NCBI RefSeq assembly: GCF_003072625.1
Contig: NZ_CP027805.1
Span: 1,238,001 to 1,302,000, forward strand
Direction of reading: 5' to 3'
Source: Limosilactobacillus reuteri
GTDB lineage: Bacteria; Bacillota; Bacilli; Lactobacillales; Lactobacillaceae
DNA length: 64,000 bases
Shown here: piece after piece, positions 1 to 64,000 of the stretch
How positions within the stretch are numbered: position 1 is the stretch's first letter
Layout of the letters: each line of letters starts with the position of its first letter
Made by a program: the position numbers and the translations under genes
The notes under the pieces: generated by a model
What the model saw: only the letters and a program-made list of their open reading frames with translations
The model's database searches: none
What the model was told of the DNA's origin: nothing

Positions 1-180
1 GTTTTTGTTTCCTATCCTCTTTTTCAGTTACTCTCATCTAAACTTACAAATAATTCGCTAATCTTTCACTTTCATTTTTTAAGTATTTCTTAAATGCACT
101 CTCATATGTTACAATTTCGTTGCAAAAATAAACATTTTTAATAATAATGAATATAGAGATTGCTTTTTGAGGTGATTATT

Positions 181-315
181 ATGCTACCATTTCTTATTAT
201 TGTTTTAATTTTGGCTGCGTCGGTAATTGGTGAATTTATGTTTGGCAGTCTTAGTAACCAAGAAACTGGTAAACATAGTGCAACTACCAATCGCTTACGA
301 GATCGAAAAGCTTAA
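181..315 (+). CDS. small membrane-anchored peptide, unknown function
   Basis: A 44-residue reading frame begins with ATG behind a good ribosome binding site (GAGGTG at 169-174) and ends just before a strong terminator. The first 20 residues are hydrophobic (MLPFLIIVLILAASVIGEF) and would form one membrane helix or uncleaved signal. The rest is polar and ends in a basic stretch (RLRDRKA). A possible promoter lies upstream (TTGCAA near 119, AT-rich -10 near 141). I recognise no family. The RBS, the terminator and the hydrophobic-then-basic layout are the reasons to think it is real. Confidence 0.6.
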   Translation: MLPFLIIVLILAASVIGEFMFGSLSNQETGKHSATTNRLRDRKA

Positions 316-334
316 TCTTATATTCCGTTCAACA

Positions 335-374
335 CGAGAGGCCGGGGAAAAATTCCTCGACCTCTCGCTTTTTT
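335..374. terminator. bidirectional intrinsic terminator
   Basis: CGAGAGGCCGGGG (335-347) pairs with CCTCGACCTCTCG (355-367) and is followed by a T run on the + strand and preceded by A residues, so it can stop both the small + peptide gene and the converging - strand dUTPase-like gene. Confidence 0.85.
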
Positions 375-377
375 ATT

Positions 378-884
378 CTAATATTGATTAATCATTGCTT
401 GATAAGCACTAGAAATCTGGTCAGGCGTTAATTGCCAATCGCTAATTCCCGTTTTCAGCAAAAGATGCCAAGCATGCCGAAAGCTTTCTTGTTGATGATT
501 GAAATAGGCATCACTCAAGAAGTGTTTAATTGCCAGATACGATTTATTAAGGTCTGCTAACTTTGTAGAGATTTTTGCATTCGTAATCCGTTGCCAGGCT
601 TGATCATCGAGTACAACCAGGTGTGTCCATTGCATCTTTGCACTATACAATAAAAGTAGCGCTACCGATTGAACATACGATTTTAGCAAATCTTCTTTGT
701 CTGCTTCTCTAGGATTAACTACCTTATACCACCCTGCTGCTTCAGCCATATTTGATAAAGAAATATCAAGGTCAACAAAAATTGTTTGCTTTCTTGTTTC
801 TGGCCCAATCATTAATTCCTTTTCATCATCAATCTTTAATTCTAAATCGATAATTTGGTGAAGCATTTTAGTAATATCTAACAT
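378..884 (-). CDS. dUTPase-like all-alpha NTP pyrophosphatase homologue
   Basis: The 168-residue protein is helical and its layout resembles the dimeric dUTPase/MazG-like superfamily: an N-terminal helix (MLDITKMLHQIIDLELKI), a second conserved helix near residues 35-50 and a third near 68-83. In active family members the second and third helices carry the acidic Mg-binding motifs. Here those positions read DLDISLSN and SYVQSVALLL, so most acidic ligands appear lost and activity is doubtful. RBS GGAGG lies 7-8 bases before the ATG. It is last in a co-directional set with the two unknown genes at 914-2819. The family call is by resemblance only. Confidence 0.45.
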   Translation of the reverse strand: MLDITKMLHQIIDLELKIDDEKELMIGPETRKQTIFVDLDISLSNMAEAAGWYKVVNPREADKEDLLKSYVQSVALLLLYSAKMQWTHLVVLDDQAWQRITNAKISTKLADLNKSYLAIKHFLSDAYFNHQQESFRHAWHLLLKTGISDWQLTPDQISSAYQAMINQY

Positions 885-913
885 TGCTGTGCCTCCACAA
901 TAAAATCTGCTGC

Positions 914-1942
914 TTATTCTTCCTCATTGGGAGCTGGATCTTCTGATGGTTCAGCAGAAGATGGTTCATCTGAAGATTCATCTTCTACTACCTCTGTCAT
1001 TGCTGATGGTTCTTCATCAACGATCTCCATATGATCCGTTCTCACGGCCAGGGCAGAGCGGTTTGTCAAATACCACTCGCGAACCAGGTCGTAATGAAGC
1101 AATACATCAAAGAATGAAATTTGCTCATCAGAATCTTTCACCAAGAAGGCCCATTCTTGACTATAATCGTCTGGATCAAAAGCAATGTCAAGTTTTGTAC
1201 CTTGATCTAATAGTAACTCAGCCCCATTGTTCCGTGGCAAATTCATCAACATATAATCTTCATCAGCAGTCGCAACAAATAAATGATCAATTACTGTCAG
1301 TGGAAGTTCAGGCTTATTCAACATAAAGCGGCGATCATTTGCAGTTGCTAAAATGCCTAGATCAATCGTGAAATCAAGATCTTTTTGCAAGTATTTAGCA
1401 AAATCAATCAGAGGTTTAACCGCATCACGTAATTCAAGGTTAGTATGCTGTTTAAGCGCATAAACGATAAAATAATTTACTAATGCGCGGTTATTAAATT
1501 GCATTAATTTATCTTCTAAACTCAGGTAGAAAAGTGGTTCGTGCTGACTTTGCTCTGTAAAAGCCGCTTCTCCTCGACTATCAACTTCAAATTTAAAAAC
1601 AGCTTCACTGCCAATAGCAGCAACAGTCGCTTCAAATTCATGCTTTAATTCATTTTCTGCAACATTAACAGCTGTATCACCACGCATTTTTAATAGGCGA
1701 TCCATAAAAATCAGATAATAGTCAGCTACTTTATAATGTGGTGGAAAATCAATAAATGCATTCGCCAAGTCCAATTTTGCTAGTTTATTAGTAGCTGATA
1801 ATAAATTCTTAGCATCCTTAGTCTGGGCTAACTGGTCTAAGAGGTCAACATACCTTTGTCCAAGACTTAAAACATCCTTAAATGAATCAGAAAGAGCTTG
1901 GACCCGTTCACTAGGAGAAGTCACGATTCGATTATTGCTCAT
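914..1942 (-). CDS. unrecognised protein with acidic C-terminal tail
   Basis: A 342-residue soluble protein. I chose the ATG at 1942 (protein start MSNNRIVTSP) because AGGTGG lies about 7 bases upstream; a start 10 codons earlier has no ribosome binding site. This makes it overlap the end of the upstream gene by 11 bases, a typical translational coupling. No signal peptide or membrane segment is seen. The last 35 residues are dominated by Glu, Asp, Ser and Pro (for example EDESSDEPSSAEPSEDPAPNE), like a disordered acidic tail. Function unknown. It probably works with the coiled-coil protein encoded upstream. Confidence 0.8.
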   Translation of the reverse strand: MSNNRIVTSPSERVQALSDSFKDVLSLGQRYVDLLDQLAQTKDAKNLLSATNKLAKLDLANAFIDFPPHYKVADYYLIFMDRLLKMRGDTAVNVAENELKHEFEATVAAIGSEAVFKFEVDSRGEAAFTEQSQHEPLFYLSLEDKLMQFNNRALVNYFIVYALKQHTNLELRDAVKPLIDFAKYLQKDLDFTIDLGILATANDRRFMLNKPELPLTVIDHLFVATADEDYMLMNLPRNNGAELLLDQGTKLDIAFDPDDYSQEWAFLVKDSDEQISFFDVLLHYDLVREWYLTNRSALAVRTDHMEIVDEEPSAMTEVVEDESSDEPSSAEPSEDPAPNEEE

Positions 1943-2819
1943 CGTCGTCCACCTGCTTTCCTTCTGATCCATTTAAACTAGATAAATAATTAGCATATAA
2001 ATTGCGATTAGCTAATTCGAAATCTTCAAAGCTGCCAAAAGTATCGATAATGCTCTTTTGTTCATAACTTAAAATCGTATTTTCTTTTGATAAGGATAGG
2101 ACAACACGTTCATTATCCTTAATAGTTTGGGCTGCATTACGAGATTCTTCTTCTTGGTCCTCTAACTTTTGCAGCTGCTCAACCAGTTCCTGGCGACTCT
2201 CCTTGTTACGACTTGATTCCCAAATGCCAGACCGTGAACTAATTTCTTTTAATTGTTCTTGAAGAGCTTCTTTACGTTCCTCACGTTCTCGTTGATGATC
2301 AATCAAATCTTGGAGACGGTCATTTTCACTAGAGATTTTACTAATCCGGTCACTATTGTAACGTTTATTGTCACGCGCCAATTCAAAAGCCGTCCGTAAT
2401 TTATCATATTCTGTTTGGTCAAAAGAAAAATGAACATTCAAAACGTCTAATTCACCAAATTGACGGCGATCCCACCAGTTACCAAAATAAATCCGGTAGT
2501 GACCAGTTTGATATTCTTCATAATAGAAGAAAGGATAGGTTTTACCCAAATATTTAATTAAGTTTTCACTAAGGTAATTACTTAATTGATCAGCCAAATC
2601 ATCGACTAGGTTCATTACACCTTTATCATTTGGTCGTTGTTCTCGATGCTCAATCTCTTTAGCATAGCGTTGGTTATCTAGTAATTGGTAGATTTCCCGA
2701 TCACGATGGTTTGAAATTGCATCATTAAAGCGTCGCAAATACTTTATTTTTGTAATAATTTGTTGATTGATGACTTGAGTAACATCAAGTGAATCACTAT
2801 TAGTTTCTACACTCGCCAT
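1932..2819 (-). CDS. unrecognised coiled-coil protein
   Basis: A 295-residue protein. The start at 2819 (MASVETNSDS) has AAGGAG seven bases upstream; an ATG two codons earlier lies too close to it. Residues about 60-130 look globular with several aromatics (YPFFYYEEYQ, YFGNWWDRRQF). Residues about 150-260 are strongly charged heptad-like helix rich in Glu, Arg, Lys and Gln, predicted to be a coiled coil, which often makes such genes be labelled SbcC-like without real homology. There are no Walker motifs. First gene of a three-gene - strand set (with 914-1942 and 378-884). Function unknown. Confidence 0.8.
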   Translation of the reverse strand: MASVETNSDSLDVTQVINQQIITKIKYLRRFNDAISNHRDREIYQLLDNQRYAKEIEHREQRPNDKGVMNLVDDLADQLSNYLSENLIKYLGKTYPFFYYEEYQTGHYRIYFGNWWDRRQFGELDVLNVHFSFDQTEYDKLRTAFELARDNKRYNSDRISKISSENDRLQDLIDHQREREERKEALQEQLKEISSRSGIWESSRNKESRQELVEQLQKLEDQEEESRNAAQTIKDNERVVLSLSKENTILSYEQKSIIDTFGSFEDFELANRNLYANYLSSLNGSEGKQVDDDEQ

Positions 2820-2993
2820 AAGCATGCTCCTTGTCTAAATAACTACCTATTATAATAAATAACTTTACTACCTTTTTTCCACTCTTTTTAAATTTTTTTC
2901 AAAAACTTTATATTTTTAGCATAGATCTGGTTTTTTGAAGGTAAAAATAGGGACTGTGACATAAGTTAAGTTACTTTCATAAAAAGCAAATAC

Positions 2994-3061
2994 GCAGTAC
3001 AACAATGGCCTCCAACGTCCGGTTTAAAAACCAAACGCTGGAGGCCTATTGTTGCTTGCGG
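2994..3061. repeat. hairpin repeat, short member of the structured repeat family
   Basis: GCAGTAC (2994-3000) is followed by a long hairpin: AACAAT plus GGCCTCCA (3003-3016) pairs with TGGAGGCC plus ATTGTT (3041-3055), with a single bulged base and an inner GGTTT/AAACC. It is followed by GCTTGC. The same GCAGTAC and GCTTGC borders frame the long repeat at 59651-59842, where the closing stem is AATAAT/ATTATT instead of AACAAT/ATTGTT. A 67-codon open frame over this region is a by-product of the palindrome. Further small hairpins follow to about 3115 (CTTCG..CGAAG and GAAGTC..GACTTC). Confidence 0.7.
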
Positions 3062-3232
3062 GGGCTCCCAGAGGCTAGCTTCGCGTCGAAAAACGAAGTC
3101 ACAAGCGACTTCTGTCTCGCTCCCTTTCCTACGATTAGTCAAGAAAAATATTTAGAAAAGAAGAGTATACTAAACCAACCCGGTTCTTCTTCAAAAATCG
3201 AGAATTAGTGGTATATTAAAATTGTGAGGTGA

Positions 3233-4453
3233 TCATGCCTTCACAGGGACCATTGAGTCCGTATACCGATAGTGGTATTTTTCATGGTGCTTAATCATGG
3301 ATAAGAGACATTTCAGAGTTTTATTCATACAAGCTACCATGGCGACCTTGTTCAGTTTTGGATGAGGTCGTTTTTCTTTTAAACGATAGTAATAGTCAAC
3401 AATATGATTAGAATTAGCGTGTTGTTGGCGGATCATATTACCTACAGTAAAATATAAGAGCTTACGGGCAATCGGATTTCCACGCTTATTAATGTGATCT
3501 TGACCTAAATAGGTTCCAGATTGGTAACGACGAATATCAATTCCGACAAAGGCATTAAGCTGATTAGCATTGTCAAAGCGACTAATGTCGCCCAATTCTC
3601 CCATTAACTGAGCCGCAGTTTGTTTCCCAATTCCCGGAAAAGAGCAGTATAGGATATACTCTGGCAAGCGCTGGGCAATAGATTCCATCCGCTTGATAAC
3701 CTCTTCCTTTTTACGGGTTAGGGCAATTAATTGGCGAGCATAGTAGCGAACTTCATCAACCTGAATGGCATCACCAGAAACAGCCGGATATGATTTTTGG
3801 GCGAGATCGATTAATCGATCGGCATACTTATAAGCTTTCATCTTAGATATTCGTTTATCTGTAGATGCCATTAGAATATTCTTTAATTTAACTCTCGAAT
3901 AAGGCCTAACTAGTGCTGGATGAGGAAAAAGCTCCACGATATTCAACGCTAATTTAGATGTTCTATTTACAAATAATTGCTTAAGTTCTGGAAAAACTTG
4001 TTCAAGTGCAGTATGAAGATGATTTAGACGATAGTTCCAATCAGCGTTGAGCTGATTATAGAACCGACTAAGCTCATGTAGCTGAAGATAATCTTTTTTC
4101 CAAGGAACTGTTAATCGAAAAGTATTTTCCTGGACAGTGAGCGCAATCCGGTGAGCGTCTTTCTGATCGGTCTTAACTCGTCGTAGACTTTCGGACTTTA
4201 AATGAAGTTCTAGTGGATTAAGACGGCAAAAGCGGAGACCATTGGTCTCGCAGAAATGTTCAATTACTCGCGAATAAATTCCAGTCGCTTCAAAGTAGAT
4301 AATTGGCTTCTGAGCTTTCTTAATCATATCTCGTAGAGCATTAACCCCCGCTTTCGTGTGTACTAAAGAAAACTCTTTTAAACAGTGTTTCCCTCGATAC
4401 CAGACACAGTAGCTTTTCCCCATTGAAACATCCAAGGCAAATATATCAGCCAT
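3233..4453 (-). CDS. IS110-family DEDD transposase (bridge-RNA-guided recombinase family)
   Basis: 406 residues, full length for the family. The N-terminal RuvC-like DEDD domain shows D8 (FALDVS), E55 (IYFEATG) and D96/D99 (KTDQKDAHRIA). The C-terminal transposase_20 domain shows SFPGIGKQTAAQLMGELGD followed by a region ending YQSGT, with S312 as the likely catalytic serine. Family knowledge (IS621) says the recombinase uses a non-coding bridge RNA to choose target and donor. No frameshift is present, so the copy looks active. RBS AAAGGAAG lies just upstream of the ATG. Confidence 0.93.
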   Translation of the reverse strand: MADIFALDVSMGKSYCVWYRGKHCLKEFSLVHTKAGVNALRDMIKKAQKPIIYFEATGIYSRVIEHFCETNGLRFCRLNPLELHLKSESLRRVKTDQKDAHRIALTVQENTFRLTVPWKKDYLQLHELSRFYNQLNADWNYRLNHLHTALEQVFPELKQLFVNRTSKLALNIVELFPHPALVRPYSRVKLKNILMASTDKRISKMKAYKYADRLIDLAQKSYPAVSGDAIQVDEVRYYARQLIALTRKKEEVIKRMESIAQRLPEYILYCSFPGIGKQTAAQLMGELGDISRFDNANQLNAFVGIDIRRYQSGTYLGQDHINKRGNPIARKLLYFTVGNMIRQQHANSNHIVDYYYRLKEKRPHPKLNKVAMVACMNKTLKCLLSMIKHHEKYHYRYTDSMVPVKA

Positions 4454-4474
4454 AAAAAAACTTCCTTTCTATAA

Positions 4475-4637
4475 ATAGAGCTAGATATAACCGCTATCCT
4501 AGATTTGTACTTCATTTCCTAAATACTCGAACTCGTAGTTCCACAGCCTAAAAGCAAAATATCAAATCAAAGATAGCGGAGATCATTTTATAATACGGAC
4601 TCGAAGTCCTTGGGAGCATGATCGATCTTAGCTCTAT
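4475..4637 (-). ncRNA. candidate IS110 bridge RNA
   Basis: Directly upstream of the transposase on the same strand. Long-range pairing is visible: 4475-4483 (ATAGAGCTA) with 4629-4637 (TAGCTCTAT), and 4491-4498 (CCGCTATC) with 4572-4579 (GATAGCGG). Two local hairpins sit inside or beside them: 4529-4541 (GAACT..AGTTC) and 4597-4609 (GGACT..AGTCC). The span of about 165 bases, the position 5' of the gene and two internal loop-bearing arms match what is known of bridge RNAs. Assignment of target-binding and donor-binding loops is not possible without the element's exact ends. Confidence 0.5.
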
Positions 4638-4650
4638 CTTCAGAATAACA

Positions 4651-4685
4651 AAAAAGTCCAGGACAATAATTATTTTTGTTCTGAA
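4651..4685 (-). terminator. intrinsic terminator of the msrA/SufT-like unit
   Basis: Read on the - strand, CAGAACAA (4683-4676) pairs with TTGTCCTG (4666-4659) with one G-T style mismatch, followed by a T-rich tract. A larger alternative pairing (4639-4654 with 4672-4685) also exists. It lies about 45 bases past the stop codon of the gene at 4729-5043. Confidence 0.55.
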
Positions 4686-4728
4686 CTAATCTTAGGTTGT
4701 TTTTATTCCCTTATCCAATTATTAAATA

Positions 4729-5043
4729 TCAATGAACCCCTAACGATAATTTAGCAAAGCGGCTCATCCGATCAATCGTCCAAGCTGGTTCCCACACAAA
4801 TTCCACATCAACGTTTTTCACCTCCGAAACCCCTTTCACCGCTTTAACCACCATGTCAGCCAGCACATTTGTCAACGGACATCCCATTGTCGTTAGCGTC
4901 ATTTCAATCAAACATATTCCATCGCTATCGAGATCAATTGTATAAACGAGGCCCAAATTAACAATATCAATATGAAGTTCAGGATCAATAACCGTTGCTA
5001 ATCGTTGGACAATATCGTCCTTAATTGATTGTTTGTCTCTCAT
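4729..5043 (-). CDS. SufT/PaaD-like (DUF59, MIP18 family) metal-sulfur cluster assembly factor
   Basis: 104 residues covering one DUF59 domain. Diagnostic motifs are VIDPELHIDIVNLGLVY near residues 17-34 and MTLTTMGCPLTN near 48-59, with the conserved cysteine in the second. Relatives help mature iron-sulfur proteins, though the exact client is unknown here. The stop codon of msrA lies two bases before its ATG, so the two are co-transcribed. Both would be affected by read-through from the methionine T-box upstream. Confidence 0.85.
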   Translation of the reverse strand: MRDKQSIKDDIVQRLATVIDPELHIDIVNLGLVYTIDLDSDGICLIEMTLTTMGCPLTNVLADMVVKAVKGVSEVKNVDVEFVWEPAWTIDRMSRFAKLSLGVH

Positions 5044-5045
5044 AA

Positions 5046-5573
5046 TTAATTATTTTTCCAATACTTCTCAATAAATTGTTGCCGGCCACCAGCTTCTTCT
5101 AAGGCAAACCGTTGCGGATTTTTCTTATAAAAGCCCTGATGATAGTCTTCCGCGGGATAGAAAGGCTGCGCATCCTCAATTGTTGTTACAATCTTTGCAT
5201 CGCCAAAACGGCCGCTTTCCTGTAAAGCCTTTTTCGATTCCTCTGCAATTTTACGCTGTTCATCATTTTTAACGAAAATTACAGGACGATAATTATCTCC
5301 CCGATCCTGAAATTGACCACTTGCATCAGTCGGATCAGTTTGGTGCCAATAAATCTCTACTAAGTCTTTGTATGAAATTTTATCAGGATCAAAAGTAATC
5401 TTTACTGCTTCTGTATGGCCTGTTGTTCCAGAACATACCTGCTCGTAGGTTGGATTGGCAACATGGCCACCAGTGTAACCTGATTCAACTTTCTCAATTC
5501 CCGGATAAGTATCAAACGGCTGGACCATGCACCAAAAGCAACCACCCGCAAATATCGCTGTGTCTAAACTCAT
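5046..5573 (-). CDS. msrA: peptide methionine sulfoxide reductase MsrA
   Basis: 175 residues from the ATG at 5573 ([10 protein letters not shown]), chosen because AAAGGATG lies about 8 bases upstream; an ATG three codons earlier is too near that site. The catalytic motif GGCFWC is at residues 10-15 (C12) and the family blocks [19 protein letters not shown] and [23 protein letters not shown] follow. It reduces methionine-S-sulfoxide in proteins. It sits between the broken metQ and the SufT-like gene in one direction, all within reach of a methionine-sensing T-box. Confidence 0.95.
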
Positions 5574-5588
5574 ATATATCATCCTTTC

Positions 5589-6439
5589 TTAATTACGACC
5601 ATAGATTGGCCATGCTGCTTCTTGTGCAACCTTATATGTCTTGTTAATAGCTTTTTCAGTTTGCTCTGTCTGATATGCTTTTACAATCTCCTTATATACT
5701 TTATTATCCTTATTCTTTTCTTGAACCGCAATAATATTAACATATGGTTTTGCAGCTTTATTAACTGGTTCAAGATAAATTGAATCCTTCTTTGGGTTTA
5801 ACTTTGCCGCTACTGCATAATTTCCGTTTATAATTGAGGCATCAACCGAATTTAACGCTCGCGCAGTCGTTGCCGGATCAACCTCTTTAAATTGTAAATG
5901 TTTAGGATTACTTACAATATCTTTTAAGGATGGCTTAATTCCACTTCCTTTCTTTACTTTAATCAAGCCAGCCGACTGCAAGACATTTAACCCTCGTTCA
6001 AGCGTTGTGGGTTCACTAGGAATTGCGATCGTTGCTCCTTCCGGAAGATCTTGAATTTTTGATACTTGTGGGAATAAACTCCTAATGGTGAAATCACAGT
6101 ATTTCCAATTGATGTTAAGTGTGCGTTTTGCTCTTTGTCATATGATTCAAAATAATAACGCGTTAAACATGAGTGCATATCAATTTTACCTTCCTTTAAC
6201 GCAACGTCTGGTTGAACATAGTCATTGAAAACTACATACTCAATATTGATTCCTTGTTTCTTCAATCTTTTACGAACATTATCCCAGACTGGTTCCTAAT
6301 CTGTCCCTACTAATCCTAAACGAACAGTTTTAGTTGAGGTTTTATCAAAATGCTGGTGAATAATACCACCAATCCCAACCACTACAATAATTACTAAAAT
6401 ACTAAAAATAATTAATCCTGTTCTTCTCTTTCGTTTCAT
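5589..6439 (-). pseudogene. metQ: methionine ABC transporter substrate-binding lipoprotein (MetQ/NlpA family), broken
   Basis: Three pieces on one strand make one NlpA/MetQ-like protein. The ATG at 6439 (MKRKRRTGLI) has AAAGGAGG at the right distance and starts a signal/anchor helix. After LGLVGTD an in-frame TAG (6295-6297) replaces what is probably a Gln codon, and reading continues as EPVWDNVRKRLKKQGINIEY. At about 6081, after VYSHK, the frame shifts before SKIQDLPEGATIAIPSEP, then continues to a normal C-terminus. No metN or metP gene is adjacent. One nonsense plus one frameshift make a working product unlikely. Confidence 0.88.
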
Positions 6440-6468
6440 TTTCTTCCTCCTTTGCCAGAAAAGAAAAA

Positions 6469-6752
6469 ACGTCCCTAAGAACAACTCAATCATGTTCTTA
6501 GGGACGTTAATAACGTGTTACCACCCTGTCTTCAGTACAAAAGTACCCTCAATTCTAATCTCAGCTTGAAATTAGAAGCATAGATAACGGCTGCTACCCC
6601 GTAGAGAATTTGCTTTTAAACTAAGTTCATCCTCTCAATTAACCAAAGACCATCTTCATTATTTCGTTTCCTGCCATTTCTCAGCTCCTATGGCTCTCTG
6701 TATTGGTCGTAAAATAATTACTCATCTTTTCTAACGTAATTTTAATTTATTT
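6469..6752 (-). promoter_or_regulatory. T-box riboswitch leader, probably tRNA-Met
   Basis: Read on the - strand, the leader holds a Stem I region with the typical AGGAGCTGAGAAATGG distal loop, the T-box motif GGGTGGTAACACG (6526-6514) and a near-perfect terminator: ACGTCCCTAAGAAC pairs with its complement at 6469-6507, followed by a T run. The candidate specifier ATG lies in GAAGATGGTC on the 3' side of Stem I. Met T-boxes before methionine transporter genes are established in Lactobacillales. It controls the broken metQ and perhaps msrA and the SufT-like gene. Confidence 0.88.
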
Positions 6753-6758
6753 TTAATC

Positions 6759-6787
6759 ATACTAACAACAGACGCTACATAAGTCAA
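6759..6787 (-). promoter_or_regulatory. promoter of the Met T-box transcript
   Basis: -35 TTGACT (6787-6782) and -10 TAGTAT (6764-6759) with a 17-base spacer, placed just upstream of the T-box leader. Confidence 0.65.
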
Positions 6788-6825
6788 TATCTTTCTAGAA
6801 GTTTTCCTGTACACAATTATGATAA

Positions 6826-6853
6826 TTGCATTTTTTATAGACTGAACTATAAT
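6826..6853 (+). promoter_or_regulatory. promoter of the 41-residue protein gene
   Basis: -35 TTGCAT (6826-6831), a 16-base spacer and -10 TATAAT (6848-6853). Confidence 0.6.
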
Positions 6854-6859
6854 ATTAGT

Positions 6860-6890
6860 AACAGTTATTTTATTTTTGTTAATAACTGTT
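6860..6890. promoter_or_regulatory. 10-bp perfect inverted repeat at the transcription start, possible operator
   Basis: AACAGTTATT (6860-6869) and AATAACTGTT (6881-6890) are exact complements with 11 bases between. The repeat begins 7 bases after the -10 box, where a repressor would block transcription. It could instead form a 5' UTR hairpin. I cannot name a regulator. Confidence 0.5.
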
Positions 6891-6928
6891 ATTGTTGAAG
6901 CGTTTCAGAAAAAGAGGCGAAGTTATTT

Positions 6929-7054
6929 ATGGCACTTAGTAAGCAAGAACGTAAGGAAATGGCTCGTAAAGCTATGGAAAAGCGTGGCAGCAAGAAGCCA
7001 GATGGTTCTGGTTTTGCAAAGATTGATGCTGACGCCAAGAAACTGAGCGAATAA
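6929..7054 (+). CDS. small highly charged protein, unknown function
   Basis: 41 residues, MALSKQERKEMARKAMEKRG then SKKPDGSGFAKIDADAKKLSE, rich in Lys, Arg, Glu and Asp and lacking any hydrophobic segment. It has its own promoter, an inverted repeat at the start of the transcript and a terminator after it, which is strong support for a real gene. The RBS (AGAGGCG) is about 10 bases upstream. A longer frame on the opposite strand here (6889-7239) is a shadow. Family not recognised. Confidence 0.7.
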   Translation: MALSKQERKEMARKAMEKRGSKKPDGSGFAKIDADAKKLSE

Positions 7055-7083
7055 CTCTTTTGAAGCAATTCACTTATATATTT

Positions 7084-7120
7084 AAAGAGACAGAGATGTA
7101 TTAACACCGCTGTCTCTTTT
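7084..7120. terminator. bidirectional intrinsic terminator
   Basis: AAAGAGACAG (7084-7093) pairs exactly with CTGTCTCTTT (7110-7119), with T and A tracts outside. It serves the + strand small gene and the converging aminotransferase gene. Confidence 0.85.
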
Positions 7121-7123
7121 CTT

Positions 7124-8305
7124 TTAGGCATTATTTTTTGCTTGCTTACAAAACTCTGCGAAACGGTCCATCCCCTCTTTAATCTGCTCAAGACTTGTAG
7201 CATAACTAAAGCGAAGGTATCCTTCTCCACCCTTACCAAAGTTTGATCCAGCTGTTACAGCAACCTTGGCTTCATTGGCAAGTTGATAAATTAACTTATT
7301 ATCATCCTGATTAAGGAATGGTGGAATCTTGGCAAAAATATAAAACGCGCCCATTGGTTGACTGCATTCAAAGCCCATCTCTGTAAGCCGCTTATACATA
7401 TAGTCACGCCGTTTGATATATTGAGCATCCATTTCCTTTGTTGCTTCATCCCCACCCTTTAGAGCGGCCTCTGCAGCATCCTGAACAAATGTCGCGATAT
7501 CCGTTACGGCAAATGCATGAACCTTAAACAGCAGATCGGTCACTTTAGCTGGTGCACAAAGGTAGCCAATTCGCCAACCAGTCATTGCATAGGACTTAGA
7601 AAATCCATTTGCTAAGATTGTCTGGTCTGGAATAACCTTCGCCATACTTGAGTATTCACCGTCATAGTTTAGTTCACTATAAATTTCATCACAGATTGCA
7701 AAGATTGGCTTACCTTTAATTAAGGATTCTAATTCATTTATTTCCGCTTGAGTATAAGCAATTCCAGTCGGGTTAGAAGGATTGACGAAAACAACTCCCT
7801 TTACTCGATCACCATATTTATCTAGATACCGTTTAAGAAGTGTAGGCGTTAGTTTAAAACCAGTCTTAGATGTATCTACTTCTACTGGCGTCCCTCCAGC
7901 AATCATTACATCAGGCGTGTAGATTGAAAAAGTAGGCGTTGGAACTAAAATTATATCTCCGGGATTAGTAATTGCAGTAATTGCAGCAGAAATCCCCTCC
8001 GTTACTCCGTTTGTAACAAGAATCTCTGTTGCAGGATCATATTGAAGGCCATATTTATTAGCCAACGTGTCAGCAATCGCTTGACGCAATCCCACTGTTC
8101 CACGTTGGGGAGCATAGTGAGTGCGATTGTTTTCAATGCTCTCAATTCCGGCCTTTTTGATATATTCTGGTGTATCAAAATCGGGTTCACCAATTGTAAA
8201 CTTAATAATTCCTGGAATTTTTGAAACGTATTGGGAAAAATCAAATACTTTTAACGTTGGAACATCATTTAAGATCTTCCGCATGTGTTCACTCATTTCA
8301 ACCAT
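7124..8305 (-). CDS. class I/II pyridoxal-phosphate aminotransferase (aromatic/branched amino acid type)
   Basis: 393 residues, usual length for fold-type I aminotransferases. Visible motifs are FTIGEPDFDTP near residue 36, NGVTEGISAAI for phosphate binding, VNPSNPTG, DEIYSELNY and the lysine motif SKSYAMTGWRIGY that carries PLP, ending with RFSYATS where the arginine binds the substrate carboxylate. Close relatives in lactobacilli are called AraT or PatA and use aromatic amino acids or N-acetyl-diaminopimelate; the sequence does not let me choose. Monocistronic, with a terminator on each side. Confidence 0.9.
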   Translation of the reverse strand: MVEMSEHMRKILNDVPTLKVFDFSQYVSKIPGIIKFTIGEPDFDTPEYIKKAGIESIENNRTHYAPQRGTVGLRQAIADTLANKYGLQYDPATEILVTNGVTEGISAAITAITNPGDIILVPTPTFSIYTPDVMIAGGTPVEVDTSKTGFKLTPTLLKRYLDKYGDRVKGVVFVNPSNPTGIAYTQAEINELESLIKGKPIFAICDEIYSELNYDGEYSSMAKVIPDQTILANGFSKSYAMTGWRIGYLCAPAKVTDLLFKVHAFAVTDIATFVQDAAEAALKGGDEATKEMDAQYIKRRDYMYKRLTEMGFECSQPMGAFYIFAKIPPFLNQDDNKLIYQLANEAKVAVTAGSNFGKGGEGYLRFSYATSLEQIKEGMDRFAEFCKQAKNNA

Positions 8306-8359
8306 TTTACTTAAGATCCCCTTTTTTTACTAATTGCATATCTTAATTATATGACAGTT

Positions 8360-8404
8360 TAAAAGAAAAAGCATAGAACAACATAGATTAGCTGTTGTCC
8401 TATG
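8360..8404 (-). terminator. intrinsic terminator of gltX
   Basis: On the - strand CATAGGACAACA (from 8404) pairs with TGTTGTTCTATG (to 8372) with one mismatch, followed by CTTTTTCTTTT. Confidence 0.8.
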
Positions 8405-8419
8405 ATCAATTTTATAAAG

Positions 8420-9925
8420 TTAGTTTTCAAATGCTTTGATCATCCGGTCAAGCAATTCAATATCTGTATCACAAGAATAGATATCCATGATCTCATAGAT
8501 TTGTGGTGCAGAAGTTGAACCAGTAAAGGCAAGGTTTAATGGGAAGTATAAACCGCGACCCTTAATGCCAGTGTCCTTACCTACTTCCTTAATAGCCTGA
8601 CTGTAATCAAGGTCATCGCCACCGTTTTCAAGTTTTGCCTTTAAGCCCTTGAGAACAGCTAAAACATCTTCATTAGCGAAGTCTTCGTTGTCCTTAAGTA
8701 AGTCATAGTTGAATGATTGGTCAAGAACTGTATAGTATGACCATGCATATTGAATAACTTCAAGAAGCTTATTAACATCCCGCTGGTGAACCTTAATTGT
8801 CTTCTTAAGCAATTCAGTCAATTGTTCTTCTGGAATACTTTGAAGGCGCTTAGCTTCTTCAGTTTCGCCTTCTTTAATTAATTCCATTGTCCGATCAGTT
8901 AATTCATCAATCGACATACTCTTAATGTATTGAGCATTCATCCAATCAAGTTTCTTTTGATCGAAGTAAGCCGGTGCCTTTGACATCCGCTTTGGATCGT
9001 AAGCCTTAATTAACTCTTCTTTAGAGTAAATTTCACGTTCGCCGACTGGAGACCAACCTAAGAATGCAATAAAGTTAAAGATTGCTTCGTGGAGGTAACC
9101 GTGCTTCTTGTATTCACTAATGAATTGAAGGGTATCCTTATCACGCTTACTTAACTTCTTGCGAGTCTTTGGATTAAAGATCAATGGAATGTGACAGAAA
9201 GTTGGGTGTTCCCAGCCTAATGCTTCATAGATAGCAATTTGCTTTGGTGTGTTTGAAATGTGATCAGCACCACGCAAAATATGGGTAATGTCCATAGTGT
9301 GGTCATCAACTACGACGGCAAAATTGTATGTTGGCATTCCATCACTCTTTTCAATAATGAAGTCACCACCAAGGTTGTCAGAGTTAAATGAAACATGACC
9401 ACGTGCAATATCGTCCCATTCGTAATCATGGTCTTTAGGGAAGTGGAAACGAATAGTTGGCTTCAAGCCCTTTGCTTCAGCCGCCTTTTGTTCTTCTTCA
9501 CTCTTACCATACCAACGACCATCATAATGAGGTGGTTCATTGTTAGCCTTTTGCCGTTCACGCATCTCGGCTAACTCTTCCTCTGTTGAGTAATCCTTGT
9601 ATGCAATTCCCTTGTCTAACAATTCTTGAATGTATTTGTGGTAAATACCTTCTTTATTCCGTTCACTTTGACGGTAAGGGGCATACTTTGGATTTAGCTT
9701 ATTTGGACCTTCATTCCAGTCAATTCCTAACCAGTGAAGATTTTCACGTTGGCTAGCTTCACCATCTTCAACGTTCCGTTTGGTGTCGGTATCTTCAATC
9801 CGTAGTACCATCGTTCCATCGAAGTGACGTGCAAATAAATAATTAAATAATGCTGATTGAGCATTTCCGATATGTAAGAAACCTGTTGGGCTAGGTGCAT
9901 ACCGAACTCTGACCTTTTGATCCAT
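8420..9925 (-). CDS. gltX: glutamyl-tRNA synthetase
   Basis: 501 residues, typical for bacterial GluRS. The class I HIGH motif appears as [13 protein letters not shown] near residues 11-23 and the KMSKS-type motif as [13 protein letters not shown] near the middle. It charges tRNA-Glu and, in bacteria lacking GlnRS, mischarges tRNA-Gln for later amidation. It is transcribed alone, next to glnA on the same strand but separated by a strong terminator. Confidence 0.97.
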
Positions 9926-10021
9926 TATCTAAGACTCTCCTTTAGTAACTAATCGAAATATAATTCCGATTTAAAATTGGTTGCTAGATCAACTAGCAGT
10001 CCTAAAAAACGTACTACACAT

Positions 10022-10050
10022 ATTATAATAACACGCTTTTATTGCAACAA
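10022..10050 (-). promoter_or_regulatory. gltX promoter
   Basis: -35 TTGTTG (10050-10045), a 17-base spacer, -10 TATAAT (10027-10022). The transcribed leader contains a small hairpin (TGCTAG..CTAGCA near 9982-9998). No T-box motif is present. Confidence 0.6.
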
Positions 10051-10101
10051 ATATAATTGTATATGAAACAGCATATTTGTCAATTAACTAGTCGATTTCG
10101 C

Positions 10102-10144
10102 ATGAAAAACACTTAGCAAGTAACCCTGCATAAGTGTTTTTCAT
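10102..10144 (-). terminator. intrinsic terminator of glnA
   Basis: ATGAAAAACACTTA (10102-10115) pairs exactly with TAAGTGTTTTTCAT (10131-10144). It lies 24 bases past the glnA stop codon. Confidence 0.8.
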
Positions 10145-10167
10145 TGATTATTAACTTATTGTATTAA

Positions 10168-11511
10168 TTAGTATTGTTCCATATAGTGTTGACGTTCCCA
10201 GTCAGAAACATGTTGACGATATGAAGCATATTCACGGGTTTTGGCTTCCATAAAGCTGCTGTAGAGGTGTTCAGCCATTGAACTCTTGATAACTTCATCG
10301 GCAGCCAAAGACTTTAATGCGTTATGTAAAGTATCTGGTAAATCACGAATATCTTTTTCAGCTCGTTCGGCTTTCGTCATCGTATAGATGTTTTCATCAA
10401 CATTATGAATTGGTGGTAAGTTATTCCGTAAACCGTCTAAACCAGCTTCAAGAACAGCAGCGATTGCAAGGTATGGATTAGCAGATGGATCTGCTGACCG
10501 TAATTCAAGCCGGGTTCCCATTCCACGATCACTTGGAATTCGAACAAGTGGTGACCGGTTAGAAGTTGACCAAGCAACATAAACTGGTGCTTCATAGCCA
10601 GGAACTAAACGCTTATAGGAGTTAACGATTGGATTGCAAATTGCAGTATAGCTTCGTGCATGCTTCATCAAACCGCCCAAGAAATGGTAAGCCGTTGCGG
10701 AAAGCTTGTCTTTATCATTTTCATCAAAGAAAGCATTGCTACCATCTTGACTAAACAATGACATGTTGAGGTGCATTCCTGAACCGTTAATCCCAGAAAG
10801 TGGCTTAGGCATAAAGGTGGCATGGAAACCATACTTCTTAGCAATTGTTTTAACAACGAACTTAAATGTTTGAATATTATCAGCCGCTTCTAAAGCATCT
10901 GAGTACTTAAAGTCAACTTCATGCTGACCAGGAGCAACTTCATGGTGAGCTGCTTCAACATCGAAGCCCATCTTTTCAAGCGCTAAGACGATATCACGAC
11001 GGCAATCTTCACCAGGATCTGCTGGTTCCATGTCAAAGTAATTTTCCTTATCATTAAGATTGGTAGTTGGGTTACCCTTTTCATCAGTCTTGAAGAGGAA
11101 GAATTCTGGTTCAGGCCCAATGTTAAAGTCTTTGAAGCCCATCTTCCGCATATCTTCAAGTACCCGCTTTAAGTTATTACGTGGGTCACTTTCAAATGGA
11201 GTACCATCAGTCTTGTAAACACTGCAGATTACCCGCGCAACCTTACCGTGTTCAGCACCCCAAGGGAATGCAAGCCAAGTGGACATATCTGGATAAAGAT
11301 ACATGTCACTTTCTTCAATCCGAACAAATCCATCAATTGAAGAACCATCAAACATAATTTTGTTATCCATCAATTTATCTAACTGACTAACTGGTAGGTC
11401 AACGCTCTTAATCGTTCCTAATAAGTCAGTAAACATAACCCTTAAGAAATGGATATCTTCATCCTTTACCATTTGGCGAACTTCATCTTTTGTAAATACG
11501 TGTTTACCCAT
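10168..11511 (-). CDS. glnA: glutamine synthetase, type I
   Basis: 447 residues, the length of the Gram-positive GSI-alpha class. The N-terminal beta-grasp region (residues 1-100) is followed by the catalytic domain with [37 protein letters not shown], and [26 protein letters not shown]. It makes glutamine from glutamate, ATP and ammonia. GSI-alpha enzymes are controlled by feedback and by GlnR. In many relatives glnR is the gene just upstream; here miaA is upstream and glnR is absent, yet a GlnR-type operator is present. Confidence 0.97.
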
Positions 11512-11594
11512 AAAATTTCATTCCCTTTCATACAATCTCCACAGAAATAGATGACCATACCAATCCATCTAAAATCTGCTTCTCTCCTTAACAC

Positions 11595-11631
11595 TGTGAC
11601 TTAGAATAACAATAGACAGGCCATAAGTCAA
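11595..11631 (-). promoter_or_regulatory. glnA promoter with GlnR/TnrA-type operator
   Basis: -35 TTGACT (11631-11626), a 17-base spacer and -10 TATTCT (11608-11603). The 17-base TGTTATTCTAAGTCACA (11611-11595) exactly fits the GlnR/TnrA consensus TGTNAN7TNACA and covers the -10 box, the expected place for repression in nitrogen excess. Confidence 0.75.
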
Positions 11632-11680
11632 TTCTATTTAAGAGCTTTATTTTAATAAAAAGAATCTGCCTCACCGTACT

Positions 11681-12604
11681 TTATTTTTTTAACCAATCAT
11701 TTATAAATTGCTTAATTTGATTAATATCATTGGGATGACGCAAAATATCAAACCAGTGAGTATCAGCCTTATTTCTAAACCACGTTAACTGACGCTTAGC
11801 ATAATGGCGAGAATCCCGCTTAATTTTCTCAACTGCTTCGTCAAGACTAATCTCGCCACGAAAATAAGGAAATAGTTCATGGTAACCAATCCCCTTACCT
11901 GCTGGCAGATCTTCCCCTCCTTGATCAAATAACCATTTTGCTTCTTCTAACAGGCCGTTTTGAATCATCAAATCAACTCGCTTATTGATCCGGTCATATA
12001 GAACAGGGCGTTCAGTAGTCAGGCCAATTAAGAGGAAATCATTTGTTGCTTTGAATTGAGGCTGGTTGGAAAATAATTGACCCGTTTTTTTGATTACCTC
12101 TAAAGCCCGGATAACCCGACGAGTATTAGACTTGGGGATCCGAGCGCTGGCCACTGGATCCAACTTGTTTAATTGTTCCCAGACATACTCGGCTCCCTTT
12201 TCTTCAGCAACCTTTTTCCAATGGTTACGAATTTCAAGCGTTTGTTGATCAAACTGGTCACTTCCCAATGCTAGGTTATCCGTTAAGGTTTGAAGATAAA
12301 ATCCAGTTCCGCCCGCAATGATCGGCAAATGATTACGTTGAGCTATTTCGTCTATTTTTTGGTCAGCAAGTTTCTTAAAACGAGCAGCAGAAAAACGCTC
12401 TTCAATATTGCAGATATCAATGAGGTGGTGCGGCACATCCCCCATTTCTTCAGGAGTAACTTTTGCCGTCCCAATATCAAGGTGGCGATAAACTTGCATT
12501 GAATCACCAGAAATTACTTCCCCATCAAATTCATGTGCCAATTTTATTGATAGGGCAGTTTTTCCTACAGCGGTTGGGCCGACAATTGCGATTACATTAT
12601 TCAT
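11681..12604 (-). CDS. miaA: tRNA dimethylallyltransferase
   Basis: 307 residues. The P-loop GPTAVGKTALS is at residues 9-19, followed by ISGDSMQVYRHLDIGTAKV, GGTGFYLQTL and the C-terminal RDSRHYAKRQLTWFRN typical of MiaA. It adds a dimethylallyl group to A37 of tRNAs that read codons starting with U. It ends about 50 bases before the glnA promoter and was probably paired with glnR-glnA in relatives. RBS GGAG lies 7 bases before the ATG. Confidence 0.96.
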   Translation of the reverse strand: MNNVIAIVGPTAVGKTALSIKLAHEFDGEVISGDSMQVYRHLDIGTAKVTPEEMGDVPHHLIDICNIEERFSAARFKKLADQKIDEIAQRNHLPIIAGGTGFYLQTLTDNLALGSDQFDQQTLEIRNHWKKVAEEKGAEYVWEQLNKLDPVASARIPKSNTRRVIRALEVIKKTGQLFSNQPQFKATNDFLLIGLTTERPVLYDRINKRVDLMIQNGLLEEAKWLFDQGGEDLPAGKGIGYHELFPYFRGEISLDEAVEKIKRDSRHYAKRQLTWFRNKADTHWFDILRHPNDINQIKQFINDWLKK

Positions 12605-12718
12605 CTTAACTCTCCAATTTTTATAAATTTTATGCTAAAACTTGTCCTTCTCACTGGTAAAACGCCATTAATTCTTGCATAATGGAGGTAACCTGTAAAT
12701 TCGAGGAGGTTTTACGTT

Positions 12719-12892
12719 ATGAAACAATTAGCAAAGGGTATTTTAGTTGGTAGTTTAGCAACAGTTGCTGCCATTGCTAGCGGGGTTCTTACTTTCCATA
12801 AAACTGTTATTAAACCAGCGGAAGAAGAAGAAAAGTTTGATCAAAACCGTCGCGCTGCTATCCGTAAGGGCCGCTCAGCACACCAACTTTAA
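12719..12892 (+). CDS. DUF3042 family small membrane protein
   Basis: 57 residues with an excellent RBS (GAGGAGGT at 12703-12710). The hydrophobic helix at residues 6-26 (KGILVGSLATVAAIASGVL) is followed by TFHKTVIKPAEEEEKF and the basic end RRAAIRKGRSAHQL, the signature layout of the lactobacillal DUF3042 family. Function unknown. It lies alone between the divergent miaA and the converging rhodanese-like gene and is followed by a set of hairpins. Confidence 0.85.
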   Translation: MKQLAKGILVGSLATVAAIASGVLTFHKTVIKPAEEEEKFDQNRRAAIRKGRSAHQL

Positions 12893-12918
12893 TTTCATTT
12901 AAGATTCAAAAATAAGGA

Positions 12919-13028
12919 GTGGAAACTAGCTTTGTGGCGATGCAAAGCTAATTCCACGTTTTCTTACTATTGTTCGCGAAAATAGTTGAGGCTGAAAGAA
13001 AACATAGTTTTCTCCCAGCCTCTTTTTT
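12919..13028. repeat. structured repeat family member, reverse orientation; also terminator
   Basis: Hairpin GTGGAA plus AGCTTTG (12919-12934) pairs with CAAAGCT plus TTCCAC (12943-12957). Then ACTATT..AATAGT forms a small hairpin, and GAGGCTG..CAGCCTC with inner AAAAC/GTTTT (about 12988-13022) ends in a T run, acting as terminator of the DUF3042 gene. In reverse complement the order GAGGCTGGGAGAAAAC, AACTATTTT, GAACAATAG, ACGTGGAA matches the repeat at 59657-59729 closely, but the final hairpin is short and differs in sequence. The remaining stretch to 13125 shows no gene. Confidence 0.65.
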
Positions 13029-13125
13029 ATTGGTTAAATTTTACAAGAGGCTAGATTCCAAACATTAACAAATGATTGTTTAGAATCCTCAACCATCCCG
13101 ATAAAAAGCATATAAGATACTTTTC

Positions 13126-13545
13126 TTAATACTTGGACTTTTTAGTCTTACCGTTCCATGCACGATAGCCATCCTTTAAGATATAAAGATGGTCGTATCC
13201 ATGCTTACCTAAAAACGCAGCAGCCTGGGTACTTAATGTCATGCCTTCATCATATAAGTAAACCGGCAAGTCCTTCCGCAATTCGCCATATTGCTGACGA
13301 AGATATGGATAAGGCAAGTTACGTGCACCAAGGATATGGCCTTGTTTAAAGTCATTTTCTTGTCGTAAGTCAATAACCTGTGCTTTTCGCATTCCTTGCT
13401 TAAAGTCATCTTGACTAAGGACAGTTGCATATCTCTTTCGACGGTAAGTCTGAAATGCCCAGCTAAAAATCCATACTAACAAGATGATTATAATGACTGC
13501 ATTAAGAATCATCAAGCCAGAGCTAACTCCAAGTACCACGATCAT
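13126..13545 (-). CDS. membrane-anchored rhodanese-like protein lacking the active cysteine
   Basis: 139 residues. Residues 8-32 form one transmembrane helix (LMILNAVIIIILLVWIFSWAF). Residues 45-130 form a rhodanese domain with VIDLRQENDFKQGHILGARNLPY and the usual C-terminal GYRAWNG. At the active-site loop, where active enzymes have Cys after the YLY strand, this protein reads DEGMTLS, so sulfur transfer is unlikely. YibN-like proteins of this layout are common beside glucokinase in lactobacilli. It follows glk by 13 bases. Confidence 0.88.
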   Translation of the reverse strand: MIVVLGVSSGLMILNAVIIIILLVWIFSWAFQTYRRKRYATVLSQDDFKQGMRKAQVIDLRQENDFKQGHILGARNLPYPYLRQQYGELRKDLPVYLYDEGMTLSTQAAAFLGKHGYDHLYILKDGYRAWNGKTKKSKY

Positions 13546-13558
13546 TTCCCCTTACAAA

Positions 13559-14530
13559 TTAATCTTCGTTTACAAACTGACGAGCTAATGAAGCAGCGCC
13601 GATAACACCAGCATCATTACCTAATTCAGCTAACTTCAATTGTGTTGAGGTCCGAACTGTTGGAAAGGCAAATTTTTCAAAGTTTTGCTTTACCCGCTTC
13701 AAGAGGAATTCACCAGCTGCGGAAACTCCACCACCGATAACAAGGTATTCAGGGTTTAATGCGTTGCTTAAGTTGGCAGTTGCTAAACCAAGGTAGAAGC
13801 ATACTTCATCAACAACAGTGTTAGCAAGGTAGTCATTTTCCTTAGCAAGGTCAAAGACAATCTTAGCTGTAATTTCGTCACCGTTATCGATCATTGCCTT
13901 CAAACGACTGTTGCCTTCATATTCTTCCACTTTATCTTGAGCGATATGAACAATTCCAGTAGCAGATGCATATTGTTCAAGACATCCATGGTTTCCACAA
14001 GTACAAAGGTATCCATCTGGCTTAACAATCATGTGACCAACTTCACCACCGGCACCAACGACACCGTGGATAAGCTTACCATTGGAGATAAGTCCACCAC
14101 CAACACCGGTACCTAAAGTAATAAATGCAACATCGTCACCTTCATTACCAGCACCCTTCCAACGTTCACCAAGTGCGGCAACGTTAGCATCGTTATCCAG
14201 AGCAAATTGCATCCCAGTGCCTTGTTCAATGTCTTCTTTAACATTTTGCGTTGTCTTCCAGTTTAAGTTGTAGGCACCAATAACAGTTCCCTTTTCACGG
14301 TCAATTGTTCCGGGAGTTCCCATTCCGATTCCAATAAATTGGTCTCGAGGCATTTTGTATAAATCAAGGTGGTGATTAATTGAGTTAATGATGTCTGGCA
14401 CAATGTGTGAACCATCATCCAAAATGTTAGTCCGTAAAGACCACTTTTGTTGAATCTCACCGTTCCCCGTTAAAATTGCAAACTTGATAGTAGTACCACC
14501 AAGGTCAACACCAATTAATTTCTTAGCCAT
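13559..14530 (-). CDS. glkA: glucokinase, ROK family
   Basis: 323 residues. The ATP-binding GVDLGGTTIKFAIL lies at residues 7-20, the sugar-binding and catalytic LDNDANVAALGE near 153, TLGTGVGGGLI, and the ROK zinc motif CTCGNHGCLEQYAS. It phosphorylates glucose to glucose-6-phosphate in the cytoplasm. In one operon with yqgQ, rhomboid and 5-formyl-THF cyclo-ligase, the classical Bacillus yqgQ-glcK arrangement. The gene has its own RBS (AGGAAAGG). Confidence 0.96.
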   Translation of the reverse strand: MAKKLIGVDLGGTTIKFAILTGNGEIQQKWSLRTNILDDGSHIVPDIINSINHHLDLYKMPRDQFIGIGMGTPGTIDREKGTVIGAYNLNWKTTQNVKEDIEQGTGMQFALDNDANVAALGERWKGAGNEGDDVAFITLGTGVGGGLISNGKLIHGVVGAGGEVGHMIVKPDGYLCTCGNHGCLEQYASATGIVHIAQDKVEEYEGNSRLKAMIDNGDEITAKIVFDLAKENDYLANTVVDEVCFYLGLATANLSNALNPEYLVIGGGVSAAGEFLLKRVKQNFEKFAFPTVRTSTQLKLAELGNDAGVIGAASLARQFVNED

Positions 14531-14554
14531 AATGATTCCTTTCCTGGGTAAGGT

Positions 14555-14794
14555 TTAATACAGTTTACCCCTTTTAATTCTCGTTTGTTCTTCACGATGT
14601 TCTTTACGCAAAACAATCTTTGCTTTTGTATAAGTTGAATTATCTACAACTCCTGATTGATAGAGGTTATCAAGCTCAATGGCCATTAACTCAATATCAT
14701 ACAGGCGCTTACCAACATATACAAACACATTGAATTCTTTCAACAGTTGCTGAACATCGTATAATGTGCGGTAGTTTCTTGAGGCGATCGCCAT
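14555..14794 (-). CDS. yqgQ: YqgQ family protein (DUF910)
   Basis: 79 residues. The family pattern LYDVQQLLKEFNVFVYVGKR and DIELMAIELDNLYQSGVV is clear, and the C-terminus is basic (EEQTRIKRGKLY). It is a small helical bundle of unknown function found almost always before glucokinase in Firmicutes. It lies 6 bases after the rhomboid gene, inside the same operon. Confidence 0.92.
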   Translation of the reverse strand: MAIASRNYRTLYDVQQLLKEFNVFVYVGKRLYDIELMAIELDNLYQSGVVDNSTYTKAKIVLRKEHREEQTRIKRGKLY

Positions 14795-14800
14795 AAATTA

Positions 14801-15460
14801 TCACTTCAATTCTAGAGTCAAAATTACCAAACTTACCGTTAATACAGCTCCACTTAAAAACCGTTTCAGGCGGTCAACAGTTCCTAGCATGGGAGCACCA
14901 ACAATAAATGCAATGAAAAAGCCACCAAATAGACCGCCAATATGTCCTATCAAGTCAACTCCTGACAGGAAAAAGCCCATCACAATATTAATAATAACAA
15001 ATAACAAAAAAGTACGACTTAAGACGCAAACAATAACGTTATGGCGAAAACAAACGCCTAACATTAAAAATGCGCCAAATAATCCAAAAATAGCAGTACT
15101 AGCACCAGCTGAAATTGTCGATGGCATGAAGGCCGCGCTGGTAAAGTTACCAAAAAGCGCACTGACAAAGTATATGACTACCATTCGCCAATGACCGAAA
15201 AATTTTTCAATATAACGGCCGATATATAAAAGCGTAACGCTATTGACTACTAAGTGTGATAAACCAACATGAAGGAACACAGGTGATACTAAGCGCCACC
15301 ATTCACCTTCCCTGATTAAGGGCGTACTACGAGCCCCCATGTTAAGGAGGGTTACTGTATTAGTTGAGCCACCTGCATAAACTAACCAGCAATAAACTAA
15401 TACCTGAAAGATTATTAAGGTAAGCGTCACGGGCGCTAATCTTAGTCCCTGCGTCCGCAT
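14801..15460 (-). CDS. rhomboid-family intramembrane serine protease
   Basis: 219 residues with six or seven membrane segments. The serine motif GASTAIFGLFG sits near residue 119 and the catalytic histidine is in the later helix at DLIGHIGGLFGGF. The loop WWRLVSPVFLHVGLSHLVVNS, with the conserved HxxxN-like pattern, is also typical. It cleaves membrane helices; substrates are unknown. In B. subtilis the homologue YqgP (GluP) is encoded at the same place next to yqgQ. Confidence 0.93.
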   Translation of the reverse strand: MRTQGLRLAPVTLTLIIFQVLVYCWLVYAGGSTNTVTLLNMGARSTPLIREGEWWRLVSPVFLHVGLSHLVVNSVTLLYIGRYIEKFFGHWRMVVIYFVSALFGNFTSAAFMPSTISAGASTAIFGLFGAFLMLGVCFRHNVIVCVLSRTFLLFVIINIVMGFFLSGVDLIGHIGGLFGGFFIAFIVGAPMLGTVDRLKRFLSGAVLTVSLVILTLELK

Positions 15461-15463
15461 CTT

Positions 15464-16018
15464 CTATATCTCCGGTAAATACAACACTTTATCTATCTGC
15501 TGATCGAATTCTTCTGGTTCCCATTCGTTTTCTTCAGCCAGTTGCGTTGTCAATGCCATTGAAACTTTAGGACCCTTATAGTTTTTTAGGTAACGATCAT
15601 AATAACCGCCACCGAAGCCCAACCTGTTACCAGATGCGGTAAAGGCTACTCCAGGAACAACCATCAAATCAATCTCATCTGGAGAATAAACTTTGCCATC
15701 ATGTGGCTCTAAAATACCAAAAGCCGTCTCGTCGAAATCGGTATCCTCATTTAATTCAACAAATTCCATTTGACGATGTGGCAACGTCCGTGGAACAACA
15801 ATCTGTTGGCCCTTATGACGCGCATGAAGGATAATAGGTGCAGTATCAATTTCAAAAGATTGACTTAAAGTAACAGCAATTGTCTTAGCCCCTGTCCATT
15901 CAGGTTGATCATATAGCAAAGATGCTAATTTTCTCTCTTCGTAAAGACGGGTGTTTAAATCTAATTGTTGAAGGCGCGCAATATATGCTTGTCGTAACTC
16001 TTTCTTTGAATAAGCCAT
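15464..16018 (-). CDS. 5-formyltetrahydrofolate cyclo-ligase
   Basis: 184 residues. The phosphate-binding GNRLGFGGGYYDRYL near residues 130-145 and the DLMVVPGVAF strand just before it are the family signature. It uses ATP to convert 5-formyl-THF to 5,10-methenyl-THF and so returns stored folate to the active pool. It is the first gene of the run that continues through rhomboid, yqgQ, glucokinase and rhodanese; the rhomboid ATG follows its stop by three bases. Confidence 0.93.
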   Translation of the reverse strand: MAYSKKELRQAYIARLQQLDLNTRLYEERKLASLLYDQPEWTGAKTIAVTLSQSFEIDTAPIILHARHKGQQIVVPRTLPHRQMEFVELNEDTDFDETAFGILEPHDGKVYSPDEIDLMVVPGVAFTASGNRLGFGGGYYDRYLKNYKGPKVSMALTTQLAEENEWEPEEFDQQIDKVLYLPEI

Positions 16019-16076
16019 TATGTTATGACCGCTCCTTTATAGTGAAGTAACAAACGGTATCAGATTTTATTATCAC

Positions 16077-16107
16077 CGCTTGAGGGAATTTATGCAAGCG
16101 TTTTTTT
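16077..16107 (+). terminator. terminator-like hairpin on the + strand with no upstream gene
   Basis: CGCTTG (16077-16082) pairs with CAAGCG (16095-16100) and is followed by seven T residues on the + strand. No + strand gene lies upstream, so it could stop antisense transcription or be chance. Confidence 0.35.
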
Positions 16108-16118
16108 ATAAAAATAAA

Positions 16119-16142
16119 TAAAAAGAGCCGGTCTCCCAGCTC
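16119..16142 (-). terminator. intrinsic terminator of rpmG
   Basis: On the - strand GAGC.GG pairs with CC.GCTC (16142-16125), followed by TTTTTATTTATTT. Confidence 0.55.
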
Positions 16143-16156
16143 CCTTATATGGTTCA

Positions 16157-16306
16157 TTACTTAGTTTCCCGATGTAATGTAACCTTTTGTTCCCGTGGAC
16201 AGTACTTGTTTAATTCAAGACGATCTGGGTTATGACGACGGTTCTTGCTAGTTAAGTAAGTCCGTTCGTGGCATGAAGTACATTCAAGTGTAATGTTGAC
16301 ACGCAT
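16157..16306 (-). CDS. rpmG: 50S ribosomal protein L33
   Basis: 49 residues: [20 protein letters not shown], then [20 protein letters not shown] and KVTLHRETK. The cysteines CTSC and the single C in KYCP give an incomplete zinc ribbon: three of the four usual cysteines are present (the second pair reads CPRE), as in forms that do not depend strictly on zinc. RBS GGAGGTCAAAATA precedes the ATG. It lies between pbp2b and the cyclo-ligase gene, a frequent position in lactobacilli. Confidence 0.95.
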
Positions 16307-16444
16307 TATTTTGACCTCCAAACTATTTCTTTTATTTAACGTGGTTATTTATCGTAACCCTAACTCGTACAACTATATCATTTATTTTTCTATTTGGCTA
16401 GTAATTTATCAAAGTTTGTTAAGGAAATTTCCTTGACAGTTTAA

Positions 16445-18523
16445 TTAATCACCAAAACCCTTTGAACTCTGAACAGTCTTCCAATATGCTTCAAAGATTT
16501 GTTTTGCCATTGTCAGGTTAGCACCACCATCGGAATTCGAAGCACCTGGAATAGCCAAGGCAACTACAACTTGTGGATTATCAGATGGCGCAAATCCTGC
16601 AAAACTTAATGTCGTTGTTGAATGCGACTTGTAGTAAGTTTCGGCAGTCCCCGTCTTTCCTGATACTGATGGCTTAACTGAAGCTAAGGCCTTCCCAGTC
16701 ACGTATTTGTTAGAACCATGGACTACTTGATAAAGTCCTTGCTTAACAACATCAAAGTCAGCTTTAGAAGCAGGAATGGTCAATTGAACTTGTGGTTTAG
16801 TTGTATATTCGACAGCCCCAAGTTGACCATTAGATTTTGTACCACGGATTTCTTTAACAATGTATGGGCGCATCCGGTTACCACCGTTAGCAATCGTCGA
16901 CATATATTGAGCAAGTTGAATCAAAGTGTAACCATCATAGTTACCATATGACAAGTCAAGGGCTGAACCGACATGCTTTTGGTCAGCAGGTCCGGTATAA
17001 CCGCTTGTTTCACCAGGTAAGTCGATTCCAGTTTTAACCCCTAGTCCAAACATGTTAAAGTAACCCCGCGCTTTAGCAAAAATACTTGGTTTCATCGTAA
17101 TTTGCGCATTAGGTGTATATTTCATTCCTGCTTCTTTCATGAGTAGTTGCATCATGTAGGAGTTGGAAGAAACTTCAAGGGCCGTTGATGCATTAATTGC
17201 CATATTTGCTGAGCCGCCATGGTTAAACCATGATCCCTTAGATGAAGTTCCAGCAAGCTTAATTGGCATATCGGTTAAGGTATTATTTGTTGGCGTAATT
17301 ACACCATCCATTAATGCTCCCATGACCATCGCCGGCTTTACAACGGAACCCATCGTAATTGGGTGGTTGATAGCACCAATTTCATCAGGGGTTTCTTTAC
17401 CTGTTTCTGGGTCACGATCAATACCAGCCATCGCATAAATTGCACCGGTATTTGGATTCATTACTACTGCATATACCCCAGTGGAGTACTGGTTTCCGGT
17501 AGCCGAGTAATTGTTTTTCAAAATCGATTGAACTTGCTTTTGGAACTTTGAATTAATCGTCAATACAAGGTTATCACCCTTCTTACCAGGGTACTTAGTC
17601 TTTTCTTTAGTTACGTCATTTCCATCAGTAGTAACCTCAGTTTGTGACTTCGACCCGGCTAAGGTTGATTGGAACTGCTTTTCAAGATAACTTTGTCCAA
17701 CGCTATCATTTCGAGAATATCCTTGAGCAAGCAGTGAGTTAACTTCATCACTTGGTAAACCAGTAGTTGAGACAGTTCCTGTTAACGATTGAACATCTGT
17801 GCCTTGTGGGTAATTACGAGTCCAAGACGTACCGATCTTTACCCCTGGCATTTCATTCAGGTGTTCTCCAACTGCTGCAAGCTCTCTAGCACTAACACCT
17901 GTTTCTTTAATATAAGTTGTCGAAAGGGAATATGCTCCACTCATTGCCGCATAAATTCGGGCATTATTCTTTTGCTGATCACTAAGCTCCCATGAATCAG
18001 GATGCTTGCTCAAATATTCGAGAGCCTTATCATATTTAGTATCTTCAGAATCTGCATCTGAAGTCTTGACATGTTTCAAAACACTCTTAAGCCGCTCTTT
18101 ATCAGCAAGGTAATAATCCTCTTCATTTCGATCAGTTAAACGCGAATTCTTGTTAGAAACAGAAACATATTTTCCTAAACGATTAGCAATCTGGTAGAGC
18201 TGATCAGTCGTTACATTGGCCCCTTTAGTATAGGTAATGGCTTGATGAGTCTGATTACCAACAAGAACGTTTCCTTGTGAATCATAAATCATCCCCCGTT
18301 GTACGTTATTCGTCTGCGTTGTTGTATCTGATCGCTTTACTTCCGCTTTAAATGATGTTCCTTGCAGAACTTGAAGATAAAACAGTCGAATAGTTAACGC
18401 TAATAACAAGATACCAACAATCCATAGTAGCATGTTCAGCCGGAATGGAATAATTGACTGCGCATTTTGACGCTTTTTGGTACGTGAACCAAATAAGTTC
18501 ATTATTCGATCAAAGAATTTCAC
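16445..18523 (-). CDS. class B penicillin-binding protein (PBP2B-like transpeptidase)
   Basis: About 692 residues. A short cytoplasmic N-terminus and one membrane helix (NMLLWIVGILLLALTIRLFYL) are followed by a dimerisation domain with RGMIYDSQGNVL and a transpeptidase domain. Active-site motifs are SVVK (MGSVVKPAMVMG), SSN (EVSSNSYMMQ) and KTG (VSGKTGTAETYYKS). It cross-links peptidoglycan during growth or division. A GTG at 18523 is preferred as start because AAGGAG lies upstream, while the ATG at 18544 overlaps that site and has none of its own. The ORF shares an upstream region with divergent yfhO. Confidence 0.92.
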   Translation of the reverse strand: MKFFDRIMNLFGSRTKKRQNAQSIIPFRLNMLLWIVGILLLALTIRLFYLQVLQGTSFKAEVKRSDTTTQTNNVQRGMIYDSQGNVLVGNQTHQAITYTKGANVTTDQLYQIANRLGKYVSVSNKNSRLTDRNEEDYYLADKERLKSVLKHVKTSDADSEDTKYDKALEYLSKHPDSWELSDQQKNNARIYAAMSGAYSLSTTYIKETGVSARELAAVGEHLNEMPGVKIGTSWTRNYPQGTDVQSLTGTVSTTGLPSDEVNSLLAQGYSRNDSVGQSYLEKQFQSTLAGSKSQTEVTTDGNDVTKEKTKYPGKKGDNLVLTINSKFQKQVQSILKNNYSATGNQYSTGVYAVVMNPNTGAIYAMAGIDRDPETGKETPDEIGAINHPITMGSVVKPAMVMGALMDGVITPTNNTLTDMPIKLAGTSSKGSWFNHGGSANMAINASTALEVSSNSYMMQLLMKEAGMKYTPNAQITMKPSIFAKARGYFNMFGLGVKTGIDLPGETSGYTGPADQKHVGSALDLSYGNYDGYTLIQLAQYMSTIANGGNRMRPYIVKEIRGTKSNGQLGAVEYTTKPQVQLTIPASKADFDVVKQGLYQVVHGSNKYVTGKALASVKPSVSGKTGTAETYYKSHSTTTLSFAGFAPSDNPQVVVALAIPGASNSDGGANLTMAKQIFEAYWKTVQSSKGFGD

Positions 18524-18753
18524 AGTTCTATAATTCTCCTTCATCGTAGTGAATCTATTTTAACAAAAATTATCTGCTTTAACAGATAGTTACCACTACT
18601 AACGTGAAAATAATACTCTTTATTTTATAAGAAATGAAGAATTTATTCCAATGATTTAATGAAATTTAATGAACAATAGTAATGAATATCATTTTCAAAA
18701 AGGATATGATAATGTGGATGTGTCTACTTAATTGAGAGAAGGAGAATTTTGCT

Positions 18754-21369
18754 GTGTTTTTATATCAACATCATCGTTTATATCGACGCAAAATTTTGAT
18801 TACAAGTTTCCTGTTACCAGTTATTTTGATGGCTTGCTATTTTGCGTACCGTCAAATGACCCCCTTTGGTAAAAGCAGCTTATTAACCGTTGATCTCGGT
18901 CAACAATATGTCGATTTTTTCAGTTACCTTAGAAATACTATTCTCCACCATCCCAGCAGTTTCTTTTATTCGTTTAGCAAAGGGCTGGGTGGCGAAATGT
19001 TTGGGACTAATGCATATTATTTGCTAAGTCCATTAAACTTAATTTTATTATTTTTCCCCGCCCAGCACCTTGCAAGTGGGATAACCATCGTTACGCTTGT
19101 CCGCTATGGCCTAGCAGGATTGAGTTTTGCCTGGTTAATGCAAAAAACTGAGCTACAACAGGGGTGGCGGATTTTAGCCTTCAGTACCGTTTACTCAATG
19201 AATGGTTGGATGATTGCCAACCAATTAAATATGATTTGGCAAGACGCCTTAATCCTTTTGCCATTAATTATTTGGGGACTTCTCAAACTTATCTATCAAA
19301 ATCGTGTTGGAACTTACATCTCTTGGCTAGCCGTAATGTTGATTGATAATTATTACATGGGCTGGATGATTGCCATCTTTACTTTCCTATTCTTCCTCTG
19401 GCAAACACCAGCGTTGGCGTCATGGCGACAACGGGGAGTAATTTTTCTCCGCTATCTCGGCAGTTTGCTGCTTGCGGCGGGCATTTCAGCAGTCATTTTA
19501 TTGCCAACTTTCTATGCCTTAATGCAAAGTAAGGGAACGTATACTGAAACCAAGATCCACAGCCGTTTTGAGTACTTTGCGCCTAAAATGCTTGGAAAGC
19601 TTGTTCCTGGATCATTTAATTTTAATCAAATGCCAAGTGGTCAGCCTAATATTTATATTGGAATGTTATTAATGCTCGGCGCTTGTATCTACTTTTTCAA
19701 TAATCGCTTTGACCTTCGTCGTCGTTTGATTGGGGCAGCCATTTCAATCTTCTTTATTTTCTCATTCTGTTACGAGCCATTAGATCTTTTATGGCATGCC
19801 GGACAGTTTCCAGTTTGGTACCCTTATCGTTTTTCGTACCTCTTTTCCTTCTGGTGCATCTATCTTGCTGCTAAAGTACTTCAACCTGATTTCAAAATAA
19901 AAAAGCGCAGTGCAATTATCCTGACGTTACTTATTATCGCAGTTTATTGGTATGTTGGTACGCTTAACTTATCGTATATTAATAGCAATCAGCGAAATGT
20001 TGGCTTATGCTTTGCGCTGATCGCCGTTAGTTGCCTTTGTATTCCCCGAACAAATTCACCGCGCTTATACGACGCGCTTCTTGTTCTCCTTGCCGTCTGT
20101 GATATTTCTATGAGTGGGTACGCGGCGCTTAATAAGATCTCTTACGTTTCACAACCTGAATTTGGTAACTACACTATTGCTCTTGATAAAAGTGTTGAAA
20201 AACTAAAGAAACATGACCCGGGTTTCTACCGCGTTGCCAAAACTTTCATGCGAACAAAGGATGATCCCTTCCAAGCAGACTTTAATTCTGGTGACCATTT
20301 TGGTTCGACCCTAGAGCCGCCAATTCCAGCCTTCATGGGTGCAATTGGGCAGCCAGATGGGGATGGTTTTGTTACTTATACTAATGGAACCCAAGTGAGT
20401 GATGCGCTTCTTGGTTACAAATATACTATGAATGCTCGAAATACCTCAGCCGGACAAGCATTACCCCTATCCGGCTTTCGTCCCGATTGGTATAGTTATC
20501 CATTAGTAGGAGCAACTTCTGCAGTTAGTCTTCGGGAAAATTCACATGCCCTTCCAATTGCCTTTGGAGCTAATGCCGCCATCCTCCACCTTCAACGCAC
20601 TACAATGGATCCATTAAATTATCAGTCACAGATTTTCCAAACACTTGCCGGACGCCCAACATTTCATTCATTATTTGCCGTTCAAAACTTTAATTCCGTC
20701 AAATTCAATAATGTTCAAAGTGCTAAGCAAATTACTGGCGCAATTTTTAGGAAGCAGAACTTGCTTAAACCCGCCTCCGTTCAGTTAGAATTTATTCCGC
20801 CAACTAATGACTCTTACTACTTAACACTCGGACCAAACGTTGAGGACAATGCTACAATTACGATGAATAATAAGAAGTTCACCCAATATGATACTTTCCG
20901 TAATACAGTGGTGATCAACGTTGCCCATGACCAAAAAGGACAAAAAATCATCGTTAATTTGCAACTAAAGAAAGCAACGCTGTGGATGCAAAATGTTAGT
21001 ATCTATCAATTAAAGCAACGACCATTCATGGCAAGTTTAAAGACTCTTCAAGCCTCACCATTAAAGATTAGTTCATACCGTAGTAATCGGATAGTTGGAA
21101 CAGTCAATCTCCAGCGTAATCAACGAGTATTGATGACCACTATTCCTGCTGCTAAAGGCTGGCATGTTAAGGTAGATGGTAAGTCTACTACTCCCCAGAG
21201 CGTGCTTAATACGTTTATGGCTATCCCAATGAGTCCCGGAAATCATCGGGTTGAATTTTATTACCGACCACCATTCCTCATTCTTGGACTTATAATTACA
21301 GTTCTAAGTCTCGGCTTAACTGGGTGGTGGGTTAAGAAAGAACATCAAATAAAGACAATTTTTGATTAG
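18754..21369 (+). CDS. YfhO family membrane protein (GT-C-like glycosyltransferase)
   Basis: 871 residues starting with GTG behind GAAGGAG. About a dozen membrane helices fill residues 15-465, followed by a large extracellular beta-rich domain (about 470-840) and a last helix (FLILGLIITVLSLGLTGWWV). The early loop TVDLGQQYVDFFSYLR carries the conserved acidic residue region expected in GT-C enzymes. Relatives such as YfhO and GtcA-linked enzymes decorate lipoteichoic or wall teichoic acids from lipid-linked sugars. Single gene with its own terminator. Confidence 0.88.
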   Translation: MFLYQHHRLYRRKILITSFLLPVILMACYFAYRQMTPFGKSSLLTVDLGQQYVDFFSYLRNTILHHPSSFFYSFSKGLGGEMFGTNAYYLLSPLNLILLFFPAQHLASGITIVTLVRYGLAGLSFAWLMQKTELQQGWRILAFSTVYSMNGWMIANQLNMIWQDALILLPLIIWGLLKLIYQNRVGTYISWLAVMLIDNYYMGWMIAIFTFLFFLWQTPALASWRQRGVIFLRYLGSLLLAAGISAVILLPTFYALMQSKGTYTETKIHSRFEYFAPKMLGKLVPGSFNFNQMPSGQPNIYIGMLLMLGACIYFFNNRFDLRRRLIGAAISIFFIFSFCYEPLDLLWHAGQFPVWYPYRFSYLFSFWCIYLAAKVLQPDFKIKKRSAIILTLLIIAVYWYVGTLNLSYINSNQRNVGLCFALIAVSCLCIPRTNSPRLYDALLVLLAVCDISMSGYAALNKISYVSQPEFGNYTIALDKSVEKLKKHDPGFYRVAKTFMRTKDDPFQADFNSGDHFGSTLEPPIPAFMGAIGQPDGDGFVTYTNGTQVSDALLGYKYTMNARNTSAGQALPLSGFRPDWYSYPLVGATSAVSLRENSHALPIAFGANAAILHLQRTTMDPLNYQSQIFQTLAGRPTFHSLFAVQNFNSVKFNNVQSAKQITGAIFRKQNLLKPASVQLEFIPPTNDSYYLTLGPNVEDNATITMNNKKFTQYDTFRNTVVINVAHDQKGQKIIVNLQLKKATLWMQNVSIYQLKQRPFMASLKTLQASPLKISSYRSNRIVGTVNLQRNQRVLMTTIPAAKGWHVKVDGKSTTPQSVLNTFMAIPMSPGNHRVEFYYRPPFLILGLIITVLSLGLTGWWVKKEHQIKTIFD

Positions 21370-21391
21370 AAATAAAGGTTTGACTAGCAAT

Positions 21392-21440
21392 AAAGCTCTT
21401 TAGCATACTATCATTGGATAGTACATGCTAAAGAGCTTTT
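21392..21440. terminator. strong bidirectional terminator
   Basis: AAAGCTCTTTAGCAT (21392-21406) pairs exactly with ATGCTAAAGAGCTTT (21424-21438) and an inner ACTATC/GATAGT extends the stem. It separates converging yfhO and the HesB-like gene. Confidence 0.92.
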
Positions 21441-21454
21441 TCACTATATAAAAA

Positions 21455-21844
21455 TTAATGCTGCGATGCTCCAGTAGAGGCATCAGCCTTATTATCGGAA
21501 TGATCATCAGCGTCATTAACAAATCCAGCTACGTCAGGTATATCTCCATCTTCATGTTGAAAATGAAATACTGGTCCGTCTGCTTGCGAATCATAGTCAA
21601 CAGTAGTGATAAGGTCCTTAAAAAACCATTCATCTAGTGAATCAATGTGGTAATTAATACCATCCTTTTTTACCTCTAAAATCGGCTCAACTGGTTTATC
21701 TTCACGAGTAAATCCTTGTGAAAAGCCATGATGGACTTCAGTTTGGCCATAAGTTTTACCGTAAAACTTTATTCCATTCCCTGGTTTTAGTCCCATTTCG
21801 TCACGAAACCATTGACTGGCAGCATCAGAAATAATCAATTTCAT
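21455..21844 (-). CDS. HesB/YneR-like iron-sulfur biogenesis-fold protein
   Basis: 129 residues. The N-terminal 95 residues fit the HesB-like fold of the YneR type (MKLIISDAASQWFRDEMGLK, then GIKFYGKTYGQTEVHHGFSQ). It lacks the three cysteines of true IscA/SufA scaffolds, so cluster binding is doubtful. The last 30 residues are a low-complexity Asp/Ala/His tail (DDHSDNKADASTGASQH). Single gene, terminator downstream. Confidence 0.8.
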   Translation of the reverse strand: MKLIISDAASQWFRDEMGLKPGNGIKFYGKTYGQTEVHHGFSQGFTREDKPVEPILEVKKDGINYHIDSLDEWFFKDLITTVDYDSQADGPVFHFQHEDGDIPDVAGFVNDADDHSDNKADASTGASQH

Positions 21845-21921
21845 TTTTCTTCCCTCCTACGTTTGTTGATATCGCTTTCATACACTTTACTATAGCATAG
21901 GAGAAAGATAATACCAATAAG

Positions 21922-21966
21922 AAAAGCGAGATTGAGGAATTCACCACATTCCTCGACCTCGCTTTT
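21922..21966. terminator. intrinsic terminator of greA
   Basis: AAAAGCGAG.T.GAGGAAT pairs with ATTCCTC..CCTCGCTTTT around a short loop. It lies 11 bases past the greA stop codon, with T-rich sequence on its far side. Confidence 0.85.
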
Positions 21967-21976
21967 CTTATTTTAA

Positions 21977-22453
21977 TTAATCAACCTTGACAATCTTTAG
22001 CTTGATTGTCCCATTAGGAACTTCAACTTCAACTACTTCGCCAACTTTGTGACCAAGTAATCCTTTTGCCATTGGAGATTCATTAGAAATCTTACCGTTA
22101 AATGGATCAGATTCTGATTCACCGACAATTTGGTATTCTTCTGGTTCTTCATCTGGCAATTCTTGAATAGTAATTGTCCGCCCCATAGATACTTCATCCT
22201 TATCAACATCTTCATTATCGATAATTTCAGCATATTGAAGCATATTTTCAATTTGGGCAATTCGACTTTCAACCATTGCTTGTTCATCTTTTGCTGATTC
22301 ATATTCTGAATTTTCAGATAAATCACCATAACTACGAGCAATCTTTATCCGCTTAATAACTTCTGGTCGACGCTTCAAGCGATATTCTTCAAGTTGATCT
22401 TCAAGCTTTTTCTTCCCTTCAAGGGTCATTGGAAAAGTTTTTTCTTCAGCCAT
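21977..22453 (-). CDS. greA: transcription elongation factor GreA
   Basis: 158 residues from the ATG at 22453 ([10 protein letters not shown]), with GAGGAG 8 bases upstream; a GTG three codons earlier overlaps that RBS. The N-terminal coiled-coil (residues 10-75) ends in the acidic tip [12 protein letters not shown], which reaches into RNA polymerase to stimulate transcript cleavage, and the C-terminal FKBP-like domain has MGRTITIQ and [15 protein letters not shown]. It rescues backtracked polymerase. Probably co-transcribed with udk upstream (65 bases apart). Confidence 0.97.
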
Positions 22454-22516
22454 TATAAACACTCCTCATAATTTATCCAGTGCAACATTACCATTTCTAC
22501 TTCAGCTTGTAAATAC

Positions 22517-23173
22517 CTATCGCAATTCGGTGTGTCCACGTTTTACTAAAATATCGCGGATTTTTGTCGATAATATGTCGATTGCAACTTGGTTTTCGCC
22601 ACCTTCTGGCACAATAATGTCAGCATAGCGTTTAGTTGGTTCAACAAATTGATGGTACATTGGTTTTACCGTAGCCAGGTACTGAGTAATAATTGAATCA
22701 AGGGACCGTCCACGCTCTACCATATCACGTTGAATTCGACGAATAATCCGAATATCATCATCTGTATCAACATAAACTTTAATATCCATTAAATCCCGTA
22801 AACGTTCATCATCAAGAATTAAGATTCCTTCTAAAATAATGACATCAGTCGGTTCTACATGAACGGTTTTGTCGGAACGCGTATATTGTGTATAGTCGTA
22901 CACCGGCATCTCAATAGCCTTATTACTCCGCAAATCCGTTAGCTGTTTAATCAAAAAATCTGTATCAAATGCAAGCGGATGATCATAATTTACTGCTTTA
23001 CGTTCATCCATTATCATATCTGACTGATCATTATAGTAAGTATCTTGGTTAATAATCTGGATTGCTTGCCCATGCAATTGGTCATAGATTTTATTACTTA
23101 CCGTTGTCTTTCCACTACCGGAACCACCTGTAACACCAATAACTACTGGACGCTTATTCTGTTGAATACTCAT
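22517..23173 (-). CDS. udk: uridine kinase
   Basis: 218 residues from the ATG at 23173 ([11 protein letters not shown]), preceded by GAGGGAG; a frame extension of 22 codons upstream has no RBS. P-loop [14 protein letters not shown], then [12 protein letters not shown] and DHPLAFD for nucleoside binding and [13 protein letters not shown] as lid. It phosphorylates uridine and cytidine in pyrimidine salvage. The udk-greA pairing is standard in lactobacilli. Confidence 0.96.
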
Positions 23174-23285
23174 CAATTTGTCTCCCTCATTAAACTTTCT
23201 AATCTGAAATAGTATATAGCACTCTTTTGTGGTGCGCAAGGTAATTACTAATTTAAATTATTAAAGGCGAGGTAAAAAGTGAATA

Positions 23286-23909
23286 TTAATGCATAACAAC
23301 ATAGTAATTTCCAGGGAAGTATTGTTGATCAGTAATTTTAACTGTTTCATTTTCATTTGGAGCTTGGATAATCCGACCATCCCCTAGTGAAATAGCGACG
23401 TGGTACGGGTCATCATCAGAACCATAAAAAAACGAGGGCCCCGTATGGCGCGTTTAAGACATTATCGTGAATATGTGGTCCTAAAGCTTGTTGTTCATAC
23501 GTCGTTCGTTGAGGAATACCGTAGCAATATTGAACCAAACCAGAACAATCAAATCCACCTGGCTTATTACCGCCCCAAACATACGGAGTTCCTAAATAAG
23601 ACATTGCCTTGTTAACAGAATCTTGTAGACTCTGACTGTTCTTATTAGCTTGATCCTTTTTCACAGTGTTATTAGCAGGTGTTTCATTTTTATCCTTGGT
23701 TGGAATTATCAGCTTTTGTCCGGCAAAAATCAATTCTTTATTTTGCAGATGATTAGCGGTTGCAATATCATCCGCACTAACATTATACTTTTGAGCAATC
23801 CCGTTTAAACTATCGCCAGCATTGACGGTAACAGTTGTATCAGCCTTAGCAGTTACCGTGCCCATTGCCATTGCGACGATGCAAGAATTTACTTTGTTGT
23901 TGATTTCAT
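23286..23909 (-). pseudogene. LysM plus NlpC/P60 cell-wall endopeptidase, broken
   Basis: A LysM domain (VNAGDSLNGIAQKYNVSADDI to GQKLIIPT), a linker and an NlpC/P60 domain (YLGTPYVWGG, catalytic Cys in FDCSGLVQY) are readable, but the frame breaks at a run of seven T (near 23428) after GALVF. With six T, reading would continue YGSDDDPYHVAISLGDGRIIQ to a stop at 23286, restoring the catalytic His. The N-terminus is also damaged: an ATG at 23909 with RBS AGAGGG reads MKSTTK then TAA, and the signal peptide resumes in another frame (CIVAMAMGTVTAKA). At least two lesions, so probably non-functional. Confidence 0.82.
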
Positions 23910-24059
23910 TATTTCGTTTATCCCTCTTTATATTAAATATCATTATTTTATTATCAAGCTATTAATAAAATAGCAGAAAATTTTTAGCCCTTCAACCACT
24001 AATTATTACTTTAGTGATTGGCCCTATAATATAAATACGTAAAAAATAATTATTTGCAC

Positions 24060-24088
24060 TAAAAAAGGCCGAAAAAATCCAGCCTTTT
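24060..24088 (-). terminator. intrinsic terminator of pheST
   Basis: On the - strand AAAAGGC pairs with GCCTTTT around a short loop, followed by a T run, six bases after the pheT stop codon. Confidence 0.75.
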
Positions 24089-24093
24089 AATTT

Positions 24094-26511
24094 TTAACGA
24101 ATTTCTGCATCAACCTTATCTTGCAAGTAAGCAGTAACTTTATCAAAGGCCGCGTTTACTTGGCCTTCAGTCAATGTTCCTTTATCATCTTGATAAGTTA
24201 AGGTGTAAGCTAATGACTTCTTACCGGCGGGAAGGTGCGAACCAGCATAAACATCAAATAAGTGAATATCTTTAAGGTAAGCACCACCCTTTTGCTTAAT
24301 AGCCTCGACAATCGTTGCATTTTCAACCTCATCATCAACCAAGAGGGCAATATCGCGAGTGATTGAAGGATACTTACTAATAGGTGTATATTCATTTTCA
24401 ATCTTTGGTGCAGTCAGTAATAATTCGAGATTTAATTCAAATACGTATGTTTCGGGAATCTTATATTCCTTAGCAGTTTGTGGGTAAACTTGACCAATAA
24501 AGCCAACTAATTGGTCATCAACCATAATATCAGCGGTTCGTCCTGGATGCATTTCTGGTCGATCACTAGTTGGAACATAAGCAACCTTACCAGCAATCCC
24601 CATATTCTTAAGGTAACGTTCAACGATCCCCTTTAGTTGGAAGAAATCAACCGGTTGATCTTTCTTATTCCAACTATTAGCTACCATTTGACCAGTAACC
24701 GCAGCTGCAAGGTGTTCTTGTTCTACCGGACGTTCATCCCCCATTGGCAAGAAGACCCGACCTTCTTCATATAGCGCTACGTTATCAACATTTCGCGCCA
24801 CGTTATAAGCAATATCATTAAGCAAGCCGCTAATAATATTCATCCGGGTAGCGACATGATCAGAACTCATTGGGAAATCAAGTTTCATTGGTTCAGTAAG
24901 TGGCTTAATTTGGAACTGCTTAGCCTTCTCAACAGTTGTTAAGGAATAGCTAATTGCTTGGGTTAAGCCCATTCCTTCGAGGTCATGACGACTTGCCCGA
25001 ATAAACCGTTGACGTGGCGTAAGTCCTCCCCGGTTACGTGTCATCGTTGGTAAAGTAGATGGTAAGTTATCATAACAGTAAATCCGCGCAATTTCTTCAT
25101 AAAGATCAGCTGCAAGGCTAATATCCCACCGCCGTGCTGGGGCAATCACTGTTAATTGATCGTCACCATCAACAGTGTAAGCAAATGCCAAGCGATCAAA
25201 AATATCAGTAACTTGTTCCATGGTTAATGAAGTGCCCAGAACATGATTAATCTTCGCAAGGGATAGTTTGATTGGCGTATCAACTGCTGGCGCTTCACTA
25301 CCAGTAACAATTTCTGCTGTAATCGTGCCACCAGCAAGTTCCTTAATCATTTCAGCTGCTTCATTCAATGCCGTTTCAACTGTTGCTGGATTGATTCCAC
25401 GTTCAAACCGCATTGAAGATTCACTATGAAGATCTAAGCGCCGTGCTTGCTTCCGGACCATTACTGGATCAAAAATGGCTGCTTCAAGGGCAACAGTTGT
25501 CGTATCATCACTTACTGCAGTTCCTTCTCCACCCATTGTTCCCGCAAGAGCAACTGGTTGGTCATCGACAGTTACAACAATATCATTTGCTTTTAAGGTT
25601 TGTTCATCCCCATCTAATGTAACAAACTTTTCACCTTCATTAGCATGACGAACCCCAAAGTTGTTACCAGATAATTGATCATAATCATAACTGTGGAGTG
25701 GCTGACCATATTTAAGAAGGATATAGTTAGTCACATCCACAACATTATTTACAGGACGAATACCACTGTTCCATAAGCGAATTTGAAGCCATAGTGGACT
25801 TTCAGCAATTTTAACACCTTTAATTACCCGTAATTTATAAGTTGGGGCAATCTTAGTATCAGTAATTTCTGCCTGAAGAAGGTCTGCTGTTTTTTCAGTA
25901 CCTTCTTCTTTAATTGCAGTTTCCTTAAAATGTGACTTTAATCCGTAAAAGGCTGCGATATCATTAACATTTCCATAAATACTAAGCATATCCCCACGGT
26001 TAGGAGTTACGTCTGTATCAATGATCGTGTCGTCCATTCCTAAGTACTTAAATACGGGATCACCAGTTTTAGCATCATCTGGTAAGAAGTAGATACCATC
26101 TTCGTAGTCTTTAGGGGCAATCTTATCGCTAAAGCCAATTTCTTGAAGGGCACAAAGCATTCCATTTGATTCAACACCGCGGATCTTACCACGCTTAATC
26201 TTTTGGTTGTCAGCAATTCGCGCACCATGAAGGGCAACGATTACCTTTTTGCCTTCTTGAACGTTCGGGGCACCACAAACAATCTGGATCGGTTCTTCTT
26301 CACCAACATCAACTTGACAAACATGAAGATGGTCTGAGTCAGGGTGATTTTCACATTTTACTACTTCCCCAACAACAATCTTCTTTAATCCGTCGCTTAA
26401 TGAATAAACGTCATTAATGTCAACCGAGGTACGAGCAATCTTTTCAGCTAAATCTTGAGGGGCAACATCTAAATCAAGGTATTCTTGAAGCCATTGATAT
26501 GATACTTTCAT
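24094..26511 (-). CDS. pheT: phenylalanyl-tRNA synthetase beta subunit
   Basis: 805 residues. Domain order is EMAP/tRNA-binding (residues 40-150, HPDSDHLHVCQVDVGEE), B3/B4 editing domain (about 210-390), B5 (about 405-475), the inactive synthetase-like core and the C-terminal FDX anticodon-binding domain (about 710-805, YPSITRDIALLVDD). It forms the alpha2beta2 enzyme with PheS. The ATG lies 6 bases after the pheS stop, in the T-box-controlled pheST operon. Confidence 0.97.
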   Translation of the reverse strand: MKVSYQWLQEYLDLDVAPQDLAEKIARTSVDINDVYSLSDGLKKIVVGEVVKCENHPDSDHLHVCQVDVGEEEPIQIVCGAPNVQEGKKVIVALHGARIADNQKIKRGKIRGVESNGMLCALQEIGFSDKIAPKDYEDGIYFLPDDAKTGDPVFKYLGMDDTIIDTDVTPNRGDMLSIYGNVNDIAAFYGLKSHFKETAIKEEGTEKTADLLQAEITDTKIAPTYKLRVIKGVKIAESPLWLQIRLWNSGIRPVNNVVDVTNYILLKYGQPLHSYDYDQLSGNNFGVRHANEGEKFVTLDGDEQTLKANDIVVTVDDQPVALAGTMGGEGTAVSDDTTTVALEAAIFDPVMVRKQARRLDLHSESSMRFERGINPATVETALNEAAEMIKELAGGTITAEIVTGSEAPAVDTPIKLSLAKINHVLGTSLTMEQVTDIFDRLAFAYTVDGDDQLTVIAPARRWDISLAADLYEEIARIYCYDNLPSTLPTMTRNRGGLTPRQRFIRASRHDLEGMGLTQAISYSLTTVEKAKQFQIKPLTEPMKLDFPMSSDHVATRMNIISGLLNDIAYNVARNVDNVALYEEGRVFLPMGDERPVEQEHLAAAVTGQMVANSWNKKDQPVDFFQLKGIVERYLKNMGIAGKVAYVPTSDRPEMHPGRTADIMVDDQLVGFIGQVYPQTAKEYKIPETYVFELNLELLLTAPKIENEYTPISKYPSITRDIALLVDDEVENATIVEAIKQKGGAYLKDIHLFDVYAGSHLPAGKKSLAYTLTYQDDKGTLTEGQVNAAFDKVTAYLQDKVDAEIR

Positions 26512-26517
26512 TTCACA

Positions 26518-27564
26518 TTATCCTTTCTGGTCAAATTGGTTAAGGAAGCGGACATCATTTTGATAGAAGTTACGGATATCATCAACGCCGTACTTCAGCA
26601 TGGCAAAACGATCTGGTCCAAGTCCAAAGGCAAAGCCGCCGTATTCTTCAGGATCAACGCCCGACATCTTAAGCACATTTGGATGAACCATTCCGGCACC
26701 AAGCACTTCAATCCAACCAGTTTGTTTACAAATTGCACAACCCTTACCAAGGCAGTTGAAACAAGTAATATCTGCTTCAACTGATGGTTCAGTAAATGGG
26801 AAGTAACTTGGCCGTAAGCGAACCTCTAACTTATCACCAAAGAGGTTTTGAGCAACTGCTTCAAGAGTTCCTTTCAAATCGGCCATCGTAATATTTTTAC
26901 CAACAACCATTCCTTCAATTTGGTGGAATTGGTGGCTGTGCGTTGCATCATCAGTATCACGTCGATAAACCTTACCTGGTGAAATCATCTTTAATGGACC
27001 CTGACTAAAATCATGTTTTTCAAGCATCCGCGCTTGCATTGGTGACGTTTGTGTCCGCATCAAAACAGATGGAGTAACATAAAATGTATCTTGCATGTCA
27101 CGAGCGGGGTGATCTTTAGGCAAGTTAAGCTTTTCAAAGTTATAAACTTCTTGTTCAACTTCATCCCCAACTGCTACTTCATAACCCATTGATACAAACA
27201 AGTCCACAACTTGGTCAATAATTTGTTGAATAACATGGGGTTGTCCTTGTGCTACTGGTGTACCAGGAAGAGTAACATCAATTGTTTGGGCTGCTAACTT
27301 AGCGTTCATAGCGGCCTGTTCTAGCTCAGCACGCTTTTCTTCAATCGCTGCTGACAATTCATCCCGCACCTTGTTAGCAAATTGCCCTACTTTTGGTCGT
27401 TCTTCAGCGCTGAGGTCACGCATGCCTCGAAGAACTGACGTAATAGGGCCTTTCTTTCCCAGCATCTTTACGCGGATTTCATTAATTCGTTTTAAATCCT
27501 CTGATTGTTTAATATCTTGCAATCCTTCTTCACGAAGTTCGGCTAATTTCTCTCTTAGTCCCAT
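26518..27564 (-). CDS. pheS: phenylalanyl-tRNA synthetase alpha subunit
   Basis: 348 residues. An N-terminal coiled coil (residues 1-90) is followed by the class II catalytic core: [21 protein letters not shown] (motif 2 region, with the amino acid pocket), [12 protein letters not shown] and [14 protein letters not shown] (motif 3). It activates phenylalanine and charges tRNA-Phe with PheT. First gene of the operon, directly downstream of the T-box terminator. Confidence 0.97.
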
Positions 27565-27582
27565 ATTTTCACTCCTTAATTC

Positions 27583-27815
27583 AAAAAAGCCTCATCCCAA
27601 GATAGGGACGAGGCTTCGCGGTACCACCCTAGTTTGTAGGAACGAATCCTACACACTCAAATAATCAATAACGGTGATTGGCCGGAATACCATTACGTAT
27701 CAGCTCCGAAAGTGAAATTCGCTTTAGATCACTGATTGCAATTCTCAGCTCATGGTTGCAACTCTCTAACAGGATCGTCTAGCTACTAGCTCTCATCATC
27801 GCTTTTAATTCAATT
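27583..27815 (-). promoter_or_regulatory. T-box riboswitch leader of pheST, tRNA-Phe
   Basis: The - strand carries the classical T-box GGGTGGTACCGCG (27629-27617) followed by the terminator AGCCTCGTCCC (27615-27605) pairing with GGGATGAGGCT (27598-27588) and a T run. The distal Stem I loop (ATGAGCTGAGAATTGC) is visible, and a TTC in GAATTTCAC is the likely Phe specifier. Uncharged tRNA-Phe would favour the antiterminator and allow pheST expression. Confidence 0.93.
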
Positions 27816-27819
27816 ACAT

Positions 27820-27848
27820 ATTCTAGACAATCATCTGTAAGGCGTCAA
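27820..27848 (-). promoter_or_regulatory. pheST promoter
   Basis: -35 TTGACG (27848-27843), a 17-base spacer and -10 TAGAAT (27825-27820), immediately upstream of the T-box leader. Confidence 0.75.
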
Positions 27849-27857
27849 GCGTTATTT

Positions 27858-28196
27858 TTAAATCCACTTGTCACTCCAGGTATGAACGGCTTCCATGACT
27901 AGGCGCAATTCTTGACCACGTTCAGTCAGAGAATAATCTACGCGACTAGAACCTTCGTAAGTGTTGCGAATAACAATCTGTTCGTCTTCGAGCTCTTTTA
28001 ATCGTTCGCATAAAACCCGGTCGCTGCACTTTGCAATGCTACTAGCAATATCCTTAAACCGCATGTTGCCATTTTTAAGTAGCACTTCAATGATCAATCC
28101 GTTCCATTTCTTTCCCAAGATCATAAATGTACGTGTAAATTTTGGACAAAGTTTACAGTCTTCATCAAGTGCCTTTTCTGCTACTAATTGTTCCAT
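27858..28196 (-). CDS. HxlR family winged-helix transcriptional regulator
   Basis: 112 residues. The family pattern is CKLCPKFTRTFMILGKKWNGLIIEVLL, then MRFKDIASSIAKCSDRVLCERLKELE (recognition helix) and YSLTERGQEL (wing). The Cys pair near the N-terminus matches redox- or electrophile-sensing members such as HypR and YodB, but the signal here is unknown. The gene is followed closely by the pheST promoter, and precedes no obvious target. It lies 20 bases after the HD protein gene, on the same strand. Confidence 0.9.
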   Translation of the reverse strand: MEQLVAEKALDEDCKLCPKFTRTFMILGKKWNGLIIEVLLKNGNMRFKDIASSIAKCSDRVLCERLKELEDEQIVIRNTYEGSSRVDYSLTERGQELRLVMEAVHTWSDKWI

Positions 28197-28216
28197 AATT
28201 TAACTCTCCCTCTCCT

Positions 28217-28723
28217 CTACCAAGTTGTTCGTATCCGACGTTTCTTAATCTTTCGGCGCATCTTTGCACGTAGCGGTCCAAAGAATTCATGCTCTGCTTC
28301 AAAATCGTCAACTAGCGATACGATTAGGCTCTCTGGATAACGTGGCACTGCCAACGTTGCGCCAAACATATGCTTAAGGATAATATCCTTTTCTTTTTTA
28401 TTTAACGGGGTTATCTTTTCAGCATTGCGTAATGCAACTCGGGGATGGATAAAAGCATGAGTTCCTAAATTGAACTTGGTTGTCCGCCAATCATAGTAAA
28501 AGAGATCATGCAATAAGCCTGCCCGCGCAGTACTACGATAATCAAGATGCATTTTTTTAGCAATTTTGTAGCTATCATACGAAACCGCAATAGAATGTTG
28601 CAGGCGGGTAGAGTGATGATGCTGAGTATAGTTCGCTAGCTTTTTGACAGCTGGCTGGGCTAAAAGATCGGCAACGATTAAAACATACTCTTTATCGGTG
28701 CGCCATTCATTTTTTGATTTCAT
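28217..28723 (-). CDS. HD-domain phosphohydrolase
   Basis: 168 residues from the ATG at 28723 (MKSKNEWRTD), which has AAAAGGGG upstream; an extension of 13 codons has none. HD-domain residues are seen as HSIAVSYDSYKIA, RAGLLHDLFYYDW and HAFIHPRVALRNA, matching metal ligands H..HD..D of small HD hydrolases. Substrate unknown; the likely chemistry is removal of phosphate from a nucleotide-like molecule. The C-terminus is strongly basic (RAKMRRKIKKRRIRTTW). Confidence 0.88.
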   Translation of the reverse strand: MKSKNEWRTDKEYVLIVADLLAQPAVKKLANYTQHHHSTRLQHSIAVSYDSYKIAKKMHLDYRSTARAGLLHDLFYYDWRTTKFNLGTHAFIHPRVALRNAEKITPLNKKEKDIILKHMFGATLAVPRYPESLIVSLVDDFEAEHEFFGPLRAKMRRKIKKRRIRTTW

Positions 28724-28787
28724 GTAATACCCCTTTTCTATATTATTGCAATTATCATACACAATTTTAACGAGAAAATAAATTAAT

Positions 28788-29564
28788 TTAATCTAGATTT
28801 TGATTAAGCTGAAACATTAAGATCCCTGCAGAGATAGCCACGTTAAGCGATTCTGCTTCACCACGCATTGGGATATAGAGATTATCAGTTGTTTGTGAAA
28901 GAAGATCAGCGCTCATCCCCTGTCCTTCATTGCCCATAATTAAGGCAAAGGTATCGCCAGGATCAACAGTCCGGAAGTTTTTGGCTTGGGGATTCAGTTG
29001 GGTTCCATATACCGGAGCATTGATTGATTTAAAATCATCAATCCACTTTCTTAAGTCACCCTCAAACATTTGAAGGTGGAATTGGCTTCCTTGCATTGAA
29101 CGAACAACTTTAGGACCAAATAAGTCTGCTGAGCGTTGTCCAACTACTACTCCAGTAAACCCAGCGGCATCTGCTGTCCGTACCATTGTCCCCACGTTGC
29201 CTGGATCTTGAACCCGGTCGAGGAAAAGCCATGCCCCATGCAATGGCCCTGCTGGTAACCGATGAGAATCTGGTAAAGCAACAACCGCGGCAATTCCTTG
29301 AGGCGTTACCGTATCAGTAATATACTTCATGATCTCTTCAGTAACTTCATAGGTTGTATTAGCCATGCCTTCCAGTTCTGGATGAGCAGCTAATTGTTCG
29401 GTTGTCCCCACTACTTCTAAAAGCTCGATTCCAGCTTTAGACGCTTCTTGAACTAAGTGCCAGCCATCTAACAGGTAAGTACCAGTCTGGCGTCGTGCTT
29501 TTTTGGTTTGTAGCTTTTTCCAATCTTTAACGTGCTGATTGTGAATTGATGTTAATTGTTCCAT
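28788..29564 (-). CDS. SpoU/TrmH-family RNA 2'-O-methyltransferase
   Basis: 258 residues from the ATG at 29564 (MEQLTSIHNQ), preceded by GGAG; an upstream extension of 32 codons lacks support. The N-terminal substrate-binding domain (TYLLDGWHLVQEA) is followed by the knotted SPOUT domain: DRVQDPGNVGTMVRTADAAG, IMGNEGQGMS and IPMRGEAESLNVAISAGIL. Methylates ribose of an rRNA or tRNA, target not identifiable. It is divergent from acyP, whose ATG lies 98 bases away. Confidence 0.93.
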   Translation of the reverse strand: MEQLTSIHNQHVKDWKKLQTKKARRQTGTYLLDGWHLVQEASKAGIELLEVVGTTEQLAAHPELEGMANTTYEVTEEIMKYITDTVTPQGIAAVVALPDSHRLPAGPLHGAWLFLDRVQDPGNVGTMVRTADAAGFTGVVVGQRSADLFGPKVVRSMQGSQFHLQMFEGDLRKWIDDFKSINAPVYGTQLNPQAKNFRTVDPGDTFALIMGNEGQGMSADLLSQTTDNLYIPMRGEAESLNVAISAGILMFQLNQNLD

Positions 29565-29662
29565 ATAATTTACATGCTCCTTCTTGTTAATTAAATTATA
29601 CCATGTTCCTGTTGTACAATTGTTATTAACTAATAATAAGTTTTCATTAAGGAGTTTCAATT

Positions 29663-29938
29663 ATGGTTAATTATCATCTTACCATTACTGGCCGCGTCCA
29701 AGGAGTTGGCTTCCGCTGGAACGTCTATCAGTTGGCACAACAAGCAGGAATAGAGGGGATTGTTATGAATAAGAATAATGGGAGCGTTTATTGCGAATTG
29801 CAGGGTCCCATTGAGATTGTTAAACAATTAATCTCTAAAATTAAAGCTGGGCCGACCCCCTACGCTCGAATTAATAAGGTCAAAATCACTAAGGGAAGTC
29901 TGCAAAACTACCATCATTCATTTCAAATCACGCATTAG
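29663..29938 (+). CDS. acyP: acylphosphatase
   Basis: 91 residues, the usual length. The phosphate-binding loop GRVQGVGFRWNVY (residues 8-20) with the catalytic Arg, and the catalytic Asn in GIVMNKNNGSVYCELQG, are both present. It hydrolyses acyl phosphates such as acetyl phosphate. First of a + strand run with yidC; RBS AAGGAG precedes the ATG. Confidence 0.96.
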   Translation: MVNYHLTITGRVQGVGFRWNVYQLAQQAGIEGIVMNKNNGSVYCELQGPIEIVKQLISKIKAGPTPYARINKVKITKGSLQNYHHSFQITH

Positions 29939-30036
29939 TTCGCGATTAGCGGTAGAATTCAATTCCTGAATAGAGTAAAATACGTACTATTAACGTAATT
30001 AATATACAAAGAAATAAGGGAGTTTGATTCATTAAT

Positions 30037-30987
30037 ATGAAACGAAAACGAATAACGATCGCTGGTGGCCTCTTTACCCTCCTGCTTCTTCTTAGCGGAT
30101 GTGTACGGACTACCAAGAGCGGTCGGCCATACGGGTTTGTTTATGATTATATGGCTAAACCAATGCAACACTTGATGGAATGGTTAGCCAGTCACATGGG
30201 TAATAACTACGGTTGGGCAATTATTGTCATTGTGGTAGTTGTGCGAACAATCCTTTTACCGGTGATGTTCTCACAAATGAAAAAATCAACCATTATGCAA
30301 GAAAAGATGTCCAAGGTTCAACCATTGATTAAAGAGCTAACAAAAAAACAAAAAGCGGCTAAGACACCTGAAGAACAGGCTGCCGTTAGTCAACAAATGA
30401 TGGCTCTTTACCGGGATAACAATATTAGCTTAACTGGTGGGATTGGATGTCTTCCATTGTTAATTCAGTTGCCAATCTTTGCCGCCTTATATGCTGCTAT
30501 CCGTTATTCTCCAGATCTTTACCATGCAACTTTCTTCGGGATTCCACTTGGTAAGCCAAGCATTATCTTAGCAGTCTTATCTTTTATCGCCTATGCTGCC
30601 CAAAGCTATCTTGGTCTTGTCGGTGTTCCTGAAGCCCAGAAAAAGCAAATGAAAGCTGCTATTTGGATGAGTCCTTTTATGACCTTCTTCATTTCTATCA
30701 CTTCTTCTGCTGGATTAGGTCTTTACTTCTTCATCGGTGGACTATTTGCCATCTTACAAACCTTGATGGTCAATGCTTACCGGCCACGGATTCGCCGCCA
30801 AATTGAAGAAGAGGCCAAGAAGAACCCAATTAAGATGCCTAAAGCACCAGTAATTAACACCCCTAGTTCTTCAACTAAACCAACTGATGCGATTGATCAA
30901 TTACGTAAGAGTGATGCCAAGTCAAGCGATCAAGCAACCCGTAATCGCCAACGTAATGCTGGTAAACATCAACATCATAAAAAATAA
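30037..30987 (+). CDS. yidC: membrane protein insertase YidC/OxaA
   Basis: 316 residues. A lipoprotein signal with lipobox LLSGC (Cys at about residue 22) is followed by the conserved core of five membrane helices: YGWAIIVIVVVVRTILLPVMFSQMKKS (with the essential Arg), GGIGCLPLLIQLPIFAALYAA, and GLGLYFFIGGLFAILQTL. The C-terminal tail is basic and His-rich (NAGKHQHHKK), as in YidC2-type ribosome-binding forms. Inserts proteins in the membrane. The GGGAG box is about 14 bases from the ATG, longer than usual. Confidence 0.95.
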   Translation: MKRKRITIAGGLFTLLLLLSGCVRTTKSGRPYGFVYDYMAKPMQHLMEWLASHMGNNYGWAIIVIVVVVRTILLPVMFSQMKKSTIMQEKMSKVQPLIKELTKKQKAAKTPEEQAAVSQQMMALYRDNNISLTGGIGCLPLLIQLPIFAALYAAIRYSPDLYHATFFGIPLGKPSIILAVLSFIAYAAQSYLGLVGVPEAQKKQMKAAIWMSPFMTFFISITSSAGLGLYFFIGGLFAILQTLMVNAYRPRIRRQIEEEAKKNPIKMPKAPVINTPSSSTKPTDAIDQLRKSDAKSSDQATRNRQRNAGKHQHHKK

Positions 30988-30992
30988 TTATC

Positions 30993-31038
30993 AAAAAGCT
31001 GGGAGAAAGCAAAGGTTTTTTCTCGGCTTTGTTTTTTT
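30993..31038 (+). terminator. intrinsic terminator of yidC
   Basis: AAAGC.GGGAGAAA pairs with TTTCTC.GCTTT and a seven-T run follows (31032-31038). The RBS of the deformylase-like gene starts just after, so read-through may also feed that gene. Confidence 0.75.
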
Positions 31039-31051
31039 AGGAGGAACTAAC

Positions 31052-31462
31052 ATGATTAAACCGATTATTAAAGACCATCAGTTACTTGGGAAAAAAGCAA
31101 TTCCCACAACTAAAGCCGATTTGCCTCTTGCAAACGATCTTATCGATACGCTTAATGCTCACCAAGCTGAATGTGTTGGAATGGCTGCCAATATGATTGG
31201 CGTAAATAAAAATTCAATTATCGCGCGGATTGGTCCCCTTAATGTCGTAATGTTCAATCCACAAATCATCGCTAAAAGTCACCCTTACCAAACTGCAGAA
31301 GGATGTCTTTCATTAAGCGGAACACGTCCTACTAAGCGTTATAAGCAAATTACCGTTAAATTTCATAATCAGAGTTGGCAAATGAAAACATTAGAACTCA
31401 CGGATTTTGCTGCTGAGATTGTGCAACACGAAATCGACCATTGTAATGGAATTATAATATAA
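31052..31462 (+). CDS. peptide deformylase-like protein
   Basis: 136 residues from the ATG at 31052 (MIKPIIKDHQ), which has GGAGGAACTAAC upstream; the longer open frame back to 30887 overlaps yidC. Metal-site motifs are EGCLSL (the cysteine ligand) and HEIDH in VQHEIDHCNGII. Motif 1, usually G-x-G-x-A-A-x-Q, reads VGMAANMIGV and lacks the Gln. Short deformylases with this change are common as second copies in lactic acid bacteria and may be low-activity. Probable role: removal of N-formyl groups. Confidence 0.85.
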   Translation: MIKPIIKDHQLLGKKAIPTTKADLPLANDLIDTLNAHQAECVGMAANMIGVNKNSIIARIGPLNVVMFNPQIIAKSHPYQTAEGCLSLSGTRPTKRYKQITVKFHNQSWQMKTLELTDFAAEIVQHEIDHCNGIII

Positions 31463-31602
31463 GCAATGAGAATATTTGCTAAAATACCAATAAACGAAAT
31501 AAGTAAAGTAGAATCGCCGGGTTCTACAACAAATTAATTTATGCTTCTCAAATAGGCGTCCAACAGGGAGGATGGGAGCAAGTTTTGTGGAGGTTTTTAC
31601 TA

Positions 31603-32907
31603 ATGTCAATTACAAAAGAAGTGCGGCATTATGTTGTTCGTAATGTTGTCGCCACCCTCGGGATGTCAATGTATGTTATTATTGACACCCTTTTTATTTC
31701 AATCGCGGCGGGGGCTTTAGGTTTAACTACCCTTAACCTGGTGTTGCCCCTTTTCAACGTTTTTAATGGAACTGGACTATTACTGGGAGTCGGAGGTGCG
31801 ACAATCTTTTCGTTAAATAAGGTTATGCATCCTGAAAGAATTAAATCATTATTTAGCCAACTGGTGATTTTTGCTTTTTCTTTCGGCCTTATCCTAGCAA
31901 TTCTATTAAACATTTTTGCGACTCCAGTAGTTAATTTTCTTGGCGCAGATGATGCAACGCGCCAAATGGCAATCGTTTATTTACGAATAATTTCATGGAG
32001 TGGACCTCTCTATATGGTTAACTACATTGCCATTAATTTTATTCGTAACGATGGTAATCCCACTTTAACAATGAAGGCCACCTTAACCGAAACATTATCT
32101 GTTATCCTTATCGACTGGTTCTTTATCTTTGGAATGGGTCTTAAATTGGAAGGAGCAGCATTGGCAGTATTATTTTCGCCAGCAATTAGCTTAGTGGTTT
32201 TAAGTTTTCATCGGAAGTTTGCCGGACGACAATTAGAATGGCACTGGGTTGTCCCTCACCTAAGAAACATTTGGCGTTCAGCACGCTTAGGGGTTGCCTC
32301 AGCATTAAACGAATTAAGTACTGGTGTTAGTATTTATTTCTTTAACCATGTTTTATTGCAGCTAGCTAATAACTATGCCGTTGCCGCATATGGCGTTATT
32401 TCCAACATTGCCATCGTTGTGCTAGCAATTGCTAATGGGGTAGCGCTCGGTGTTCAACCGCTTGCTAGTCGGGAATTTGGTAAACACGAATACAAGAATG
32501 TTTCGACGACATTAAAAAATGGGATGATCATTACCCTCTTTCTAGCAACAATCAGCTTTATTATCCTAATCACCTTTAAGCATCCAATTATTGAAGTTTT
32601 TAACACTTCTCATTCTGGTCAACTCCTCGCCTATGCTAGTGTTGGTCTTCCAATTTACTTTACAAGTGTATTCTTCAGTGCGTTAAACCTATTGTTCATC
32701 CTTTTCTTAACAGCAATTGGATCAGCGCGGGCATCATTTTCTTTATCGATTCTTCGTGGTTATATTATCCTTCTCCCCGCGATCTTTATTCTGGCAAAAG
32801 TTGCCGGAATTAACGGGGTCTGGGCAGCAGTTCCTTTTACTGAATTTGTTATTACTTGCATCGGTGTAATTATCATTTACCAGCGACTTAAAAAATTGAA
32901 TAATTGA
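31603..32907 (+). CDS. MATE family efflux transporter
   Basis: 434 residues from the ATG at 31603 (MSITKEVRHY), chosen because GTGGAGG lies 9 bases upstream. Twelve membrane helices; the MATE repeats are visible around IDTLFISIAAGALGLTTLNLVLP and GVSIYFFNHVLLQLANNYAVAAYG, with the second half repeating the first. It exports drugs or metabolites using an ion gradient; substrate unknown. The 140 bases upstream contain a small hairpin (GTAGAA..TTCTAC near 31507-31526) but no riboswitch I can name. Confidence 0.92.
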   Translation: MSITKEVRHYVVRNVVATLGMSMYVIIDTLFISIAAGALGLTTLNLVLPLFNVFNGTGLLLGVGGATIFSLNKVMHPERIKSLFSQLVIFAFSFGLILAILLNIFATPVVNFLGADDATRQMAIVYLRIISWSGPLYMVNYIAINFIRNDGNPTLTMKATLTETLSVILIDWFFIFGMGLKLEGAALAVLFSPAISLVVLSFHRKFAGRQLEWHWVVPHLRNIWRSARLGVASALNELSTGVSIYFFNHVLLQLANNYAVAAYGVISNIAIVVLAIANGVALGVQPLASREFGKHEYKNVSTTLKNGMIITLFLATISFIILITFKHPIIEVFNTSHSGQLLAYASVGLPIYFTSVFFSALNLLFILFLTAIGSARASFSLSILRGYIILLPAIFILAKVAGINGVWAAVPFTEFVITCIGVIIIYQRLKKLNN

Positions 32908-32908
32908 T

Positions 32909-32948
32909 AAAAAAGCTGAGAGAAAAATTTGCTTCTCCCAGCTTTTAA
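32909..32948. terminator. bidirectional terminator, GCTGGGAGAA type
   Basis: AAAAGCTG.GAGAA pairs with TTCTC.CAGCTTTT and separates the converging MATE and permease genes. Confidence 0.85.
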
Positions 32949-32949
32949 T

Positions 32950-34443
32950 TTACTTTTTAATCTTCTTTGATGCGTGATTGTAGAAAATCCAAGCAACAAT
33001 CCCAAAGAAGACCGGGCCAAATGCCGTCCAGAATGCAGTTTGAAAATCATGCTCAATAATCGGTTGGATACACGTAAAGATGATTCCTAGGCAAACAATT
33101 ATTTCAACAAAGATAACTAATATATTTGTCCAAAAATGGTTCTTAAATACCACAAAATCATGTGGGATATCCTTCTTTTGAAAGAACGGAAATGCACCAA
33201 CAAGGAAGATATAAGGGGCACAGGTTGAAACATTAACCATATCTGTCAAGATTTGATAAAAACTAGCAGCTGCTGAACCCCCAAATGCAACTAAGAAAAT
33301 AATACACGAAACAAAAATTGCTTGAATCCACATTGCATATGCCGGCATCCCATGTTTGTTCAGGGTCACAATTTTTTTGGGCCATAACTCAGGATTGGCT
33401 CCCATGATAAAGGACTTAATCGGGGAGTAAACTAGGAGGAACATTGCTCCTAACATCCCCATCAGCCCAGCTAACGCAATCATTCGCGTAAAGAGAACAC
33501 CAAGAAAAATATTAGTAGCATGACTTAACCCTAGCGAAACACCTAATTGGTATCCTAATTGGTTAAAGACAACGTAAGTAACATTACCTAAGTTAACGCT
33601 TGATTTTGCAATAACATGATTGTAATTAACGCTAAAGCCAGTCATCAAAATCATTAATACGTAACTGCCAATCGTTAAGAGCGAACCAATAACTAAGCCT
33701 CTTGGAAATGTCTTCGCCGGATTTTTCATACTATCAGTAACCCCACCAAGATTTTCCATTCCACCATATGCAAAAATTGCGTAAACAACGAATGAGATAA
33801 TCGCAATTGGCGTCTTAAAAGCAGGATTAGGCGATTCGATAAAACTACTAATACCATGAATAGGCTGGGCGGTAACTCCCTTGTTAGCAATAATCGTCAC
33901 TAAACTTGCAATAATAAAAATGGCATTCATTCCAATCATAAACGCTCCACCAAACGAGCTGATTTTCGTAATCCCATTAATTCCCTGTGAACTCAGCAAA
34001 GTCACCAGTAAAACGAACAGAATTGCCAAGATACCAATTAACTGATTAGAATTAAAAATCCAAAAGTGCCATTGTTGGGTAGTATCATGACCAAATAATA
34101 GTGCCGATAATGTTATCCAAAGTCGAGAAGCACTTGATACTAGCCATAGAACCCAACTCGCTAACCAAATAAAGGTTCCGATAAAGGCCAGCCGTTCCCC
34201 AATCGAACCAGCTAACCACGAATAAATTCCTCCTTGGGCATCCTTAAACGCCGAGCCATATTCAGCCATCATCAAACAACAAGGGAAAAAGAAACAAACT
34301 CCAGCAAGGATATACCAAAACATTCCCGCATATGCCATTTGATCATAAGCTATTGAAACATTACCAAACCCATATATTGTCGAAATAATCATTAACACCA
34401 ATGTTGGCGTTGTGATTAATTTTTTCTGCTCTTTCGCAGCCAC
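32950..34443 (-). CDS. APC-superfamily amino acid permease, YjeM-like
   Basis: 497 residues with 12 or more membrane helices. The N-terminal STIYGFGNVSIAYDQMAYAG and the middle YAIFAYGGMENLGGVTDSMKNPAKTFPRG are typical of the glutamate/GABA antiporter-like branch (GadC, YjeM). The substrate is not readable by eye. Because a glutaminase lies in the same window (63 kb), a role in glutamine or glutamate exchange is possible, but this is only a guess. It is monocistronic, and the promoter region now lies next to an IS30 insertion. Confidence 0.88.
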   Translation of the reverse strand: MAAKEQKKLITTPTLVLMIISTIYGFGNVSIAYDQMAYAGMFWYILAGVCFFFPCCLMMAEYGSAFKDAQGGIYSWLAGSIGERLAFIGTFIWLASWVLWLVSSASRLWITLSALLFGHDTTQQWHFWIFNSNQLIGILAILFVLLVTLLSSQGINGITKISSFGGAFMIGMNAIFIIASLVTIIANKGVTAQPIHGISSFIESPNPAFKTPIAIISFVVYAIFAYGGMENLGGVTDSMKNPAKTFPRGLVIGSLLTIGSYVLMILMTGFSVNYNHVIAKSSVNLGNVTYVVFNQLGYQLGVSLGLSHATNIFLGVLFTRMIALAGLMGMLGAMFLLVYSPIKSFIMGANPELWPKKIVTLNKHGMPAYAMWIQAIFVSCIIFLVAFGGSAAASFYQILTDMVNVSTCAPYIFLVGAFPFFQKKDIPHDFVVFKNHFWTNILVIFVEIIVCLGIIFTCIQPIIEHDFQTAFWTAFGPVFFGIVAWIFYNHASKKIKK

Positions 34444-34569
34444 TCCTATTCAACTCCTCAATAAAAATCCTCATATTTTAGTATCTGTTTTCATTATACC
34501 GCCCTTGGTTTAAAACATCGCTTATTTTGTCAGCCATTTGGAAAACAATTGAATAAAAATGTTTTGTAA

Positions 34570-35643
34570 CGCCGTTTGTAAAATTAAGTTAGAAAATAAG
34601 TTAGAAAAATAGAAAAGCCATTTGTGGTAGACTTTTGAATACCCCTAAACAAAAGAAAGAAAACCACAAATGACTTACACCCATCTTACCACAAACGAGC
34701 TGACAATCATCGCCCATTCTTTCGTGCAAAAGCTTAAAGCGTACCGAGTGGCCCAAATGATCAACCGTTGCGCCGAAACCGTTTATCGCGTTTATCGTTA
34801 CCTGGAAACCGGTGCCTCAATTGCTGATTATCAAGATCACTATATGCGCAATAAGCAACGTTGTGGCCGAAAACGTACTCAGTTGTCACTGGCTGAACTC
34901 ACTTATATCAACGACAAAATTGCCCAGGGGTGGACGCCTGATACCATTATTGGGCGCGCTGAGCGCCCAATTAGTTGTAACCGGCGAACTCTTTACCGGA
35001 TGTTTGAACGTGGCCAGTTCGGCTTCGATGTCCGTTCCAGGTAAGCGGCACCCGAATGACTATGTCGAGCGCCGCGGGAAGGCTGGCCAATTGGGGCGAA
35101 GTATTCACGAGCGTGCCAAGGACTTTCCGCACTATGCCACTGAATTTGGGCACCTTGAAGCTGATACCGTCCAAGGCAAAAAGCACCAAGGGGCGGTAAT
35201 GACCCTGACCGAACGCCAATCGAAGGTCGAAATTGTACTCAATGTGCACGAAAAGACGGCTGATGCGATTAACCAACACTTAAGTCAGTGGCTTCGGAAA
35301 TTCCCGCGGTACTTCTTCAAATCGATTACCTTTGACAACGGAAAAGAATTCGCCGGCTGGCGCGAGATTGCCAATCAATTTGACCTTCACACTTACTTTG
35401 CCGAGGTTGGTGCTCCCAATCAACGAGGGCTGAACGAAAACAACAACGGTCTTTTACGCCGGGATGGCTTAACGAAACAGCTAGATTTCCGCAATCTTCC
35501 TGATGAATTGGTAACCCAACTGATGAGTAAGCGAAATAACCTGCCCCGTAAATCACTAGGCTATCGAACTCCATATGAAGTATTCATGTCTTACGTCACT
35601 GATGAGCAACTATTTTCTTTCTAACTTAAATTGACATTTCGGG
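34570..35643 (+). mobile_element. IS30-family insertion sequence, copy 1 (inactive)
   Basis: 1074 bp. The ends are CGCCGTTTGT... and ...ACATTTCGGG, with imperfect terminal inverted repeats (about 17 of 24 positions match) and a 3-bp target duplication TAA (34567-34569 and 35644-35646). It is almost identical to copy 2 at 57762-58846, apart from a few substitutions and an 11-base deletion. Confidence 0.93.
34670..35624 (+). pseudogene. IS30-family transposase, frameshifted by an 11-bp deletion
   Basis: The N-terminal 121 or so residues read normally (MTYTHLTTNELTIIAHSF..., helix-turn-helix region). After FDVRS eleven bases present in copy 2 (TTGCCGATGCG) are missing at 35038-35040, so the frame shifts and hits a stop at 35044. 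The remaining catalytic domain (HLEADTVQGK, TFDNGKEF, ENNNGLLRRD) is intact in another frame. The product cannot transpose by itself, but the ends could be moved by the intact copy. Confidence 0.93.
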
Positions 35644-35653
35644 TAATAAAAAA

Positions 35654-35697
35654 GTGAGGATAGAAGCAAAAATTTCTCATCCTGCTTCTATCCTCAC
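35654..35697 (-). terminator. strong terminator of the two-component operon
   Basis: GTGAGGATAGAAGCA (35654-35668) pairs exactly with TGCTTCTATCCTCAC (35683-35697), with T residues following on the - strand. Confidence 0.92.
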
Positions 35698-35708
35698 ACC
35701 TTAAATAT

Positions 35709-37184
35709 TTATTTTTTTGTCTCTGGATCTTCAATAATCGGTAAAATGATTCTAAACAATGATCCAGCACCGACTGAACTTTCTAGGGTAATTGAACCGT
35801 GATAACCTTCAATTAGTCGTTTGGCAATTGAAAGACCTAATCCATTACCGCCTTTCTTACGACTACGCGCCTTATCTACTCGATAGAAGCGATCAAAGAC
35901 CCGTTTTACATTTTCCAGCGAAATCCCTTCACCAAAATCTTGAATGCCAATTTCAACAGTATTTATTCCCCGTGAAAGAATAATATGGATCTCTTTATGG
36001 TCGTCCGTAGAATATTTGACGGCATTATCACATAAAATTACAAGTACCTGTTCAAGATGATCACGATAAATATCAACCATGATTGGTTCTTTCAGGTCGT
36101 CGTCCAAACGGAAAGTAAAGTCTGGGTATAGCATCTTAAAGTTATTGTAGACCTGGTGAACCACATCATTAACAACCGTATGCTGGTTGCGGAAATTGAT
36201 CTCAACTTGTTCTGCCCGGCTCAAATCAAGCATTTCCTGAACCAGGTTTTTCATCCGGCGCGTTTCAATCAATGTTGCTTTAATTGAATCATCCAACACT
36301 TTTGGATCATCCTTACCCCATCGTTGAAGCATCTCTAAATGCCCTTGAATAATCGCAACAGGCGTCCGTAATTCATGACTAACATCACTGACAAATTGTG
36401 ACTGCTGGTCGATATACCGCTGCATCCGATCAAGCATCTCATTAAACATCGTTATCAGTTCTGCTAGTTCATCATTACGATTGGTGGTTGGTACCCGAAC
36501 ATCTTTAGTAGGATCAGCACTAATCTCCTTAACCGTATCGTGAATTCCATCCAATGGTCGAAGAAGAAAGAGTGAAAGAGAGTATCCCAATAGACCACTC
36601 GCAATCACAACCAAGCAAAGGGCTAATACACATACTAATACCAACTGATGATAGCTTTGCATATAAGCATCGAGGTTATTTTCAACTTGTAAGTACCCAA
36701 TCAACTGCCGATTATTCTGTCCATAGATTGGCATCTGACCGACCAGCACATCATGATCGGGCCCAGCAGCAATATGGATATTGCGATTAGTCGTAAACTG
36801 TGGTTTTTTTATATAGCGACCAGTACTCAAAATATTTTTCCCATCAGGATTGTAAATGTTAATAACTAAGTGCCCATCACTTAATTCCTTGATGACCGGT
36901 CGTTTATATTCCTCTCCCGAAATAATGTTTGACCGGTTTCTGTCTGGATCAATAAGGTGACTAACATTCTTTTTTGTTAAGGGCCTATTAACAGTACTTA
37001 ATTGTGTACTAATGTTGGTCATCCCTTGATTCAATAATTGTCTTTCCTGATGAAATAAATTTTGCGTAAATGAACTAAATAATGCCATGACAACGATACA
37101 AAAGATGATTAATGACCCTAATGCTGTTCCAGCTGCCCACTTAATTTTTAGTGAAACAAACCGTCTTTCATCTTTTTGCTTCAT
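35709..37184 (-). CDS. sensor histidine kinase, ArlS-like
   Basis: 491 residues. Membrane helices lie at about 16-38 and 180-208, with an extracellular sensor of about 140 residues between. HAMP spans about 208-262. HisKA carries H270 in FVSDVSHELRTPVAI. HATPase_c has N, G1 and G2 boxes (DNAVKYS, DFGEGIS, GNGLGLSIAK). It phosphorylates the regulator encoded 12 bases upstream. Layout and likeness match ArlS/CsrS-type kinases, linked in other Firmicutes to adhesion and envelope control. Confidence 0.92.
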   Translation of the reverse strand: MKQKDERRFVSLKIKWAAGTALGSLIIFCIVVMALFSSFTQNLFHQERQLLNQGMTNISTQLSTVNRPLTKKNVSHLIDPDRNRSNIISGEEYKRPVIKELSDGHLVINIYNPDGKNILSTGRYIKKPQFTTNRNIHIAAGPDHDVLVGQMPIYGQNNRQLIGYLQVENNLDAYMQSYHQLVLVCVLALCLVVIASGLLGYSLSLFLLRPLDGIHDTVKEISADPTKDVRVPTTNRNDELAELITMFNEMLDRMQRYIDQQSQFVSDVSHELRTPVAIIQGHLEMLQRWGKDDPKVLDDSIKATLIETRRMKNLVQEMLDLSRAEQVEINFRNQHTVVNDVVHQVYNNFKMLYPDFTFRLDDDLKEPIMVDIYRDHLEQVLVILCDNAVKYSTDDHKEIHIILSRGINTVEIGIQDFGEGISLENVKRVFDRFYRVDKARSRKKGGNGLGLSIAKRLIEGYHGSITLESSVGAGSLFRIILPIIEDPETKK

Positions 37185-37196
37185 AATTGATCATTC

Positions 37197-37883
37197 CTAG
37201 GAGCGAATCACATATCCAGTACCACGAACCGTTTGGATGTAGCTCTTTTCACCCGGACGGTCGATCTTATTCCGTAAGTACCGAATATAAACATCAACAA
37301 CATTGGTCTCAACTTTGGAGTCATAGCCCCATACCTTACTCAAAAGATCTTTTCGTGACATAACCACATTGATATTTTCCATCAAGATTAAAAGTAATTC
37401 GTATTCCCGCTTTGTAAGGTTAATTACCTCATCACCACGACGAACAACCCGATTCTCTTTTTCAATGGTAAGGTCCTTGTAGTTGACTGTTGTTTGGTGT
37501 TCCTTATTATTACCATCTTCAATACTGATTCGCCGTAATAATGCCCGAACCCGCGCAAGAAGTTCTTCAATAGCAAACGGCTTAACAATATAATCATCTG
37601 CCCCATGATCTAATCCAGAAACACGGTCAATAACAGAATCACGAGCGGTCATGATAATAATTGGTGTGTCTTTTAATTCACGAACTCGCCGTGCAACTTC
37701 AATCCCATTTAACTCTGGGAGCATCAAGTCTAGCAAAATCATATCAAAATCTTGATTTAAGGCTGCTTCTAATCCGGCACGACCATCAAGTTCAACATCT
37801 GTATCGTAGCCTTCATGCTTTAATTCAAGTTCTACAAAGTTTGCTAAATTTTCCTCATCCTCAATAATTAAAATTCGACTCAT
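37197..37883 (-). CDS. OmpR-family response regulator, ArlR-like
   Basis: 228 residues. The receiver domain (residues 1-118) has the acidic pair near E8-D9-E10, the phosphoacceptor D52 ([13 protein letters not shown]) and K in [23 protein letters not shown]. The winged-helix DNA-binding domain covers about 130-228 ([36 protein letters not shown]). The sequence strongly resembles S. aureus ArlR. First gene of the operon, with the kinase 12 bases downstream. Confidence 0.94.
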
Positions 37884-38063
37884 TAATAACTCACCTACTA
37901 TAATAATCTTTTTTTACTTGTTATACATATTAATAAAACACAATAATTTTATCACAATTTTTTAATAAACCCCAGTATTCTCTGTACTAAAAATCTCGAT
38001 TTATCAAGGAATTAGATTATATCATTTTTTACTTATAAATTCTTAGAAAATTTTAAAATAAAA

Positions 38064-38098
38064 AAACTATCCTAGGTCCGGCGCCTAAAGGATAGCTT
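38064..38098 (-). terminator. intrinsic terminator of yceD-rpmF
   Basis: ACTATCCT plus AGG pairs with CCT plus AAGGATAG around a GC-rich loop, with TTTTTTT following on the - strand. Confidence 0.85.
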
Positions 38099-38107
38099 TT
38101 ATATTAA

Positions 38108-38287
38108 TTAGTTGTTAGTGTTAACAACTTGCTTGCCGTCGTAGTAACCACAACTTGGGCATACCATGTGTGACTTACGAAGTTCACCACAGTTTGGGCA
38201 AGGAGTAAGGCCAGGTACATTTAACTTGATGTGACCCCGACGCATACGCTTCTTAGTCTTTGAAGTCTTCCGTGCTGGAACAGCCAT
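38108..38287 (-). CDS. rpmF: 50S ribosomal protein L32
   Basis: 59 residues from the ATG at 38287 ([10 protein letters not shown]), with AGGAGG just upstream; a GTG three codons earlier overlaps that site. The zinc ribbon [18 protein letters not shown] retains all four cysteines. It is co-directional with yceD (54 bases upstream), an arrangement conserved across bacteria. Confidence 0.97.
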
Positions 38288-38341
38288 GTTTGACACCTCC
38301 TAAGAAATTAGAATTATCCACAAATGGTTTTTAACCGTCCG

Positions 38342-38899
38342 CTATTTTTTGTTATCCTGATCAGGAAAAAGGTTTTGCAACTTAGCGAGACGTGGATCAA
38401 CTTTGTCATCTTTCTGCTGCTGGGCCTTATAGTCATCTTCAGAGATAACACTCCAACCTTTTCCATTTGGCATTGGTTTGCCAGATTTTTCTTCGGCAGA
38501 AAGGACCCGTAGTGGTACCCGTTCAACGATATTTTCCACTAATGCAGTATCAAAATCAATTGAATCACCCTTTTTAATCAGGAAAACAACCTCATCTTCA
38601 TCCTCATAGCGGGCAAAGTGTGAACGATCATCGATATACGTCTCTGAGAACGTAAAATCGAGTGGTAATTGAACGGGTGTTAACGAGCGACTAGATGGAA
38701 CGGTTAACGTCGTCGTAACATGAGCGCTAATCGTTGCATCACCATCGTCATAAGTAACGTAACCATCAACTTTAACTGGTTGAACAGCTAAAATAATATC
38801 TGGAAACAGCTTCGTTAATGATGCGTTCAGATCAAAAGTACTTTGAATATGAAGTGGTTCATCTTGGTAACGATGTAATTCAGCTAACGACCATTTCAA
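38342..38899 (-). CDS. yceD: DUF177/YceD family protein
   Basis: 185 residues. YceD proteins lie next to rpmF in most bacteria and are tied to 23S rRNA synthesis or large-subunit assembly. The conserved core GYVTYDDGDATISAHVTTTLTVPSSRSLTPVQLPLDFTFSE fits, as does the acidic patch DEVVFLIKKGDSIDFDTALVENI. In this member the cysteine-containing motif often seen is absent. Confidence 0.9.
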   Translation of the reverse strand: MKWSLAELHRYQDEPLHIQSTFDLNASLTKLFPDIILAVQPVKVDGYVTYDDGDATISAHVTTTLTVPSSRSLTPVQLPLDFTFSETYIDDRSHFARYEDEDEVVFLIKKGDSIDFDTALVENIVERVPLRVLSAEEKSGKPMPNGKGWSVISEDDYKAQQQKDDKVDPRLAKLQNLFPDQDNKK

Positions 38900-39028
38900 C
38901 GTACTAACCTCCTAATGCAACATGTGCAATTATACTAGTCCCCTTATACGTTGTCAATGCTTTTTCCTTGACAACCTTTCAAGAAACCAAATCTACTTAG
39001 AATATTTTACCAAACTTTATCAAAGACG

Positions 39029-40162
39029 TTAATTAATAATTATCGGCGGGTGCTTCAAATCTTGTTCAACTGGTGTAAATAACTGATACAGTTTCCCTGC
39101 TCGGTAATCAAGGTTAAGCAATTGATCGCGCATTTCTTGATCTACCTTTGTAATCAACGGAAGATCAAGCTGCTTTTTTACCTCATGAAGGTATTCACGT
39201 CCTTGTTTATTAAAGGCCAAGACATGGAGATAAGGATGTTTACTATGTTCAGCTACTTCTTCTTGGGTAATCTGCAAGATTGTGTATAAATAAACCCGCA
39301 ATAAGTGGGCATAAGTATATCGCTTAGTCTTGGTGAGCTTCATAAATGAATTAAAATCAAGGCTTCGCTGGGCCGCCTCCTTCATCCGATATTCGAGTCC
39401 TTCTGCCATTAAGTAAGTTGACTGAAGGGTCGAAATAGGCGCTTGGATAAGTTGATTACGTAATAAGGGATAAAGTTCTGTCCATGAAGGAATACTCTTT
39501 ATTGTTGCTAATGCATCGCCCATTACCTGGGGAACAGCTTGCCAGTAATCGCCCTTTTCACTGATTGCCTGACGGATTGCACTCGCACTTGCAATTTTGC
39601 CTTTAATTTGCTGGTCGTGATAGTTACTCCCCTGTCGCTTGATAGGGAGCAACTCAAAATGATAGTCCTGGTTAATTTTAGCTTTGGTATAAGCAAAAGC
39701 TAAAATATCATTGGGATCAATAAGTGTAATCCCAGTTTGTTCTTTTAATTGTTGGTTAAATTGGGTGGCATAAGTTGCATTGTACTTATTAAAACTTTCC
39801 TGGTTAAAAGCTTCTTCAGCCTTTACTAAGCGTGCAAAATCCCATTCTGGATGTTCGCTCCCAAAGACAATTGAATCAACGCCAAGAGCATTTAAGAGAT
39901 TCAGCGCACCTCCTGCAAACCGGTGTGCTGGTTGGACAGCGTAAAAAAGCGGTAATTCAATCACCAGGTCAATCCCATTCATCACTGCTACCCTTGCCCG
40001 TGACCATTTATCAACAATTGTCGGTTCACCACGCTGGGTAAAATTACCACTCATTACCGCTACCGTTACATCTGCCCCGGAAATTTTTTTCGCCTGCTGA
40101 AGGTGGTAGCGATGCCCATTGTGAAATGGATTATATTCAACAACCATCCCTACTGCTTTCAT
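39029..40162 (-). CDS. tmcAL: tRNA(Met) cytidine acetate ligase TmcAL (YlbM)
   Basis: 377 residues. The nucleotidyltransferase fold starts with VGMVVEYNPFHNGHRYHLQQAKK and MSGNFTQRGEPTIVDKWSRA, then VIELPLFYAVQPAHRFA, all hallmarks of the family. The enzyme acetylates C34 of elongator tRNA-Met using acetate and ATP. Last gene of the yqeG...yqeM operon, 11 bases after the methyltransferase. Confidence 0.94.
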   Translation of the reverse strand: MKAVGMVVEYNPFHNGHRYHLQQAKKISGADVTVAVMSGNFTQRGEPTIVDKWSRARVAVMNGIDLVIELPLFYAVQPAHRFAGGALNLLNALGVDSIVFGSEHPEWDFARLVKAEEAFNQESFNKYNATYATQFNQQLKEQTGITLIDPNDILAFAYTKAKINQDYHFELLPIKRQGSNYHDQQIKGKIASASAIRQAISEKGDYWQAVPQVMGDALATIKSIPSWTELYPLLRNQLIQAPISTLQSTYLMAEGLEYRMKEAAQRSLDFNSFMKLTKTKRYTYAHLLRVYLYTILQITQEEVAEHSKHPYLHVLAFNKQGREYLHEVKKQLDLPLITKVDQEMRDQLLNLDYRAGKLYQLFTPVEQDLKHPPIIIN

Positions 40163-40173
40163 GTGAACTCTCC

Positions 40174-40908
40174 TTATTTATGACACTTAAAGAACCATCG
40201 TGTTGGGTTTTCTTCTTTAATAGAGGTCGAAAAATTTGATCCCACCTCAACAGAATTAAAGCCAGCTTGAGATAATATCTGCTTTAACAAGGGCAATTCA
40301 TAAGCGCGTTCATAATGGGTTTCTCCAACACGATCATAACGTCCATCATTATCTCGAGTGAAAAAAGCTAATTCATGAATTACACCATGATCAACATCAT
40401 CATCTTTAAAAGACTGCCAGATGAATGCCCGTTGATGATCTTCATAGTTGAACATATATCCCGGATAAATGACATCAGTTTGATAAGGGGAAATGACATC
40501 AAATAAAAAGACACCATTATCTTTCAAGTGATCAGCAATCTCATTGAAGGTCTTCTGCACGGCCGTTGCATCGTCTAAATAACAAAAAGAGTCTGCATAA
40601 CACGTGATCGCATCATACTGCGGCAAAGCACTGAGGTCCCGCATATCAGCTTGCAAGAGATGCATATTAACCCCAGCTTCCGTGGCATGTTGATCGGCAA
40701 TACTGAGCATCTCAGCAGAAAAGTCAGCAACCGTTATGTCAAATCCACGAGCAGCGAGCATTACGCCCAACCGTCCACTACCCCCAGCTAAATCTAAAAT
40801 GCTCTTAGTATCAGCAGGAAGGTTCTTAATTGTGAATTCTTCCCACTTCTGGTACATCTTAGGATCAAAAAGCTGGTCATATAACTGGGCAAAACTTTGA
40901 TAAATCAT
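40174..40908 (-). CDS. class I SAM-dependent methyltransferase (YqeM-like)
   Basis: 244 residues. The SAM-binding motif ILDLAGGSGRLGVMLAARG is near residues 40-58, followed by ADFSAEML and LQADMRDLSALPQYDAITCYADSFCYL. Substrate unknown; conserved synteny with rsfS suggests a role in ribosome or tRNA metabolism. Its ATG shares a base with the rsfS stop region. Confidence 0.9.
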   Translation of the reverse strand: MIYQSFAQLYDQLFDPKMYQKWEEFTIKNLPADTKSILDLAGGSGRLGVMLAARGFDITVADFSAEMLSIADQHATEAGVNMHLLQADMRDLSALPQYDAITCYADSFCYLDDATAVQKTFNEIADHLKDNGVFLFDVISPYQTDVIYPGYMFNYEDHQRAFIWQSFKDDDVDHGVIHELAFFTRDNDGRYDRVGETHYERAYELPLLKQILSQAGFNSVEVGSNFSTSIKEENPTRWFFKCHK

Positions 40909-41267
40909 TAATCATTAATCCAGTCGTTAATATTGACAAGGGGTGCGTCGGCCCATAATTTTTCAAGGTTATAGAATTGACGAGTTTCTTCACGGAAAAT
41001 GTGGACAACCACGTCACCAAGGTCAACCAATACCCATTGAGCACGATTTTTACCTTCAACGCTACCAATCTTGACATTTTCTTCATGCGCTTTTTCAACA
41101 ATGGCATTGGCGATCGCTTGTACCTGCCGGTCTGAACCCCCAGTCATAATAACGAAATAATCAGCCATTGGACTAATCTCATCAACTTTAAGGGCAACGA
41201 TATCTTCTGCGCGCCGACCATCGGCAGCCTTGACAACCATTTCTAATAATTGTTTACTATCCATCAA
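40908..41267 (-). CDS. rsfS: ribosome silencing factor RsfS
   Basis: 119 residues. The motif DYFVIMTGGSDRQVQAIANAIVEKA and the end AQWVLVDLGDVVVHIFREETRQFYNLEKLW are diagnostic. It binds L14 and blocks joining of ribosomal subunits when nutrients fall. It overlaps yqeK by four bases and the methyltransferase by one, so expression is coupled. Confidence 0.97.
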   Translation of the reverse strand: MMDSKQLLEMVVKAADGRRAEDIVALKVDEISPMADYFVIMTGGSDRQVQAIANAIVEKAHEENVKIGSVEGKNRAQWVLVDLGDVVVHIFREETRQFYNLEKLWADAPLVNINDWIND

Positions 41268-41878
41268 TCTATTTCTCCTTCATATTGCGGGACCCATGCA
41301 TTATAGGTATCTATTGTCTTTGGATATACCGGCTTTCCATTTTCAATCAAATAAGCCAGCGTATGTTTTGTTTGATAAGCAACCCCTGCTTGAAGGTTTG
41401 CTGCTGTAATTACTCGTGCCTTTTTTACGCCGGCAAAGTCTCGACCCGGTTCAATATAATCAGCCATGTAGATAACTTGTTCGAGCTTTGTCATTACTGG
41501 CGCTCCAGTAGTATGGTGACGAACCGCATTTAGGATATCTTCATCCCAAATCCCTAATTCATCCTTGATTAGCTCTGCACCAACTACTCCATGCCAAATT
41601 GCATTACCATAATCTAAGAGCAGCGGATTAAGCCCTTTTTTCTTAATCTCAGCAATAAAATCTTCGTCAAGACGCTGTTTGGCATAATCATGACACAGGC
41701 CTGCAATACTAGCTTTTTCAACATCAACCCCGTATTGCTCAGCTAACTTAACCGCTGTCTCTTCCACACGTAACACATGCTGAAATCGTTTATCCTTTAA
41801 CGCCTTTTTTAGACGATCGATAAGTTCAGACCGTGTCATCGGGATATAACTTTTATTATAAACTAATTCTTCATTCAC
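41264..41878 (-). CDS. yqeK: YqeK, HD-domain hydrolase (Ap4A hydrolase family)
   Basis: About 204 residues. The HD signature appears as RFQHVLRVEETAVKLAEQYGVD, GLCHDYAKQ and IWHGVVGAELI, RHHTTG. The family splits diadenosine tetraphosphate symmetrically. The start is uncertain: GTG at 41878 overlaps the nadD stop (GTGAATGA) and has GAGGAG upstream at about 13 bases; an ATG at 41839 (MTRSELIDRL) fits the homologues but has no clear RBS. Confidence 0.9.
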   Translation of the reverse strand: MNEELVYNKSYIPMTRSELIDRLKKALKDKRFQHVLRVEETAVKLAEQYGVDVEKASIAGLCHDYAKQRLDEDFIAEIKKKGLNPLLLDYGNAIWHGVVGAELIKDELGIWDEDILNAVRHHTTGAPVMTKLEQVIYMADYIEPGRDFAGVKKARVITAANLQAGVAYQTKHTLAYLIENGKPVYPKTIDTYNAWVPQYEGEID

Positions 41879-42524
41879 GATATAATTGATGCTCCTCAAT
41901 AAATTTTCTTACAGCATCCGGTACCATATACTTAATCGATTGGCCATGTTGCACCCGTTGTCGAATATCAGTTGAACTAAAATCAACTGTTGGGACATCT
42001 ACCCAAATTACTGGACATCGCGTCTCATTCTTCGCTCTTTGACGGTGAACGCCGACAAAATGGAAATGAGGCAAGCGAATTAAATCATTGATCCGGTACC
42101 ACTTGTCAAGGTAATCGACCATATCCCCACCAATAATAAAGTAATAATCCACATCAGGGTGCTTATCTAACAAATACTTAATAGTATCGTAAGTATAGCT
42201 AACTCCGCCTCGCTCTAATTCGGCATGCTCAATCCCTAAAAAGGGGTTATCAGCAACTGCTAATTCAAGCATCTGCAACCGCAATTGAGGATCAAGCGAA
42301 TCTTTATGATCTACATGGGGAGGTTTAGCATCTGGTAAAAAATCAACCCGATCAAGACAAAGAGAGTGACCAACTTGATCAGCCATAAATAAGTGCGCAT
42401 TGTGAACAGGATTAAATGTTCCCCCATAGAGGCCGATTCGCTTACGATGTCCACTAACCTTAGTCTGCGGTTGTGCCCGGGGTTGCACCTTGTCTACTAC
42501 ACTACAGCTTTGCAAAACCGTCAC
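41871..42524 (-). CDS. nadD: nicotinate-nucleotide adenylyltransferase
   Basis: 217 residues. After about 28 extra N-terminal residues (rich in Gln, Arg and Ser, seen in lactobacilli), the nucleotidyltransferase motif GLYGGTFNPVHNAHLFMADQ appears, then IGGDMVDYLDKWYR and SSTDIRQRV. It makes nicotinate adenine dinucleotide in NAD synthesis. Part of the yqeG-yqeM operon. Confidence 0.96.
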   Translation of the reverse strand: MTVLQSCSVVDKVQPRAQPQTKVSGHRKRIGLYGGTFNPVHNAHLFMADQVGHSLCLDRVDFLPDAKPPHVDHKDSLDPQLRLQMLELAVADNPFLGIEHAELERGGVSYTYDTIKYLLDKHPDVDYYFIIGGDMVDYLDKWYRINDLIRLPHFHFVGVHRQRAKNETRCPVIWVDVPTVDFSSTDIRQRVQHGQSIKYMVPDAVRKFIEEHQLYRE

Positions 42525-42536
42525 TCCTACTTTTAC

Positions 42537-42848
42537 TTAGATTTCAGCTACCCGTGATGACAATTCACGGGCATCCTTATTTGCTGAGACCTTAAATAAA
42601 ACTAACACCCGACCAATAACTTGAACTACTTGAATAGAAGTTTTTTCTTCAATTAATTCGCGCACTTCATCAGTTGTAACATCTGAGTTTTGTAAAATGC
42701 TAACCTTAATTAATTCGCGACGGTCAAGTGCGCCGTCTAATTGAGCAAGCCAGTTGTCAGTCAGACCATCTTTACCCACAGAAAATAGTGGTTGAAGGTG
42801 GTTTGCTTGTGCTCGTAAAAATCGTTTTTGTTTTCCTCTTAATTGCAT
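42537..42848 (-). CDS. yhbY: YhbY, CRM-domain RNA-binding protein
   Basis: 103 residues, one CRM domain: QLRGKQKRFLRAQANHLQPLFSVGKDG and KVSILQNS, with the family end VVQVIGRVLVLFK. It binds pre-50S particles. Located between yqeH and nadD as in most Firmicutes. Confidence 0.95.
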   Translation of the reverse strand: MQLRGKQKRFLRAQANHLQPLFSVGKDGLTDNWLAQLDGALDRRELIKVSILQNSDVTTDEVRELIEEKTSIQVVQVIGRVLVLFKVSANKDARELSSRVAEI

Positions 42849-42872
42849 AAGTCTTTTCCTTTCAAATATTAA

Positions 42873-44000
42873 TTAAATCATTGCGCGCCGTACAAGAGAC
42901 CCGACACCTTTAGGAACCCACGCAGCAACAGTCGTTTTTGCAGGAACGGTAATCCATCCCAGACCCTCAAAAACAATATCGCTCTTTTCAGTAATGTGGA
43001 ACTCGTAGCGTTCTAATGGTGGGAAACTATCTTTCTCATCACTAGTCGGTGGTTTAAGTAAGTCTCCCAAGTGTTTAGCATAGAAATTATCAGCATTGCT
43101 TAGCTTTGTACGGTGAATTGGTAAATTATTATCAAAGTAAGCAACCATCCCTGCGCGTTCACCATGAAGATAATCAAACCGCGCAACGCCACCTAAGAAT
43201 AATGTTTGACCATCATTTAATTGGTAAGTCTTTGGTTTAATCTCTTTTTGGGGAGCCACAATCTTCAAGTCTTTTGGCGATAAAACATGGGCCATTTGTT
43301 CTTGATGGATAATTCCGGGAGTATCAACTAAAACATGTCCATCATCAAGGGGAATTTCAATCTTATCAAGAGTAGTTCCTGGGAAACGTGAAGTAGTAAT
43401 CAATTCTTTTACTCCCGTTCGCTGCTTGATAATCTGATTTATTAACGTTGATTTTCCAACATTGGTAACACCTACAACATAAACGTCTCGATTGTGCTGG
43501 TATTTTTCAATCACATCAAGTAAGTAGTCAATCTGATGGTTCTTTTTAGCAGAAACAAGAACCGTATCAATTGGACGCAATCCGGCAATATTTGCCTGTT
43601 GACGAATCCAGTCAGTTAATTTTGGCCGCCGCAGAGAGCGTGGTAACAGGTCTTCCTTGTTTCCAACTAATAGCACTGGATTATCACCAACAAAACGGTG
43701 TAAGCCCGGAATTAAACTCCCATTGAAGTCAAAAACATCAACAACATACACAATTAAAGCATTGGCATCCCGAATCTGATTTAATAAGCGCAGAAAATCA
43801 TCATCCGTTAATGACACCGGAGCAATTTCATTGTAGTGCCGCAAACGGAAACAACGCTGACAATACAATTCTCCTGTCTCTTTTCCCTTCTCAAGGGCTG
43901 ACTTAGGAGTATACCCCAAGCCATTAGGATCTTCTGTTTGGATAATACTCCCACAACCTATACAGCGTAATTCTTCAGTTTGTTGTTCTTGTTCAGTCAT
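42873..44000 (-). CDS. yqeH: ribosome biogenesis GTPase YqeH
   Basis: 375 residues. The N-terminal zinc finger (CIGCGSIIQ ... CQRCFRL) is followed by a circularly permuted GTPase: NKEDLLPR (G4) and VSAKK (G5) come before VGVTNVGKSTLIN (G1) and DTPG (G3). It aids 30S assembly. Its ATG overlaps the end of yqeG by 8 bases. Confidence 0.97.
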   Translation of the reverse strand: MTEQEQQTEELRCIGCGSIIQTEDPNGLGYTPKSALEKGKETGELYCQRCFRLRHYNEIAPVSLTDDDFLRLLNQIRDANALIVYVVDVFDFNGSLIPGLHRFVGDNPVLLVGNKEDLLPRSLRRPKLTDWIRQQANIAGLRPIDTVLVSAKKNHQIDYLLDVIEKYQHNRDVYVVGVTNVGKSTLINQIIKQRTGVKELITTSRFPGTTLDKIEIPLDDGHVLVDTPGIIHQEQMAHVLSPKDLKIVAPQKEIKPKTYQLNDGQTLFLGGVARFDYLHGERAGMVAYFDNNLPIHRTKLSNADNFYAKHLGDLLKPPTSDEKDSFPPLERYEFHITEKSDIVFEGLGWITVPAKTTVAAWVPKGVGSLVRRAMI

Positions 44001-44523
44001 TCAAATCCTCCTGCCATTTTAAATCTGGATATTTTTTATTTAAACTCTTCCAAACACGGCGTTCAAAAAAGCGGTTAATACGGGTATCCCACTTATCCGT
44101 ATTTAATAGCGGACGTACTAAGATACTTCGAATGCCCGCTTGGTTAGCCGCAGCAATATCGGTCAATAGCTGGTCGCCAACCATGACCACTTCATCTTTT
44201 GTTAAATTAAGTTTTTTTCGTGCACGATCAATCCCAAAACTTAAAGGCTTCAATGATCGCGAAACAAATGGAAGATCAAGGCTATTAACAGCTTTCCCAA
44301 CTCGTTCCTTACTATTATTAGAAATAACAATTAGTGGAATATGGGCTTCCCGTAAAGCATCCATCCACTCCTTTAATTCTGGAGTTCCATCTGGATTGTT
44401 CCAAGCAATCAAGGTATTATCCAGGTCACTAAAAACAGCTCGCACTCCCTGCTCTTTTAATTGGGCAGGAGAAACAGAATATATTGTATTAACCATCCAT
44501 GTTGGTTTAAATATCTCTAACAA
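43993..44523 (-). CDS. yqeG: YqeG family HAD-type phosphatase
   Basis: 176 residues. HAD motifs: FSDLDNTLIAWNN (nucleophile Asp), VISNNSKERV (Ser/Asn), KPLSFGIDRA (Lys) and VMVGDQLLTDIAAANQAG (second Asp pair). Conserved as the first gene of the yqe operon; relatives resemble phosphatidylglycerophosphate phosphatases. Substrate unproven. Confidence 0.94.
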   Translation of the reverse strand: MLEIFKPTWMVNTIYSVSPAQLKEQGVRAVFSDLDNTLIAWNNPDGTPELKEWMDALREAHIPLIVISNNSKERVGKAVNSLDLPFVSRSLKPLSFGIDRARKKLNLTKDEVVMVGDQLLTDIAAANQAGIRSILVRPLLNTDKWDTRINRFFERRVWKSLNKKYPDLKWQEDLND

Positions 44524-44627
44524 AGTCGCACCTCATAAAATTTAATATTCCAATCGGTTAACCCGATTAAATGTTCTAGTATTTAATTATATCGTGTACT
44601 TTACTCGGAAAGCAACTAATTAAAAAA

Positions 44628-44660
44628 GCCACTTATCATGCATACGCATCATAAGCGACC
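44628..44660 (-). terminator. intrinsic terminator of infC-rpmI-rplT
   Basis: On the - strand CGCTTAT.ATGC pairs with GCAT.ATAAGTG, followed by GGCTTTTTTAATT. Confidence 0.7.
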
Positions 44661-44675
44661 GAAGATTATTTAGGC

Positions 44676-45029
44676 TTAGTTAAGAGCTTTCTTAGCTTCG
44701 TCAACGAGTGCCTTAAATGCATCTGCATCGTTAACAGCTAAATCAGCTAACATCTTACGGTTAATGTCAATGTTAGCAACCTTTAAGCCGTGCATTAACT
44801 TGCTGTAACTAATGTCGTTCATACGTGCAGCAGCGTTAATCCGAGCAATCCAAAGTTCACGGAACTTACGCTTGTTGACCTTACGATCACGGAAAGCGTA
44901 AGTGTAACTCTTCATTACTTGGTCTTTAGCAGTCTTGAAAAGACGGTGCTTTGAACCACGGTAACCCTTTGCTAACTTCATAATGCGCTTGCGACGTGCA
45001 CGCGTAACAGTTCCACCTTTAACTCGCAT
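44676..45029 (-). CDS. rplT: 50S ribosomal protein L20
   Basis: 117 residues. [28 protein letters not shown]... and [29 protein letters not shown] are typical. L20 binds 23S rRNA and, in Gram-positive bacteria, represses its own operon through a leader RNA. Last gene of infC-rpmI-rplT. Confidence 0.98.
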
Positions 45030-45073
45030 GTTGAAATCCTCCTACGTATATTAAATAGTTATTTTTGTGAAGT

Positions 45074-45271
45074 CTACTTAAATGGTAATAACTTCTTGTA
45101 ACGCTTTACGTTGGTCTTGTCCATCATGCTCAAACCACGTAATTGACGACGTTGCTTCTTAGTCTTACCGTGGAAACGGTGACTAGTGAATGAGTTTCCA
45201 CTCTTGAATCCACCATTAGCTGTACGCTTGAAACGCTTGGCAGCAGCACGGTTACTCTTCATCTTTGGCAT
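45074..45271 (-). CDS. rpmI: 50S ribosomal protein L35
   Basis: 65 residues, MPKMKSNRAAAKRFKRTANG followed by a typical basic L35 body and QLRGLSMMDKTNVKRYKKLLPFK. Middle gene of infC-rpmI-rplT. Confidence 0.98.
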   Translation of the reverse strand: MPKMKSNRAAAKRFKRTANGGFKSGNSFTSHRFHGKTKKQRRQLRGLSMMDKTNVKRYKKLLPFK

Positions 45272-45293
45272 AACTAATTCCTACCTTCTTAAA

Positions 45294-45818
45294 TTAATTC
45301 TTTGCTTTATCAGCAGCCGGAGCAAGAGTCAAGAAAATACTCCGTCCTTCCATCTTTGGACGTTGGACAACAGTAGCGATGTCTGAAGTTTCTTCAGCCA
45401 TTCGTTCAATCATGTCACGACCGATATCCTTATGGGTAATAGCACGACCACGGAAACGTAATGAAATCCGTACCTTATCGCCCTTTTCAATGAACTTACG
45501 AACACGCTTTAACTTAACGTTAAAGTCATTAGTATCAATTGATGGACTAAGGCGAATTTCCTTAACCGTTATCGTCTTTTGCTTCTTACGAGCTTCACGC
45601 TCTTTCTTTTGCATCTCGAAACGGTACTTCCCGTAATCCATAATGCGGGCAACAGCTGGGCGTGCCTTTGGTGCAACTAATACTAGGTCTAAGTTAGCTT
45701 CTTCAGCTAACTGTAGTGCTTCACGCTTAGACTTAATGCCTAGTTGTTCACCATCTTGACCGATTAACCGCACTTCACGTGCACGAATACCGTTATTGAC
45801 AATCATATCTTGTGCTAT
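45294..45818 (-). CDS. infC: translation initiation factor IF-3, probable AUA start codon
   Basis: About 174 residues. The N-domain ([20 protein letters not shown]), linker ([15 protein letters not shown]) and C-domain ([21 protein letters not shown]) are complete. The first ATG (45806) is 21 bases from GGAGG, too far, whereas the in-frame codon ATA at 45818 is 9 bases from it and gives [15 protein letters not shown], aligning with the AUU-started B. subtilis protein. IF-3 rejects rare starts and so autoregulates infC; a rare codon here is expected. Confidence 0.93.
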
Positions 45819-46020
45819 GGCAACGCACCTCCAATTTTTTTAGCGAAAGATCAAGCAAAAAAGCGAGGTACAAAAGTACCCCGCTTAATAACAACGACCT
45901 TATCCTAGTGGTCGATTATCATTCATCTCGTCAGCCCGGCGATCGATATCACCTAGGCGAGAAGCGGGTGCTTCTGCTTTTTCTTTCAACGTTTATTAGC
46001 TTACTAAATTCAAAGTTTAA
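45819..46020 (-). promoter_or_regulatory. infC-rpmI-rplT leader (L20-type autoregulatory leader) with attenuator
   Basis: About 200 untranslated bases precede infC. They contain a strong intrinsic terminator, AGCGGGGTAC pairing with GTACCTCGCT (45886-45861 on the - strand) followed by TTTTTT, and upstream paired segments such as TCGCCTAGGTGATATCGAT with GATCGCCGGG and CGACCACTAGGATAAGGTCG. In Firmicutes this operon is controlled by L20 binding to such a leader. The assignment to the L20 class is by position and terminator, not by a model search. Confidence 0.7.
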
Positions 46021-46031
46021 TGTCAAGAACT

Positions 46032-46973
46032 TTATCCCTTATCACGCAAATTCTTTCCTTCCATTTCAATCTCACGTGATAAGTACTTGATTCTCTCCAT
46101 AATGCGGGCCGCTTTGAGGGGCTCATTATCGCCTTGCGCATTGATAGCAAGGTGGTTATTTTGCAATTCATCCATTGAAAAATTAGAACTAAAGAAGGTT
46201 GGTAATTCTTCTTGCATCCGATATTCTAAAATCACTCCTAAAATATCATCTCTTACCCATGTTGTCATTGCACCGGCCCCAATATCATCAAGCATTAAAA
46301 TCGGCGCCCGTTTAATAGCATCCAATTTTTCGCCAGTATTATTTTGCTTAATTGAATTCCGCATTTCAACAGCAAAACTAGGGAAATGAACCATCGTTGT
46401 TGCAACTCCCTTACTCTTAGCGAGTTCATTAGCGATTGCTCCAAGGAGGTATGTTTTTCCGACTCCAAATTTTCCATATAGGTAAAGCCCTGGTTGAAAA
46501 TTATCTTTTTGGTAATTATCCGTAAAGTCCATGGCTGCTTGAATTGCCCTTGTGCGTGTATCAGTTTGGGTATCTTCATTTAAATAATAATCATCATATG
46601 ATGCATTTTTAATAAACTTAGGCATATTAATCGAGTTAACTAGCCGTTGAATATAACGTTGTCGTTGGCGTTCTAATAACTGTTTAGTTGGAACGTAGGT
46701 TACGTCAATTTGGCCTGTACTGATAACCAATTGCGGAGAATATCCCGGGGCAACAGTTGGCACACCTTTTTCAATTAATTGTTTTTCATGAAAAAACTCA
46801 TAAAGCTTTGATTGGCCCCGTTTAATTGCTTCTTTACTAAGACGGTCACGATTTTCGTTTAAGAATGCTTGAACATCTTTATCCGCATAAACTTGCTTCA
46901 TTGTTTGTTGAACATTGTTTGCGATATTTTGACCGCGCATTAACTCTTGTAAAGTTTTGTTTAGTGACTGCAT
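46032..46973 (-). CDS. dnaI: primosomal helicase loader DnaI
   Basis: 313 residues. The N-terminal helicase-binding domain (residues 1-110) is followed by an AAA+ domain: Walker A GKFGVGKTYLL, Walker B APILMLDDIGAGA, and a sensor region TFFSSNFSMDEL. It loads the DnaC-type helicase during replication start and restart. Directly downstream of dnaB (20 bases), the standard Bacillus/Lactobacillus pair. Confidence 0.96.
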   Translation of the reverse strand: MQSLNKTLQELMRGQNIANNVQQTMKQVYADKDVQAFLNENRDRLSKEAIKRGQSKLYEFFHEKQLIEKGVPTVAPGYSPQLVISTGQIDVTYVPTKQLLERQRQRYIQRLVNSINMPKFIKNASYDDYYLNEDTQTDTRTRAIQAAMDFTDNYQKDNFQPGLYLYGKFGVGKTYLLGAIANELAKSKGVATTMVHFPSFAVEMRNSIKQNNTGEKLDAIKRAPILMLDDIGAGAMTTWVRDDILGVILEYRMQEELPTFFSSNFSMDELQNNHLAINAQGDNEPLKAARIMERIKYLSREIEMEGKNLRDKG

Positions 46974-46993
46974 GCTGCCACCTCCTTTAGCTG

Positions 46994-48355
46994 CTACTTC
47001 TTCTTCCGATTAGCGATCCGTTCACGCAGTTTGGCAATTTCTTGTGAGGAAGCCTTTTTCATCAACTCGCTCGTGTCTTTCTTGCTCCATGCTGGCATCG
47101 GTTCCTTAATCGTTTTGCGCCACTTATTTTTCTTTGGCGTCTTTGCTTCCTTTTTCTTTTCTTGCGACTGCTTGTTAAAAGTCTTTAATTGGACAATGGC
47201 TTGCTCCCCATTAATTACGCCATGTTGGAGCCAGTTATTGGCAATTGCATCGACAAAATTAGCTGTCAAAGTAGAATTTTCCCGGTCACTAATCACATAC
47301 CAAGTTAAGATATTAATGGCATCTTGGGTAAGTTTTTCTTGCGCTACTAAACCTGTCAGAATATGACGTTCACCTGAAGTTACGTAGCCACCCGTCTGAC
47401 CTTTAAGGACCTGCAAAAATTCAACTGGAGAATAATCCTTAGCTGTCGTCAATAATTCTTGATCTTTACTGGTTAGTTCACTATTTTTATTCGTTACGGG
47501 CGCTTTTTTTTCCGCTACTTTTGTCGTTGAAGAATAGACAATATTATAGGCAGACGCAACAATTTGCTTAAATTTCTGCGGATTGAAATGATTGGTTTGG
47601 AGATCAACCGACCGCAAAACCAATGTCTTCATCGTTGGCGCATCAATCCCATATAATTGATGTTCTAATAATATTAGGTCTCGATTATTTTCAAGGTCTG
47701 CACTGACAATTGGCTGATTAGCCAGCAAGTGAATTAGGGTTGACCAATCAAAGTCATCGCTCATCCCCGCAGTTAACTGGGGTTGTTTTTCTACTGGTGC
47801 CTGTTTTCGCGCCGTTAAAATTGCTTGTGGTGTTTCAGTAATTGACTGCGAGTTAATATGAAATTCTTCAAAAAAGTTGTGACTCACATTAGTTAATGAA
47901 GTGTTAGAAGAAGCAAGCTTGTATTGCCGACTTTGCTTAGTCAAACGTTCAAATGCTTCATCTCCTACTTCCTCTAAAAGTAAAATACTCAGCAAGTTAT
48001 CAGCTAAAAATTTTTCTGGAGTAAGGGTCGGCTGCAATTCATAAACGTATACGTCCCCGATCTCATCGTGCTGGAAATAAGTCTGAACTAAGCCAACTGC
48101 CTCTAAACGATGAAGAGCCTCCAGTACTTGTTGGCCCCCAGCATTTACCTGGGCTAACAGATCACTTTGCAAGGTCCGGTTAGCAATCGTAGGATTAGGA
48201 AGCAGGCGCGCTTTTAACGCATAAAAAAAGCTAAACGGAACTGGTCCTAAAATTGGCTGATAAAATGTTGCAAAGGTCTGGTCACTAAAACTAATAAATG
48301 CAGTGCTGGCCGTAACAACATAACCGGCTTGCGGGTCAAAAGCTACTGCAGTCAT
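46994..48355 (-). CDS. dnaB: replication initiation and membrane attachment protein DnaB (Gram-positive)
   Basis: 453 residues. Two DnaB/DnaD-like domains: an N-terminal winged-helix region (FYQPILGPVPFSFFYALKARLL) and a C-terminal DnaD-like domain (QGLVAQEKLTQDAINILTWYVIS). The C-terminus is very basic (KKKEAKTPKKNKWRKTIKEP). It acts with DnaD and DnaI in helicase loading at oriC. It follows nrdR by 17 bases. Confidence 0.95.
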   Translation of the reverse strand: MTAVAFDPQAGYVVTASTAFISFSDQTFATFYQPILGPVPFSFFYALKARLLPNPTIANRTLQSDLLAQVNAGGQQVLEALHRLEAVGLVQTYFQHDEIGDVYVYELQPTLTPEKFLADNLLSILLLEEVGDEAFERLTKQSRQYKLASSNTSLTNVSHNFFEEFHINSQSITETPQAILTARKQAPVEKQPQLTAGMSDDFDWSTLIHLLANQPIVSADLENNRDLILLEHQLYGIDAPTMKTLVLRSVDLQTNHFNPQKFKQIVASAYNIVYSSTTKVAEKKAPVTNKNSELTSKDQELLTTAKDYSPVEFLQVLKGQTGGYVTSGERHILTGLVAQEKLTQDAINILTWYVISDRENSTLTANFVDAIANNWLQHGVINGEQAIVQLKTFNKQSQEKKKEAKTPKKNKWRKTIKEPMPAWSKKDTSELMKKASSQEIAKLRERIANRKKK

Positions 48356-48372
48356 TTTACAGCCCTCCTAAG

Positions 48373-48837
48373 TTATTTTTTATGTTCTGCCTTCATCATG
48401 GTTTCAAGTTCACTCATAAAGGCATCAACGTCCTTAAATTGGCGGTAAACACTTGCAAAACGAATATAGGCAATCTCATCGACGCCTTTTAATTCGTTCA
48501 TCACAAATTTACCAATAATTTGACTGGAGACTTCGCTTTCACCAATGCTCCGGATTTGTTTTTCCACTTTATCTGCAATCTTGGTCAACCGCTCCATACT
48601 AACCGGTCGTTTTTCTGCCGAGCGCACAATCCCATTGAGGATCTTTTGGCGACTGAATTCTTGGCGCGTGCCATCTTTTTTAATTACTAGTAGTGGCGTT
48701 TCCTCGTACCGTTCAAAGGTTGTAAAACGAAAGCCACAATGAATGCACTCACGACGACGACGAATAAAGCTTCCGTCTTCGCTTGGCCGACTATCGACAA
48801 CCCGTGATCCATTTTTGTGACAATGTGGACAGCGCAA
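48373..48837 (-). CDS. nrdR: transcriptional repressor NrdR
   Basis: 154 residues. An N-terminal zinc ribbon (MRCPHCHKNGSRVVDSRPSE ... CIHCGFRF) and an ATP-cone (VIKKDGTRQEFSRQKILNGI). It represses ribonucleotide reductase genes when dATP is high. In the conserved coaE-nrdR-dnaB-dnaI run. Confidence 0.98.
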   Translation of the reverse strand: MRCPHCHKNGSRVVDSRPSEDGSFIRRRRECIHCGFRFTTFERYEETPLLVIKKDGTRQEFSRQKILNGIVRSAEKRPVSMERLTKIADKVEKQIRSIGESEVSSQIIGKFVMNELKGVDEIAYIRFASVYRQFKDVDAFMSELETMMKAEHKK

Positions 48838-48882
48838 TGTGTCCCCCTCCTTTATAGTATAAGTACTTTATTTTACCACATT

Positions 48883-49482
48883 TTATTCTGCTTTTAGCTG
48901 ATTTATTAGGGATGCGACTTGTTTTTGCAGGGCAGCCTGGTCATCATTATTATTTATTTTAAAACCCGCCCGCGCTTCTTTCTCTGATAACGGCATTTGA
49001 GCAGCAATTCGCGCTTGCGCTTCCTCTTTAGAACAGTGATCGCGAGCCATTAACCGCTTAAGCTGCGTTTGTGGATCAGTATAAACAACTATCACATAAT
49101 CACAATCTTCATCATAGTGTTGCTCGAATAATAATGGTACATCTAACACTACAAGCAGAATCCCCTGTTTTTTTAAAGTATTAACCTGCGCAAAGATGGC
49201 ATCGTAAATTAATGGCTGAAGAATCTCATTGAGTTTTTTCAACGCTTCTTTATCATTGAAGACAATTTTAGCCAGGGCCGATCGATTGAGCTCACCTGTT
49301 GGTAAAAGCACTTTCGGACCAAATGCTTTGACAATCCGCGTTAACCCAACCGAGTCTGGTGTCTGGACTTGCCGCGCTACTTGGTCAGCATCAATCACCG
49401 GAATCCCCGCCTGCCGAAAAATAGTGCTTACTGTTGTCTTGCCAGTTGCGATTCCACCTGTTAATCCAACTATTTTTGTCAT
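48883..49482 (-). CDS. coaE: dephospho-CoA kinase
   Basis: 199 residues. P-loop GLTGGIATGKTTVS, DADQVARQVQ, then VLDVPLLFEQHYDEDCDYVIVVY. Last step of coenzyme A synthesis. It begins 3 bases past the mutM stop, one transcript with polA and mutM. Confidence 0.97.
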   Translation of the reverse strand: MTKIVGLTGGIATGKTTVSTIFRQAGIPVIDADQVARQVQTPDSVGLTRIVKAFGPKVLLPTGELNRSALAKIVFNDKEALKKLNEILQPLIYDAIFAQVNTLKKQGILLVVLDVPLLFEQHYDEDCDYVIVVYTDPQTQLKRLMARDHCSKEEAQARIAAQMPLSEKEARAGFKINNNDDQAALQKQVASLINQLKAE

Positions 49483-49485
49483 TTC

Positions 49486-50316
49486 TTATTCCTTCAATAC
49501 TTGACAGTGTGGACAAAATGTCGTTCCACGTTCAGCAACCTTAATTTTAACCATTTTCGTGCCACAACGCGGACATTCATCCCCCGCATGACCATAAGCT
49601 TTTAAGCGATCTTGGAAAGCGCCGGCATCACCAAATGCATTCGTAAAACTATGCACAGTGGTTCCCTTGTACTTAATCGCTGTCGCCAGTTCTTTGATAA
49701 TATTTTCCCGTAATTCAGTAATCTGGTTAGCCGTTAAAGTATTAGCTGGTTGCTCCGGATTTATCCCCGTCATCCATAGTACCTCATCAACGTAAATGTT
49801 ACCCAGACCGGCGACATGTCGCTGATTGAGCAAGAATGGCTTAATCTTTCCCCGACTCTTTTTTAATTCAGCTGTAAAGTATGGCAAGGTAAAGGCGTCT
49901 TCTGTCGGTTCAGGGCCAATTGTCTTCAATCCGCCGACATTCATCTCATCACCGGTTTTTACCAATGTCATCCGCCCAAATTTACGGGTATCTTGATAAC
50001 ATAATTCCGTGCCGTCCGTAAATTCAAAGACAACATGGGTATGTTTATCAATTGGTCCGCCAATCGGTTGGTTGTAATATTTTCCTTCCATGCGAAGGTG
50101 TGAAATCATCGTCAAATCATTAGTAAAACGAAAAAGAAGATATTTCCCTCGTCGATCAACATTTGCAATCGTCTGTCCAATCAACGCCTGCCGAAAATCT
50201 TCAACGTCATTGGTAATCGTTTTACCATAATAAACATCGATCGCGTTAATTTTACGCTTAGCGGCAATCTTCAGCAAACCGCGGCGAACAGTTTCAACTT
50301 CTGGTAATTCAGGCAT
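49486..50316 (-). CDS. mutM: formamidopyrimidine-DNA glycosylase
   Basis: 276 residues. The catalytic proline is P2 in MPELPEVETVRRGL, the helix-two-turn-helix lies in LNQRHVAGLGNIYVDEVLW, and the C-terminal zinc finger has CPRCGTKMVKIKVAERGTTFCPHC. It removes 8-oxoguanine from DNA. Between polA and coaE, as in Bacillus. Confidence 0.97.
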   Translation of the reverse strand: MPELPEVETVRRGLLKIAAKRKINAIDVYYGKTITNDVEDFRQALIGQTIANVDRRGKYLLFRFTNDLTMISHLRMEGKYYNQPIGGPIDKHTHVVFEFTDGTELCYQDTRKFGRMTLVKTGDEMNVGGLKTIGPEPTEDAFTLPYFTAELKKSRGKIKPFLLNQRHVAGLGNIYVDEVLWMTGINPEQPANTLTANQITELRENIIKELATAIKYKGTTVHSFTNAFGDAGAFQDRLKAYGHAGDECPRCGTKMVKIKVAERGTTFCPHCQVLKE

Positions 50317-50330
50317 TTAATTCCTCCGAT

Positions 50331-52997
50331 CTATTTTTTAAGGTCATACCAGGTATCCCCATACTTACTATCTACTTTAAGCGGCACATCCAACTTAACG
50401 GCCGAATCCATTACTTTTGGCACTAATTCCGATAGAACCGGGATTTCTTCCTTTGGGGCCTCAAAGACTAATTCATCATGAATCTGCAAGAGCATTTTTG
50501 CCTTTAGATGGCGTTTCTCAAGCTCATCTTGCATCCGGATCATCGCAATCTTAATGATATCAGCAGCACTCCCCTGAATTGGCGTATTCATTGCAGTCCG
50601 CTCTGCAAATGATCGCTTGCTGAAACTTTTGGCATGAATGTCTGGTAAGTACCGACGGCGGTGAGTAATCGTCTCAACATAACCATTCTCTTTAGCAAAC
50701 GCAATCGTGTCATTGATGTATTTCTTTACACTGGGGAATTCATGGAAATAATTTTGAATAAATTCATGAGCTTCTGCACGACTAACATGAATCCGTTGTG
50801 CCAGTCCGTAATCACTAATCCCGTAAACAATTCCAAAATTAACTGCTTTTGCCCGACGCCGCATATTACGGTCAATCTCGGCATCAGGGGCTAGATTGAA
50901 AATTCGGCGAGCTGTACTAGCATGAATATCTTCACCATTCTTAAAGTCTTCCTGGAGGTTCTTGTCACCAGTGATATGAGCAAGAACCCGTAATTCAACT
51001 TGCGAATAATCTGAAGAGAAGATTTGCCATCCTTCATGACTAGACACAAATGCCTTTCTGATTAAGCGTCCTTCCGGCAACCGTACTGGAATATTTTGCA
51101 GGTTAGGATCAACAGAGGATAAGCGACCAGTTTGCGTTAATGTCTGTAAGTAGCGCGTATGGATCTTCTGGTCATTTGAATGGATAACTTTCAGCAAACC
51201 AGTGATATAGGTAGATTGAAGCTTAGCAATTTGACGATATTCCAAAATTTGCTCAACAATCGGTGACTTATCAACTAACTTCTCCAGCACATCAACTGCA
51301 GTGGAATAACCGGTCTTGGTCTTTTTGATCACTGGTAATTTCAATTTTTCAAACAGAATATGGCCTAGTTGCTTAGTGGAGTTAATGTTAAATTCCTCAC
51401 CAGCTTCTTGATAGATCTGACTTTCAATTTCTGATAGCCGTTCAGTTAATTTACTACCCATATCTTTCAAAGTTTGTGCATCTACATGGACACCCGCGAT
51501 TTCCATTTTTGCAAGAACCCGGGTTAGCGGTAATTCAATATCAGTATATAGTGGCGTTTGCTTATTTTCGTCTAATTTGGCAAAAAGATCCTTGCGCAGC
51601 TGTTCGATTGCCCGCGCTTTCGTAGCCAGGTGACTAAAGAAGGTCTCGTCATCATCAGGCACAGCACGCTTAGCACCTTTACCATAAACTTCCTCATCTG
51701 TTCGGACATCATCGTAATCGTGTTCCTGAGCTACTTGTCCCAGGTCGTTACTATTGTCATTAGTATTTAGAAGGTAAGATGCCAAAAGCAGATCAAAATT
51801 AATATTTTCAAGCGGAATACCGAGGCGATGAAGCCCAACGATTTGCGCCTTGGCATTGAAGACATTCTTCTTAACACTATCACTCTGGAGTAAATCTTTG
51901 AGGGGCGCTTCTTTAAGCAGGTCCACATCTCGACTTGTAAACCAGTGTCCTTCATTACCGATCACAAAGCCAGCGAATGGTGACGTGTGGTAGTTTTCTT
52001 CTGGCATTTCAAGGTAAAAACTTACTTCACCCGTTAATTGTCCTAATTCATCTAAGTTATCTTTAGTTAAAACTGTGTAGTCAATTGGAGCAATCTCAGC
52101 TTCATCTTCCTCTCCACCCCCATCGATATCCATCTTTTTCAAGAAAGATTTAAAGCCCATCTCTTTGTAAAACTTAATCAAGTCATCCGTTTGTGGCCCT
52201 TGATATTGCAGATCATCTAAGCCAATCTTGATCGGAGCATCCCGAAGAATTGTTGCTAATGTCTTACATTGGCGAGCAACCTCTTCATCCTCAATCAAAT
52301 GTTCTTTCATCTTACTCTTTTTGAGGTCATCGATATGGTCATAAAGCTCTTCAACTGAACCAAACTGTTTTACAAGCTTGATTGCAGTCTTTTCCCCAAT
52401 TTTAGTTACACCAGGATAATTATCGGAAGAATCACCCATCAGTGCCTTCATATCAATTATTTGGCGTGGCGTAATCCCTAATTTTTCTTCGACATGTGCC
52501 GGAGTGTAGTGCTCCGTATCAGTAACTCCCTTGTGGGTAACGGCAACGGTCGTATTCTCACTTGCTAGCTGGGTAAGGTCCCGATCTCCAGTTACGATCA
52601 ACGTCTTGTAACCAGCATCATCCGCTTGCTTAGCCAAAGTACCGATAATATCATCAGCTTCATAGTTAGCTAATTCATAACTATGTAACCCAGAGTCTTT
52701 GATCAATTTGCGCACATAAGGGATCTGCTCGGTCAATTCATTAGGCGTCTTGTTTCGACCACCCTTATAGTCATCATACATTTTCGTTCGGAAGGTTACT
52801 TTTCCTGCATCAAAGGCTACTAAAGCCGCATCCGGTTTAAAATTTTGCAACACATGGTCAAGCATTAACTTAAAGCCATAAATTGCAGCTGTATGCAAGC
52901 CGTCCTTATTTGTAAACTTGTCCATTTGATTATGCATGGCAAAAAATGCCCGGAAAACAATACTATTTCCGTCAATTAACAATAATTGTTTTGTCAT
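50331..52997 (-). CDS. polA: DNA polymerase I
   Basis: 888 residues. The 5'-3' exonuclease (1-290, DGNSIVFRAFFAMH, GDRDLTQLAS) is followed by a 3'-5' exonuclease-like domain (about 305-480), where the metal-binding acidic motifs look degenerate (VSFYLEMPEE instead of an active DxE), so proofreading is probably lost, as in other Gram-positive Pol I. The polymerase domain has motif A SDYSQVELRVLAH, motif B RRAKAVNFGIVYG and motif C IHDELVFE. Head of the polA-mutM-coaE transcript. Confidence 0.98.
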   Translation of the reverse strand: MTKQLLLIDGNSIVFRAFFAMHNQMDKFTNKDGLHTAAIYGFKLMLDHVLQNFKPDAALVAFDAGKVTFRTKMYDDYKGGRNKTPNELTEQIPYVRKLIKDSGLHSYELANYEADDIIGTLAKQADDAGYKTLIVTGDRDLTQLASENTTVAVTHKGVTDTEHYTPAHVEEKLGITPRQIIDMKALMGDSSDNYPGVTKIGEKTAIKLVKQFGSVEELYDHIDDLKKSKMKEHLIEDEEVARQCKTLATILRDAPIKIGLDDLQYQGPQTDDLIKFYKEMGFKSFLKKMDIDGGGEEDEAEIAPIDYTVLTKDNLDELGQLTGEVSFYLEMPEENYHTSPFAGFVIGNEGHWFTSRDVDLLKEAPLKDLLQSDSVKKNVFNAKAQIVGLHRLGIPLENINFDLLLASYLLNTNDNSNDLGQVAQEHDYDDVRTDEEVYGKGAKRAVPDDDETFFSHLATKARAIEQLRKDLFAKLDENKQTPLYTDIELPLTRVLAKMEIAGVHVDAQTLKDMGSKLTERLSEIESQIYQEAGEEFNINSTKQLGHILFEKLKLPVIKKTKTGYSTAVDVLEKLVDKSPIVEQILEYRQIAKLQSTYITGLLKVIHSNDQKIHTRYLQTLTQTGRLSSVDPNLQNIPVRLPEGRLIRKAFVSSHEGWQIFSSDYSQVELRVLAHITGDKNLQEDFKNGEDIHASTARRIFNLAPDAEIDRNMRRRAKAVNFGIVYGISDYGLAQRIHVSRAEAHEFIQNYFHEFPSVKKYINDTIAFAKENGYVETITHRRRYLPDIHAKSFSKRSFAERTAMNTPIQGSAADIIKIAMIRMQDELEKRHLKAKMLLQIHDELVFEAPKEEIPVLSELVPKVMDSAVKLDVPLKVDSKYGDTWYDLKK

Positions 52998-53119
52998 TTA
53001 ATTCCCGCCCTTCTATCGCTAATAGTAATTGTACCAGAGAATATAGCAATGGTTTAGTTTCTTGACCAAAGATTTAAGTTATAATTAAAATGAAAAACAT
53101 TAGATGCGAGATGAAATTC

Positions 53120-53797
53120 ATGGATAAACTCATTAACTATCAAAAGCCAGCAGAAGCACGTCTCTTTGCCCTCCTTCTTACTTTCAGCGGTGGCTTCATC
53201 GATGCTTTTACATATATCAAATGCGGACGCACGATGGCAGCAGCCCAAACTGGCAATATCATTTTCCTTAGTGCCGCGCTAGCAAACCATAATTTTCTCG
53301 GTGTTGTTGACCGCCTGGGCTCATTGATCGCATTTATTCTTGGATTAGCAATGGTCAGTATCCTGCACGCTCATTTAAGAACTGATTATTGGCGAGTAGT
53401 TTGTCTGTTGCCGATTTTATTAGTAGGAGCCATTATCGGTTTTCTCCCGGATAGCTTTCCTGACTATCTGATGGTACCAGCCGTGTCATTTGGTCTTGCA
53501 ATGCAAAGTGCCGCTTTCAGCAAAATCGAAGGGCTCGGTTATAACAGCGTCTTTACAAGTGGCAGTGTCAAAAAAGCTACTGTTGCCTGGAGCGAATATT
53601 ATTTTCATCACGATCATTCGCAACGATCAGCTGCCTTTAGTTATCTGATGATCGTGATCTGTTTTACGCTCGGCGCGATCATTTCTGCGCAGTTGCTTCC
53701 CTTTTTCCGAATGAAAACTATCTGGATTGCAACGTTTTTGATTCTAATAACCGATAGTTCTTATTATTTAACTAAAAGGAAAAACGTTAATAAGTAG
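53120..53797 (+). CDS. DUF1275 (YoaK) family membrane protein
   Basis: 225 residues from the ATG at 53120 (MDKLINYQKP). ATGs at 53090 and 53111 are nearer the -10 box TATAAT (53080-53085) than a leader would allow. Six or seven membrane helices with the family motifs GGFIDAFTYIKCGRTMAAAQTGNIIFL and NSVFTSGSVKKATVAWSEY. Function unknown. Downstream lies a terminator-like hairpin that has been split by an ISL3 element. Confidence 0.88.
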   Translation: MDKLINYQKPAEARLFALLLTFSGGFIDAFTYIKCGRTMAAAQTGNIIFLSAALANHNFLGVVDRLGSLIAFILGLAMVSILHAHLRTDYWRVVCLLPILLVGAIIGFLPDSFPDYLMVPAVSFGLAMQSAAFSKIEGLGYNSVFTSGSVKKATVAWSEYYFHHDHSQRSAAFSYLMIVICFTLGAIISAQLLPFFRMKTIWIATFLILITDSSYYLTKRKNVNK

Positions 53798-53812
53798 TTT
53801 TTAAATATAGCA

Positions 53813-53829
53813 AAGAGGCCGAGAAAAAC
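53813..53829 (+). repeat. 5' arm of the structured repeat split by the ISL3 element
   Basis: AGAGGC.GAGAAAAAC (53814-53829) is the left arm of a terminator hairpin. Its right arm, GTTTTTC..GCCTCTT, lies past the insertion at 55355-55372. The last 8 bases, AGAAAAAC, are the target duplication. Confidence 0.75.
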
Positions 53830-55342
53830 GGCTCTACGTCAAGTAGTGTTGATACGCAGATATGAATCATCGCCAATTAAATTGGTCTAGTTAGAACTGT
53901 CATTCGTGACGGTTCTTTTTAGTTAGTTTGAATTTGGTGGCCAATAATTAAATAAATCCGAGTTTTAAATGCCGTAAAGTAACGATAACCACAGGCAACT
54001 CGTTTGATAGTCTTAATTCGATTATTAATCCCTTCGGTTCGACCATTTGAGAACTTAGTCTCAAAGCCACACTTAATCCCCTCTTTATAACGCGCTAAAA
54101 CCTGGCAACGGTGGATTGTATAATGGCTAACACTGTCTGGCCGAAGTTTAAGTAATTGAAAGAAAGTCGTAAAATCACGTTGATTATAAGCATGCTTCAA
54201 GGATTGGATAAAATTATAGGTGGCTCTTAACTCTTGGTCATACCCTAACATTAAGTCTAAGATTATCATGGAATTAACAACGCGATTAAAATAACGTCCT
54301 TCGTAATACAATTTTGTACTTAAATTTTCTCGATCTTGAAGAAATAGCCGCCAATAATGTTTAAGACGACGAGCTTGTTTCTGCTCCACTGAATCACCTT
54401 TTCGCAAACGGTTAAAAACATGAATTCGCACATGATTCATCGTGTCATTAAGGTGTTTGGCAATATGAAAGCGATCATAAATAATTTGAGCACAGGGAAA
54501 AACCGTTTTAACTAGTTGGTCATAAGCAGCGTTCATATCCATCACCAGATATTTCACTCGGCAACGAGCACGACGTGTAAACTGTTGATAATGTTTAAAT
54601 AAGCTACGTAATCGGCGATCTTCAAGGAGCTCAAATAAGCAACCTCGATCACCATCAACGGCGATAAAACTCATCTTGCCTTTAGCGCTCCGCATTGATT
54701 TAAATTCATCAATACATAATGTTTCCGGTAGATAATTTAAATTTGGTTTATATTGATCGGCGAGGTCCAAAAGGACCCGCTGGACTGAAGCTTCACTGAT
54801 GAATAAGTCATGGGCAATATCTTTAATTGTTTGAATCCGCGTTAATCGAAGAATGATTTCATGCTTTAAATCTCGACTAATTGTCCGTTGATGCTCAAAA
54901 AGATAACTAGTTGCGTTAAATGTTGTATGACAATCAGGACATTGAAAACGTTGAATCTTAACAAGCAACATTAATGGTTGAGCTCTAAATTGTCCATATT
55001 TGTGTTTAGCTTGATAAAAGCCATATTTTAAGATTTGACCACGATTAATGACTCCACAATTTGGACAAGCCCGTGGTGTATAAGAAAGGGTACAGGATAT
55101 TTGTGCCACCCGAACTTTTTTAATTGTTTTATATTTAAGCCAATGATGAGGAAAATTTAAATGAGGGTCTGTTAAATTGAGAAGAGTTCTTGTATCATTA
55201 TCCATGGAGGTTACCTTCTTTACTATGTGATTTGGCGATTTCATTGTATCAGAGGGCGAGCCTCTTTTTTAGTTTAAAAACAAAAATCTGATATTGGTAT
55301 AGAAAGTGATATTTCTATATCAATACCAGATATTGTAGAGCC
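53830..55342 (-). mobile_element. ISL3-family insertion sequence, copy 1
   Basis: 1513 bp. Terminal inverted repeats start GGCTCTAC on each side and stay similar for about 24 bases (GTGTTGAT and GTATTGAT near the inner ends). It is flanked by an exact 8-bp target duplication AGAAAAAC (53822-53829 and 55343-55350), the length expected for ISL3. One intact transposase gene. Confidence 0.95.
53919..55205 (-). CDS. ISL3-family transposase, intact
   Basis: 428 residues from the ATG at 55205 (MDNDTRTLLN), with GAAGG 7 bases upstream. N-terminal zinc finger (CPNCG...CPDC), a helix-turn-helix (TIKDIAHDLFISEASVQRVL) and the DDE domain with D in CIDEFKSM, D in VMDMNAAYDQ and E in GRTEGINNRIKTIKR. All catalytic residues are present, so the element is probably active. 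Confidence 0.95.
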   Translation of the reverse strand: MDNDTRTLLNLTDPHLNFPHHWLKYKTIKKVRVAQISCTLSYTPRACPNCGVINRGQILKYGFYQAKHKYGQFRAQPLMLLVKIQRFQCPDCHTTFNATSYLFEHQRTISRDLKHEIILRLTRIQTIKDIAHDLFISEASVQRVLLDLADQYKPNLNYLPETLCIDEFKSMRSAKGKMSFIAVDGDRGCLFELLEDRRLRSLFKHYQQFTRRARCRVKYLVMDMNAAYDQLVKTVFPCAQIIYDRFHIAKHLNDTMNHVRIHVFNRLRKGDSVEQKQARRLKHYWRLFLQDRENLSTKLYYEGRYFNRVVNSMIILDLMLGYDQELRATYNFIQSLKHAYNQRDFTTFFQLLKLRPDSVSHYTIHRCQVLARYKEGIKCGFETKFSNGRTEGINNRIKTIKRVACGYRYFTAFKTRIYLIIGHQIQTN

Positions 55343-55513
55343 AGAAAAACTTTTGTTTTTCAACAGCCTCTTACTATTTTGCAATATAATAACAAGATAA
55401 CGTGCAAAACAATCACAAGGCTCGAGTCTAAGTACGAACGATAATCAGCCCGTGCCGTGCTAATCATCGTCCTAGCTTAGCCCACCGCCTTGTCGAGAAG
55501 ATTGTTTCACACT
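55343..55513 (+). repeat. long structured repeat, copy A (3' portion)
   Basis: After the target duplication come GTTTTTC..GCCTCTT (right arm of the terminator hairpin), ACTATTTTG, and a large stem: GTGCAAAACAATC (55402-55414) pairs with GATTGTTTCACAC (55500-55512). Inside it CTAAG..CTTAG, ACGAT..ATCGT and CTCGAG/TCGAG extend the fold. The central 85 bases are nearly identical to copy B (59736-59819), but the closing stem differs with matching changes on both sides. Confidence 0.75.
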
Positions 55514-55522
55514 CACTTTCAA

Positions 55523-56236
55523 TTAATTTCGGTCACTCATTCCAAAAATTTGAAGAAGTGAGATGAAGAGGTTTACGAAGTCTAAGTACATTTGAAGGGC
55601 ACCTAGAACAGCTAAACCATTCGTTGATACTTCACCACCATAGTTAATGTAGATTTGCTTCATCTTTTGTGCATCCCAAGCTGTCAAAACAGTAAAGATA
55701 ATAACAGCGATAAAGGAGAAAATGTAAGCAATGGCAGGACTTTGTAAGAACATGTTGATCAGGTAAGCAATCATTAAAGCAATCAAGGCAGCCATTGCGT
55801 GAGCACCAAACTTACTTAAGTCACGCTTAGCAATGGTCCCGTACAAAGCCATCGTGACAAAAACAGCCGCAGATGATACGAAGGCTGAAGCAATGCTTGC
55901 TCCCGAATAAACACCAGCAATAATTGCAAACTCAACACCATAAATTATCGCCGTCAGCATCAGCATAATAAATGCCCCAACTGGGTTCCGCGTAGCACTA
56001 AAGCTTACCCCCATTGACAAAGCAATCGGTAGCAATAAGATAATCCAAACCATTCCAGGGTGAGCACCAAAGAAACCGAAAACAGCACTCCGGAATACCC
56101 CCATGGTCAAGTAAGCACTGAACGCAGAAACAAGAACTGCCAACGTCATGTTTCCATACATTCGGGTCAAGAAACTATTCAAACCAGCTGCGTCAGTGAC
56201 AACCCGACGCCCTGGCTCTTGAGAAAAGTTATTCAT
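55523..56236 (-). CDS. Bax inhibitor-1/YccA family membrane protein
   Basis: 237 residues from the ATG at 56236 (MNNFSQEPGRRV), seven bases after GAGGGAG. Seven membrane helices, with the family end FTVLTAWDAQKMKQIY and the acidic calcium or proton sensor DFVNLFISLLQIFG. BI-1 members form pH-sensitive calcium leak channels. It is downstream of murC behind a small terminator (56284-56308). Confidence 0.94.
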   Translation of the reverse strand: MNNFSQEPGRRVVTDAAGLNSFLTRMYGNMTLAVLVSAFSAYLTMGVFRSAVFGFFGAHPGMVWIILLLPIALSMGVSFSATRNPVGAFIMLMLTAIIYGVEFAIIAGVYSGASIASAFVSSAAVFVTMALYGTIAKRDLSKFGAHAMAALIALMIAYLINMFLQSPAIAYIFSFIAVIIFTVLTAWDAQKMKQIYINYGGEVSTNGLAVLGALQMYLDFVNLFISLLQIFGMSDRN

Positions 56237-56283
56237 CAAGACTCCCTCTTTCTATTTAATTTGACTTTATTTGACTAATTATA

Positions 56284-56308
56284 AAAATGGTAGCAGAGGC
56301 CACCATTT
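56284..56308 (-). terminator. intrinsic terminator of murC
   Basis: On the - strand AAATGGT pairs with ACCATTT around GGCCTCTGCT and is followed by T residues. Confidence 0.7.
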
Positions 56309-56327
56309 CATTCAAGTAAATCTTTAA

Positions 56328-57632
56328 TTATTTTAACAATTTTTTGTACTTTTCTTCGTATTTTTCAACGTCACCGGCACCCATAAAAACAACTACTGCA
56401 TTATGGTATTGCAAAAGTTTGTCCATGGTATCCATGTCGATACCTTCACTACCTTCAATCCGTTGCTCCAAATCGGCACTAGAAACATTTCCAGCATTTT
56501 CACGAATTGAACCAAAGATTGGGGTAACAAAAGTCTTATCTGCCCGGCTAAGTGATTCCGCAAAGCCATCGATATAAGCGGCCAATCGTGAGTATGTGTG
56601 CGGTTGGAAAACAGCGATAACTTCACGATCTGGGTACTTCTGCCGTGCCGCATCAATTGTTGCTTTAATTTCGCTTGGGTGGTGAGCATAGTCATCAATA
56701 ATGGTCGTATCCGCAACATCAGTCTCGCTGAAACGACGCTTTACCCCACTAAAGTTGGCTAGTTCTTGTTGAATCTCATCCATATTCATGTGTTCCATGT
56801 AAGCAACTGCTAGCACTGCTAAGCTATTAAGGACACTGTGTTCACCGTATAAGTGAATAGTGAATGTGCCAAGCTTTTGGTCGCGGAAGTATGCATCATA
56901 CGTTGAGCCTTCTGGTGTCCGTTGAATATTTTCTGCCCGGAAATCATCATCTGGGTTAGTTCCATAGTAGTAAACCGGAACACCAACGTTTAAGTCACGA
57001 AGACTAGGATCATCGCCCCAAGCAAAAATTGCCCGTTGAACTTGCTTACCGTACGTTTCAAATGAATCGCGGACATCTGCCAAATCGTTGAAGTAATCAG
57101 GGTGATCAAAGTCAACGTTCGTCATAATTGCATAGTCTGGGTGATAAGCAAGGAAGTGATCACGGTATTCATCAGCTTCAAAAACAAAGAAGCGTGCGTC
57201 CGTATTTCCCTTCCCTACCCCATCACCGATCAAGTAGCTGGTTGGTTCTACCGCTGCTAATACGTGTGATAACAATGCAGTCGTACTGGTCTTCCCGTGT
57301 GCTCCGGCAATCCCAATACTAGTATAGTTCTTAACCTCATTTTCAACAGCCTCAGGGTAACTTAAAATTTTAAGGCCTAATTCATGTGCTCGTTTAATCT
57401 CTGGGTGATCATCATCAAAAGCGTTTCCTTGGATAACAATCATCCCCGGTTTCAAATTGGCTGGATCAAATGGCAAAATTTTAATTCCCGCCGCTAACAA
57501 TGGCGCTTGTGTAAATGTTTCCTTTTCAATATCTGAACCTAGTACTTGGTGTCCTTTGTCATGAAGGATACGTGCTAAAGAGGCCATCCCGGTCCCTTTA
57601 ATACCAACAAAGTAATATGTATTTTGTTCCAT
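56328..57632 (-). CDS. murC: UDP-N-acetylmuramate--L-alanine ligase
   Basis: 434 residues from the ATG at 57632 ([12 protein letters not shown]), with AAAGGA upstream. Nucleotide motifs: [11 protein letters not shown] (UDP-MurNAc site), [15 protein letters not shown] (ATP P-loop), [11 protein letters not shown], and [14 protein letters not shown]. It adds the first alanine of the peptidoglycan stem peptide. The upstream region contains a hairpin and then an IS30 copy. Confidence 0.97.
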
Positions 57633-57668
57633 CAATCCAATTCCTTTCAACAATTCAATTTAAAATAA

Positions 57669-57707
57669 GTGCGAGGGATAGATCAGCAACTATGATCCAT
57701 CCCTCAC
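57669..57707 (-). terminator. strong hairpin upstream of murC, possible orphaned terminator
   Basis: GTG.GAGGGAT.GATC pairs with GATC.ATCCCTCAC around a short loop. No - strand gene now lies upstream except the IS30 element, so it may be the terminator of a gene left beyond the insertion or a murC leader structure. The U tract after it on the - strand is weak. Confidence 0.45.
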
Positions 57708-57761
57708 TAAATAATAAAGCATTATAAAATTTTGGCAATAGTAATCAGCTGTTTTTTATTA

Positions 57762-58846
57762 CGCCGTTTGTAAAATTAAGTTAGAAAATAAGTTAGAAAA
57801 ATAGAAAAGCCATTTGTGGTAGACTTTTGAATACCCCTAAACAAAAGAAAGGAAACCACAAATGACTTACACCCATCTTACCACAAACGAGCTGACAATC
57901 ATCGCCCATTCTTTCGTGCAAAAGCTTAAAGCGTACCGAGTGGCCCGAATGATCAACCGTTGCGCCGAAACCGTTTATCGCGTTTATCGTTACCTGGAAA
58001 CCGGTGCCTCAATTGCTGATTATCAAGATCACTATATGCGCAATAAGCAACGTTGTGGCCGAAAACGTACTCAGTTGTCACTGGCTGAACTCACTTATAT
58101 CAACGACAAAATTGCCCAGGGGTGGACGCCTGATACCATTATTGGGCGCGCTGAGCGCCCAATTAGTTGTAACCGGCGAACTCTTTACCGGATGTTTGAA
58201 CGTGGCCAGTTCGGCTTCGATGTCCGTTCCTTGCCGATGCGAGGTAAGCGGCACCCGAATGGCTATGTCGAGCGCCGCGGGAAGGCTGGCCAATTGGGGC
58301 GAAGTATTCACGAGCGTGCCAAGGACTTTCCGCACTATGCCACTGAATTTGGGCACCTTGAAGCTGATACCGTCCAAGGCAAAAAGCACCAAGGGGCGGT
58401 AATGACCCTGACCGAACGCCAATCGAAGGTCGAAATTGTACTCAATGTGCACGAAAAGACGGCTGATGCGATTAACCAACACTTAAGTCAGTGGCTTCGG
58501 AAATTCCCGCGGTACTTCTTCAAATCGATTACCTTTGACAACGGAAAAGAATTCGCCGGCTGGCGCGAGATTGCCAATCAATTTGACCTTCACACTTACT
58601 TTGCCGAGGTTGGTGCTCCCAATCAACGAGGGCTGAACGAAAACAACAACGGTCTTTTACGCCGGGATGGCTTAACGAAACAGCTAGATTTCCGCAATCT
58701 TCCTGATGAATTGGTAACCCAACTGATGAGTAAGCGAAATAACCTGCCCCGTAAATCACTAGGCTATCGAACTCCATATGAAGTATTCATGTCTTACGTC
58801 ACTGATGAGCAACTATTTTCTTTCTAACTTAAATTGACATTTCGGG
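57762..58846 (+). mobile_element. IS30-family insertion sequence, copy 2 (intact)
   Basis: 1085 bp with the same ends as copy 1 (CGCCG... and ...TCGGG) and a 3-bp target duplication TTA (57759-57761 and 58847-58849). It differs from copy 1 by having the 11 bases missing there and by a few substitutions (for example an Arg codon where copy 1 has Gln near 57945). The near identity implies recent movement. Confidence 0.95.
57862..58827 (+). CDS. IS30-family transposase, intact
   Basis: 321 residues. N-terminal helix-turn-helix (residues 1-60, LTIIAHSFVQKLKAYRVARM), then the DDE catalytic core with D in HLEADTVQGK, D in TFDNGKEF and E in ENNNGLLRRDGL. The ATG follows GAAAGGAAACCACAA. It could mobilise the defective copy at 34570. 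Confidence 0.95.
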   Translation: MTYTHLTTNELTIIAHSFVQKLKAYRVARMINRCAETVYRVYRYLETGASIADYQDHYMRNKQRCGRKRTQLSLAELTYINDKIAQGWTPDTIIGRAERPISCNRRTLYRMFERGQFGFDVRSLPMRGKRHPNGYVERRGKAGQLGRSIHERAKDFPHYATEFGHLEADTVQGKKHQGAVMTLTERQSKVEIVLNVHEKTADAINQHLSQWLRKFPRYFFKSITFDNGKEFAGWREIANQFDLHTYFAEVGAPNQRGLNENNNGLLRRDGLTKQLDFRNLPDELVTQLMSKRNNLPRKSLGYRTPYEVFMSYVTDEQLFSF

Positions 58847-58934
58847 TTAGTTTTCTGGGTAAGAAATTTTTCTTCTTTTATTATAAAACTAGTATTTTAC
58901 AAATTTATCTCCATAGATATTTGTTACAAAATAA

Positions 58935-58952
58935 TGTACAATATTAAGTACA
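58935..58952. promoter_or_regulatory. palindromic operator candidate of the toxin-antitoxin operon
   Basis: TGTACAATATTAAGTACA has TGTAC/GTACA arms and an AT-rich centre, and overlaps a -10-like TACAAT, 24 bases before the antitoxin ATG. Phd-family antitoxins usually bind such palindromes to repress their own operon. Confidence 0.55.
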
Positions 58953-58975
58953 AAAAGAAGCAAGGATGTGATTAT

Positions 58976-59269
58976 ATGCCAATTGCTACTACTCAAAGTG
59001 ACTTCAGAAAACATATCAAGGATTACCTTGATCGAGTTAATGAAGACGAGCAAACTGTCTTAGTTGCCCGTTCAAACCAACGAACAGCTGCAATCATCTC
59101 CCAAAACCAATTGAATGCATTGCTTGATGCTGTAAATGCTAAGGAAGATTCATTAGACTATGCTATTGCAAGAGATAAATTAATTGACATGCATATTATT
59201 CCAGATGATCCTATTATTGACTCCAATGACAATTACTGGAATCAATTCAAGAATAGTGAGGAAAAGTAG
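58976..59269 (+). CDS. Phd/YefM-family antitoxin
   Basis: 97 residues from the ATG at 58976 (MPIATTQSDF), with AAGGATG upstream; an earlier frame start is not supported. The N-terminal DNA-binding fold is recognisable (SDFRKHIKDYLDRVNEDEQTVLVARSNQRTAAIISQNQLNAL) and the C-terminal half is acidic, as needed to wrap the toxin. It would neutralise the YafQ-like toxin encoded three bases downstream and repress the operon. Confidence 0.85.
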   Translation: MPIATTQSDFRKHIKDYLDRVNEDEQTVLVARSNQRTAAIISQNQLNALLDAVNAKEDSLDYAIARDKLIDMHIIPDDPIIDSNDNYWNQFKNSEEK

Positions 59270-59272
59270 GTC

Positions 59273-59599
59273 ATGTCTTATTACTCTTTTCGGCCACGTA
59301 AAACATTTAATGCTGACTTAGCATGCCTTGGTAAATTAGACTCATCAATTATTGATGACATCCATGAGGCCATTGATATTTTACTCAATGGCGATACTCT
59401 CCCCAAAGAATATAGGGATCACCACTTACAAAGAAAATATGCTGGTTACAGAGAATTTCATGTCAGGGATACTCCCAAAGGCGCAAAACCTACGAAAACC
59501 AATGATGTTCTAGTAATCTATAAGATTGACCACCAAGATCTTGTATTAGCTGCTGTACGAGCAGGTTCTCACAATAATCTTTTTAATAAGTCATATTGA
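59273..59599 (+). CDS. YafQ/RelE-family mRNA interferase toxin
   Basis: 108 residues. The family pattern is LPKEYRDHHLQRKYAGYREFHV and NDVLVIYKIDHQDLVLAAVRAGSHNNLF, with the conserved His and Arg residues near the C-terminus that carry out mRNA cleavage on the ribosome. It follows the antitoxin by three bases in one transcript. The pair sits immediately after an IS30 copy, which may mean it arrived or was rearranged with it. Confidence 0.87.
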   Translation: MSYYSFRPRKTFNADLACLGKLDSSIIDDIHEAIDILLNGDTLPKEYRDHHLQRKYAGYREFHVRDTPKGAKPTKTNDVLVIYKIDHQDLVLAAVRAGSHNNLFNKSY

Positions 59600-59650
59600 A
59601 AAAACAAATAAGTTTTCGCAAGTCAAAGATAAACATCACAATCGCAGTAC

Positions 59651-59842
59651 AATAATGAGGCTGGGAGAAAACAAAAGTTTCCTCTCAGCCTCAACTACTT
59701 TTATGAACAATAGAAAGATAACGTGGAAAATAACCACAAGGCTCGAGTCTAAGTACGAACGATAATCAGCCGTGCCGTGCTAATCATCGTCCTAGCTTAG
59801 CCAACCGCTTTGTCGAGGAGGTTATTTCCCACTCTCATTATT
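59651..59842. repeat. long structured repeat, copy B (complete)
   Basis: Between GCAGTAC (59644-59650) and GCTTGC (59843-59848) the outer stem AATAATGAG (59651-59659) pairs exactly with CTCATTATT (59834-59842). Inside are a terminator-type hairpin GAGGCTGGGAG..CTCTCAGCCTC (59657-59692) and a large stem GTGGAAAATAACC (59723-59735) with GGTTATTTCCCAC (59820-59832) enclosing CTAAG..CTTAG and ACGAT..ATCGT arms. The terminator half also serves the toxin gene. No coding frame spans it. Confidence 0.8.
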
Positions 59843-59892
59843 GCTTGCAGGGGCTTGCGTCGCTCCCATCAAAAGCACTTATCGCTTTTTTG

Positions 59893-60540
59893 TTAGTTTT
59901 CTAGATAGAACGTATCAGCCTTGGCAAAATCAACTGGTTCACCGACTTCTTGCCAATCATTAGGGATAATGAACAAACCCTTTTCATCAGGAGCGTTCTT
60001 AATCCGTAGTTCACGGAAACCACAAAGCATGCCGTCACTATCGACACCCATCAACTGACCAGGCCAAATGATCTTACCATCTGGCATCATCGCACCAGGA
60101 CGAGCAACTACGACTTTAATACCTTCTGCAACATTAGGAGATCCACACACGATCTGGACAGTCTTATCAGCAGCAATCCGTGTTTGCGTCACCTTTAAGT
60201 GGTCAGACTTAGGATGGTCAGTGATCTTTTCAACATAGCCAACCACAAACTTAGGATCTTCGTCAGCTGTTAAGAGCTTATCGAAGCCCGCTTCTTGTAA
60301 CTTTGCATTTAATTTTTCAACTTGAGCGGCATCTAAAAATACTTGCCCGTTTTCACTTGTTAATTCTGGTAAGATCTTGCTGGCGTTCATAAAGTTATAG
60401 CCAAGTAATGCACCATCTTTTGCAGCGGTGATCTGAGCTACATCATCAGCAATCTTAGTAATTTGGTCATCCGCATCTGGAGCGGTAATAACGACTAAAA
60501 TGTCGCCTAATTCATTGGGATTGTAACTTGAAATTAACAT
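59893..60540 (-). CDS. ytpR: YtpR family tRNA-binding (EMAP/OB-fold) protein
   Basis: 215 residues from the ATG at 60540 (MLISSYNPNE), with GAGG 8 bases upstream. The N-terminal 90 residues match the DUF4479 domain; residues about 97-205 form an OB-fold like the N-terminal domain of PheT (HPKSDHLKVTQTRI, QIVCGSPNVAEGIKVVVA, MGVDSDGMLCGFRELRI). Free-standing YtpR proteins bind tRNA or act in stress response; the partner is unknown. Downstream of a thioredoxin gene with a hairpin between. Confidence 0.93.
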   Translation of the reverse strand: MLISSYNPNELGDILVVITAPDADDQITKIADDVAQITAAKDGALLGYNFMNASKILPELTSENGQVFLDAAQVEKLNAKLQEAGFDKLLTADEDPKFVVGYVEKITDHPKSDHLKVTQTRIAADKTVQIVCGSPNVAEGIKVVVARPGAMMPDGKIIWPGQLMGVDSDGMLCGFRELRIKNAPDEKGLFIIPNDWQEVGEPVDFAKADTFYLEN

Positions 60541-60620
60541 CAAATATTCCTCTCTCTAATATAATCTACTATTTTACATTATTACATAAAAAGAAGACTA
60601 TGAAAATCTAATTTAAAACT

Positions 60621-60666
60621 AAAGAAGGCCGAATAATTCAGTCCCTTTATTTTCACAGCCTTCTTA
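60621..60666 (-). terminator. terminator-like hairpin between thioredoxin and ytpR genes
   Basis: On the - strand AAGAAGGC pairs with GCCTTCTT with a long loop between, and a T run follows. It lies directly after the thioredoxin stop codon. Confidence 0.55.
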
Positions 60667-60668
60667 TT

Positions 60669-60989
60669 TTACTTCAAATTGTTTAAAAAATCTTCAACTT
60701 GTTGCTTAGTTTTACGATCTTTATTGACAAATCGACCAATTTCTTTACCATTATTAAATACAATGAAACTTGGAATTCCAAATACATTTAATTCAGCAGC
60801 GAGGTCGATGTTTTCATCGCGGTCAACTTCATAGAAAGTATAATCACTGAAGTCTTGTCCGATCTCAGGCATTGCCGGCTTAATAAAGCGGCAATCTGGG
60901 CACCAGCCAGCCGTAAAGAAAAGGACGACCTTGCCATTGCCGATAGTTTCAATTAATTGATCTTCTTTTAATTGTGGTAGTCTTTCCAT
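60669..60989 (-). CDS. thioredoxin-like protein (YtpP type)
   Basis: 106 residues from the ATG at 60989 (MERLPQLKED). The active site is WCPDC in FFTAGWCPDCRFIKPAMPEI, with the cis-proline in VFGIPSFIVF. It acts as a cytoplasmic thiol-disulfide exchange protein and is regularly encoded next to ytpR. An ATG three codons upstream is also possible; the RBS (AGGGATGAGG) does not decide. Confidence 0.93.
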   Translation of the reverse strand: MERLPQLKEDQLIETIGNGKVVLFFTAGWCPDCRFIKPAMPEIGQDFSDYTFYEVDRDENIDLAAELNVFGIPSFIVFNNGKEIGRFVNKDRKTKQQVEDFLNNLK

Positions 60990-61153
60990 AATCCTCATCC
61001 CTATATCATTTTAGCAATATTATACCATGCTTCTTATCTATTGTAAGCAATCTGCTTGCAAGGATTGGATATTTGGATTTTAATAATTAAAAATGATAGA
61101 ATAAATGAGAAGTTAAGAACGGATTAAATTTAAATAGCGAAGGAAGCAATCAT

Positions 61154-61492
61154 ATGAATGCAAACAATAACTCCCTCAACCCCTGGCTGATTCCAGTCAC
61201 ATTAGGTGCATCTGGAATCGCTGGTTTTATCGCTGGCAAACTTTTTGGTAACCGCCAAATGTCTGCTGAGCGGATCTTAAAATTAGTCAAAAACGATTTT
61301 GCAAGTGAAGGTTCTTTAACCGGTAGCTGGATCAATGATAAAGCAATACCTTTTCAACGATTTGCGGTTAAAACCCATGCTTATAAAGGCGGCGTTTCTC
61401 GTCTAGAAGATGGCGAAGAAGTAGATTACGAGTTTATTGCTGATGCATATACTGGTAGTCTATTAGAATTAAAACGGATTGAGAATAACTAA
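61154..61492 (+). CDS. membrane-anchored PepSY-like protein
   Basis: 112 residues. The N-terminal helix (PWLIPVTLGASGIAGFIAGKLFG) is followed by a soluble domain ending YEFIADAYTGSLLELKR, the closing pattern of PepSY domains. PepSY proteins are often inhibitors of proteases or sensor modules at the membrane. RBS GAAGGAAG precedes the ATG. An ISL3 element begins 34 bases after the stop codon. Confidence 0.75.
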   Translation: MNANNNSLNPWLIPVTLGASGIAGFIAGKLFGNRQMSAERILKLVKNDFASEGSLTGSWINDKAIPFQRFAVKTHAYKGGVSRLEDGEEVDYEFIADAYTGSLLELKRIENN

Positions 61493-61525
61493 AGCAAAGG
61501 CTGGGGATAAATTTCCCGGATTTTT

Positions 61526-63019
61526 GGCTCTTCGTCAAGAAGTACTGATGAGAAAATAAAATAATTTTACTAAGCAGCTTGTGCCTGGACTTTGGCATGA
61601 GCTGTTTGTTTATTTTGCCAAGTTATTGCGATATAGGTATTTGGTAATGCAAGAAGAATTCTAATCCGGAAATTAAAGAAATTACGAAAGCCATAAGCAG
61701 TTCGTTTAATAACTTTAATTTTATTATTAGTTCCTTCAACAGGACCGTTTGTATAGGTGTCATATTTGAAACTATTATAGATTTCTTGTTTATGACTACG
61801 AAGGGTACGCTGAACTTTCTGTAGTGCTTGTGGAAGCTGTGTCCATTTAATTACGAGTAAGTTTTTTTAATTCTTTCTTACTACGATGAGCAATCGCCAT
61901 AATTAAGTCTTGATAGTATTCATAAGCTTTTTTTAATTCATTATCAAAACTTAGGAGACGGTGAATAACTTCAACATCGGTTAATTGAGCGTAACTAAAG
62001 TTACGTCTTAGCCAATAATTATTATATTTAAGCTCATTAGCAGGTGTTAAGAGTAATTTCCAAAAATGCTTAAGTGCACGCCACTCATGAGTGGCAGCAC
62101 CAGCGCGATTCATTACTTGAATCCTGATTTTATTTAATGCACGATACGCTTGAGCAACGATGTGAAAATGATCAGCGATAATTATAGCGTGAGGGAAGAG
62201 TTCATGAATTAAGTGACGATATGGAGTGTATAAGTCAACTGTTACTGTTTGAACTGCTAGGCGTGCTGAACGGTCATATCGAAGAAAGTAGTTCCGCAAA
62301 TAACTATTTTTTCGTGACAGGATAATGTCAAGTGTCCGTTTATTTTCAATGTTCATTAGAATCATACTCATTCCACTGGGCGCAAAGCGACCAGATTTAA
62401 AATCATCAAAAGCAATATGACGAGGCAACCAATGATAGTTAGGCTTGAAAAATTGATCAAGGTTTGTAATGACTCGTCTAATTGTCCAGTCAGAGACATT
62501 TAGTTCTTTGGCTAAATCACTTTGTGATTCATTTTTCGTCAGAAGCATCATGGCTCGTTGTTTTATCGCTAAAGAAATATGATCATGATAATTAATATCT
62601 CTAACAGCCGCTAATTTAGTAATTACTTCAGGACAAGAAGAGGAAGCTTTACAGATATATTTTTGCTTTTTAATCGACCAGATTGTTGGTTTAAAGTGAA
62701 GCTCTGGTCCCAAGCAACTAACTATTTTATAGCCATTCTTACACATTAGCTGTCCACATCGTGAGCAATGCATAGGATAAGTTTGGATGAGATGGACAAT
62801 GATTTGATTAGGTTGATCTTCAATTGGATTATCAAAGTTCTTTTCATCTAGTTTGAGATAGGGATCTTTAACTCCTAAGATAGTTCTGATAGAATTGTTC
62901 ATGAAAGATGGTCCTTTCTTAACGAAGACGGGGTCCAACCATCTTTCGCTTTTTTATTTTAAATTTTAAACAAATAAAGCACTGATGTTAAATCCATCAG
63001 TACTTAAAATTGTAGAGCC
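61526..63019 (-). mobile_element. ISL3-family insertion sequence, copy 2 (inactive)
   Basis: 1494 bp with inverted ends GGCTCTTC... and GGCTCTAC... sharing AAGTACTGATG near base 15. Flanked by an exact 8-bp target duplication GGATTTTT (61518-61525 and 63020-63027). It is a different family member from copy 1. Its right end lies 26 bases before the glutaminase ATG. Confidence 0.94.
61570..62902 (-). pseudogene. ISL3-family transposase, frameshifted at an A7 run
   Basis: From the ATG at 62902 (MNNSIRTILG) the zinc finger (CSRCGQLM), helix-turn-helix (SQSDLAKELNVSDWTIRRVI) and the first two catalytic Asp motifs (AFDDFKSG and VDLYTPY) are read. At seven A residues (about 61862-61868) the frame reads into TAA after KKLTRN. 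With six A it continues LLVIKWTQLPQALQ to NGPVEGTNNKIKVIKR (the catalytic Glu) and stops at 61570. The truncated product lacks the Glu, so it should be inactive. Confidence 0.88.
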
Positions 63020-63045
63020 GGATTTTTTAATTAAAGGAGGATATC

Positions 63046-63966
63046 ATGAATCTTAATGACGCAATTCAAGAATGTTGGAGCAAAATTGATGAAGGTCAGG
63101 TAGCAACCTACATTCCCGCTTTAGCAAAAGTTGACCCTTATCAACTTGGCGTTTACCTTTTTGACGTCACAAATGATAAAAAAGCAGAAGCAGGCGCATC
63201 GCAAGTTCGATTTGCCATCGAAAGCGTCTCGAAAGTAATCACCCTCCTCTACGCAATTGAACGTTTAGGCTTGTCAGCAGTTGAAGAACAAGTCGGAACA
63301 CGCCAAACTGGCTTCCCCTTCGATACAATCCTTAACATGGAAATTACCAAAGAGACCCATCCCCTCAACGCTTTTATTAACAGTGGCGCCATCCTCATTA
63401 GTTCATTAATCGAAGAACAAGATGGGCTTTCTCCCTTTGACCAAATCCTTGAATTTAGTCGTAAAATCTGCAATGATCCCGATATCACCCTCAACGAAGA
63501 ATTTTATCAATCGGAGTTGCGAACCGGGGATATGAATCGGTCGTTAGCCTACTATCTCAAGGCCAAAGAAGTCCTCACTAATGACGTAACCCTTAGCCTT
63601 GACACCTATCTTAAACAGTGTTCAATGATGGTCACTTGTCAAAGCCTAGCTAATCTCGGCGCCGTCCTCGCTAATGACGGGATCGCTCCTTGGAATAATG
63701 AATGAATTATTTCAAGCGAGGCCGCAACATATACAAAATCAGTCATGATGACGACGGGCCTCTACAATGAATCGGGAACTTATTCCGTTAGAATCGGTGT
63801 ACCGACTAAAAGCGGTGTCGGTGGCGGTTTAGTTTCTGCTGCCCCCAATCATTACGGGATCAGAATTTTCAGTCCGGCACTCGACCATGCTGGTAATAGT
63901 GTTGCCGAGCTAGCACTCCTTGAACTCATCAGTAAAAAATTAAAGCTTGATATTTTTAGGTACTAG
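63046..63966 (+). pseudogene. glsA: glutaminase A with an internal stop codon
   Basis: A single frame of 307 codons encodes a complete serine-dependent glutaminase except for TGA at 63703-63705, after DGIAPWNNE, where Arg is expected (CGA to TGA). Beyond it ISSEAATYTKSVMMTTGLY and KSGVGGGLVSAAPNHYGIRIFSPALD follow in the same frame. The catalytic SVSK (ESVSKVITL) is in the first part. Glutaminase makes glutamate and ammonia, aiding acid resistance. RBS AAAGGAGG is kept, but an ISL3 end lies 26 bases upstream and probably separates it from its promoter. Confidence 0.9.
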
Positions 63967-64000
63967 TTGCAAATATTCGCCTCCTTATCGGGATCTACTT

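Follow-up and report, generated by a model that had tools for sequence, protein, structure and literature searches.

A folding interspersed repeat of Limosilactobacillus reuteri and its relatives, conserved on one strand and probably mobile

A stretch of 64,000 nucleotides of Limosilactobacillus reuteri (contig NZ_CP027805.1, positions 1,238,001 to 1,302,000; the window) carries two closely similar copies of a structured repeat, and the question raised by this locus is what kind of element such a repeat represents. Descriptions of small bacterial repeats usually rest on sequence; here, it is the fold that is conserved despite large sequence change. The preliminary description of this DNA proposed either a mobile hairpin element or an RNA with an important fold, joined to a modular terminator. 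The explanation that we regard as probable is a mobile repeat of the EFAR/BOX kind, non-autonomous and present in many copies, with its single-strand fold under selection.

Copies in the window and extent of the family

Repeat copies had been placed at 55402-55512 and 59723-59832, and both are confirmed, with cores at 55396-55514 and 59717-59834 and the minus strand as the folded strand. As described, their closing stems (AAACAATC/GATTGTTT in one and AAATAACC/GGTTATTT in the other) differ at two positions, both sides of which are changed. The stop codon of a Bax1-I family gene (55523-56239, minus) precedes the core of copy A by 8 nt, and copy B sits between convergent genes, a YafQ-type toxin gene (59273-59599, plus) and a tRNA_bind gene (59893-60543, minus). 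The features of the window are as follows.

55396-55514, minus: core of copy A, 119 nt, four stacked helices (R1, 139.3 bits)
55371-55395, minus: spacer of copy A (compared beside the spacers of other copies)
55338-55370, minus: terminator-like hairpin of copy A, GAGGCTGTTGAAAAAC type (sequence)
59717-59834, minus: core of copy B (R1, 132.3 bits)
59693-59716, minus: spacer of copy B (compared beside the spacers of other copies)
59657-59692, minus: terminator-like hairpin of copy B, GAGGCTGAGAG type (sequence)
59644-59656, no strand: probable retained arm of a native stem-loop, GCAGTACAATAAT, whose CAATAAT pairs with ATTATTG at 59837-59843
59837-59848, no strand: second probable native stem-loop arm, ATTATTGCTTGC (sequence; flank pairing)
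12919-12957, plus: miniature member with outer ends retained and inner helices gone, a CTAGCTTTG...CAAAGCTA module in their place
12988-13022, plus: terminator-like hairpin of the miniature member, then T6
2994-3059, plus: uninterrupted palindrome framed by GCAGTAC and GCTTGC, a frame shared with the flanks of copy B

The miniature member (L015) had been described as a reverse member keeping the terminator arm and spacer; its opposite orientation, spacer and hairpin stand, with the correction that the ends are also kept and the inner helices lost. An outer pair reported at 3003/3050 is correct in sequence and two positions off in its coordinates (AACAAT 3001-3006, ATTGTT 3048-3053). The window holds two exact matches to GCAGTACAAYAATG, and three when two mismatches are allowed, against 1.13 expected by chance.

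Copies A and B belong to one interspersed repeat family, with 14 copies in their own L. reuteri genome and a unit made up of the 119-nt core, a spacer and a terminator-like hairpin. Carriers were found among 20 of the 33 sampled Limosilactobacillus genomes. Per-genome counts are lower bounds; the highest, that of G008, is at least 137, with 150 of its 493 candidates scored. Another carrier, G018, looks like an artificial concatenation: in the eight stretches of it examined, only two called ORFs are on the strand opposite to all the others, and most ORFs directly abut their neighbours. G018 is counted among the 20 carriers and among the 19 screened for transposase and reverse transcriptase domains. 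The tests of flank pairing and stop-codon adjacency exclude its loci L059, L078 and L171-L178. The site comparisons retain them, apart from the pairs L007/L177, L007/L178, L008/L176, L001/L176, L009/L174 and L090/L173 and the L172 views.

A 26-position pattern scanned against one genome per species (84,980 species) matched 42 stretches, 37 of them named Limosilactobacillus and five labelled Lactobacillus sp. Mean identity between copies, computed only on rows assigned to a genome, is 0.82-0.98 within genomes and 0.66 between them. Head-to-tail tandem units lie 120-124 bp apart. Viral contigs gave no exact match to the family pattern and phages no match to the element by blastn; three plasmid records carry it, all from L. 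fermentum. An Rfam search of the window returned a T-box and an L20 leader at other positions and no family at gathering score for the element, with two sub-threshold matches around copy B over the terminator hairpin (psbM 3′UTR, E 0.45; mir-7359, E 0.88). No earlier description was found in the literature searched, in agreement with the earlier remark that no named family fits.

A fold conserved on one strand

From its 5′-end (GAGTGGG...), the core runs through P1, a bulge, P2, an internal loop, P3, a CTA/GTA internal loop and P4 to its 3′-end (...CACGTTATC); the P1 arms are inverted repeats of 12-13 bp. This fold is strongly conserved, on one strand. Among the six own-genome copies (alignment A1), double-sided changes occur in 4 of 43 pairs, against a shuffled mean of 1.1 and with none of 500 shuffles as high. 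In a genus-wide alignment of 68 distinct copies (A4), standard cells make up 97.7% across 39 pairs, of which 32 show double-sided change (0/500 shuffles as high; 34-45% paired in slid control structures), figures that are biased towards pairing because the copies were gathered by a structure-aware model built from six copies. A4 takes in 73 of 109 best-strand matches (54/65 + 19/44); those omitted include copies carrying a 3′ insertion, matches that were weak or incomplete, and duplicates of a single site. Removing its two G018 rows, L059 and L078, leaves 66 rows, for which the corresponding figures are 2492 of 2552 cells and 32 pairs. A further 18 distinct rows were recovered by a sequence pattern that lies outside P1 and P2; in them, these two helices are paired in 337/342 cells and 11 of their 19 pairs covary; slid controls on the same rows give 116-164 paired cells and 1-3 covarying pairs. 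The compensatory changes first noticed between two copies thus hold in the own genome, where they exceed the shuffled control, and across the genus, where they exceed both the shuffled and the slid ones.

G·U cells outnumber A·C cells by 210 to 10, which indicates that a single strand is the one that folds. The letters of the internal loops are also conserved. A pseudoknot between CTCGA and TCGAG was considered by eye and dropped, because the subtype whose loop carries ACTA has lost the complement.

Stop codons, terminators and insertion sites

For about half of the copies a stop codon lies no more than 14 nt from the start, as compared with 3-4% of random positions. In G008 this applies to 40 of 78 clusters (random positions, 176/4000; opposite-strand control, 3/78) and elsewhere, G018 excluded, to 45 of 95 unique copies (random, 57/1900; control, 4/92); the other half or so have no adjoining called stop codon. 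Some gut lactobacilli carry the family in large numbers; it sits at gene 3′-ends and may shape transcription termination.

A functional 3′ UTR RNA, transcribed with the upstream gene, stabilising the mRNA 3′-end or binding a protein and selected site by site, would account for the copies in which the folded strand is the mRNA strand and begins right after the stop codon (about half), for the terminator-like hairpin that comes after the core in the copies inspected, and for the conserved loop letters. It accounts poorly for lineage-specific amplification, tandem arrays, 5′ stubs and empty sites in relatives. Moreover, the fold in G008 is equal in 44 units away from stop codons and 50 next to them (Watson-Crick 0.797 in both), in a model-fitted alignment whose non-adjacent class includes some miscalled stop-adjacent copies. 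We consider a 3′ UTR function of this kind distinctly unlikely.

Orthologous sites were compared for presence or absence of the element, as the preliminary description had proposed, and empty counterparts were found in five comparisons, which place insertion at native stem-loops.

Occupied L010, empty L181
Occupied L189, empty L208 and L206
Occupied L182, empty L225 and L226
Occupied L165 13405, empty L276
Occupied L117 6245, empty L124

The apex of the native hairpin is altered or replaced in occupied alleles, and inspection by eye of the five comparisons showed short A-rich repeats only, with no clear target-site duplication. Relatives carry a copy as well at three of the own-genome sites, which counts against demonstrating current movement. 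Two further G008 sites, L165 8957 and 10151, were compared with G009, the genome nearest to G008 among those seen and one with no R1 match; the gene between the two sites is absent from G009.

The left and right flanks of 92 copies (G008 and G018 excluded) pair better with each other than with the flanks of other copies (mean -8.38 versus -7.28 kcal/mol; 0/5000 permutations), and in 12 of the 92 the own partner is among the best 5%; the 92 are a group of 102 less ten G008 loci. In 72 G008 clusters own flanks pair no better (4806 of 5000 permutations as low), and retained stem arms are therefore not universal. Outer borders of AATAAT/ATTATT type had been reported to covary as part of the repeat. 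The pairing is present; judged by the 92-copy test it looks like a feature of the target site rather than of the element, and the AATAAT/ATTATT pair is best read as the arms of the native stem-loop entered by copy B, specific to that site.

Hairpins of the same types occur alone as well as with a core. They are subtype-specific in the own-genome copies, and because of this and the changed hairpins of occupied alleles, the hairpin in the reuteri group appears, from sequence comparison, to move as part of the unit. Exchange between similar terminator hairpins by gene conversion or template switching, requiring no transposase, could likewise produce solitary and core-bearing hairpins and an exchanged apex, and would agree with the lack of a reverse transcriptase or Y1 enzyme common to all carriers. 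Conversion alone would not require a conserved fold of the core, and G008 copies adjoin many different terminator sequences (by eye, in the clusters inspected); it seems to us an unlikely account of the family.

Movement, relatives and known systems

The copy-rich stretches of G008 examined cover 400 kb of 1.89 Mb and, being chosen as copy-rich, do not give the copy density of the genome. Fragments there mostly retain the 5′-end: outside full units, the 5′-end motif matched 52 times and the 3′-end motif five times (58 and 70 places inside full units), as raw counts without a chance expectation, from motifs of unequal stringency and with some matches inside genes. No autonomous partner element was found. 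Among 19 sampled carriers, some of them incomplete assemblies, Y1_Tnp was undetected in five (G003, G006, G011, G020, G022; G008 has 15 matches) and RVT_1 in 13, G008 included. Movement driven by a reverse transcriptase or a Y1 enzyme is thus unsupported as a general agent, each being undetected in several carriers. Retroposition of an RNA in the manner of a SINE would suit the strand-specific fold, polar truncation and high copy number, yet the genome with most matches is among those with no RVT_1 match, and truncation affects the 3′-end of the folded strand, the reverse of what target-primed reverse transcription of that strand would give; we regard retroposition as very improbable.

We return to the mobile repeat with a selected single-strand fold. 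Because the fold persists through large sequence change, and on one strand only, it is probably the feature by which the element is moved. In the reuteri group, the core would move together with its spacer and its own terminator-like hairpin, as one strand of DNA or RNA recognised by its fold. New copies would insert within intrinsic-terminator stem-loops or at their foot, with the core pointing its 3′-end at the hairpin and often directly following a stop codon, and native stem arms could persist as flanks. The 5′-end of the moving strand may be joined first at the target, with 3′ truncations arising from incomplete transfer, and the enzyme is presumably supplied in trans. Of the original proposal, the conserved one-strand fold and the presence or absence of copies at sites are borne out, and its modular terminator appears to accompany the unit; the conserved form may be RNA or single-stranded DNA.

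An R2 search of 295 genomes of the order, with at most 12 candidates scored per genome, gave matches only in G000, G240 and G243. G240, of another family, has three matches with the same architecture and different helices, the CTA/GTA loop not being kept; one lies in a three-unit tandem whose first unit starts within a stop codon. The single match in G243 (same family, another genus) lies 6 nt after a stop codon, with a CTAG/CGTA loop kept and different helices. Both genomes retain the 5′ GAG(T/C)G and 3′ C(A/G)CGTT. An order-wide superfamily of mobile elements, in which fold rather than sequence is recognised and a single strand is moved by an enzyme of neither reverse transcriptase nor Y1 type, is a tentative idea that we hold to be possible rather than likely.

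REP elements, with their GTAG or CGTC tags, are associated with Y1 RAYT transposases. They are palindromic repeats near coding regions, and a stop codon can be provided by their termini (PMC3733652). The present family shares palindromic structure close to genes; its 119-nt core differs from the 20-40 bp of a tagged REP, and five carriers have no detected Y1_Tnp to serve as a RAYT. BOX, RUP and SPRITE of Streptococcus pneumoniae are folding interspersed repeats termed parasitic elements in PMC3049150, which calls SPRITE terminator-like and links BOX and RUP to the terminal repeats of ISSpn2 and IS630-Spn1. Folding and interspersion are shared with all three, and terminator resemblance with SPRITE, whereas the link to insertion sequence ends is that of BOX and RUP, the P1 arms here being known only as inverted repeats.

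EFAR elements of Enterococcus target stem-loops and leave parts of the targeted stems at their ends; the same was found here in the five site comparisons and the 92-copy flank pairing, and not in the 72 G008 clusters. Efa-1 of Enterococcus is, at a guess, a member of the EFAR family. EFAR is listed among bacterial MITEs (PMC3733652), and Efa-1 has 163 nt, 65 copies and two adjacent stem-loops (PMC2267715). Compared by description, the likeness to EFAR lies in two adjacent stem-loops, intergenic position and similar total length (about 175-190 nt here, 163-170 bp there), while strand-specific covariation, stop-codon adjacency and tandem cores are features of the present family, none of them attributed to EFAR. 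The family offers a means of searching for the mover of EFAR-like repeats.

Copies in the window and fold of the element

The 2.04-Mb genome carries 14 copies of the element, namely 13 strong matches to R1, a structure-aware model built from six of its copies, and locus L049; the remaining 12 of the 26 R1 rows are weak matches that shadow these places on the reverse strand and were left out of the count. Two copies lie in the window, which also holds a T-box and an L20 leader.

Features in the window
55396-55514, minus strand, core of copy A
59717-59834, minus strand, core of copy B
27601-27808, minus strand, T-box
45849-45985, minus strand, L20 leader

Each copy consists of a 119-nt core, then a spacer, then a terminator-like hairpin, and there are two core subtypes. 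The flanks match records named L. reuteri, L. balticus and L. agrestis at 91-97%, which probably places the genome in the L. reuteri group. A 3′ insertion, CGACGCGAAGCTAGCC, is present in some copies; since its reverse complement recurs at 3073-3088, next to the 2994-3059 palindrome, the repeats are mosaic.

The preliminary description had claimed compensatory changes in the closing stem, and changes of this kind were borne out in A4, a MAFFT alignment of 73 copies (68 distinct). Scored on the RNAalifold structure (39 pairs, 2630 cells), standard pairs make up 97.7% of cells and both partners vary in 32 pairs, above shuffled controls (mean 78.5% standard, 22.0 such pairs) and slid-partner controls (34-45%, 8-18 pairs). 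The folded strand has 210 G·U cells versus 10 A·C cells, and an RNAalifold energy of -55.6 kcal/mol versus -33.3 for the other strand. Unpaired letters are conserved in the CTA/GTA internal loop (P3-P4) and in four columns of the P2-P3 loop. Because its matches were collected with a structure model, A4 leans towards pairing; in 19 rows (18 distinct) that a sequence pattern alone recovered and R1 positioned, 665 of 690 cells are paired, including 337 of 342 in P1 and P2, with 20 covarying pairs overall.

The hairpin of copy A adjoins an ISL3-family transposase gene (53919-55244, minus), and near-identical IS copies with inverted ends, taken to be IS30-like (Pfam gives weak rve and HTH_38 only), lie at 34562-35651 and 57754-58850, one of them 0.8 kb from copy B. 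At 2994-3100 there may be a second repeat: a palindrome framed by GCAGTAC and GCTTGCGGGGGCT stands next to a transposase gene of the IS110 family (3233-4453, minus), and the sequence neighbouring the palindrome has a 16-nt module in common with the inserted forms of the element.

Insertion sites and stop codons

Comparison of orthologous sites, as the preliminary description had proposed, yielded five with a copy in one genome and none in a relative. Empty alleles hold a native palindrome, which in four of the five cases follows a stop codon, and in occupied alleles core and hairpin replace this palindrome or stand at its base. Three own-genome sites, L003, L004 and L005, are also occupied in relatives (L112 and L187; L118 and L079; L129). 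Among 92 copies, pairing of the left flank is stronger with the copy's own right flank than with those of others (mean -8.38 versus -7.28; 0 of 5000 permutations), the own partner falling within the copy's best 5% in 12 of 92, and the effect persists once near-identical flanks are removed (87 copies, 0 of 5000). In 72 clusters of G008, the most match-rich genome, own-flank pairing is not better than pairing with other copies' flanks.

In G008, 40 of 78 clusters begin -2 to 10 nt from a stop codon (stop-to-stop open frames of at least 100 codons), against controls at a 60-codon limit of 176 of 4000 random positions and 3 of 78 for the opposite edge on the opposite strand. Outside G008, 45 of 95 unique copies begin -2 to 14 nt from a stop codon (60 codons), the corresponding controls giving 57 of 1900 (random positions) and 4 of 92 (opposite edge and strand); 37 of 132 entries had been dropped as duplicates, as belonging to G008 or G018, or as too near an end. 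The terminator-like hairpin faces the core's 3′ end in most copies inspected by eye, and further units or stubs sometimes intervene.

Distribution

The proposed search with a structure model found R1 matches (E up to 0.001) in 20 of 33 own-genus genomes, including the apparently artificial G018, and none in 23 sampled genomes of the order outside the genus. In the G018 stretches examined (L171-L178), nearly all called ORFs share a strand and most have no intergenic spacer between them, and G018 looks like concatenated gene features rather than a natural chromosome. G008 holds at least 137 matches (150 of 493 candidates scored); 94 lie in 400 kb of chosen stretches, none overlapping another, with tandem units spaced 120-124 bp.

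A sequence-pattern scan (26 positions; one genome per species, 84,980 species) matched 42 stretches, all also matched by R1, of which 37 are named Limosilactobacillus and five Lactobacillus sp. (from a single isolate and a single MAG), the latter five taken to belong to Limosilactobacillus. With R2, a model from A4, 295 genomes of the order were searched, insensitively because at most 12 candidates were scored per genome, and none matched besides G000, G240 (another family) and G243 (same family, another genus). G240 has three matches, and the other four of the five genomes in its genus have none; one of its places holds three tandem units, the last incomplete and the first starting inside a stop codon. 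The G243 match starts 6 nt past a stop codon. The element also occurs at 10 places in CP033372 (760 kb) and two in CP033373 (252 kb), L. fermentum 'plasmids' whose size suggests pieces of chromosome.

Possible mode of transfer and known relatives

In the 400 kb of G008, motif matches outside full units number 52 for the 5′ end, some of them chance hits in genes, versus five for the 3′ end, three of which just abut another unit. The fixed 5′ end, the head-to-tail arrays and the 5′ stubs with few 3′ stubs suggest that the element may be transferred as a single strand, the 5′ end being joined first. Reverse transcriptase was not detected in 13 of 19 sampled carrier genomes and Y1 transposase not in five of the 19, which argues that neither is the general mover, unless since lost or missed. 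G000 has 22 RVT_1 matches of similar scores, mostly in 473-aa frames, a multicopy reverse transcriptase that is perhaps a group II intron.

Searches of open-licence PMC papers listed no description of the family, and neither EFAR nor lactobacilli come up in passages of a MITE review (PMC10969869). EFAR/Efa-1 of Enterococcus and BOX/SPRITE of pneumococcus seem most similar to the element in the way they work. EFAR inserts into stem-loops and keeps part of the target stem at its ends.
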